A stretch of DNA of 34,492 nucleotides from Dehalococcoidia bacterium (GTDB lineage: Bacteria; Chloroflexota; Dehalococcoidia; Dehalococcoidales; BS750m-G39), in the NCBI GenBank assembly GCA_030608005.1, contig JAUWIX010000014.1, forward strand, positions 1 to 34,492. The letters run 5' to 3'. The notes under the pieces were generated by a model. It made no database searches. It was not told the origin of the DNA and saw nothing but the letters and a program-made list of their open reading frames with translations. How positions within the stretch are numbered: position 1 is the stretch's first letter; each line of letters opens with the position of its first letter. Below are positions 1 to 34,492 of this stretch, piece by piece. The position numbers were made by a program, and so were the translations under genes.

Positions 1-1343
1 ATACCGCTACCTTCACCCCCAGTGCCGATTTGGCTGGAAATACAACCTACACTGCTACCCTGAGCACAGCTATTACCGATGCTGCTGACAATCCACTAGC
101 CTCAGCCTATTCGTGGAGCTTTACCACTATAATGGGCAACCTGGGAGACGAGATTGATACTACTCCACCCGGCGGAACCCTCGTGCTAGGGGCCGGAACA
201 TACAGCGGGGATGTAATTATTGACAAACCGATAACCATCATCGGTACCGAAGGGACAATTATCAGCGGTAGCATAACTATTGGGGAGCTAACCGGCAGCA
301 ATGTTACCTTAGAGAATCTGACCATTACCGGTTATACCGACTTTGGTCTAAAGATTGTCAAGGTAAGGGCTGTTGACACCATCGTCATTCGCAGTAATAC
401 GATACAGGGCGTCTCAGGAAGCATAATCGGCATAGAAGTGGATGAGGTAGTTAGTGGTGGTAGCCTGATTATAGAGCAGAATACCATCTCTGGTAACGAG
501 AGCGGTATCAAGCTGTTGGCAGTCGTAGCCGATGCTACTATTCAATTCAATGACATCACCGATAATACTACAGGGTTAGAGATACTGGCGGTGGGTAGTG
601 ATGCTGATGCCGGCTACAACTGGTGGGGTGATATTAGCGGACCTGAAGAGGAAAATGCTAACCCCGGTGGCATTGGTGACAAAGTAGTCGGTGGTATAGG
701 CTACCAGCCATGGCTGACCAGAGGATTCCAGACAGTGCTTGATGACAATATTGCCTACTTTGGCTATGCTATGGTCGATGTCGATGCTGGCTGGAATATT
801 ATCTCCACACCTATAGCCCTTGACCCTGGTGCTGATACTTGGGGCGAATACGCAGCTCTTGGTGACGGGCTTGATGTACATGCTACCAGCCCAGCCTACT
901 ACTTTGATAACCAAACCCAAGCATGGGTAGCGCTCACCAGTGATTATGCTCTAAAGCCATGTGATGCCATATATGTCAGGATGGCTTCGGCTGACACAGC
1001 ACCTATCCTTTACAGCCCGAATCTCTCGGTGCCATCCAAGCAGCTATACTCAGGCTGGAACCTAGTAGGTCCGGCTTATATTGCAGATATTGGCTTGAAG
1101 GTCAATGAAGCCCTGGTAAGCGTTGAGGAGGTTGCCGGCGGACTAACTGGATATAAGTTAGTGGTTAGTCCATCGGTGAGCCAGCCATCCTGGATTTACA
1201 CTGGCGGGGCTATTGCTGACTGGGACGGTGAGGGTTTACCACCTGATGGCTGGATGCTGAGGACTTACGGCTATTGGGTTTTCATGCTCAATGATGGCAC
1301 TCTAGCCGGTTTTACCTTCACTCCAGTATCACTGGGCATGTAA
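1..1343 (+). CDS. Secreted beta-helix exoprotein, 5' end cut by window
   Basis: The reading frame is open to the left edge. The TTG at position 30 lies inside a bacterial Ig-like (Big_5/SbsA-like) strand pattern that already begins upstream, so the true start is outside the window. The visible 446 residues hold the end of that Ig-like domain (to about residue 41). A right-handed parallel beta-helix follows, with repeated N-x-I short strands and the NWWGDxSGP closing motif at about nt 617-640. A C-terminal region of about 190 residues has two copies of a GWNxxxxP-type motif (nt ~787 and ~1051), PCDAIYV, and a W/Y-rich end. The same C-terminal region closes the protein at 2612-6313. The protein is probably exported to the cell surface for adhesion or polysaccharide contact. 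No catalytic residues could be assigned. It is followed by a strong hairpin and then an anchored protein gene. Confidence 0.85.
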   Translation, partial: TATFTPSADLAGNTTYTATLSTAITDAADNPLASAYSWSFTTIMGNLGDEIDTTPPGGTLVLGAGTYSGDVIIDKPITIIGTEGTIISGSITIGELTGSNVTLENLTITGYTDFGLKIVKVRAVDTIVIRSNTIQGVSGSIIGIEVDEVVSGGSLIIEQNTISGNESGIKLLAVVADATIQFNDITDNTTGLEILAVGSDADAGYNWWGDISGPEEENANPGGIGDKVVGGIGYQPWLTRGFQTVLDDNIAYFGYAMVDVDAGWNIISTPIALDPGADTWGEYAALGDGLDVHATSPAYYFDNQTQAWVALTSDYALKPCDAIYVRMASADTAPILYSPNLSVPSKQLYSGWNLVGPAYIADIGLKVNEALVSVEEVAGGLTGYKLVVSPSVSQPSWIYTGGAIADWDGEGLPPDGWMLRTYGYWVFMLNDGTLAGFTFTPVSLGM

Positions 1344-1352
1344 GTACTAGTT

Positions 1353-1384
1353 GAGGGCGGCTCCACTAAAGGGGAGCCGCCCTC
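1353..1384 (+). terminator. Strong intergenic hairpin
   Basis: A perfect 12-bp inverted repeat (GAGGGCGGCTCC with GGAGCCGCCCTC) encloses an 8-nt loop, 10 bases after the stop at 1343 and 14 bases before the ATG at 1399. There is no T-run after it, so it is either a U-less terminator or an mRNA-processing or stabilising hairpin between two cotranscribed genes. Confidence 0.6.
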
Positions 1385-1398
1385 GGAGAGAGGCAAGC

Positions 1399-2502
1399 AT
1401 GAGAGCAAAGGTAATTACCTTTGTAACGCTGGCTGTTTTGCTAATGGTGTGCGCTACCCCGGCTTACGGCCAGGAGGTTCCTCCGTTGCCCCATGCCTTC
1501 TACGGCACGGTTGAGATAAACGATAGTGCGGCACCAGTTGGGACTCGAGTCGAAGCCAGAGGGGAAGGAGTCAGAACTGGCATTGAGAGTAATCCCATAG
1601 CGACCGCCGCTGCCGGCTTTTACGGCAGTCCAGACCCAATGGGTCCGAAGCTTATTGTTCAAGGGGATATACTTGATGGCGCTACCGTAACCTTCTATGT
1701 AAACGGGGTATCTACCGAACAAACGGCTGAATGGCATAGTGGCGAGGTAACAGAATTAAATCTAACTGTGACTATCCCTAGACCGCCTGGCGGTGGCCTA
1801 GCACCACCTGATACTACCCCTCCCAGAATTTACGATATACTAGCCTTTAATATCACTGAAACTAGTGCTGATATTAGCTGGGAAACCAGTGAGAAGAGTG
1901 ACAGTCAGGTAGAATACTGGTCCAGCCCAAGCGAACTTTCACCCCTAGACACGGAATTGGTCATCAGTCACCTTAGCCATATCGCTGACCTGACCCCAGG
2001 TACCACCCATTACTTCAGGGTAATGTCAAGTGATAGGGCTGATAATTTAGCGGTGTCCGATGAATATACCTTCACCACTCTGGGGAAACCACCGGCTGCC
2101 CTTTTCACTAGTAGTAACCTCTCCATATCTCCAATTGAGGTTTATATTGGGGAACCTATAATCATCAGCATCCTGATTACCAACGCTGGTGATGCCGCTG
2201 GTAGCTATAAGGTGACGCTGAAGATAGACAGCGTAGAGGAAGCAAGTGAAGAGATAACACTCAACGCTGGTGCCAGCCGGGAGGTAATCTTTACCACATC
2301 GAAGAATGTAGCTAAGACCTATTCAGTGGATGTTAATGGACTTAGTGGTTCATTTACAGTAAAAGAAAAGCCAGCTCCACCACCTCCACCACCGATACTA
2401 CCTCCGGCGGTGGTTAACTGGCCTCTCATCTGGGGCATTATAGGTGGGGTAGTCGTAGTAAGCGTAATTATCTTCTTGGTAGTCAGAAAGAGGATAGCCT
2501 AA
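1399..2502 (+). CDS. Membrane-anchored fibronectin-III/CARDB surface protein
   Basis: The protein is 367 residues long. The ATG at 1399 was chosen because it has a purine-rich AGAGAGG ahead of it and opens directly on a signal peptide (MRAKVITF, hydrophobic core, cut after TPAYG or YGQ). An upstream in-frame start at 1351 would put extra residues before the signal. In order: an N-terminal beta-rich domain (PLPHAFYG to about residue 130); a fibronectin type III-like domain beginning DTTPP (about 136-230); a CARDB-like domain (about 234-330); a proline-rich linker; and a C-terminal anchor with VNWPLIWGIIGGV, a hydrophobic span and RKR. It is exported and held in the membrane with its domains outside. 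It is a paralogue of the protein at 6413, sharing the first domain, the CARDB-like domain and the anchor, while the middle domain differs. No enzymatic motif was seen; binding or scaffolding is an inference. Confidence 0.85.
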   Translation: MRAKVITFVTLAVLLMVCATPAYGQEVPPLPHAFYGTVEINDSAAPVGTRVEARGEGVRTGIESNPIATAAAGFYGSPDPMGPKLIVQGDILDGATVTFYVNGVSTEQTAEWHSGEVTELNLTVTIPRPPGGGLAPPDTTPPRIYDILAFNITETSADISWETSEKSDSQVEYWSSPSELSPLDTELVISHLSHIADLTPGTTHYFRVMSSDRADNLAVSDEYTFTTLGKPPAALFTSSNLSISPIEVYIGEPIIISILITNAGDAAGSYKVTLKIDSVEEASEEITLNAGASREVIFTTSKNVAKTYSVDVNGLSGSFTVKEKPAPPPPPPILPPAVVNWPLIWGIIGGVVVVSVIIFLVVRKRIA

Positions 2503-2611
2503 AAGGTAGTAGTAAATAGTTACGCTACACCTGGTGAATGGAGAGTCAGGAAAAGCAAAGCCTTTCTCGCCGATAAACTCATCCCATCGTTTGCAGGGGG
2601 GAGCAGAGGGC

Positions 2612-5600
2612 ATGAGGCTGACAACCGATATGATGAAAGGGAAAACGGCTTGGGGGTTCCTAGTATCTATCTTGGTTGTGGGTATGGTAATGTTACCCTT
2701 CCCCGCGATCGAGAGGGCTGAAGCATCCACAAGTGTAACCAATGTATGGGTGGAATTGTCAGACGATACTGTCCTCAATTCAACGAGCACTGCCCTGGAG
2801 TATATCATCCACTTTACGGCTACTACTGCCCTGACCGGCGACGTAGACACGATTACCGTAACCTTTCCTGATGGGACAACAGAAATGGCAGGGGAAGAAG
2901 GTTCAGGATACGCCTTCACCTTGCCCAGCTCAATAGACAAGACCTACGTAGCAGTTGACCCTGACGGGGCGGCAACCACGACCATTGGTTATACTGATTG
3001 CTATACTGACCCTGATGTTGGTACCTACCGGGTTAGGCTAAAGCTCCCAATGGATATAGCCGCCGGTGCCTCACCCTATATCAAGTTTGAGACCGGTGCC
3101 ACAATAACAAGCGCTCCAACAAAAGGCACTACCTACCGGGTGAAGGTGGTAACAAGCCAGGGCACCACTGCTGTTTACTCCGAATACTTCTCCCTGGGCG
3201 GTACGGCGGTTACTAGTGTTGACCATCTGTCAGGCTATCCCAATCCAGCTACAGTTGGCTCGGCGGCAGAATATAAGTTTGAATTCACTGTGGGTTCTAG
3301 CGGTGCTCTGACGGCAGGGTCGGGCACTATCACTGTGATTTTCTCATCAGGAACCACTGTGCCCGCCTCAGCCAGCAAGAACCAGGTGCAGGTGGATGCC
3401 GATGGCAGTGGGACTAGCTATTCATTAACGGAGTGCACCGTTGACCCCACCTGCCATTCAGATAGTCGCACCGTGACGCTGACTGTGCCCCAGGCAGTGG
3501 CTAATCATGCCAATGTATATGTCTATTTCCGTCAAGGCTTCGGGCTGGTGAACCCCACCACCTCTACCTCTACTGCCAGGGTGAAGATACATACCAGTGC
3601 CGAGCCCAAATATGCTGAGGCGGCTAACACCTTTTATGGTGTGTGGGGGAGCGATACCGACGATGTCTTCGCTGTAGGACATTATGATGATGATACCATG
3701 CGTCATTATGACGGCACTAGCTGGAGCTCAATGGCTAGCGGCACCACTAATAACCTCTATGGCGTCTGGGGAACTTCAAGTAGCAATGTCTACGCTGTAG
3801 GACATAGCGGGGTTATCATCTATTATGATGGCACCAACTGGAGCTCCCAGGCCAGCGGCACCACCAATCACCTTTATGGTATCTGGGGATACGATGCAAC
3901 CCATGTCTACGCTGTAGGCGCCTCTGGCACTATTCCTGTAGACGCCTCTGGCACTATACTACACTATAATGGCACTACCTGGAGCTCCCAGACCAACACC
4001 GACACCAATGACCTTTATGGTGTCTGGGGATACGATGCAACCCATGTCTATGCTGTAGGCGCCTCTGGCACTATCCTCTATTCTAGTGATGGCGGCAGTA
4101 ACTGGACCGCAAAGACCAGCGGCACCACTAATAACCTCTATGCTATCTGGGGAAGCGGTGCCAGTGATGTCTATGCTGTAGGCGCCTCTGGCACTATCCT
4201 CCGTTCTACTGATAGCGGCACCAACTGGAGCTCCCAGACCAGCGGCACCACAAACGGCTATGCCATAACTGCCGACACAGCGACTAAACTGGGATTTGCC
4301 AACAAGAGCGGTGCCTATTCTGATGACGCCACCATGGTAAATATGTACTCCAGTGCAATATATCTCCAGCTTCAGGACCAGTATGGAAACATAAAGGCGC
4401 CAGGCAATGACCTGACGGCAAGCCTGAGCTCGACTTCAGGCACGGGAAAGTTTTATTCCGCAGCCGACTCTGAAATAAGCTCAGCCACTATATATGATGG
4501 TGCCGGTGACCCTGATGGTATCACCGCTGGTCAATTCCCCTTTCTCTACAAGGATAGTGTTGCTGGAACCTATACTATCAGTGCTTCGGTTGGTAGCTAT
4601 ACCTCAGCCAGTTGGACAGTAACTGTTGCCCCAGCGGTTTCACTGTATGATACCAATAATGAGCTGGTGAATACCTACGCTCCAACTTCTACTTCCCCGG
4701 TAGATGAGGGTGATGACTATCATGGTGGGGATTATGTTCAAAACGCTGTTAATGACGCTCTGCCCGGCGAGACGGTTAAGCTGGGCGATGGCATATATGA
4801 GGTTGATACTGGAATTACAATGGCTAAGGCAATCACCCTAGAGTCGGTTAATGGCGCCTCATCCACTACACTCAGACCAACCACTATCGTTGATAAGGCG
4901 ATAGATATAACCGCCACCGGTAGTGCTACCTACGATGTTACCATTGATGGCATAACCTTCGACCGACTGAGGAGCGGCATCGTCTTTAACTACGGCATCT
5001 ATGATAGTTACGCCGATTACATCACGGTGCAGAACTGCGTGTTCAACTACATATACAATCGGGGAGTTATGCTCACTTCAACAAATGCCGCCTTCACTAA
5101 CGGGACAATAAGCAACAATACCTTCACCAATGGCGGGGGGTCCAGCCCGGCTAGCACCGATGCCGCCATTGATATCAGGGCAACGGCTAGCTATGCCATA
5201 AGCGGGATTACCATCAGCGGCAATACCATCACTGACCAGAAGGGCAAGGGTATATACCTCGATGGAGGAGATGCCACTCATAAGGTCTCCTCAGTCAGTA
5301 TTACCAGCAACACAATTACCAGTGCTACCAGTTATGGTATTCAGGGATACGACAGTCTTACAGACACCATCGCCATAACCAGCAATACCATCACTGGTTG
5401 TTATGAGGACGGCATATACGTAAAGGGTACCGCCTATACTATTAAAAAGAATACTGTAACTGGTAACATTGGTGACGGCATTGACGTGGGGACTACGTCC
5501 GCCAGTCACCTTATTAACTACAACGACATCTACGATAACACCGGCTATGGGGTGAATGTTCTCTCCGGTGTATCAACTGTAGATGCCAAGTATAACTGGT

Positions 5601-6313
5601 GGGGTGATGCTTCGGGACCAACCTATACCGCAGCTACCGGTGCCAGTGTTGATGTATCTAATCCCGAGGGCACTGGCGAGAATATCACCGACCGGGTTAC
5701 CTATTACGAGTGGCTATATAAGCCTAAAGCCGATGTCATCGCTGATAACGCTGCCTATTATTCCCGAGTCGTGAATCTAAGCGTTGGCTGGAATACCCTG
5801 TCAACGCCGATAATCCTTGACGCAGCAGGGGATACCGTTGATGAGGTAGTGGACTCAGCCAAGATGACCATCGCCTACTGGTATGACACCAATGATGCTG
5901 ATGCCGACGGCACTTACTGGGAACAGATAACCACCGGCTATGAGCTGGAGCCGTGCGACGCTATCTATATTAAGATGAACGCCACTGATAGCGTGATACT
6001 GAAGTATAACGCCACTGACACATCTACACCAACTAAGGATTTATATGCCGGGTGGAACTTGATTGGTCTAGCCAACCTGGAGAGCAAGCATGTGGATGAC
6101 GCCGTGCAATCGGTAGCCAATACGCCAACCAACCTGCCCGGTTATTCCCAGGTTGTCAGTCCCTCGATGAATAGCTCAGATTGGACCTATTCTTCCGGTC
6201 AGAGCTATACCGACCAGGCTATGCTGGTTGGTGAAGGTTACTGGATTTACATGCAGAATGATTGTACCCTGGCTGGGTTTACTATCACCCCGCTACAGCC
6301 ATCGCTCGATTAA
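2612..6313 (+). CDS. Large secreted beta-propeller/beta-helix exoprotein
   Basis: The protein is 1233 residues long from the ATG at 2612, preceded by GGGGGGAGCAGAGGG. The frame stays open to a GTG at 2534, but the signal peptide (MRLTTDMMKGKTAW, hydrophobic core, RAEAS cut region) fits the later start. In order: two related beta-sandwich regions (about 35-330); five repeats of about 40 residues with a LYGVWG...VYAVG...W pattern (nt ~3630-4256), resembling BNR/Ycf48-like propeller blades; an Ig-like domain (about 555-680); a parallel beta-helix with many ITSNTIT-type rungs ending in NWWGDASGP; and the two-part GWN/PCDAIY C-terminal domain shared with the first gene of the window. The function is probably surface adhesion or a structural exoprotein. 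No catalytic residues were recognised. One repeat carries a 24-bp tandem duplication. Confidence 0.88.
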   Translation: MRLTTDMMKGKTAWGFLVSILVVGMVMLPFPAIERAEASTSVTNVWVELSDDTVLNSTSTALEYIIHFTATTALTGDVDTITVTFPDGTTEMAGEEGSGYAFTLPSSIDKTYVAVDPDGAATTTIGYTDCYTDPDVGTYRVRLKLPMDIAAGASPYIKFETGATITSAPTKGTTYRVKVVTSQGTTAVYSEYFSLGGTAVTSVDHLSGYPNPATVGSAAEYKFEFTVGSSGALTAGSGTITVIFSSGTTVPASASKNQVQVDADGSGTSYSLTECTVDPTCHSDSRTVTLTVPQAVANHANVYVYFRQGFGLVNPTTSTSTARVKIHTSAEPKYAEAANTFYGVWGSDTDDVFAVGHYDDDTMRHYDGTSWSSMASGTTNNLYGVWGTSSSNVYAVGHSGVIIYYDGTNWSSQASGTTNHLYGIWGYDATHVYAVGASGTIPVDASGTILHYNGTTWSSQTNTDTNDLYGVWGYDATHVYAVGASGTILYSSDGGSNWTAKTSGTTNNLYAIWGSGASDVYAVGASGTILRSTDSGTNWSSQTSGTTNGYAITADTATKLGFANKSGAYSDDATMVNMYSSAIYLQLQDQYGNIKAPGNDLTASLSSTSGTGKFYSAADSEISSATIYDGAGDPDGITAGQFPFLYKDSVAGTYTISASVGSYTSASWTVTVAPAVSLYDTNNELVNTYAPTSTSPVDEGDDYHGGDYVQNAVNDALPGETVKLGDGIYEVDTGITMAKAITLESVNGASSTTLRPTTIVDKAIDITATGSATYDVTIDGITFDRLRSGIVFNYGIYDSYADYITVQNCVFNYIYNRGVMLTSTNAAFTNGTISNNTFTNGGGSSPASTDAAIDIRATASYAISGITISGNTITDQKGKGIYLDGGDATHKVSSVSITSNTITSATSYGIQGYDSLTDTIAITSNTITGCYEDGIYVKGTAYTIKKNTVTGNIGDGIDVGTTSASHLINYNDIYDNTGYGVNVLSGVSTVDAKYNWWGDASGPTYTAATGASVDVSNPEGTGENITDRVTYYEWLYKPKADVIADNAAYYSRVVNLSVGWNTLSTPIILDAAGDTVDEVVDSAKMTIAYWYDTNDADADGTYWEQITTGYELEPCDAIYIKMNATDSVILKYNATDTSTPTKDLYAGWNLIGLANLESKHVDDAVQSVANTPTNLPGYSQVVSPSMNSSDWTYSSGQSYTDQAMLVGEGYWIYMQNDCTLAGFTITPLQPSLD
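3630..4256 (+). repeat. Intragenic tandem repeats (five propeller-like units)
   Basis: Five units of about 117-141 bp each encode [NLF]YG[VI]WG...VYAVG...W. Units begin near 3630, 3753, 3870, 4011 and 4134. DNA identity between neighbouring units is high, including shared runs such as TACGATGCAACCCATGTCTA, so they look recently amplified or homogenised. Confidence 0.85.
3914..3961 (+). repeat. 24-bp perfect-phase tandem duplication inside third repeat
   Basis: Two adjacent 24-nt copies (3914-3937 and 3938-3961) differ at a few positions and duplicate GTAGRCGCCTCTGGCACTAT. The reading frame is kept, and eight residues are inserted into one propeller unit. Confidence 0.85.
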
Positions 6314-6412
6314 GAAGGGGGTAACACCTGCCGTTTGTAGGTGGTGAAATGGTAGGTGAGATAGAGGGATAAGGAGGACGAGGTTAACAAAATTCAGTAA
6401 AGGAGGAAACCA

Positions 6413-7660
6413 ATGAAAACAAAAACAATTGCCTTTCTACTTCTAGCTGTGCTACTAACCCTTTGTACCACCCCGGTCTACGCTCAAGGGATTCCCCCAC
6501 TGCCACATGCCTTCCACGGCACAGTGGAGGTAAATGGTAGCCCGGCGCCGGTGGAAACTGAGGTGGAGGCAAGGGGGGAGGGGGTTCAGACAGATGTTAA
6601 CAACAACCCTATGGTAACCGCTGTTGAAGGTAGCTATGGTAGCTCAAATCCACTGGAGCCAAAGCTTATTGTCCAGGGGGATATAGTGGAGGGAGCCACC
6701 TTAACCTTCTATGTAAATGGTGTTTCTACCGGGCAGACTGCAGAGTGGCACAGTGGTGAGGTAACAGAATTAAATCTGACAGCAACTATAGAAGGTCCAC
6801 CGCCAGGGACAACGGATGTATCAGGTATTATCAATAGCGCTGGGGTATTTACTGAGGCAGTCATTGCTGAGTCTTCTGATAGCTTATGTCGGTTGACAAT
6901 TGATAAGGATACTGTCGGCCTAACCAAGGATGGTGAGCCGCTATCTGAGATAAAGATGACCAGAATGGGAGCACCACCCGCCCTACCCGCTGGTGCCCAT
7001 ATTATTGGGGCGGTTTATAACTTCAAGCCTGACGGGGCTGTTTTCAATCCGGCAGCAACTCTGGAGTATACCTATGACTCCTCTAAGATACCCGAGGGTG
7101 TAGCTGAAAAGGAGCTGGTCTTGGCTTGGTGGGATGCTGGAGCAGATATGTGGGTGGAGCTAGAGTCTACAGTTGACCCTGAAGCCAATACCATAACTGC
7201 TCCTGTCAGCCACTTTACTGCTCTTGCTGCCCTGGCTTATGAGCCGCCTGAGCCAGCCACTTTTAGCCTAAGTTCTCTTATTATATCACCTAGCGAGGTT
7301 ACTCCTGGCGAAAGCGTAACTATCAGTGCCCAGGTAGCCAACACCGGCGAGGAGGCTGGCAACTATAAATTAACGCTGAAGATAGATGGTGTAGTGGAAG
7401 CAAGTAAAGAGGTAACTGTTGACGCTGGTGCCAGCCAGAAGGTAATCTTTACCACAGCGAAGGATTTGCCTGGTAGCTATTCAGTAGATATTAATGGACT
7501 TAGTGGCACATTTGTAGTTATGGGAGGGGCACCATCCCCACCATCCCCACCACCAGCACCAGCCAACCCTGTCAACTGGCATCTCATCTGGGGAGTAATA
7601 GGTGGGGTGATTGTGATGGGGTTAATTATTTTCTTGCTAGCTAGAAGAAAGGCATACTAA
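6413..7660 (+). CDS. Membrane-anchored CARDB surface protein
   Basis: The protein is 415 residues long. The start is well fixed by AAAGGAGG seven bases before the ATG. It has a signal peptide (MKTKTIAFLLLAVLL, cut after VYAQ). The first domain (PLPHAFHG..., about 28-130) closely matches the protein at 1399. The middle part (about 130-290) contains a beta-rich stretch ending in an ...APVSHFT motif, reminiscent of ZU5-like segments in other surface proteins. A CARDB-like domain follows (about 293-385), then a Pro/Ser linker (SPPSPPP) and the anchor VNWHLIWGVIGGV with a hydrophobic span and RRK. Location: membrane-anchored, domains outside. It follows the large exoprotein by 99 bp, which carries several Shine-Dalgarno-like tracts and no convincing terminator, so the genes may be cotranscribed. 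The function is unknown. Confidence 0.86.
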   Translation: MKTKTIAFLLLAVLLTLCTTPVYAQGIPPLPHAFHGTVEVNGSPAPVETEVEARGEGVQTDVNNNPMVTAVEGSYGSSNPLEPKLIVQGDIVEGATLTFYVNGVSTGQTAEWHSGEVTELNLTATIEGPPPGTTDVSGIINSAGVFTEAVIAESSDSLCRLTIDKDTVGLTKDGEPLSEIKMTRMGAPPALPAGAHIIGAVYNFKPDGAVFNPAATLEYTYDSSKIPEGVAEKELVLAWWDAGADMWVELESTVDPEANTITAPVSHFTALAALAYEPPEPATFSLSSLIISPSEVTPGESVTISAQVANTGEEAGNYKLTLKIDGVVEASKEVTVDAGASQKVIFTTAKDLPGSYSVDINGLSGTFVVMGGAPSPPSPPPAPANPVNWHLIWGVIGGVIVMGLIIFLLARRKAY

Positions 7661-7776
7661 ATTAATATAGCCGTGGGAGGCAATGGTTTTCTCGTTGGTG
7701 GACCTTACTTAGCTACAACAAGTAGTCCCGAGTTTATATGTTCTATTGAGCAAGCACAAGTAGGAAATAAAAGGTA

Positions 7777-8529
7777 ATGGATAGGCACTTAATCGGTAAA
7801 CTAATTTTATCGGCTGCTTTTTTAGCTGTCCTTTTAATGACTGCGTGTCAACAAGCACCTCCTTTGCCGCCCCCTCCCGTCAAAGCGACCATCGGAGACA
7901 TAAGGGGAGTCCCGACAGCCTATGAGGGAAAGGTGGTTACTATTGAAGGGAAGTATCAGGGGTGGAAAGGAGGCTTTGGCAGTCCGCCAGTAACCCGCAG
8001 CGACTGGCTGGTGGAGGATGCTACTGGTTGGCTCTATGTTACTGGCAAACCGGCTGGTCTCGATCCCTTGGACGATGTGGGGTGCCCAATAAAGGTTACC
8101 GGAGTTATTAGGATAACCAAGGATGGCGAGCCGTATTTATATGCTCAGGAGATAGAGATAAAAGCAAAGAAAGCCAGCGCCTTACTTCTTCTTCAGATAG
8201 ATTTGAGGGAGAAGCAGCTCGCCACTCCCACACCAGAGAGGTTGGAGCAGATGAAGGCAATGGGGATGAGGACAGAAAACCTTAGCATGCAGAGGATATT
8301 CATCCACCTTGCCCAAGAGCTTACAGCATGGCAAATAGATGAGCTAGAGGCGATGGGCATTACCCCCTATCCCGATTCGTGGATACCGGTTGCGGGTGGG
8401 CATGCCGCCGGATTCATCGTGGCTGATATGCCCATAGATAAGCTTGATGAACTGGCGGGCAAGGATTATGTAATGCGGCTGGATACCGCAGAGCAGGTGC
8501 TTGAGCCCCAGACAGAACAACTACCGTAA
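7777..8529 (+). CDS. Lipoprotein with OB-fold-like and protease-propeptide-like domains
   Basis: The protein is 250 residues long. The N-terminus has a short basic start, a hydrophobic stretch and LLMTACQQ, a plausible lipobox (Cys about residue 24), so it is probably lipid-anchored outside the membrane. Residues about 37-130 (TIGDIRG...YEGKVVTIEGKY...VTGVIRITKDGEPYLYAQEIEI) read like an OB-fold domain. Residues about 140-245 match the N-terminal pro-region of the adjacent S8 protease very closely. At the DNA level, 8262-8387 and 8977-9102 differ at only six positions by eye. Subtilase propeptides are chaperones and tight inhibitors of their enzymes, so this protein may inhibit or fold the neighbouring protease in trans; that role is inferred. 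The ATG follows AAAAGGTA, a modest ribosome site. The 116 bp upstream show no clear promoter. Confidence 0.78.
   Translation: MDRHLIGKLILSAAFLAVLLMTACQQAPPLPPPPVKATIGDIRGVPTAYEGKVVTIEGKYQGWKGGFGSPPVTRSDWLVEDATGWLYVTGKPAGLDPLDDVGCPIKVTGVIRITKDGEPYLYAQEIEIKAKKASALLLLQIDLREKQLATPTPERLEQMKAMGMRTENLSMQRIFIHLAQELTAWQIDELEAMGITPYPDSWIPVAGGHAAGFIVADMPIDKLDELAGKDYVMRLDTAEQVLEPQTEQLP
8262..8387 (+). repeat. Direct repeat copy A (propeptide-like coding region)
   Basis: This 126-bp segment recurs at 8977-9102 in the next gene (offset 715), with about six mismatches by eye. Weaker similarity continues to the end of both propeptide-like domains. Confidence 0.9.
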
Positions 8530-8530
8530 T

Positions 8531-8683
8531 TATAGCCACCAGCCCCCCCAACATTTAAGGAAATTACCCCCCTAGAGAGTATCAGGTATTCAAGATACTA
8601 TAAACAAAAGTGCTATTGACAGAAGACCATTTTAGCGCCATTATTGTAGCCACCTGTCCACAATAACATTTAAGGAGGTTACC
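8531..8683 (+). promoter_or_regulatory. Protease gene upstream region with promoter and duplicated leader
   Basis: A TTGACA at 8616-8621, 17 bases, then CATTAT at 8639-8644 make a good sigma-70-type promoter. An inverted repeat AGTATC/GATACT (8578-8583, 8594-8599) sits upstream of it. The leader itself is duplicated: 8531-8568 and 8645-8683 both read TRTAGCCACC...AACATTTAAGGA...TTACC, but only the second copy has the full AAGGAGGT site and a start codon. The first copy looks like an inactivated relic. Confidence 0.6.
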
Positions 8684-11600
8684 ATGGGAAATAAGTACTA
8701 TAACCAAGGGTTAGAGTTATTCAAGGAGGTAAGCGTGAACAAAACAGCAAAAATTATAGGCACAATTTTCATCTTGCTATTACTTATCTTCAGCAGTATG
8801 CCTGGCGTCCAAGCAAGTTCATCTCAATCATCCGGAAGTGATAGCCAGGCAATTTCACCTCAAGCATCTGAGCCTGAGGCAAAAATTAGTGCCCTGCTCT
8901 CCTTACAAGTAGGTGCCAAGGTGCGCTGCCAGCAAGCCCCGCCAACAGTAGATGAGTTGAACATGATGAAGCAAACGGGGATGAGGACAGAAAACCTTGA
9001 CATGCAGAGGACATTCATCCACCTTGCCCAAGAGCTTACAGCATGGCAAATAGATGAGCTAGAGACGATGGGCATCACCCCCTATTCCGATTCGTGGATA
9101 CCCCCTGTAGGCGACTACCCCACCGGATTTATAGTAGCTGATATGCCTGTAGATAAGCTCGATGAACTGGCAGGCAAAGACTATGTAGTTCGGCTTGATA
9201 CCGCAGAGCAGGTGCTTGAGCCCCAGAATGACCTGGCAGCAATAAAGATAAACGCTGATGATGTATGGACCTCGGGCTATGATGGAACCGGGGTCAGGAT
9301 AGCAGTGTTGGATTCTGGACTGGACACCGCTCACCCTGATATCCCAGCGCCGGTGGCTAGTAAAGACTATTCAAACTGGCCAGTACTAGACAATACCATT
9401 GCCAATGCCGTGACTGGTCATGGCACCCATGTTACCGGCTCGGCTGTGGGACAGGGAACACAATCAGCAGGAGCCACCCACCAGTATAAAGGTATGGCAC
9501 CAGATGCTGACCTTGTATTTCTCAAGATTGGTAAGGATAACACAGGCAGTGCTTCACTTGATGCCATGACCAATGCCATTAAGGCAGCGGTAGATACCTA
9601 TGACGCTGACATCATAACTATGAGTTATGGCGGCTGGGGAGATTACCATGATGGGACCCGGCAGACTTCCCAAGCGGTGGACTATGCCTTTGGTAAAGGA
9701 GCTGTGGTCTTTATCTCGGCGGGAAATGACGCTAACGATGCCCAGCATTACTCAGGCACAGTGAACGCCTATAGCAGCACTGGCTTCATTCAGGTCAATG
9801 TTACCGGCTCCAATGGGGGCAATGCCGGACTTGGGTTTAACCTGGTTTGGTATGATGGTCTGGCAAATAGCAATGACCTGGTTCTGGAATACTACGCATC
9901 TGACCAAACGCCGTTGGCTGATACTTGGGCAAGTGCCCAGGAGGAGAGCTGGAAGGGCACAGAGCATGAGCTTTCCGGTTATGGTCCCGACGCTGGTTGG
10001 TACTATTATCTGCCGGCAGGAGCCCTAACCTACTACCTGAAGGTAACCAACAATTCAGATAATAACCAGTTCTTCCACATCTACTTCGAAGGTATTGCCA
10101 GTAGCGGCGCTTCGGTGAAATTTCAGAACCCCGACCCCTATTACACCATTTCTTCACCGGCAGATGCGGAGAAAGCCATAGCCGTTGGCGCTTATACTAC
10201 CAGAAAGAACTGGACTAATTATTCAGGGACTGCCTATTGGTATATCAACCCTGAACAAACAGTAGACACCATAACCTCCTTTAGTAGCCGCGGACCGAGG
10301 GTGGATAGCGGAGCGCCGCAGAAGCCAAATATCGTTGCCCCGGGCAGTGCCATCATCTCAGTTCGGGATACAGATATCTACACTTTGGGTAATGCTGACT
10401 ATGACCCGTACATTGTTGACAATGATGGCTTGAACCTGGATGGCTCAGGTCCGGCAGATTATTATGCGATGCAGGGAACAAGCATGGCTTGCCCCATTGC
10501 CGCCGGAGCAACTGCACTACTGCTTGAGGCCAAGCCTGACTTAAAAAGGCATCCAGCCGCAGTTAGAAACCTGCTCCAGTCAACAGCTACTTCCGTGGAA
10601 GCCAACGATAATATAGACGGATACGGTCTGCTAGATATCCAGGCTGCCATAGCTGCCAATGCCTCTGAGCTAGAGGCAGATTGGCTGTTTATGGTTTACC
10701 TTGATGCCGATAATAACCTGGAAAGTGCCGGCATAGATGATTTGAACGAGATGGAGGTAGCTGGCTCTACGGATGATGTCAAAATTGTGGTTGAGATGGA
10801 CCGTGCCGAGCGCGACTGGGACGATGACACCAGCAACGGAAACTGGACCGGCGCCAAGAGGTTCTATGTAACCCAGGATACTGACGCCGCCATCATTAAC
10901 TCTCCGGTGATTGCTGACCTGGGAGAGGTAAATATGGGTGACCCGGCGACACTGCAGAGCTTCATTGAGTGGGCTATCGCTAACTACCCAGCTCAGCATT
11001 ATGCCCTGGTATTGTGGGACCATGGCAGCGGTTGGAGAGAGAGAAATGCCACCACGACTATGAAATCCATCTGCTCTGATGACCAGGCTGGTGACGAGTT
11101 AACCATGACCGAGCTGAGGAGCGCACTGAATGCAGCTAACGCCACCACCGGAGAAACACTGGATATCATTGGCTTTGATGCCTGTCTGATGGAGATGGTG
11201 GAGGTAGCCTATCAGGTCATGGGGAGTGCTAGCCGTCCCCTGGTTGACATAGCCGTAGGCTCGGAGGAAACCGAACCCGGTGATGGCTGGGATTATGCAC
11301 ATACCCTGACCGCCCTAACCGGCAATCCAGCGATGACACCTACAGAACTGGCTACCCAAATAGTCAATGACTACATAAGCTCCTATAGTTCAACGCTGGG
11401 CATAACTCAGTCGGCGGCGAATCTGGGTCTGGTCGATGAACTGGCAACTGCCATTGACAGCTTGGCTCAAGCCATGACCAGTGCCACCGGTGATTGGAGT
11501 GCGATTAAGACAGCCAGAGGTCAGGCGCAAGAATACTACTATGACTACTATATTGACCTCTACCACTTTGCCCAGCTGGTAAATCAGGATACCAGCATCA

Positions 11601-14104
11601 GTCAAGCAGTTAGAGATGCCGCCGGTTCAGTTATGACGGCGGTAAATAATGCCGTTATTGCCGAGGGGCACACCTCATCGGTAGCCAATTCCCACGGGCT
11701 GTCCATCTACTACCCTGAGACTGTGACGGATTACTTCTCCGACTACGAGACCAGTCTCTTGTTCACCACCGATACCCAGTGGGATGAATTTCTTAGTGCT
11801 ATACTCTCCTCTCCGACTGTGCCTGACATCACGGTTTCTCCAACCAGCTTCGATGTGACGCTGTCTCCAAACACCGCACAGGATTATACCCTGACCATTG
11901 GCAACGATGGTGGTGCCGACCTTACCTATGATATCAGCGACCAGGAGACACCAATACTAACACCGAGCAGCCTGGCAACGGAGAAGGAACAGATGCTCTC
12001 CCGGAGTCCGGACTTGGTTTTGACCAATTCCGGGTATGATATGAGTATTGCGGTTAGTGACGCCAGTTCCATTGGCAGATATACCGAAGCCACCGCTGAT
12101 GAAAAGCTGTTGCTTTATGGCTATCCGTATGCCGGCACCTCCTATATGACGGTTCAGTTAGATGGAAGCGATTACTATCAGGACTACACTATGGATACAT
12201 ATGTAACTCAGACGCCAGCCATCGATGGCGACAGTATCGTTGCGCAGTGGTCCTTGCCGACAAATGTAGAGGTCTCGCAGAGACTGACCTTGCAGTCAAA
12301 TACCACTCAATATCATGTTACCGTGACCAATAACGATGCTACCAGCCACGAGGTGAAGATACGCTTTCTCCTCGATACCATGCTGGCGTACAATGATGGT
12401 GCTCCATTTATCGTCCCCGGAGTGGGGAACGTCACCACAGAGCAGGAACACACTAATCCAGTATTTGACTACTGGAAGGCTACCGATGACCTGGTCAATC
12501 CAACGCTGACCTCTAACTGCACATTTGACACTAGCAACAAGCCTTACAAGGTGCAATTTGCTTACTGGCCGGATATCTATAGTGTGCCCTTTGACTATGC
12601 CATAATCTCAGGGCAGACAATAACCTGGGATACCGCAGTGGGCATGTATTGGAACCTGGGCACGCTCTCACCCAGTGAAGCCAAGAATGTAATCTTCTAT
12701 TACGGGACTACTGGCGCAATAATCGGTACTCCCGAGGTAAGCATAGTGACACTGTTTACCGACACGGATAGCTACATACCCGAGGAAGATGTGACCATCT
12801 ACGTGGATGTGGGCAATGGTGGTGATGTGGCGCTGGTCAACGGCAATGTCACCGTCAGTGTGCAGAACCCCGAAGGGGTATCGGTATTTGAGGACAGCTC
12901 TGCGATAACAGTAGAAGCAGGAGCAGTGGTTAGCCGGAACTTCACCTATAGTTTGTCCGCAGACGCAGTTGTGGGTCAATACACTGTTACTGCTAACGTA
13001 TATGATGCTGATGAGAGCTTGCTCGATGAGGCAACAGCAACCTTCACGGTAAGTAGTACCGATTGCTCCTGGCTGGACGAAAATCCCAAGTCAGGCACAG
13101 TGGCGGCGGGCAGTTCGGACTCTATAACGGTAACCATAAATACCACCGGTCTTGCCGAGGGCAATTACAGCGCTGAGATAGTCATCGCCAGTAATGACCC
13201 AGATGAAGCCTCTACCACAGTGCCGGTAACCCTGCAGGTTAGTCCCGCCGAGGCGCCGACAGTAGCCTCAGTTAGTCCCAACTCTGGGGAGCAAGGGGCG
13301 ACACTGGAGGTCACCATTAGCGGCACTAACTTTACCGGAGCCACTGCGGTAAGTTTCGGTGACGGGATAACGGTCAACTCCTTTACCGTGGTTAGCGCAA
13401 CGCAGATAACGGCCAACATCTCTATCAGTGCTACTGCCACACTGGGGCTGAGGGATGTTTCAGTTACCACTCCAGATGGAACGGGAACACTTGCTGACAG
13501 CTTTACCGTGGTAGCAGCGGGGTTGGTTACCGTTAGCATCGATGCCCCTGCTCAGGCAGCCCCCGATAGCGACTTTACCGCTGATGTCAATATCAGCGAG
13601 GTGGCGGACTTTGATTCTTGTAACTATGATGTCTCCTTTGATGCCTCAGTATTACGGCTGGATAATGTAACCTCAGGGCTAATAGGGTCAACAACAATAC
13701 CGGTTGACCTATATACCGAGATCAGCTCGGGGACATACCGGATTATTCAGAATGTTCCTGGATTAACTGGGGTAAGTGGCTCTGGATATCTGGCAGTATT
13801 GCACTTCCATGTTATTGGCTCTGGGGGCGACAGCAGCACAATAAGCCTTTCCAACGGCATGCTTGCCAATAACCTGGCTGAGGAGATATCGGCAACATGG
13901 GTCGGCGATTCAGTAGATATCACCTCAGTATTGCCAGGAGACGCCAATGGTGATGGTAATGTCAACGCCCTTGATATTACTAAAGTAGAAAGAATCATAG
14001 CCGGGCTGGATGCTGAAACTCCTGGGGCTGATGCCAATCAGGATGGCAGTGTCAATGCCCTGGATATCACCAAGATAGAGAGGATTATAGCCGGGCTGGA
14101 TTGA
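8684..14104 (+). CDS. Giant double protease: subtilisin S8 + clostripain C11, with cohesin and dockerin
   Basis: The protein has 1806 residues. An ATG (8684) and an in-frame GTG (8735, residue 18) each follow AAGGAGGT with a 4-base gap. The signal peptide begins at the GTG (VNKTAKIIG..., cut after GVQA, residue 44), so the GTG may be the working start. A propeptide spans about 65-180. The S8 domain (about 185-660) has D210 in VLDSGLD, H246 in GHGTH, N348 in SAGND and S600 in GTSMACP. The C11 domain (about 665-1043) has H780 in WDHGSGW and C834 in GFDACLM. A beta-rich region of unknown fold (1090-1350) precedes CARDB-like, BACON-like and IPT/TIG-like domains, a cohesin (about 1617-1747) and a dockerin (1753-1806). 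The dockerin has two DxNxDGxVNALDITK loops. Both catalytic sets look intact. The likely role is extracellular protein breakdown in a self-assembling surface complex. Carrying cohesin and dockerin in one chain is unusual. Confidence 0.93.
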   Translation: MGNKYYNQGLELFKEVSVNKTAKIIGTIFILLLLIFSSMPGVQASSSQSSGSDSQAISPQASEPEAKISALLSLQVGAKVRCQQAPPTVDELNMMKQTGMRTENLDMQRTFIHLAQELTAWQIDELETMGITPYSDSWIPPVGDYPTGFIVADMPVDKLDELAGKDYVVRLDTAEQVLEPQNDLAAIKINADDVWTSGYDGTGVRIAVLDSGLDTAHPDIPAPVASKDYSNWPVLDNTIANAVTGHGTHVTGSAVGQGTQSAGATHQYKGMAPDADLVFLKIGKDNTGSASLDAMTNAIKAAVDTYDADIITMSYGGWGDYHDGTRQTSQAVDYAFGKGAVVFISAGNDANDAQHYSGTVNAYSSTGFIQVNVTGSNGGNAGLGFNLVWYDGLANSNDLVLEYYASDQTPLADTWASAQEESWKGTEHELSGYGPDAGWYYYLPAGALTYYLKVTNNSDNNQFFHIYFEGIASSGASVKFQNPDPYYTISSPADAEKAIAVGAYTTRKNWTNYSGTAYWYINPEQTVDTITSFSSRGPRVDSGAPQKPNIVAPGSAIISVRDTDIYTLGNADYDPYIVDNDGLNLDGSGPADYYAMQGTSMACPIAAGATALLLEAKPDLKRHPAAVRNLLQSTATSVEANDNIDGYGLLDIQAAIAANASELEADWLFMVYLDADNNLESAGIDDLNEMEVAGSTDDVKIVVEMDRAERDWDDDTSNGNWTGAKRFYVTQDTDAAIINSPVIADLGEVNMGDPATLQSFIEWAIANYPAQHYALVLWDHGSGWRERNATTTMKSICSDDQAGDELTMTELRSALNAANATTGETLDIIGFDACLMEMVEVAYQVMGSASRPLVDIAVGSEETEPGDGWDYAHTLTALTGNPAMTPTELATQIVNDYISSYSSTLGITQSAANLGLVDELATAIDSLAQAMTSATGDWSAIKTARGQAQEYYYDYYIDLYHFAQLVNQDTSISQAVRDAAGSVMTAVNNAVIAEGHTSSVANSHGLSIYYPETVTDYFSDYETSLLFTTDTQWDEFLSAILSSPTVPDITVSPTSFDVTLSPNTAQDYTLTIGNDGGADLTYDISDQETPILTPSSLATEKEQMLSRSPDLVLTNSGYDMSIAVSDASSIGRYTEATADEKLLLYGYPYAGTSYMTVQLDGSDYYQDYTMDTYVTQTPAIDGDSIVAQWSLPTNVEVSQRLTLQSNTTQYHVTVTNNDATSHEVKIRFLLDTMLAYNDGAPFIVPGVGNVTTEQEHTNPVFDYWKATDDLVNPTLTSNCTFDTSNKPYKVQFAYWPDIYSVPFDYAIISGQTITWDTAVGMYWNLGTLSPSEAKNVIFYYGTTGAIIGTPEVSIVTLFTDTDSYIPEEDVTIYVDVGNGGDVALVNGNVTVSVQNPEGVSVFEDSSAITVEAGAVVSRNFTYSLSADAVVGQYTVTANVYDADESLLDEATATFTVSSTDCSWLDENPKSGTVAAGSSDSITVTINTTGLAEGNYSAEIVIASNDPDEASTTVPVTLQVSPAEAPTVASVSPNSGEQGATLEVTISGTNFTGATAVSFGDGITVNSFTVVSATQITANISISATATLGLRDVSVTTPDGTGTLADSFTVVAAGLVTVSIDAPAQAAPDSDFTADVNISEVADFDSCNYDVSFDASVLRLDNVTSGLIGSTTIPVDLYTEISSGTYRIIQNVPGLTGVSGSGYLAVLHFHVIGSGGDSSTISLSNGMLANNLAEEISATWVGDSVDITSVLPGDANGDGNVNALDITKVERIIAGLDAETPGADANQDGSVNALDITKIERIIAGLD
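8977..9102 (+). repeat. Direct repeat copy B (propeptide coding region of the protease)
   Basis: Second copy of the repeat at 8262-8387. The closeness at DNA level indicates a recent duplication or gene conversion between the lipoprotein gene and the protease gene. Confidence 0.9.
13769..13900 (+). repeat. Cohesin repeat copy A
   Basis: This 132-bp part of the protease's cohesin reappears at 14732-14863 (offset 963) with a single mismatch by eye. The rest of the cohesin (from about 13547) is also similar but more diverged. Confidence 0.9.
13940..14101 (+). other. Dockerin domain with two Ca-binding repeats
   Basis: Residues 1753-1776 and 1783-1806 are two 24-residue repeats differing at few positions (DANGDGN... 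and DANQDGS..., both followed by VNALDITK and ERIIAGLD). The D-x-N-x-D-G pattern followed by an acidic D at position 12 is the dockerin F-hand calcium loop. The DNA of the two repeats is also alike. It ends exactly at the protein C-terminus. Confidence 0.92.
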
Positions 14105-14245
14105 TTATTAAAGCAGCGGAGTTTAATGACGGTTTTACGCCTCTATTACCTTGACGGCGTTAAAGATTGGCGCTACATTAACTATTGTGGCTAAATAAGG
14201 AGGAAATGCGGTGAGCCTCTAGTATCCCAAATCTGGGAGTGTAAA
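14105..14245 (+). promoter_or_regulatory. Intergenic region with candidate promoter and two-codon ORF
   Basis: TTGACG (14151-14156), 17 bases, then TACATT (14174-14179) form a candidate promoter. An imperfect stem (TTTACGCC ... GGCGTTAAA) lies over its -35 side and could end the upstream transcript. A full AAGGAGG at about 14198-14203 is followed by ATG-CGG-TGA (14206-14214), a complete Met-Arg ORF. The true gene start at 14246 has only a weak GGGAG site. The -35/-10 surroundings resemble the protease promoter (both have TTGAC, GCGC and TATTGTRGC-like blocks). Confidence 0.5.
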
Positions 14246-15073
14246 ATGCGGAAAAGAACATTACATAGAGAAGCCTTGCTACTAACAGCAGTTATTATGC
14301 TGTTGTTCTTATTCCCTATTATAGCCCATGCCCAGATAGAGCAGGATGGAGATGCTATAGGCGAGTATTTTAGTACTTACAGCACCTACGAGACTAATGG
14401 TAACAACAATAGTGATATAGATGCCACCAGGGCAACATATTATGATGAAGGCATTATCTCATGGGCAAATATAACCTCGACGACAGAGGTTATCGCTAGC
14501 ATTGATGCTCCCGATGAGGCACGCCCCGATAGTGACTTCACGGCTAATGTCAATATCAGTGAGGTGGTGGGCTTTGATTCTTGTAACTATGATGTCTCCT
14601 TTGATGCCTCGGTGCTTCAATTGGATAATGTAACCTCAGGGCTGATAGGGTCAACAACAATACCGGTTGACCTATATACCGAGATTAGCTCGGGGACATG
14701 GAGAGTTATTCAGAATGTTCCTGGTCTATCAGGGGTAAGTGGCTCTGGCTATCTGGCAGTATTGCACTTCCATGTTATTGGCTCTGGGGGCGACAGCAGC
14801 ACAATAAGCCTTTCCAACGGCATGCTTGCCAATAACCTGGCTGAGGAGATATCGGCAACATGGACGGGGGATTCAGTGAGGATAGCAACTGCAGCATCTG
14901 AAGACGCCACCCCACCGACAGTAGGTAACTCACCACCCGAGGCTACTGCCCCCGATACGGCGGCACCACTGCCAACTGAGTCAATCAATTGGCCAGTGCT
15001 GTGGGGCGTAATAGGTGGAGTGGTTACAATAGGGGTTATTATTTTATCGCAGGCTTTACGGAGGAGGCGCTAA
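14246..15073 (+). CDS. Membrane-anchored single-cohesin protein
   Basis: The protein is 275 residues long. It has a basic start (MRKRTLHR), a hydrophobic signal segment ending HAQ (about residue 30), and a 50-residue spacer. One cohesin domain follows (about 80-215), nearly the same as the cohesin in the upstream protease. A Pro/Thr/Ala linker leads to the anchor INWPVLWGVIGGV, a hydrophobic span and a terminal RRRR. Cohesins bind dockerins, and the only dockerin in the window is on the adjacent protease, so this protein is the natural candidate for holding that protease at the cell surface. Specific pairing is an inference. The ATG at 14246 has a weak ribosome site (GGGAGTGTAAA), while a much stronger site lies 40 bases upstream in another frame. 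The gene ends opposite the convergent oxidoreductase gene. Confidence 0.87.
   Translation: MRKRTLHREALLLTAVIMLLFLFPIIAHAQIEQDGDAIGEYFSTYSTYETNGNNNSDIDATRATYYDEGIISWANITSTTEVIASIDAPDEARPDSDFTANVNISEVVGFDSCNYDVSFDASVLQLDNVTSGLIGSTTIPVDLYTEISSGTWRVIQNVPGLSGVSGSGYLAVLHFHVIGSGGDSSTISLSNGMLANNLAEEISATWTGDSVRIATAASEDATPPTVGNSPPEATAPDTAAPLPTESINWPVLWGVIGGVVTIGVIILSQALRRRR
14732..14863 (+). repeat. Cohesin repeat copy B
   Basis: Second copy of the sequence at 13769-13900, with one mismatch over 132 bp by eye. Such near identity within otherwise diverged genes points to recent duplication or gene conversion. Confidence 0.9.
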
Positions 15074-15098
15074 GTTGTTCACCGGATTCTTTAAGTCT

Positions 15099-15118
15099 AT
15101 GGGGATTTTTTGAACCCC
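15099..15118. terminator. Weak hairpin between convergent genes
   Basis: GGGG and CCCC (with flanking T/A pairing) enclose a T-rich loop in the 77-bp gap between the convergent stops at 15073 and 15151. It could serve either strand, but the stem is only about five pairs. Confidence 0.3.
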
Positions 15119-15150
15119 ACCGAGTCCTAAAAGCCGCTAGACCTTTGGGC

Positions 15151-17655
15151 CTAGAAGAGATCCTCCAGCTCTCGATTCCCTTCGGGCATCTGACCGTATT
15201 GAGCAATGTACTGCTGCAGGAACTCGCTCTCCCGCTTGGTAAACATCGGTTCCTCTTTATACATGAAGTAGTGAGCCTTCTCATTAACCTCCAATTGCTC
15301 CTTCAGCTCCCGGTGCAAGTTCATCGCTCCCTTGATGTAAATGATGTTCTTCTCTTCATCCAGCAGTTGATAGACTCCCTCCACCTCGGGAACCTGGCTT
15401 ACGTTCTCTGAGGTGAACTCTACCCACAGCTCCTCCTTTGGTGCCAGAATAGGCTTGGAGAGGAGAAGCCTGAGGTCACATCTAAGACAACGCTTGGCTT
15501 CATCAACTGCTTCAGATTCACTAAAGCCCAGTTCCACCTCGGCAAAGCTACTATACCGCTGCTTTGCAGGCAGGCATGGCATGGGAACCCGAAACCTATC
15601 TGCGAAACCTTCCTCACGTCCTAAGTAAGGATTGGATTCTTCAACATCAACCAGCGTCTCATCAATCTCACCGTTACCACCAAGGTATCTATCAATAGAG
15701 GTAGCTGCCTGTCGCCCGGCGGCAATTGCCTCGATAACCGAGGCTGTGCCAATTACCGCATCACCTGCAGCAAAGATGCCTGCTGTACCGGTAGCCAGTG
15801 TATTCGGGGCAACCTCCAGAGTCCGTCGCTTGGTTATCCTAATGCCACTAACCCCATCAATCAGCTCAAGTTCAGGCAGTTGACCGATGGCAAAGATAAC
15901 AGTATCAGCCGGTAAAACATGCTCCGAGCCGGCAATAGACTCAACATGAAGCTTACCTTCCTTATCAAACTGAAAGGACTTCACATCAAGGCATTCCACA
16001 CCATTAACTCGTCCATTATCGCTCACAATCCTAGTAAAAGTCTGGGAACTATGGATGGTAATACCCTCTTCTTCTCCCCAGCCAATTTCTTCAGGTGCAG
16101 CCAGCATACCCTCTCTAGGCTCAAGACAGGCTATATGGACATCGCTAGCCCCTAGCCTTAGTGCAGTTCGAGCACAGTCAAAGGCAACATTACCACCGCC
16201 AAGAACTACCACTCTGCTACCTACCTTAACCTCTTTGCCCAGGTTGACATCCCTCAGGAAGGGGATATTGACCAGCACCCCATCAAGGTCAGCCCCAGGG
16301 AGAGGCAACTTCAGGCCACGGTGAGCACCGACGGCTAGCAAAACAGCGTTGTAGCCTTCTTCTAGGAGCTTAGCTACCGATTCAACCTTGGTATTTGTTT
16401 TAATCTCAATGCCAGTGCTCTTTATCTCGTCTATCTCTTTATCCAGTACCTCCTTGGATAGACGATGCTGGGGAATGCCGACTCTCATCATACCGCCAAC
16501 CACAGGTAGGGCTTCAAAAACAACCACATTGTGCCCGAGTTTAGCCAAGTAGTATGCCGCAGTTAGCCCAGCGGGACCCGAGCCAACAATAGCTACTCTC
16601 TTGCCGGTGGATGAAGCTACTACCTTCACCTTCTGCTTCCACAGCCCCGTGTCATGCTCGGCAGCAAACCGTTTAAGAGCCCTTATTGCTATCGGTTCAT
16701 TTACTTCAGCCCGTCGGCATTTCTCCTCACAAAAGTGCAGGCAGATATGCCCCAGCACTGCTGGAAACGGAACCTTCTCCCGAATTACTGCCACTGCCTC
16801 AGCAAATCTTCCTTCTTTTATCAGGCGGACATAGCGGGGGACATCTATACCTGCGGGACAAGCACTTTGGCACAGAACCTCTTCAAATAGCTCTTTATCT
16901 ACTAGCGCACCTGTCGGGCAGACCTCAACACAAGCAGTGCAGAAGCGGCAAGCAGATTCCCTAAGTGTAGGGCTGACCGTGCCTACCATGACTCGTCCCT
17001 CTTCATCAAAGACGAAGTCGATAGCCTCTACCCCCCACACCTCCCGGCAGACCCGGATGCAGCGGGTACAACCAATACACAGGTTGTAATCTCGTTCAAA
17101 TAATGGCTCATCTTTGACCACAGGTAGGTCTTTAAACACATAACGCGGGGTCTCCTTCTTAATCCCCACATACTCAACTAACCTCTGGAACTCACAGGTG
17201 CCGAACAGGGGACAGCACCTTTCCTTCTCTGGTATGTTCATGGAGCAGGGAAATCGGGCGCAGCCTTCCTTTTGAGCACAGGCCAAGCAGGCATGGGGAT
17301 GTTCAGCCAGAAGAAACATGAGCCGGTCTTGGCGGAACTGTTGAACCTCCGGTATATCAGTGCGAACTACCATCCCTTCGTCCACTTTGGTAGAGCAAGC
17401 GCGATGGAAACCTTCACTTCCCTCAATCTGCACCACGCAAAGCTGACAGCCCTCGTACTGCAGCTCGGGCCTCTTGTTCTCTAGGCGCTTGCCATCACGG
17501 TAGACAGCCTCTGCTGGTTTTAGTTGCTCTACCGGGGGAAGGTCAGGGTGGGAACAAAGGTGAGGGATATAAATGCCTGCCTCTTGGGCGGCATCCAATA
17601 TTGTCATCCCTTCGGGCACGGTAACTTCAATCTCATCAATGCTTAAAGTAACCAC
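15151..17655 (-). CDS. bzdV: BzdV-like NAD(P)H:ferredoxin oxidoreductase (Fe-S/FAD), GIY-YIG-like tail
   Basis: The protein is 834 residues from a GTG start with a weak ribosome site. The N-terminus is a [2Fe-2S] ferredoxin-like domain (Cys34, 70, 73, 87). A His/Cys cluster region as in NuoG-type subunits follows (HPHACLACAQKEGC). Two [4Fe-4S] motifs come next (CIGCTRCIRVC and CRFCTACVEVC). The rest is a GltD-like flavoprotein part with CPAGIDVPRY, an FAD site (VAIVGSGPAGL) and an NAD(P)H site (VVVLGGGNVAFDCA). In Azoarcus, BzdV is proposed to regenerate the reduced ferredoxin that feeds benzoyl-CoA reductase, and its place as last gene of this operon fits. Odd: the last 75 residues look like a degenerate GIY-YIG domain (G760-V-Y, Y773-I-K, E809, N near the end). 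The family is certain; the partner is inferred from context. Confidence 0.85.
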   Translation of the reverse strand: MVTLSIDEIEVTVPEGMTILDAAQEAGIYIPHLCSHPDLPPVEQLKPAEAVYRDGKRLENKRPELQYEGCQLCVVQIEGSEGFHRACSTKVDEGMVVRTDIPEVQQFRQDRLMFLLAEHPHACLACAQKEGCARFPCSMNIPEKERCCPLFGTCEFQRLVEYVGIKKETPRYVFKDLPVVKDEPLFERDYNLCIGCTRCIRVCREVWGVEAIDFVFDEEGRVMVGTVSPTLRESACRFCTACVEVCPTGALVDKELFEEVLCQSACPAGIDVPRYVRLIKEGRFAEAVAVIREKVPFPAVLGHICLHFCEEKCRRAEVNEPIAIRALKRFAAEHDTGLWKQKVKVVASSTGKRVAIVGSGPAGLTAAYYLAKLGHNVVVFEALPVVGGMMRVGIPQHRLSKEVLDKEIDEIKSTGIEIKTNTKVESVAKLLEEGYNAVLLAVGAHRGLKLPLPGADLDGVLVNIPFLRDVNLGKEVKVGSRVVVLGGGNVAFDCARTALRLGASDVHIACLEPREGMLAAPEEIGWGEEEGITIHSSQTFTRIVSDNGRVNGVECLDVKSFQFDKEGKLHVESIAGSEHVLPADTVIFAIGQLPELELIDGVSGIRITKRRTLEVAPNTLATGTAGIFAAGDAVIGTASVIEAIAAGRQAATSIDRYLGGNGEIDETLVDVEESNPYLGREEGFADRFRVPMPCLPAKQRYSSFAEVELGFSESEAVDEAKRCLRCDLRLLLSKPILAPKEELWVEFTSENVSQVPEVEGVYQLLDEEKNIIYIKGAMNLHRELKEQLEVNEKAHYFMYKEEPMFTKRESEFLQQYIAQYGQMPEGNRELEDLF

Positions 17656-17691
17656 AACTGTATAGCAGGTTAAAGCTTCTAATTATATGTA

Positions 17692-18003
17692 CTACCGCCC
17701 ATATAGGAGCTTCCATCCCTCTGAGTGGGATAAGGCTCCAGATTCACAGGCAGCCACACAGGGCGGGGGTTTCTCCCCATAGCCAGGTCGGCAGGGAGCG
17801 CAGGTATACCTGAGCTTCTTACGCTCCTCGCGTCTAACCTTGACCACCGGCTCCTCCCGGAAAGGGTCATATTCGTCCTCACCTACCTCAAGGACGTTCG
17901 CTGGGCAGACCTCTACGCATTTGCCGCAGCCATCACATTTATCAGTGTCAACTGCGAGGAACCAATCACCTGACCCGTCTTTGAAACCATAATGGGCTAA
18001 CAT
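17692..18003 (-). CDS. bzdM: Ferredoxin of the benzoyl-CoA reductase (BzdM-like)
   Basis: The protein is 103 residues long. The first cluster motif is CDGCGKCVEVCP near residue 23. The second set of cysteines is irregular: CAPC, then CVAAC about 15 residues on, in place of a plain second CxxCxxC motif. It probably carries two [4Fe-4S] clusters and passes low-potential electrons from the downstream oxidoreductase to the ATPase subunits of the reductase. The start ATG overlaps the upstream stop codon by one base (TAATG), which suggests coupled translation with bzdQ. A 36-bp gap separates it from bzdV. Its position after Q matches the NOPQM order known from Azoarcus. Confidence 0.82.
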   Translation of the reverse strand: MLAHYGFKDGSGDWFLAVDTDKCDGCGKCVEVCPANVLEVGEDEYDPFREEPVVKVRREERKKLRYTCAPCRPGYGEKPPPCVAACESGALSHSEGWKLLYGR

Positions 18004-18938
18004 TATGCCTTTCTTGCGCTCTTCACCCTACCCCTCTCCAGGAGAGCCCGAGCGAAGAGAGCCGCTCCTATCCCACCAGTGATCTGGGTGTCGAAGGGAA
18101 GGCCCTTGTCACGCATCTTTGCGTCATGCCAACCCAGCTCCATAGTTGTAACCCCCAATTCCTTCTCCAGCCTCTTTACCACTCCTATGTTTTTAGCTAT
18201 ACCGCCGGTGATGGCGAATTTCTCCTCGATGCCCAGGCGGTTCAGCAGCTCCGTTATTCGGTGAGCCATGGCAGCACAATAAGCAGCCATGATGTCATTC
18301 TCGGGCACCCCTTCCTGCAATAAGGCAACGACCTCGGTTTTGGCGAATACCACGCAGGTGCTGCTTATCATTGGTGGCTCTTTCTCGATCTGGAAGGAGC
18401 GGGAGCCGATATCCCAAACGGGAATCCTGATGAGGTCAGCAAACACCTCCATCCCCCGACCAGTTCCAGCAGCGCACTTATCGTTCATCATGAACTTCAG
18501 AACCTTGCCCCTGTCATCGCAGTTGATGGCCTTGCAGTCCTGACCGCCCATGTCCATCACCGTCCTTACCTCTGGCCCATACATAAAGTTAGCTCCCCTG
18601 GCATGGCAGGCAATTTCAGTTATCGTCTGCTGTGCCATAGGGACGTTCACCCTTCCATAGCCGGTCCCGATGCAATAGTCAAGGTTATCCACCGTCATGT
18701 CGCTTCCCTCTAGTGCCATGTTCATGCACTTCCAAGCGCTGTCAGGGCTATCAGAGCCGGTACGCGTGTTGCTGTAGGCATAAAGCTCGCCATCAACCAT
18801 GACCACTGCCTGCGAGCTAACCGAACCAACATCTACCCCTGCGGTAATGATCTTCCCCTTCGACCAGTCGATGTCCGGATTTACCCAAGCGGTCTCCGGC
18901 CATCTCCAGAATTCTACTTCTTTCTTGGCCTCAACCAT
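18003..18938 (-). CDS. bzdQ: Benzoyl-CoA reductase ATPase subunit (BzdQ/BcrA-like)
   Basis: The protein is 311 residues long, in the BadF/BadG/BcrA/BcrD ASKHA ATPase family. It shows a phosphate-1 loop (AGVDVGSVSSQ, about residue 33), DMGGQDCKAI (about 129), C155 in NDKCAAGTG, C195 in SSTCVVFAKTEVV, and an adenosine motif (ITGGIAKN). The two cysteines are expected to hold a [4Fe-4S] cluster between the two ATPase subunits. ATP hydrolysis drives electrons to the ring-reducing subunits. The length matches Azoarcus BzdQ (about 300) and not the longer Thauera BcrA (about 436). The ATG follows AAAAAAGGAGGA. It sits 23 bp after bzdP. A 2-hydroxyacyl-CoA dehydratase activator is the main alternative, but those systems use a single ATPase type, and here two different ATPases sit together. 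Confidence 0.87.
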   Translation of the reverse strand: MVEAKKEVEFWRWPETAWVNPDIDWSKGKIITAGVDVGSVSSQAVVMVDGELYAYSNTRTGSDSPDSAWKCMNMALEGSDMTVDNLDYCIGTGYGRVNVPMAQQTITEIACHARGANFMYGPEVRTVMDMGGQDCKAINCDDRGKVLKFMMNDKCAAGTGRGMEVFADLIRIPVWDIGSRSFQIEKEPPMISSTCVVFAKTEVVALLQEGVPENDIMAAYCAAMAHRITELLNRLGIEEKFAITGGIAKNIGVVKRLEKELGVTTMELGWHDAKMRDKGLPFDTQITGGIGAALFARALLERGRVKSARKA

Positions 18939-18961
18939 TGCTCTTTCCTCCTTTTTTATAT

Positions 18962-19792
18962 TTAAGTCTTCCCCTCTTCAACTGTCTCTTTTTCCACAAC
19001 CCTGGCTTTCACCTCTTCCTCAAGCACTCCAGCAGCGGCAGCGGCAGCAGCACCTAAGGCACCAACAAAATCTGGGGCATCCGGCACCTTCACCTCTATA
19101 CCTATGTCCCTCTTTAAAGACTCCATAAACCCGATATTCTTAGCCACCCCGCCAATCATGACTACATCATCCTCCAGCCCCACAATGCGCGCCACGGAGC
19201 CAACCCTTCCGGCTATGGCATCATGGACGGCGCGGGCAATATCATGCTTCGGCGTCTTCTGGTGAATCAGCGATACCACCTCGGACTCTCCGAAAACAGC
19301 GCACTGGGCATTCATCGGGATGGAACGCGTGGACTGAAGTGAGAGCTTCGCCATTTCCTCCACCGGCATCTCTAGTGCCCGGGCCATGGTGTCAACGAAG
19401 GTGCCAGTGCCGGCGGCACACTTCTCGTTGATGGCAAAGTCCAGAACCTTACCCTCGGGGTTAACTTTTATTGCCCGACCCTCCTCAGCCCCGACATCAA
19501 TGATGGTCCTCGCTGAGGGAATAAGCCGAATTACCCCTCTGGCATCAGCCGTAGCATCGGGGATGACACCATCGGCGAAAGTAACCCTCTGGCCGGAACT
19601 GCCGGTAGCTACCACCCGGCTAACATCTTCCCGCTTCAGCCCGGCTTGCTTGAGTGCCTCGTTATACAACTGCTCAGCCGCCTCAGCCTTCTTGATGCCG
19701 GACGGTGCCTCCGCCTTTGCCAATATGTCGCCATTCTTGGTGATAACTGCGTGTACGTTCTTACCGCCCACATCTATTCCTGCAACTATCAT
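18962..19792 (-). CDS. bzdP: Benzoyl-CoA reductase ATPase subunit (BzdP/BcrD-like)
   Basis: The protein is 276 residues long and is the second ASKHA ATPase of the same family. It shows AGIDVGGKNVHAV at the start, DVGAEEGRAIKV in place of the GGQD motif (about 99-110), C125 in NEKCAAGTG, C164 in NAQCAVFGESEVV, and VMIGGVAKN. It should pair with the neighbouring ATPase to form the electron-activating module with a shared [4Fe-4S] cluster. The ATG follows AAGGAGGA. The gap to bzdO is 23 bp. A loop rich in alanine and a charged tail (VEKETVEEGKT) close the protein. P and Q were assigned from order and sequence character, not alignment. Confidence 0.85.
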   Translation of the reverse strand: MIVAGIDVGGKNVHAVITKNGDILAKAEAPSGIKKAEAAEQLYNEALKQAGLKREDVSRVVATGSSGQRVTFADGVIPDATADARGVIRLIPSARTIIDVGAEEGRAIKVNPEGKVLDFAINEKCAAGTGTFVDTMARALEMPVEEMAKLSLQSTRSIPMNAQCAVFGESEVVSLIHQKTPKHDIARAVHDAIAGRVGSVARIVGLEDDVVMIGGVAKNIGFMESLKRDIGIEVKVPDAPDFVGALGAAAAAAAGVLEEEVKARVVEKETVEEGKT

Positions 19793-19815
19793 CTTGTCCT
19801 CCTTTCTCTGAGTCT

Positions 19816-21135
19816 TTAATCAACCACCTTCTTGAGCCCTAAGGTCTCGGTGATGAAGAGGTTAATAAATCTCTTGGTTCGAGCCTCATCAAACTCCCTC
19901 TCATCCGCCATATTCCCTTCAAAGGTCATCACCGGCATCCCCATCTTTGCCAAAGCTATCTTCATCTCCATCTGATGCTGGGCTGTCCCCTCACAACCGC
20001 GGTTAAGGTGTATTATCCCCGCATCGCACTTCCACTGCTTGGCTATCTTGGTTACCAGGTCGTTCTTGTATTCAGCTCCGTAGAATGGGGCCCACATTAG
20101 CTTCCCCTTAAGCTCGCCCTCTGTTAGCAGCCTTAGGGCATGGTCTCGGTCCTTAATGGTTATGCCCTGCTCCTCAAGAGTGGGATAAGGCACTAGCTTG
20201 CCATTCCCATTGACCTTAAACCACCCAATGAGGGAGAAGGTGTAAAGGTGGGCTACAGAGACCACGCCGTACTTCTCCAGGTAGCGATATACCCTGAGAA
20301 AGGCCCAGGGAGGCTGGCTATCACCCAGCATCCGGCATTGCTCGTCAGCTACAGCCGCAATTTGATTGGCCACCCGGTCCTTCACCTCAGGATACAGCTC
20401 ATTCTTATAGAAGTTGGCGATATCTTTGTTTGACTTTTCCAGGGTTCCCAAGACATACAAGGAGAACATCGTCTTTTCATCCAGTGGAGCCGGGATTGCC
20501 TGGTTGAGCATACATGTCTTTGCCCAGTAGCAAGAAGAAGCATAGGTATTGTAGACATTCTGAATCAGCTTCTCATCATCCAGCTTCCTGCCGGTGGTCT
20601 TCTCCAGAAAATCAATCCCATCGTAGAGCTGTTCCACTACATAGTTTATTTGTCGCTCGCCTATTTTATCGTAAGCCCCGACTCCGACATCGAAACAGAA
20701 GAAGGGAACATCGCCACCTTCTAGTTCATCGGCTACCTGAAGCCACTTAGCGTGCGAGCAGCAGATGTGGTTCTGAAAAATGAAGTCTGCCTTAGGCCAC
20801 TCACCACCAAAGGCGAATTCGTTAAGTATTATGGAACCCCAGTAGTTGCGCAGGTAGGCGCACAAATCTCGAGCACAGCCCCACTTGCCCTCGGCTGCTT
20901 CCTGATATCTCACCTGAACTTCGGGATTGGCTCCAACGCTTGCTCCGTAGGGTTCCTCGGTAAGCCCGTGCACTTCACCCTCAAGCGCCTGAGGGATAGC
21001 ATCGAAGGTCCAGGCGCCACCTTCCCAGCGGAGAGCCCCCCGGTCATGCGCCTCCTTATAGTCCTGGTAATACTTCATCCTCAGCTCTTTAGCCTTCCCC
21101 CAACAATCTAAACCCTTGGTTTTATACTTTGCCAT
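19816..21135 (-). CDS. bzdO: Benzoyl-CoA reductase substrate-side subunit (BzdO/BcrB-like)
   Basis: The protein is 439 residues, the usual length of BcrB/BzdO in the 2-hydroxyglutaryl-CoA dehydratase D-component superfamily. Conserved cysteines are visible at about 87 and 92 (GCARDLC), 125-126 (HICCSHAK) and 381 (NRGCEGT). Together with BzdN it should form the heterodimer that binds benzoyl-CoA and reduces the ring to a dienoyl-CoA. The ATG follows AAGGGGGA. The gap from bzdN is 35 bp. The true substrate could be benzoyl-CoA, a substituted benzoyl-CoA or another aryl-CoA; sequence reading alone does not separate these. Confidence 0.87.
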   Translation of the reverse strand: MAKYKTKGLDCWGKAKELRMKYYQDYKEAHDRGALRWEGGAWTFDAIPQALEGEVHGLTEEPYGASVGANPEVQVRYQEAAEGKWGCARDLCAYLRNYWGSIILNEFAFGGEWPKADFIFQNHICCSHAKWLQVADELEGGDVPFFCFDVGVGAYDKIGERQINYVVEQLYDGIDFLEKTTGRKLDDEKLIQNVYNTYASSCYWAKTCMLNQAIPAPLDEKTMFSLYVLGTLEKSNKDIANFYKNELYPEVKDRVANQIAAVADEQCRMLGDSQPPWAFLRVYRYLEKYGVVSVAHLYTFSLIGWFKVNGNGKLVPYPTLEEQGITIKDRDHALRLLTEGELKGKLMWAPFYGAEYKNDLVTKIAKQWKCDAGIIHLNRGCEGTAQHQMEMKIALAKMGMPVMTFEGNMADEREFDEARTKRFINLFITETLGLKKVVD

Positions 21136-21170
21136 CTTTCCCCCTTAATCTAACTTAATTTAAAAAGTTT

Positions 21171-22328
21171 CTAAACAAACAATTCCTCAGCCAGTATCTG
21201 CTCAATGAATGCTTCCACCCGGATGCGGAACTGCCCCACAGGAACAGTGACTTCGAATTCAAGGAAGTAACAAGGGATGTCATTACCTTCAAGATACCGC
21301 CTCAAGCTCGGGATATCAAGCTCGTGGGGGTCACAGAATTTCTGCTGAATTAGGATTGCCCCTTGAACGCTGTAGTCTCGAGCCAGTTGCAGAATATGCG
21401 GGAAGCGGACTCTGGAGCAGTCCTCCATTCCCCAGTCCTTATTAGGACAGGGCACACGGTCGCAGTAGCGGTTGGCAATAGCCTGAAGTCGGTCATTGTC
21501 CGGAATGACTTCATTCCAGAAGTACCTCGAGCCGGTGCAGTGGTCGTCAATGACGAAGGTGCCTCCTATCGATTCTACCATCTCCATAAACGGTCGGTCA
21601 TCGTTCTCACTGCCAACAATCATCAGCCGGACTCCCGGGTCTCGGTCAAGCTTCCGCTTGGGAAGTGCTTCAAGGAGCTGCTTTAATAGCTCATTATGCT
21701 CTCTCTTATCCATAAGCTGGCTTGCCCAGACCATCGTCATCGCTTCAGTACCAGTGATAGGCGGGTTATCCTCCTTACGGAATTCATAAACCTGCTTCAT
21801 CAGGCGCCGGTTGGTATTCATGATGTCTATGCCCCTGTCCAGGTCTTCGTCAGTGATAGTTTTGCCAGTCCATTCTTCCAGCGCCTTCTTGAACTCAGCC
21901 AGCTCTCCTCTTAGGAATTTCTTGGCTCTGGGGCTACGCACAGCATTGGGCATAACGAACCAGTAACTCCACGGGGTTGGTACATGGATTACCCAGGCAC
22001 CAAAGGTCTGGCGCATATGCAGGCAGGTGTTTGCTTCTATTAGTCCGTCTAGGTAGCCGTTATACTTTCCCTTCAGCGCTTGGTTCAGGCAGTCGCGACA
22101 GAAAGGACACCACATGTCAAATATGTGCGGTGTGGCCAAGCTGGGAGGTTCATGGCCACCTAGTATCCGAACCGGAAGGATATCCGCCGCATATAGAACT
22201 TCCTCCGGGACATAGGTGCACATGCCACCAACTACCTTCCCCCCGGTTCTCCGCTTCCAGTCCTTGGCATATTCGTGCCGCAATTCCCAGACGTCGTTAA
22301 ACTGTTTCAGTATTTCTTGCGCTTCCAT
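21171..22328 (-). CDS. bzdN: Benzoyl-CoA reductase subunit (BzdN/BcrC-like)
   Basis: The protein is 385 residues, the typical length of BcrC/BzdN. It shows GGMCTYVPEEVLYAADILP (Cys37), WCPFCRDCLNQ (Cys74, 77, 80) and DDHCTGSRYFW, patterns of the BcrC/HgdB superfamily. It pairs with BzdO as the ring-reducing heterodimer with Fe-S clusters. It is the second gene of the operon, 15 bp after the paaX-like regulator stop, with an excellent AGGAGGAG site. A 2-hydroxyacyl-CoA dehydratase is the alternative, but the complete N-O-P-Q-M-V order favours an ATP-dependent aryl-CoA reductase. Confidence 0.88.
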   Translation of the reverse strand: MEAQEILKQFNDVWELRHEYAKDWKRRTGGKVVGGMCTYVPEEVLYAADILPVRILGGHEPPSLATPHIFDMWCPFCRDCLNQALKGKYNGYLDGLIEANTCLHMRQTFGAWVIHVPTPWSYWFVMPNAVRSPRAKKFLRGELAEFKKALEEWTGKTITDEDLDRGIDIMNTNRRLMKQVYEFRKEDNPPITGTEAMTMVWASQLMDKREHNELLKQLLEALPKRKLDRDPGVRLMIVGSENDDRPFMEMVESIGGTFVIDDHCTGSRYFWNEVIPDNDRLQAIANRYCDRVPCPNKDWGMEDCSRVRFPHILQLARDYSVQGAILIQQKFCDPHELDIPSLRRYLEGNDIPCYFLEFEVTVPVGQFRIRVEAFIEQILAEELFV

Positions 22329-22343
22329 TCTCTCCTCCTATTA

Positions 22344-23204
22344 TTAATTGTTAGAAATTCCTGAGTTAGTCAATGGTAACCCCTGGTACTCCCTCATTAC
22401 CGAATCAAAATACTGGTTAGCCCTATCGGCAAGCAGGTCGTGGTATTGATGGAATAAGGCTGCAGCTTGGGGGCGCAACCAATTCTGGGGCAGAAGCTCC
22501 TCAGGCAAATCAGGGTCAAAGAAGGGCAACCTTCGGTATTCGTGAATTAGACCAAATCTTTCCACAAAGCACTCGCTGGGTTCGATGAGCTTACCAGCTT
22601 GGAGACGCTTTAGGTGGTCTCGTAACTTGGGACGGTATTTGGCTAGGAAATTGGCGTACTTTTCATGTATTGTACTTAGGTCCCAGCACCGGGACACTAT
22701 CTTTTTAGGGTCGGTGAAACCCTGGTGTTTGGCATGGAAGATTTGGACGTGCTCCTTAATTTCAAGCCTTTCCACTAAATCCTCAACTTCTTTAGCTAGG
22801 TCGTAGGGTGAGATCCAGGTAGCCTCGCTTAGGGCACCGTATCCCATCCAACCTAGCTCAAGCCGTAGCCTATCCCTGGCCTGCCGTCTTTGTTCAGGAA
22901 TGGAGTAGGTAACGACGTTCCAGGTACCGTCCCAATGAGTGTTCTTTCGCTGGAAGATACGCTGTGCCCCTTTGGTCAGTAAACTGCGGCCATCCTCCGT
23001 TAGCGAATAGTAACTCCTCCTGCCAACCCGTCTTACTTTCAATAGGTGTGCACGGCACATCCTCGATACCGCTGACCTTATGGCCTGTTCCGACAGACCC
23101 AAATTGTTGAGCAGCTTTACCAGACTACCAATCCCGATTTCCCCCCCGGGCTGGAGGGCATAATCACCATAAAGCGTAAGCAGAGCTGGTTGTGGATGAA
23201 GCAT
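22344..23204 (-). CDS. PaaX-family transcriptional regulator
   Basis: The protein is 286 residues long. The N-terminal winged-helix region (LTLYGDYAL...SEQAIRSAVSRMCRAHLL, about 8-60) and the central TWNVVTYSIPEQRR...LGWMGYGALSEATWISPYD stretch are characteristic of the PaaX repressor family, which binds phenylacetyl-CoA in E. coli. Here it is the first gene of a benzoyl-CoA reductase operon, so it probably senses an aryl-CoA and represses its own operon. The known Azoarcus regulator of bzd genes is BzdR, a different family, so this pairing is unusual. The ATG at 23204 follows a weak GAGG. The operon promoter and a palindrome lie just upstream. Confidence 0.85.
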   Translation of the reverse strand: MLHPQPALLTLYGDYALQPGGEIGIGSLVKLLNNLGLSEQAIRSAVSRMCRAHLLKVRRVGRRSYYSLTEDGRSLLTKGAQRIFQRKNTHWDGTWNVVTYSIPEQRRQARDRLRLELGWMGYGALSEATWISPYDLAKEVEDLVERLEIKEHVQIFHAKHQGFTDPKKIVSRCWDLSTIHEKYANFLAKYRPKLRDHLKRLQAGKLIEPSECFVERFGLIHEYRRLPFFDPDLPEELLPQNWLRPQAAALFHQYHDLLADRANQYFDSVMREYQGLPLTNSGISNN

Positions 23205-23230
23205 GTCCTCAGTATGTCACCGATTTTATA

Positions 23231-23284
23231 TAGCGTTAATTCTACGCTACAGGAAATTTTACCACACACCAACTACCTTGTCAA
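23231..23284 (-). promoter_or_regulatory. Operon promoter with candidate PaaX operator
   Basis: Reading the minus strand, TTGACA (23284-23279), 17 bases, then TAAAAT (23261-23256) form a near-consensus sigma-70 promoter. Right after the -10 box, at the expected transcription start, lies a perfect inverted repeat TAGCGT-7 nt-ACGCTA (23231-23249). A repressor bound there would block initiation, so it is a candidate operator for the regulator encoded next. The remaining gap to 23421 shows no other clear signal. Confidence 0.72.
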
Positions 23285-23421
23285 CCCCCAGTCTCTTCTA
23301 ACACAATTTGCTAACCGGGTTGCCTGAAGCCCTTTTATCCAGGCTTATTTCTCAATTAGAATAGAGTTACCACTTGCCATGATTTTAGAAGATTGCGCTC
23401 AAAGTCTCTAAACCCCATCGG

Positions 23422-24183
23422 CTATTTTTGACGGTGAGATTTAAGCCAGTCCAAAACTATAGCCATCGCCTCGCCATTCTGCCGCAGCCGGTGCTCTGCT
23501 CCATCCACTATGATGAGCTGCTTGGGCTCGCCTGCCCAAGCATACAGCTTATGGGCATGACTAACCTCGACGGTCTCATCCCTGCTGCCATGCACCAGCA
23601 ACAAAGGTCTGGGGGAAATCCCAGCTACATAATTGATAGGGCTAACCAGCTTGAAGCCACCGAGCCACTCCTCTGCAGAAGGGGGGAAATCATCATCCCT
23701 GATGGCACCAATACTGCGAAAATGGTCGATGACAGACTGTGGTTCATCAACCTCGTTGAAGAAGGTAAATTCCGCTGGGCAGGCACAGGATACAACGGAC
23801 GATACCCTATCATCCTGCGCTGCCACATATATGGAAACAGCAGCCCCACCGCTAAAGCCAAGCAGCGATAGACGAGACTTATCCACCTCAGGCAAAGCAC
23901 ATAAATAATCAATCGCCGCCTTCAGGTCTCTGCTCCAGCCCAAAATATCCAGGTTCCCGCCACTATCCCCGGTCCCCCTGAAGTTAAAAATCAATACGGC
24001 AAAGCCCTGGCGGCAAATCTGCTCCGCCAGCAAGGCATAGCCTCTATTATTGGGGTCTGGAATACCAGCCGGGATACCATGACAAACACAAACAGTGGGG
24101 TATGGCACCCTGCCAGCGGGCAGGTAAAGCTGACCAACAATATTCAAGCCATCTACTTCCAGAGTAACAACCTCGGTGTGCAT
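23422..24183 (-). CDS. Alpha/beta hydrolase (dienelactone hydrolase/esterase-like)
   Basis: The protein is 253 residues long. The alpha/beta hydrolase triad is visible: S111 in GFSGG, D202 in HGSRDE and H231 in GAEHRL; the oxyanion HG is at 35-36. There is no signal peptide, so it is cytoplasmic. The fold resembles serine aminopeptidase/acyl hydrolase type S33-like proteins with a short lid. The start ATG directly abuts the tlyA stop (TAG-ATG), so the two genes are cotranscribed and probably translationally coupled. Its substrate is unknown. It precedes the reductase operon on the same strand but is separated from it by that operon's own promoter, so a role in aromatic metabolism is only possible, not shown. 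Confidence 0.82.
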   Translation of the reverse strand: MHTEVVTLEVDGLNIVGQLYLPAGRVPYPTVCVCHGIPAGIPDPNNRGYALLAEQICRQGFAVLIFNFRGTGDSGGNLDILGWSRDLKAAIDYLCALPEVDKSRLSLLGFSGGAAVSIYVAAQDDRVSSVVSCACPAEFTFFNEVDEPQSVIDHFRSIGAIRDDDFPPSAEEWLGGFKLVSPINYVAGISPRPLLLVHGSRDETVEVSHAHKLYAWAGEPKQLIIVDGAEHRLRQNGEAMAIVLDWLKSHRQK

Positions 24184-24909
24184 CTATGTCAACCTTAACA
24201 GGACAAAAAACTCCTTATTCCCAGAAGCACCAAGGATAGGTGAAGCCACCAATCCCCCCAGCCTGAAGCCATGGTCTACCATCCAGGCGATAAACCGTCC
24301 CAGAACCCTGGTATGCACCATGGGCTGCTTGACTATACCACCCTTACCCACCTCACCCCGTCTCGCCTCAAACTGCGGTTTGATGAGCACCAGTAAATAA
24401 CCGTTATCATTCAGCAACTGAGCTACAGATGGTATCACCTTCTCCACCGAGATAAAGGACAAGTCCATAGTAGCCAAATCCACCTTTTCTGGCAAAGGGA
24501 TAGGGTAGCGAGCGTTCACCCGCTCCATAACCACCACCCGCGGGTCCTGCCTCAGGCGGTAGTCAAGCTGACCATAGCCCACATCTATAGCATAAACCCG
24601 GCTTGCCCCCCGCTTAAGCAGACAATCGGTAAAGCCACCGGTGGATGCCCCAATATCAGCCACTACCTTAGAGGAGACATCAAGCTGGAAGTGGTCAAGG
24701 GCATAGTCAAGCTTGATGCCGCCACGACCGACAAAAGGAGGCGGTTCAAGAATGGTAATTGCCACCTCCTCAGCTACCAGGGTTCCTGGCTTAATAGCAG
24801 CTTTCCCCTCCACCATCACCTCCCCAGCCATAATTAAAGCCTGAGCCTTGGCTCGGCTCTCCACCAAACCCCTATCTACCAGTAAGCTATCAATTCTCCG
24901 CTTGGTCAC
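24184..24909 (-). CDS. tlyA: TlyA-family rRNA 2'-O-methyltransferase
   Basis: The protein is 241 residues long. An S4 RNA-binding domain (RIDSLLVDRGLVESRAKAQA..., about 1-60) is joined to an FtsJ/RrmJ-like methyltransferase. The SAM motif is VADIGASTGGFTDCLL (about 83-98), with catalytic-type residues K66, D149 (TMDLSFIS) and the lysine in LIKPQFE. TlyA methylates 16S and 23S rRNA ribose positions and, in mycobacteria, sets capreomycin sensitivity. The older name hemolysin is misleading. The start is GTG (24909); no ATG lies close by. The length is a little short of the usual 250-270, with nothing evidently missing. Confidence 0.92.
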   Translation of the reverse strand: MTKRRIDSLLVDRGLVESRAKAQALIMAGEVMVEGKAAIKPGTLVAEEVAITILEPPPFVGRGGIKLDYALDHFQLDVSSKVVADIGASTGGFTDCLLKRGASRVYAIDVGYGQLDYRLRQDPRVVVMERVNARYPIPLPEKVDLATMDLSFISVEKVIPSVAQLLNDNGYLLVLIKPQFEARRGEVGKGGIVKQPMVHTRVLGRFIAWMVDHGFRLGGLVASPILGASGNKEFFVLLRLT

Positions 24910-24977
24910 CGTTGGTTATAATAGCAATCTCGCTCACTGAAAGCAAGAAGTTACGCCGGTGAGATTTCTCAGCAACC

Positions 24978-25032
24978 TATCCCCCTGACCCCCTTCCCTT
25001 ATCGAAGGGAGGGGGATAAAGGGGGAGGATTG
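24978..25032. repeat. Interspersed GC-rich palindrome, copy 1
   Basis: CCCCCTTCCCTT and AAGGGAGGGGG face each other over ATCG, with further CCCCCT/AGGGGG blocks flanking. It belongs to the same family as the elements at 28405-28430, 31711-31735 and 33711-33737. Confidence 0.8.
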
Positions 25033-25121
25033 CCTTAATAAAAACTTAAAGGAGGTGAGGTTAATAAACAATTTATAAACCCACGCTTCAGCCTATTGCC
25101 CGCTATAGACAGCATCACCCT

Positions 25122-25871
25122 TTGTTTAGTAATATTACCGTGAGGCGAAATAAATTGTACGATATTATCAAAAAAGAATTCGTTCAACTGATAAACGAGA
25201 ATGGACTCCAAGGGGAGGAAGTTATAATTCGAGCAACCCCCCTCTCCCCCGAGCAGGCTATTGGCAACCCGGAGGATAGAGACTACCCGCTGATTGTTGG
25301 TGTCGAGCGCCTGATGCAGGCTGAGTTCAGGGGTTCCCTGGGGCAAGCCTTTACTGACATGTATGGTGACTTTAGTGGCAGACTATCTGATATCGTAGCC
25401 ATGGATTTGAGAAACAATTTCAGAAGAGCCATATTTATCTCCAGCCTCAATGCAGTAATGAAGCATCTGGGACTGATAACCAAGACAATACACTGCAAAA
25501 ATAACCAGCCCAGGGAATGTAGCTATGAGCTGGTAAGGTATATAGAGAAAAACTATGGTCATCCCAGAGTGGCAATGGTTGGGTTTCAGCCAAGGATGGT
25601 AGAGGCATTATCTAAAAGGTTTGAGCCAAGGGTAACCGATATGGACCAGGATAATATTGGCAAAGAAAAATTTGGGGTAAAGATATACAACCCCAGCCAG
25701 ACTGAAGGACACCTAAACTGGTGTGATATAGCCCTGGTAACCGGCACTACCATAGTAAACAATACTATCGACCAGTTCGGAATATCCAAACCAGTAATCT
25801 TCTACGGTATCACTATATCTGGGGTAGCCAAATTGTTAGGCTTAAACCACTTCTGTTACTTTGGAAGCTAA
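25122..25871 (+). CDS. DUF364-type putative heavy-metal-chelation protein
   Basis: The protein is 249 residues from a TTG at 25122, though the frame is open without a stop back to 25068, so the exact start is uncertain. A strong AAAGGAGGTGAGG at about 25049 lies too far upstream for this start. The N-terminal half (EVIIRATPLSPEQAIGNPE..., YPLIVGVERLMQAEF) resembles the DUF4213 partner. The C-terminal half (VAMVGFQPRMVEAL, KIYNPS, CDIALVTGTTIVNNTID, VIFYGITISGVAKLLG) fits DUF364, a Rossmann-like fold linked in name to metal or enolase-like binding. The function is not known. It is flanked by a palindrome upstream and a promoter for the next gene downstream. Confidence 0.72.
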   Translation: MFSNITVRRNKLYDIIKKEFVQLINENGLQGEEVIIRATPLSPEQAIGNPEDRDYPLIVGVERLMQAEFRGSLGQAFTDMYGDFSGRLSDIVAMDLRNNFRRAIFISSLNAVMKHLGLITKTIHCKNNQPRECSYELVRYIEKNYGHPRVAMVGFQPRMVEALSKRFEPRVTDMDQDNIGKEKFGVKIYNPSQTEGHLNWCDIALVTGTTIVNNTIDQFGISKPVIFYGITISGVAKLLGLNHFCYFGS

Positions 25872-25874
25872 GCC

Positions 25875-25903
25875 TTGAATTATAGTCATTCAAGTGATAA
25901 AAT
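25875..25903 (+). promoter_or_regulatory. Promoter for the membrane protein gene
   Basis: TTGAAT (25875-25880), 17 bases, then TAAAAT (25898-25903) make a good sigma-70-type promoter, about 50 bases before the ATG at 25952. Confidence 0.65.
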
Positions 25904-25951
25904 GTCGCCCAATATCAGGTATAAGTCTTCCATTGAAGGATATTATCTGAA

Positions 25952-26854
25952 ATGAAGTTCCTTAAGAGCTTGGCTCTGGTTATTTTAAGCTTTCTCCTTT
26001 TCCTGTCTCTATCTGTTTTTGGTCTTGTGCTCACGCTAAATCAGACCATCCTCAACCCAGACTTCGTCATCTCCCAGGTGGATAAGCTTGATATTCCGTC
26101 ACTAGCTGAAGATATATTAAGCGAAGAAATTCCCCCCGAGGCAGAGGAGTTTATGGGTGAGATAATGACTGAGGTGGCAAATGATACTATTACTGACCTT
26201 GAGCCTTGGATAAAGCAACAGGTAAGTGCCAGTATATATTCCTTCTACGCCTACCTTGAGGGAAGGAGCGAAAGACTGAGCCTGGTAATCTCACTGGAGC
26301 CAGTGAAGGAAGGTTTTAGAGACAACCTGTGGAAAGCCGTGTTAGAGTCACCTCCGCCAGAGCTTGCCGGGTTACCCCCAGCCGAGATAGAACAGGCACT
26401 TAATGAGTTTTGGGGTGAGTTCTCCGAACAGATACCAGCAACATTTGAGTTCGATGAAGCCTCACTAGACCCTGAGGTCATGGCACAGCTTGAGCAGGCA
26501 AAGCAAATTGTTGGCTATATCCATCTCAGTTACAACGCTCTGATTGGTCTTATCTTGCTATTAATCCTGGGCATTGTTCTCATAAATCGTGAGGTAAAAG
26601 GCGCTACCCGCAGGCTGGGCACCACCTTCTTGTCTTGTGGAATCCCGTGGTTTGTGGGCATTTTCATAGCCAAGCATTTTGCCGGGACACAGTTAACCCA
26701 ACTTGAAATGCCTGTTTACCTCCAGACATGGATGCCCCAGTTCCTGAATGACCTTTTAGCCCCTCTAGTAATGTTCAGCATTGGTCTTTTGATTGCCGGG
26801 GTGGCTCTACTTATCGTCTCTTTTGTCTATAAGCGACGACAAACTGAATTTTGA
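25952..26854 (+). CDS. Four-helix membrane protein with large external domain, unknown
   Basis: The protein is 300 residues long. An N-terminal hydrophobic segment (about 5-27) is followed by a charged, acidic region of about 160 residues (IPPEAEEFMG..., PPPELAGLPPAEIEQAL). Three more transmembrane segments come at about 193-213, 225-243 and 268-292, and the tail is basic (YKRRQ). The topology suggests one large extracytoplasmic loop between helices 1 and 2. I do not recognise the family. It is transcribed from its own promoter, ends at a bidirectional terminator and has no operon partner. The ribosome site GAAGGA is about 10 bases from the ATG. Confidence 0.8.
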   Translation: MKFLKSLALVILSFLLFLSLSVFGLVLTLNQTILNPDFVISQVDKLDIPSLAEDILSEEIPPEAEEFMGEIMTEVANDTITDLEPWIKQQVSASIYSFYAYLEGRSERLSLVISLEPVKEGFRDNLWKAVLESPPPELAGLPPAEIEQALNEFWGEFSEQIPATFEFDEASLDPEVMAQLEQAKQIVGYIHLSYNALIGLILLLILGIVLINREVKGATRRLGTTFLSCGIPWFVGIFIAKHFAGTQLTQLEMPVYLQTWMPQFLNDLLAPLVMFSIGLLIAGVALLIVSFVYKRRQTEF

Positions 26855-26863
26855 AAAATAAGG

Positions 26864-26904
26864 AAACAATTCGTATCTAGTTAGCTTTGAGAATTGTTTT
26901 TCTA
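26864..26904. terminator. Bidirectional terminator
   Basis: A perfect 9-bp inverted repeat (AAACAATTC at 26864-26872, GAATTGTTT at 26891-26899) lies between the convergent stops at 26854 and 26911. It is followed by a T-run on the plus strand, and the minus strand has T-rich sequence on the other side, so it can end both transcripts. Confidence 0.7.
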
Positions 26905-26910
26905 GTTATG

Positions 26911-27951
26911 TCAGCTATGGTAGCCTATGCCCTGAATCTTAACCAAGTTTTGATTGACCTCGGTCTTGGCTCCCAGTATAGTCTCCACGAGCCATAGATT
27001 GGTCTCCACATGCTCGGTTAGCCTTGGTATCCGGTATTGGCTAACCCCGTCAGCGAGGGCGGCGTAAAAGATAAGCTGGTCGGCTAAATAGCGGTCAACG
27101 GTAGCCCTGGCTGACAAATCCTCGAGCAGAGAGGTAGCCACATATTTGCCAATGTCCTCTGAGGTTCGCCTCGGCGCACCTGCCCTATCAGCGCCGATAA
27201 TACACCCGGAAGCGGTTTTGGCATATAGGGCAAGAGCTGCCCCCCGCTGAAGGGCTGAGGTATCATGGACGAGCTCTATATTTGCCCGGTATCCCTGTGA
27301 CTCGAGCACTTCATTGCATTTTCCCGCCATTCGCTCACTTACCTTCCTCTCCCCGAGATGAGAGGAAAGGGCAATGCCTTGAATCCGGGTTACCTTCCCC
27401 TGAGCGGTTAGTATGATTGGCTTGAGCTTTCCCCTTACTGGCTCCACCCCCATCTCTAAATTTCCACCCCCACGAGGGACATAGCCAGGGCGAATAATGT
27501 TGAGCTCAGCGGTTATACCCATGCTCCTTAGCGCTGGAAAAAAGACATATTGCATATGGTAAGCAGAGGGAGCAAAGTCTTGAAACAAGCCACCAGATAT
27601 TGTAAAGCTGATGGTTCCTGTGGAAAAGCAGGCAGCAGGCAAAAGGGTCATCGCCAGCAAGGTAGTTGACCCGGCGGTGCCTATATCCCATTCATAGTGT
27701 CCGCCTTCAACCTCGCCGCCGGGTTCGAACCAAATCTCCCCAGAGCCAATTTCACCACCGTCTAAACTGCCGTGGCATATTTGCTGCAATGCCTGGAGCG
27801 CCTTAAGATGCTGGGGTCTTAATCCTGGTTTTTCCCTTTTGGCTCGGATATTGATAAGGTGAAGTTGTTCACCAAGTAGAGTGGCTAATCCAACGGCAAA
27901 GCGAACTATAGTGCCACTGCCCGATTTTTGAGCTCCATCAATTCGTATCAT
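26911..27951 (-). CDS. rtcA: RNA 3'-terminal phosphate cyclase
   Basis: The protein is 346 residues long. The class is clear from IDGAQKSGSG at the start, IRAKREKPGLRPQHL, GSTTLL, PRGGGN (about 166), IGADRAGAPRR (about 255) and the catalytic histidine H314 in RLTEHVETN near the C-terminus. RtcA uses ATP to turn an RNA 3'-phosphate into a 2',3'-cyclic phosphate via an RtcA-AMP intermediate. The usual GEGGG-like loop at the start is altered here to QKSGSGT, which is mildly divergent. No rtcB ligase or rtcR is near. The ATG overlaps the upstream nfeD stop by four bases (ATGA), so the two are translationally coupled. The gene pair is an uncommon partnership. Confidence 0.92.
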   Translation of the reverse strand: MIRIDGAQKSGSGTIVRFAVGLATLLGEQLHLINIRAKREKPGLRPQHLKALQALQQICHGSLDGGEIGSGEIWFEPGGEVEGGHYEWDIGTAGSTTLLAMTLLPAACFSTGTISFTISGGLFQDFAPSAYHMQYVFFPALRSMGITAELNIIRPGYVPRGGGNLEMGVEPVRGKLKPIILTAQGKVTRIQGIALSSHLGERKVSERMAGKCNEVLESQGYRANIELVHDTSALQRGAALALYAKTASGCIIGADRAGAPRRTSEDIGKYVATSLLEDLSARATVDRYLADQLIFYAALADGVSQYRIPRLTEHVETNLWLVETILGAKTEVNQNLVKIQGIGYHS

Positions 27952-28349
27952 TCCGTTTCATCTGAAATATTACTCTTGCGCACAATGAGCTTAAGTCCAT
28001 CCTGTCCTGCCACAGTAACCTCCTCCCCGGTGTCTATTCTCCCACCAGCAGATGTGGACACCCAAAGCTCTCCCTTAATTTTGATGAGACCCTCCGGGTC
28101 TAAGGGGCTCACTACCTCGCCTTTGCTGCCGACCATATCTGGCAGACCAATTTCCGGCTTTCTCCTCAGGGCTCGGCTACCCATCCGATAAGTAAAAGTG
28201 GAAAAGGCACCCCATGCCACCATCATAGCGATAAGACCAGCCAAGGGTATATGAATATCTAACTGGGGCAAGCCCCAGAGGACAATCACTGCTATGGCTG
28301 CCTCTTCCAGCAGGGTGCTAAAAATGGCTAATATAAGCCTAATGGTCAT
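27948..28349 (-). CDS. NfeD-like membrane protein, short form
   Basis: The protein is 133 residues long. Two hydrophobic segments (about 5-28 and 35-55) are followed by an OB-fold-like soluble domain (GSKGEVVSPLDPEGLIKIKGELW..., about 75-125), the NfeD pattern. NfeD proteins usually act with stomatin/SPFH partners in membrane microdomains or with a ClpP-like protease domain; this short type lacks the protease part. No stomatin gene is adjacent. Instead it is coupled by ATGA overlap to rtcA. The upstream side is the palindrome-rich region. The start ATG is at 28349. Confidence 0.82.
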   Translation of the reverse strand: MTIRLILAIFSTLLEEAAIAVIVLWGLPQLDIHIPLAGLIAMMVAWGAFSTFTYRMGSRALRRKPEIGLPDMVGSKGEVVSPLDPEGLIKIKGELWVSTSAGGRIDTGEEVTVAGQDGLKLIVRKSNISDETE

Positions 28350-28404
28350 GTTAATACCATTATAGCAGGATGGTGAGATTATTTATCACCCTCACCCCCT
28401 TAAT

Positions 28405-28434
28405 CCCCCTCTCCCTCAAGGGAGAGGGGGAGGG
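28405..28434 (+). repeat. Interspersed GC-rich palindrome, copy 2
   Basis: Perfect 12-bp arms (CCCCCTCTCCCT / AGGGAGAGGGGG) with a two-base loop, then AGGGGTTTT. It belongs to the CCCCCT...AGGGGG family. Confidence 0.85.
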
Positions 28435-28443
28435 GTTTTCGTG

Positions 28444-28465
28444 AAGAGGGGCTAACGCCCCTCTT
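28444..28465. repeat. AAGAGGGGC palindrome, copy 1
   Basis: Perfect 9-bp arms AAGAGGGGC and GCCCCTCTT with loop TAAC. Identical to 28733-28754, and matched by 33749-33770 with loop TAGC. Confidence 0.85.
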
Positions 28466-28732
28466 AGACACCCTATAATTAATTTTGCCTTGCGCCTTAA
28501 CTATCCCCTTCTATTCAGGAGAGTTTTAGAGAGGCGAAGCCCCTAAGGGCGGGAGGGTGGGAAGAAAAAGCTATGCTGAAAACAGGGGAGGGGCTGGGTG
28601 GAAACAGTAGGCATTAGTAAACAATCTCGGAATAGCTCTGTTGAGGTTGCTTATCTATTTTTCCCAACCCACCCACCCAAAAACGTTTTCGGGGGGCTAC
28701 GCCCCCCATACCCCCCAGGGGGAGGATAGTAG

Positions 28733-28754
28733 AAGAGGGGCTAACGCCCCTCTT
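28733..28754. repeat. AAGAGGGGC palindrome, copy 2
   Basis: Identical to the palindrome at 28444-28465. Both are followed by AGACACCC, so the repeat unit extends beyond the hairpin. Confidence 0.85.
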
Positions 28755-28922
28755 AGACACCCCTGAAAGCAGGGGTTTAAGGACAAAGCCCCTAAGGGTG
28801 ATAGGGTGGGAAGCAAGAAATAAGTTAAAAATAGGGAGGGGGTGGGGATGTACAGCCACCAAACACGATTCTAGCGTGGGAGGGCAGCAAGAAAGAGGCT
28901 GCCGACCACAGGATGGCTCCTA

Positions 28923-28952
28923 TTGCGGATAGTCAGATATGGGTGATATAAT
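28923..28952 (+). promoter_or_regulatory. gatCA promoter with extended -10
   Basis: A perfect TATAAT (28947-28952) is preceded by TG plus one base, the extended -10 motif. A partial -35 (TTGCGG, 28923-28928) lies 18 bases upstream. It sits 47 bases before the gatC ATG. Confidence 0.65.
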
Positions 28953-28999
28953 TGGCAAATGTAATTATTATAGGAGTCGTTTATCAAGGAAGGTTAATA

Positions 29000-29287
29000 A
29001 TGAAGCTAAGTCGTGAAGAAGTGCTACATATTGCCCAGCTAGCTCGGTTGGGTTTGACCGAGACTGAGGTTGATAGACTCAGCGAGCAATTATCCGATAT
29101 CCTGGAGAATTTTGAGGTATTACAGCAGGTAGATACCAGTGATGTTCCACCCACCGCTCAATCTATCCCTCTCCAGAATGTAACCAAGGGCGATGAAGCA
29201 GCCGCTTCTCTGCCCCAAAGTCAGATTCTAGCCAACGCCCCCCGAAGGGATGGGGAATTCTTCAGAGTAAAAGCAGTGCTAGAGTGA
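29000..29287 (+). CDS. gatC: Asp/Glu-tRNA amidotransferase subunit C
   Basis: The protein is 95 residues from the ATG at 29000, chosen because AAGGAAGG lies just upstream and the sequence then begins [19 protein letters not shown], the standard GatC start. The frame is open further upstream to 28952, but that part overlaps the promoter. GatC wraps around GatA and stabilises the GatCAB complex that amidates misacylated Glu-tRNA(Gln) or Asp-tRNA(Asn). The stop overlaps the gatA GTG by three bases. No gatB is in the window. Confidence 0.93.
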
Positions 29288-30741
29288 TAATAAATCAATT
29301 AACCATTCATGAGGCGCATAGGCTACTCGGGGCCAGGCAACTGTCCTCGGTTGAATTAACCAAAGCTCGCCTAGAGCGGAGCCGCCAAGTAGAGCCAAGG
29401 GTTCATGCCCTGGTCGCCATTACCGATGAGCTGGCGCTAAAGCAAGCCCAAAAGGCTGACGAGCTTATTGCCAGGGGTAACACCCATCCCCTTACCGGCA
29501 TCCCGGTGGTAATTAAGGACAACATGTGCACTAAAGGAATACCAACCACCTGCTCGTCAAGGATGTTAGAAAATTTTGTGCCCCCTTATGATGCCACAGT
29601 AGTGGAAAGATTAAATGGCTATAATGCAGTAATTATTGGCAAGGGCAATATGGATGAATTTGCTATGGGTTCATCCACTGAGCATTCTGCTTTCTTTGCT
29701 ACTCACAACCCCTGGGACTTAAGCCGTGTCCCCGGGGGCAGCAGCGGAGGCTCAGCAGTGGCGGTGGCTGCTGGGGAGACCATCTACGCCCTGGGCTCAG
29801 ATACCGGGGGGAGCATTCGCCAGCCGGCTGGTTTCTGTAGTGTCACCGGTCTGAAACCCACCTACGGCAGGGTGAGTCGCTATGGCTTGGTCGCCTTTGC
29901 CAGCTCCCTTGACCAGATAGGTCCCCTAACCAAGGATGTCGCTGATTGCGCCCTGGTGTTGAATGCCATCGCCGGCTACGATAGTAGAGACTCTACCTCG
30001 GTGCCTTACCCCACACCCGATTACACGCAGTGTCTGACGGCTGACCTCAATGGGCTTAGAATTGGTATCCCTAAAGAATACTTTGTTGAGGGAATGCAGG
30101 TGGAGGTAGAAAAGGCTATAAGGGCCGCTATCAATAAGCTTGAGGAGCTGGGGGCGAGGGTAGAATGGGAGGTATCACTGCCCCACACCCCCTATGCCCT
30201 GGCGGCATACTACATCATTGCCCCCTCGGAGGCTTCGGCTAACCTGGCTCGCTATGATGGAGTAAAGTATGGCTTCTCCTATACCGACACCGATAGTATG
30301 TGGAAGGCTTTAGAGAAGACCAGACAATTTGGCTTTGGCGATGAGGTAAAGAGGCGCATCATGCTGGGCACCTATGCCCTTTCCGCCGGCTACTATGATG
30401 CCTACTATCTCAAAGCCCAGAAGGTTCGCACCCTGATACGGCGGGAGTTCGACCAGGCTTTTGAGAAGTTTGATGCCCTGGTAACCCCGACCTCCCCCAC
30501 CGTCCCGTTCAAGATTGGGGAGAAGGTGGACGACCCACTTCAGATGTACCTGAGCGATGTCTGCACCCTGCCGATAAATATTGCCGGACTGCCGGCGATT
30601 TCCATTCCCGCCGGCTTTGGTGATGGGCTGCCGATAGGGATGCAGATAATCAGCAAGCCCTTTGGCGAGGAGACCATACTCAAAATCGCCTACGCCTATG
30701 AGCAGGCGACTGAGTGGCATAAGAGGAGGGCAAGTATCTAA
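29284..30741 (+). CDS. gatA: Asp/Glu-tRNA amidotransferase subunit A
   Basis: The protein is 485 residues, the normal length. The amidase-signature Ser-cisSer-Lys triad is present: K78 (VVIKDN), S153 in GGSSGGSA and S177 in DTGGSIRQP. GatA hydrolyses glutamine and passes ammonia to GatB for tRNA amidation. The start is GTG at 29284, overlapping the gatC stop (GTGA), a translational coupling. The ASxDQIGP and [12 protein letters not shown]-like stretches (here [16 protein letters not shown]) are typical. The next gene begins 16 bp after its stop but differs in base composition. Confidence 0.95.
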
Positions 30742-30757
30742 ACTATGGAGGGAGGCA

Positions 30758-31519
30758 GTGGGCTTCAACTGCTACATAGATGAATCGGGTGACGAGGGAA
30801 TAGAGACTGGTGGTTCCAGATGGTTCATTTTAGGTGCGCTTATTGTACACAAAGACTTAGATTTTCAAACCAGCACAATGGTTAGCAGAGTTAAGCAGAA
30901 GTTTGGGCATGATGATAAATTCGTTCTGCAATGGAAAAGGATTAAGAAACATAGTCAGAAGCTGTACATCTGCCAAGAATACCAAACGGAGCAATGGACT
31001 TTCACTTGTGTAGCAACTGACAAGACACATCCCTTTATTACAAGAGGACGTGGTATCAATATTAAATCCCAACTATACAACTATTCTGCTCGTTTGTTAC
31101 TTGAAAGGTTATCTTGGTATGCCCGTGATAATAATAACCGAAAAGCACTTCCAATTTTTGAATATCGTTCTAATACAAGTTACGATAAAATGCGAGAATA
31201 TTTCGAGCAACTACGCAATTGGATACCCCGGTCGGAAATAAAAATATCTTGGGATAATTTAGAGCATCTTAATTTCAAAATCCTACCAAAGAAGCAAAGC
31301 CGTCTACTCCAAGCATCCGACAATCTGTGCGGTATGGTCAAAGAAGGGCTTGAGTATGATGGATATGGGAATATTGAACCAAGATACGTACTAAGTGTTG
31401 GGAATCACTTTTACCGGCGCGGTAGTAATCTGTTTTCCTATGGACTTAAATTTTTACACGCAAACTCAACTGTGCTTTCTGACTTGAAAAACGAATACGA
31501 ATGGCTAAAAACAATTTGA
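30758..31519 (+). CDS. DUF3800-family protein
   Basis: The protein is 253 residues from a GTG at 30758, preceded by GGAGGGAGG. This start puts the family's YIDESGD motif at residues 6-12. The longer reading from 30662 overlaps gatA and is not needed. Later features are the HDDKFVLQWKRIKK region and a basic LPKKQSRLLQASDNLCG motif, where the QxxD-like stretch near the C-terminus is conserved in DUF3800. The biochemical role of the family is not established to my knowledge; members often occur on mobile or accessory DNA. The second half is clearly more AT-rich than gatA, and the stop codon lies inside a 94-nt inverted-repeat structure. Together these signs suggest a transferred gene inserted between gatA and the regulator/aminotransferase genes. 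Confidence 0.82.
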   Translation: MGFNCYIDESGDEGIETGGSRWFILGALIVHKDLDFQTSTMVSRVKQKFGHDDKFVLQWKRIKKHSQKLYICQEYQTEQWTFTCVATDKTHPFITRGRGINIKSQLYNYSARLLLERLSWYARDNNNRKALPIFEYRSNTSYDKMREYFEQLRNWIPRSEIKISWDNLEHLNFKILPKKQSRLLQASDNLCGMVKEGLEYDGYGNIEPRYVLSVGNHFYRRGSNLFSYGLKFLHANSTVLSDLKNEYEWLKTI

Positions 31520-31609
31520 GCAAGTCCCAGACCGAAGGAACCCACAACTTTAAAAAGTTGCTGCCACCAATTAAGATGACCTTCGGTGACTCTGCGCTTA
31601 CTTGCTCAA
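31516..31609. repeat. Nested inverted-repeat element
   Basis: Outer arms TTGAGCAAGT (31516-31525) and ACTTGCTCAA (31600-31609) are perfect over 10 bp. Second arms ACCGAAGG (31531-31538) and CCTTCGGT (31580-31587) are perfect over 8 bp. An inner hairpin CAACTTT-AA-AAAGTTG lies at 31545-31560. It may be a small MITE-like element, a structured RNA or a complex terminator. Confidence 0.7.
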
Positions 31610-31677
31610 TTAATATTAATAACACATTTGTTCCAAATTGTCAAGTGGCAAGTGCCTTTGTTACTTTAGGAGAGCTA

Positions 31678-31698
31678 AAGAGAGGCGGAGCCTCTCTT
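31678..31698. repeat. Hairpin AAGAGAGGC/GCCTCTCTT
   Basis: Perfect 9-bp arms with loop GGA. It is close in sequence to the AAGAGGGGC family and lies 12 bases before another GC-rich palindrome. Confidence 0.75.
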
Positions 31699-31710
31699 AT
31701 ACAACTAATT

Positions 31711-31735
31711 CCCCCTCCCTTGGAAAGGGAGGGGG
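31711..31735. repeat. Interspersed GC-rich palindrome, copy 3
   Basis: Perfect 11-bp arms (CCCCCTCCCTT / AAGGGAGGGGG) with loop GGA, followed by ACAAAGGGGGAGGGTT. The GGGGGAGGGTT phrase recurs at 31770-31780, where it supplies the ribosome site of the next gene. Confidence 0.85.
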
Positions 31736-31779
31736 ACAAAGGGGGAGGGTTACCTAATAAATAACCTAAAGGGGGAGGG

Positions 31780-32010
31780 TTGGAGAGAAATTATATTAAA
31801 GTCAACTGCTATTCGGGTCAGACCTACGCTGAAAGACCAAAGTCTTTCCTGTGGGAAGGAATAGAGTATGAGGTGGAGGAGATAGAAAAAGAATGGCGGG
31901 AGCCGGGGGAGCGGCACTTCCAGGTCAGAACCAGGGATAACAAGTTGTTCCAACTCTGCTATAATGAGACACAAGACCATTGGTCGCTAACCGAGCTAAT
32001 AAGGAGCTAA
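31780..32010 (+). CDS. Small conserved-looking hypothetical protein
   Basis: The protein is 76 residues from a TTG start, with GGGGGAGGG just upstream. It is rich in Trp, Tyr and Glu (WEGIEYEVEEIEKEWREPGERHFQVRTRDNK, shown in part: EYEVEEIEKEWREPGE), consistent with a small beta-rich fold of the kind seen in short conserved bacterial proteins. There is no signal peptide or membrane segment. I do not recognise the family. The stop is two bases before the Lrp-type regulator ATG, so both are in one operon. The intact frame with good codon texture and tight spacing supports a real gene. Confidence 0.72.
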   Translation: MERNYIKVNCYSGQTYAERPKSFLWEGIEYEVEEIEKEWREPGERHFQVRTRDNKLFQLCYNETQDHWSLTELIRS

Positions 32011-32012
32011 AA

Positions 32013-32495
32013 ATGATAAAGGAAATTCTTAAAATACTGGAAAATGATGCCCGAACCACCGCCAAGCAAATATCTACCATGACCGGCACTCCCAGCGATG
32101 AGGTAGCCAAAATAATTAAGCAGGCTGAGAAAGACCGAACCATCCTGAAATACAAAACCATAATTAACTGGGAAAAGGTGGGGGATGAGCAGGTATGGGC
32201 TTTAATAGAGGTTAAGGTCGCCCCCCAGAGGGATGTTGGCTTTGACTCCATAGCTGAGCGTATTTATCGCTTCCCACAGGCTCGCTCGGTTTACCTGCTC
32301 TCAGGAACCTATGATCTGCTGGTTCTGGTAGCTGGCAAAACCATGCACGAGGTGGCTGATTTCGTATCCCAAAAACTTGCCCCCATTGAAGGGGTGCAGG
32401 GAACAGTTACCCACTTCATGCTTAAGCGATATAAAGAGGATGGCGAAATCCTAGAGGGAAGGGAAGAAATTAGACGGCAGCCAGTAATACTATAG
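32013..32495 (+). CDS. Lrp/AsnC-family transcriptional regulator
   Basis: The protein is 160 residues from the ATG at 32013, chosen because AAGGAG lies six bases upstream; the longer frame from 31980 overlaps the previous gene. The N-terminal helix-turn-helix (ILKILENDARTTAKQISTMT..., about 5-50) is followed by the RAM/AsnC ligand-binding domain (VWALIEVKVAP..., ARSVYLLSGTYDLLVLVAGK). These regulators bind amino acids and form octamers. The next gene, nine bases on, is an aminotransferase, so this probably regulates that gene or amino-acid use. Confidence 0.9.
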   Translation: MIKEILKILENDARTTAKQISTMTGTPSDEVAKIIKQAEKDRTILKYKTIINWEKVGDEQVWALIEVKVAPQRDVGFDSIAERIYRFPQARSVYLLSGTYDLLVLVAGKTMHEVADFVSQKLAPIEGVQGTVTHFMLKRYKEDGEILEGREEIRRQPVIL

Positions 32496-32504
32496 GAGAT
32501 TTTT

Positions 32505-33683
32505 ATGTCAATAAGAGTGCAGGGTCTTACCTCACAGAGAGTAAACCAGATTGCCCCCTCCGGGATAAGGAGGTTCTTCGACCTGCTGGCTTCTATAGAA
32601 GGGATAATCTCGCTAGGAATAGGAGAGCCTGATTTTGCCACCCCGTGGCATATCCGCGAGGCAGCTATCTACTCCTTAGAGAAGGGCTACACTATGTATA
32701 CCTCAAATTTAGGGATGCCCGAGCTGCGTCAGGAACTGTCACGCTACCTGAAGGACAACTACGAGCTGGACTATGACCCCGACAGTGAACTTCTGATTAC
32801 CGTTGGCGTTAGTGAAGGGTTAGACCTGACAATGAGAGCCATCCTTAACCCCGGGGATGAGGTCATTATGCCCGACCCCTGCTATGTTTCCTACAGCGCT
32901 TGTGTCATTCTGGCTGGAGGCACACCTATTATGGTGCCTACCAACCAGGAGAGTAATTTTGAGATAAGCGCCGCCGATATTGAGGCACGAGTTACCAACA
33001 AAACTAAAGCCATTCTCATCGGTTATCCAGCCAATCCTACCGGGGCGGTGATGAGCAAAGAGAAACTGGCACAAATAGCCGAAGTAGCCCAGCGTCACCA
33101 GCTATTGGTAATCTCTGACGAGATTTACGCCAAGCTTGTCTATGGCGTGGAGCATACCTGCTTTGCCACACTGCCCGAGATAAAGGAGAGCACCATCCTT
33201 CTCGGTGGCTTCTCCAAGGCTTATGCCATGACCGGTTGGCGTATTGGTTATGCCGCAGCCAATAAAGAGGTTATCGCCTCAATGAACAAGATTCACCAGT
33301 ATACTATGCTTTGTGCCTCTATAATGGCACAGGTAGCCGCTATTGAGGCATTGAAATCAGGCGAGTCCAGTAGTGCCGAGATGGTTGAGGAATACAACAG
33401 GAGACGGCTGACTATAGTTCAGGGACTAAACGATATTGGTCTATCCTGTTTTGAGTCTCGGGGGGCATTCTACGCCTTCCCCTCAATAAAGGGCACCGGC
33501 ATGACCTCGGAGGAATTTGCTGAAAAACTGCTGATTGAGGAAAAGGTAGCTGTAGTCCCGGGGACAGCCTTCGGGGAGTGCGGTGAGGGGCATGTCCGCT
33601 GTTGTTATGCCACCTCGCTGGCTGACATTGAGGAGGCACTGTCCAGGATGGGTCGGTTCGTAAAAAAGCATAAGAAAGTATAG
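32505..33683 (+). CDS. Class I/II PLP aminotransferase (AspC-like fold type I)
   Basis: The protein is 392 residues long. The PLP lysine is K238 in GGFSKAYAMTGWRIGY. NPTG appears in YPANPTGAVM, DE/IY in ISDEIYAKL, and the carboxylate-binding arginine is in GHVRCCYA near the C-terminus. It is close to the aspartate/aromatic aminotransferase group, and the exact amino acid pair is not deducible here. It is the third gene of a tight cluster with a small hypothetical protein and an Lrp-type regulator; the ribosome site is TAGGAG. A palindrome with a T-rich tail ends the unit. Confidence 0.92.
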   Translation: MSIRVQGLTSQRVNQIAPSGIRRFFDLLASIEGIISLGIGEPDFATPWHIREAAIYSLEKGYTMYTSNLGMPELRQELSRYLKDNYELDYDPDSELLITVGVSEGLDLTMRAILNPGDEVIMPDPCYVSYSACVILAGGTPIMVPTNQESNFEISAADIEARVTNKTKAILIGYPANPTGAVMSKEKLAQIAEVAQRHQLLVISDEIYAKLVYGVEHTCFATLPEIKESTILLGGFSKAYAMTGWRIGYAAANKEVIASMNKIHQYTMLCASIMAQVAAIEALKSGESSSAEMVEEYNRRRLTIVQGLNDIGLSCFESRGAFYAFPSIKGTGMTSEEFAEKLLIEEKVAVVPGTAFGECGEGHVRCCYATSLADIEEALSRMGRFVKKHKKV

Positions 33684-33710
33684 TTTATTTATGAACCCCA
33701 TCCCCTGTAT

Positions 33711-33748
33711 CCCCTTCCCCTTAATAAGGGGAAGGGGAAGTTTGTTTT
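33711..33748 (+). terminator. Palindrome with T-rich tail after the aminotransferase (GC-rich copy 4)
   Basis: Perfect 12-bp arms (CCCCTTCCCCTT / AAGGGGAAGGGG, 33711-33722 and 33726-33737) with loop AAT, then AAGTTTGTTTT. It works as an intrinsic terminator for the upstream gene and is a diverged member of the GC-rich palindrome family. Confidence 0.75.
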
Positions 33749-33770
33749 AAGAGGGGCTAGCGCCCCTCTT
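33749..33770. repeat. AAGAGGGGC palindrome, copy 3
   Basis: Perfect 9-bp arms AAGAGGGGC and GCCCCTCTT with loop TAGC, directly after the terminator. The same arms occur at 28444-28465 and 28733-28754. Confidence 0.85.
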
Positions 33771-33848
33771 AATTCCCTACTTGCTGCAAAAGAAGGCGAG
33801 GGAGGGGTAGGAATTACTATAAACAACTACTTGAAAATAGCTTCTTGG

Positions 33849-34492
33849 CTAAGGTAATGTATCAAGAAACTTAAATAGCTTGACGATTTCCTCTTTAGAT
33901 AATCTTGTTTTTTCTATTTCGCTCTTCATTTTTTGGTGCTCTGAATCTGCACGCTCTTTAAGTTTGCCCTTTTGTTTGTGGTATGCTTCTTCTAGCACCT
34001 CTATTTTTCCGGGCAGTTCTGCGTTGAATGGTAAATCATCTTTATACCAGTTATAAATGGTATCTAAGAAGTTGATACAAGTGCCTAACTGCATTGAGAA
34101 TAAGGTAGCTGTGGGTACTGGGTCATAAAGACCACCTAGATATAGATTATGTCCGAAAAATGGTCTGCTCTTTGAATAGGCAGGCCTTGCTTTGTCATTA
34201 GGGTGAATATAACTTGATAACCAATCCCAGATGTCTTTCAAGGCTTCACCATCTTCCACTTTGTCTTTTAGTTCATTTATACCAAAGCGACGTCTTTCTT
34301 TATAAGTCTCTGCTTTCTGCCAAGCTTCAGCATCTCTTGGATATTCATGTAAGTATTTTGCTACGACTCTCGTTTCTATAGCATCTCTCTCCATCATCAT
34401 AGCATTGAGGATAAGTCCTTGGCGTATAAGTATATTAGCTGCTATAGTGTCATTCCAAAAGCGAACTCCAAGATCAACTATGCTCTGGTCAG
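33849..34492 (-). CDS. Unrecognised helical protein, 5' end outside window
   Basis: The frame is open through the right edge: upstream of the triple ATG near 34400 it continues in frame (...LGVRFWNDTIAANILIRQ...), so the true start lies outside and the protein is longer than 183 residues. The sequence is rich in alpha-helix formers, with MMMERDAIETRVVAKYLHEYP, WDWLSSYIHPNDKARP and a charged C-terminal helix (KERADSEHQKMKSEIEKTRL). The conserved-looking H and R/E pattern resembles loosely HEPN-like or DUF5677-type helical proteins, but I cannot place it. No signal peptide or membrane span is visible. It is AT-rich compared with its neighbours, like the DUF3800 gene, so it may be accessory. Confidence 0.7.
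   Translation of the reverse strand, partial: DQSIVDLGVRFWNDTIAANILIRQGLILNAMMMERDAIETRVVAKYLHEYPRDAEAWQKAETYKERRRFGINELKDKVEDGEALKDIWDWLSSYIHPNDKARPAYSKSRPFFGHNLYLGGLYDPVPTATLFSMQLGTCINFLDTIYNWYKDDLPFNAELPGKIEVLEEAYHKQKGKLKERADSEHQKMKSEIEKTRLSKEEIVKLFKFLDTLP

Follow-up and report, generated by a model that had tools for sequence, protein, structure and literature searches.

The locus described here raises the question of what a cohesin and a dockerin might do on a protease. The window, a 34,492-nucleotide stretch of DNA from a Dehalococcoidia bacterium (contig JAUWIX010000014.1 of assembly GCA_030608005.1), encodes a protein in which two peptidase domains share one chain with both halves of this binding pair, and the following gene encodes a second cohesin with a membrane anchor. 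Our analysis suggests that the double protease is clipped to the cell surface by a type of connector familiar above all from cellulose-degrading machines. We consider it probable that the locus specifies a noncellulosomal cohesin-dockerin surface-display system, whose client here is a secreted double protease accompanied by a tethered prodomain.

The argument draws on the following features:

7777..8529, +, lipoprotein that includes a free protease prodomain (73% identity to protease aa 66-183; lipobox LLMTAC; OB-like domain)
8170..8517, +, free prodomain copy inside the lipoprotein (profile; AF2 secondary structure b-a-b-a-b, aa 171-237)
8684..14104, +, secreted double protease, 1806 aa, ending in a cohesin and a dockerin (Pfam; full-length orthologue in G005, 78% identity)
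8882..9232, +, S8 protease prodomain, aa 67-183 (profile match between signal peptide and S8 domain)
9242..10651, +, Peptidase S8 domain, aa 187-656 (Pfam; D210/H246/N348/S600)
10670..11818, +, Peptidase C11 (clostripain) domain, aa 663-1045 (Pfam; H780/C834)
13229..13519, +, TIG/IPT Ig-like module, aa 1516-1612 (Pfam and profile)
13526..13903, +, cohesin 1, in the protease, aa 1615-1740 (PF00963, E 2.6e-11; AF2 fold similar to 2xdh, TMt 0.83)
13925..14101, +, type I dockerin with two calcium loops, aa 1748-1806 (PF00404, E 3.1e-12, 47.2 bits)
14246..15073, +, membrane-anchored cohesin protein, 275 aa (PF00963; terminal hydrophobic segments; orthologous anchors in G005, G008, G010 and G015)
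14489..14866, +, cohesin 2, in the anchor protein (PF00963; 90% identical to cohesin 1)
14987..15070, +, C-terminal anchor tail NWPVLWGVIGGVVTIGVIILSQALRRRR (same tail type in 1351-2502, in 6413-7660 and in the sister anchors)

A double protease carrying both halves of a binding pair

The protease is built, from its N terminus, of a signal peptide, a prodomain, the S8 and C11 domains, Ig-like and TIG modules, the cohesin and the dockerin. A Pfam scan of the whole protein returned Peptidase_S8 (3.5e-41), Peptidase_C11 (6.5e-62) and Dockerin_1 (1.2e-10); cohesin 1 is matched by PF00963 at 13526-13888 in the genome search, yet is absent from this whole-protein list. The union of two proteases, a cohesin and a C-terminal dockerin in one protein, which an earlier note on this DNA had described, is thus borne out by profiles, and the catalytic residues that it had seen are present. 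The S8 domain has the Asp/His/Ser residues of a subtilase (D210, H246 and S600) together with the oxyanion residue N348, and the C11 His/Cys dyad (H780 and C834) aligns with that of the clostripain crystal structure 9cip. Apart from the window's own genome, a phylum-wide sample of 400 genomes showed no S8-C11 fusion; the protein from the sister genome G005 that shares 78% identity came from a search of closer relatives.

The dockerin that ends the protease is the only one found in the source genome by a PF00404 search. Its loops, DANGDGNVNALD and DANQDGSVNALD, form the duplicated EF-hand-like arrangement. The earlier note named failure of these loops to bind calcium as a refutation; in sequence, every canonical calcium-ligand position is kept in both. 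The two 24-residue repeats are identical at 21/24 positions and differ only at positions 4, 7 and 16. In type I dockerins of clostridia, such internal symmetry is associated with a dual mode of binding, and one structure among the Foldseek matches of the modelled cohesins, 2vn5, has a title that refers to dual binding. Positions 10-11 and 17-18 (AL and ER), at which type I dockerins are known to make contact, agree between the two repeats and vary little from client to client, the pattern expected for one shared cohesin specificity.

An AF2 model of a read-through chain (cohesin 1, dockerin, linker, cohesin 2) gave pLDDT values mostly >90 for the cohesins and about 50 for the dockerin. The best single-domain Foldseek match of the modelled cohesins by E-value is 2xdh, a noncellulosomal cohesin from A. 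fulgidus (TMt 0.83), and 2vo8 from C. perfringens matches at TMt 0.86. Cohesins 1 and 2 are 90% identical in DNA and protein alike, and share a stretch of ~110 bases in their 3′ part that is identical in DNA. Therefore, the pair has been duplicated or converted recently. A tree places the window's two cohesins together (92/90), near those of G015, whereas the anchor cohesins of G005, G008 and G010 form one clade (100/99).

A second cohesin on a membrane anchor

The double protease has no C-terminal TM tail, whereas its neighbours in the window have one. The next gene, 14246-15073, indeed encodes the membrane-anchored protein with almost the same cohesin that the earlier note had described: it has a signal peptide, a Pfam cohesin match (3e-10) and hydrophobic segments at both ends (aa 5-33 and 247-272). 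The tail type is common to the proteins encoded at 1351-2502, 6413-7660 and 14246-15073, and consists of a Pro-rich linker, a TM segment of the NWPxxWGxIGG type and a basic end. It is likely a clade-wide surface anchor, and since three window proteins carry it, the anchor cohesin would be using a tail common in its clade. Both this shared tail type and the prodomain copy in 7777-8529 had been overlooked in the earlier note. The stretch of the anchor protein ahead of its cohesin has no match in related loci, so that no relic was found there of the genes that separate protease and anchor in a sister genome (see below).

A genome-wide profile search of the 1.12 Mb source assembly (87% complete) places all of its cohesins (2), dockerins (1) and subtilases (1) inside the window, and found no other in the remaining assembly. 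The search for further dockerin-bearing proteins that had been proposed as a check accordingly returned the protease alone, and because the genome is only 87% complete, other dockerin clients may be missing from it. In agreement with the earlier note, a Pfam scan of 25 window ORFs detects no glycoside hydrolase. Promoter and terminator scans of the window gave nothing useful above shuffled expectation. The minus strand at 15151-23204 encodes a set of proteins reminiscent of a class I benzoyl-CoA reductase or a 2-hydroxyacyl-CoA dehydratase, comprising two BcrAD/BadFG ATPases, two HGD-D subunits, a large Fe-S/FAD oxidoreductase and a PaaX-like regulator.

From this arrangement we infer that the S8-C11 protease, itself lacking a membrane anchor, is exported, and that its calcium-dependent type I dockerin would engage the cohesin of the TM-anchored protein encoded next to it, which would hold proteolysis at the cell surface. 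The protease's own cohesin could then offer a further docking site for another dockerin protein; in this genome, that protein could only be another copy of the protease, added head to tail.

A predicted membrane-tethered copy of the prodomain

The lipoprotein encoded directly upstream is predicted to hold a further copy of the S8 prodomain at the membrane, where it would most likely help the protease to fold, or inhibit it, in trans until release or docking. Among the 156 genomes of the same order that were surveyed, the prodomain is present in five (5/156) and occurs exactly twice in each, once free and once in the protease. The free copies have an invariant lipobox Cys, and in 5/5 genomes, from four genera, their gene immediately precedes that of the protease. 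The proteases linked to the prodomain in G106 and G112 have neither cohesin nor dockerin by profiles (that of G116 is cut by a contig end), which suggests that the tethered prodomain is older and that the cohesin-dockerin modules were added later.

Neither the Pfam I9 profile nor any sequence in the PDB matched the lipoprotein, and a Foldseek search with its model returned OB-fold proteins, from the N-terminal half, with no I9 or propeptide fold among the matches listed. Since it matches neither the I9 profile nor a solved propeptide, we do not class its prodomain as an I9 member. The lipoprotein is probably a membrane-tethered inhibitor or chaperone of the protease, judging from its homology to the protease's own prodomain. 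We regard it as rather unlikely that the extra prodomain has no function, or that it serves as a receptor for the propeptide once this is released; the additional OB-like domain found in the lipoproteins of two genomes speaks for such a reading, but the retention of lipobox and prodomain immediately upstream of the protease across all five genomes and four genera argues against it.

Stand-alone inhibitors of the subtilisin propeptide type, such as fungal POIA1, are prodomain-like proteins encoded apart from the protease. The lipoprotein differs from these in being membrane-tethered, in its one-to-one association with a protease gene and in lacking a match to Pfam I9.

The same modules in related genomes

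A longer version of the locus is found in G005, where a single gene run encodes a prodomain lipoprotein, an S8-C11-cohesin-dockerin protein, a Big_5/DUF5122 cohesin-dockerin protein, a PQQ-propeller cohesin-dockerin protein and a cohesin-TM anchor. The last two or three members of this run recur in G008, G010 and G015, of which the first two are cut by contig ends; no prodomain match was obtained in G015. The window is without the two middle genes. In all four sister genomes the run closes with the cohesin-TM anchor.

The earlier note had inferred a scaffold dedicated to proteolysis, and the idea of a purely proteolytic system is not supported, given the presence of the same cohesin-dockerin pair on PQQ-propeller and Big_5/DUF5122 clients in these sister operons. 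Because beta-propeller and Ig proteins carry the pair in sister genomes, it is better viewed as a general mode of surface display that has a protease as its client here.

Across the 156 genomes, cohesins occur in 28 and dockerins in 17, with both in 15 (Fisher p=1.4e-11), although this co-occurrence is inflated by tandem one-chain proteins and the related genomes are not independent. No dockerin was detected in 13 of the 28 genomes with cohesins, and so cohesins may have other roles too. Dockerin-only proteins are found in G034, G013 and G144 and multi-cohesin proteins in G013, G050 and G005; G013 also encodes a separate S8-dockerin protein without a cohesin. Elsewhere in the order, the clients include RHS, LRR, NosD and RCC1 proteins. 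One of these, encoded at L040:9554-17194 (G013:C171), is a 2547-aa RHS-repeat protein that ends in PKD, cohesin and dockerin modules. Proteins of >3300 aa with several cohesins are encoded at L163:2458-12441 (G050:C17) and on G013:C183 (L068), the former with many TIG repeats, and both are scaffoldin-like.

Alternative arrangements of the pair

The close spacing of the two modules in the protease (a gap of only about 7 residues) bears on how they could be used. Every tandem client has its cohesin directly adjoining its dockerin through a conserved short linker, GDSVxIT, and AF2 did not place the dockerin (pLDDT about 50). These observations would fit a closed form in which the dockerin binds the cohesin of its own chain or stays masked, there is no assembly in trans, and the anchor cohesin binds something else. 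However, we judge this improbable, given that cohesin-only anchors are conserved beside the clients and that other proteins of the order have a dockerin alone or several cohesins, for which binding in trans is the easiest explanation. Slightly less probable still is that the cohesin serves as a generic Ig-like surface spacer spread by duplication, with the dockerin a passive remnant and tethering achieved otherwise. Cohesins do duplicate and convert freely, as the identical ~110 bases in the window pair illustrate, and 13 genomes have cohesins without dockerins; but the calcium loops and contact residues of the dockerins are kept across genera, and the presence of a dockerin strongly predicts that of cohesins (15/17 genomes).

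If docking on a membrane-anchored cohesin, the reading we prefer, is accepted, it may extend further. Copies could chain head to tail, as the earlier note had inferred, and so form a linear fibre of protease off the anchor. Both halves of the pair are present in every tandem client, and the three tandem clients of the G005 run have the same contact residues in the first repeat. We hold this extension as no better than tentative, because the short linker may block binding on both sides at once, and a single dockerin may instead be the target of several competing cohesins. A more elaborate version seems doubtful to us, namely a 'daisy-chain' non-cellulolytic surface system in which no scaffoldin is needed, since every client brings both modules with it, and in which the tethered prodomain keeps the double-protease client inactive until it is docked away.

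For docking on the anchor itself, which the earlier note had inferred, the support is indirect: the anchor ends the gene run in five genomes, cohesins and dockerins co-occur, the protease is TM-less, and a homologous archaeal cohesin-dockerin pair binds (PMC9705933).

Relation to known systems

Formation of a cellulosome is not indicated. Only two single cohesins, and no scaffoldin with several, were found in the genome (87% complete), and the sole dockerin is on the protease, with no dockerin-bearing glycoside hydrolase and no glycoside hydrolase of any kind in the window. As for surface anchoring, a TM-anchored single cohesin is present, not a scaffoldin.

In Archaeoglobus fulgidus, the two genes AF2375 and AF2376 adjoin each other, with AF2375 itself holding both modules. 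The Coh76 and Doc75 modules of this archaeon, an organism without cellulosomes and the source of the best single-domain fold match by E-value (2xdh), bind with high affinity, and this binding has been used and verified (PMC9705933). Unlike the present locus, the system is archaeal and has no S8-C11 double protease, and no tethered prodomain is mentioned for it. Candidatus Stygibacter (Cloacimonadota) has a dockerin-bearing S8/S53 peptidase and a C25 cysteine peptidase, proposed to act on extracellular polypeptides, but its cellulosome-like complex includes a large multi-cohesin scaffoldin with CBMs and dockerin-bearing GHs (PMC8542988). Here, by comparison, two peptidases share one chain with their own cohesin, the anchor is a TM protein with a single cohesin, the genome shows no scaffoldin and the window no GH. 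The S8 protease dDoc_0689 of Clostridium thermocellum has a double dockerin with a preference for the cell-bound cohesin ScaD (review PMC12484212); it differs in belonging to a true cellulosome, in its double dockerin and in that no cohesin or C11 domain is mentioned. ANME, which are organisms of anoxic sediments, have noncellulosomal cohesin and dockerin surface proteins, but their common dockerin proteins are binding components of ABC transporters, and ANME-2c has S-layer proteins with dockerins (PMC9012536).

Given these precedents, attaching a protease through a cohesin is nothing new in kind. As far as the literature searched shows, there is no description of a locus that joins two peptidases bearing a cohesin and a dockerin, a tail-anchored single cohesin and a tethered prodomain; nor did that literature yield any paper on this clade's cohesins or dockerins.

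The compact set of three genes (tethered prodomain, double protease and anchored cohesin) provides a noncellulosomal pair with an enzyme client and a predicted location. Therefore, small purified domains would allow the role of cohesin-dockerin pairs beyond cellulosomes to be tested. If the proposed arrangement is true, it would give uncultured sediment bacteria related to Dehalococcoidales a route for keeping protein degradation at the cell surface.
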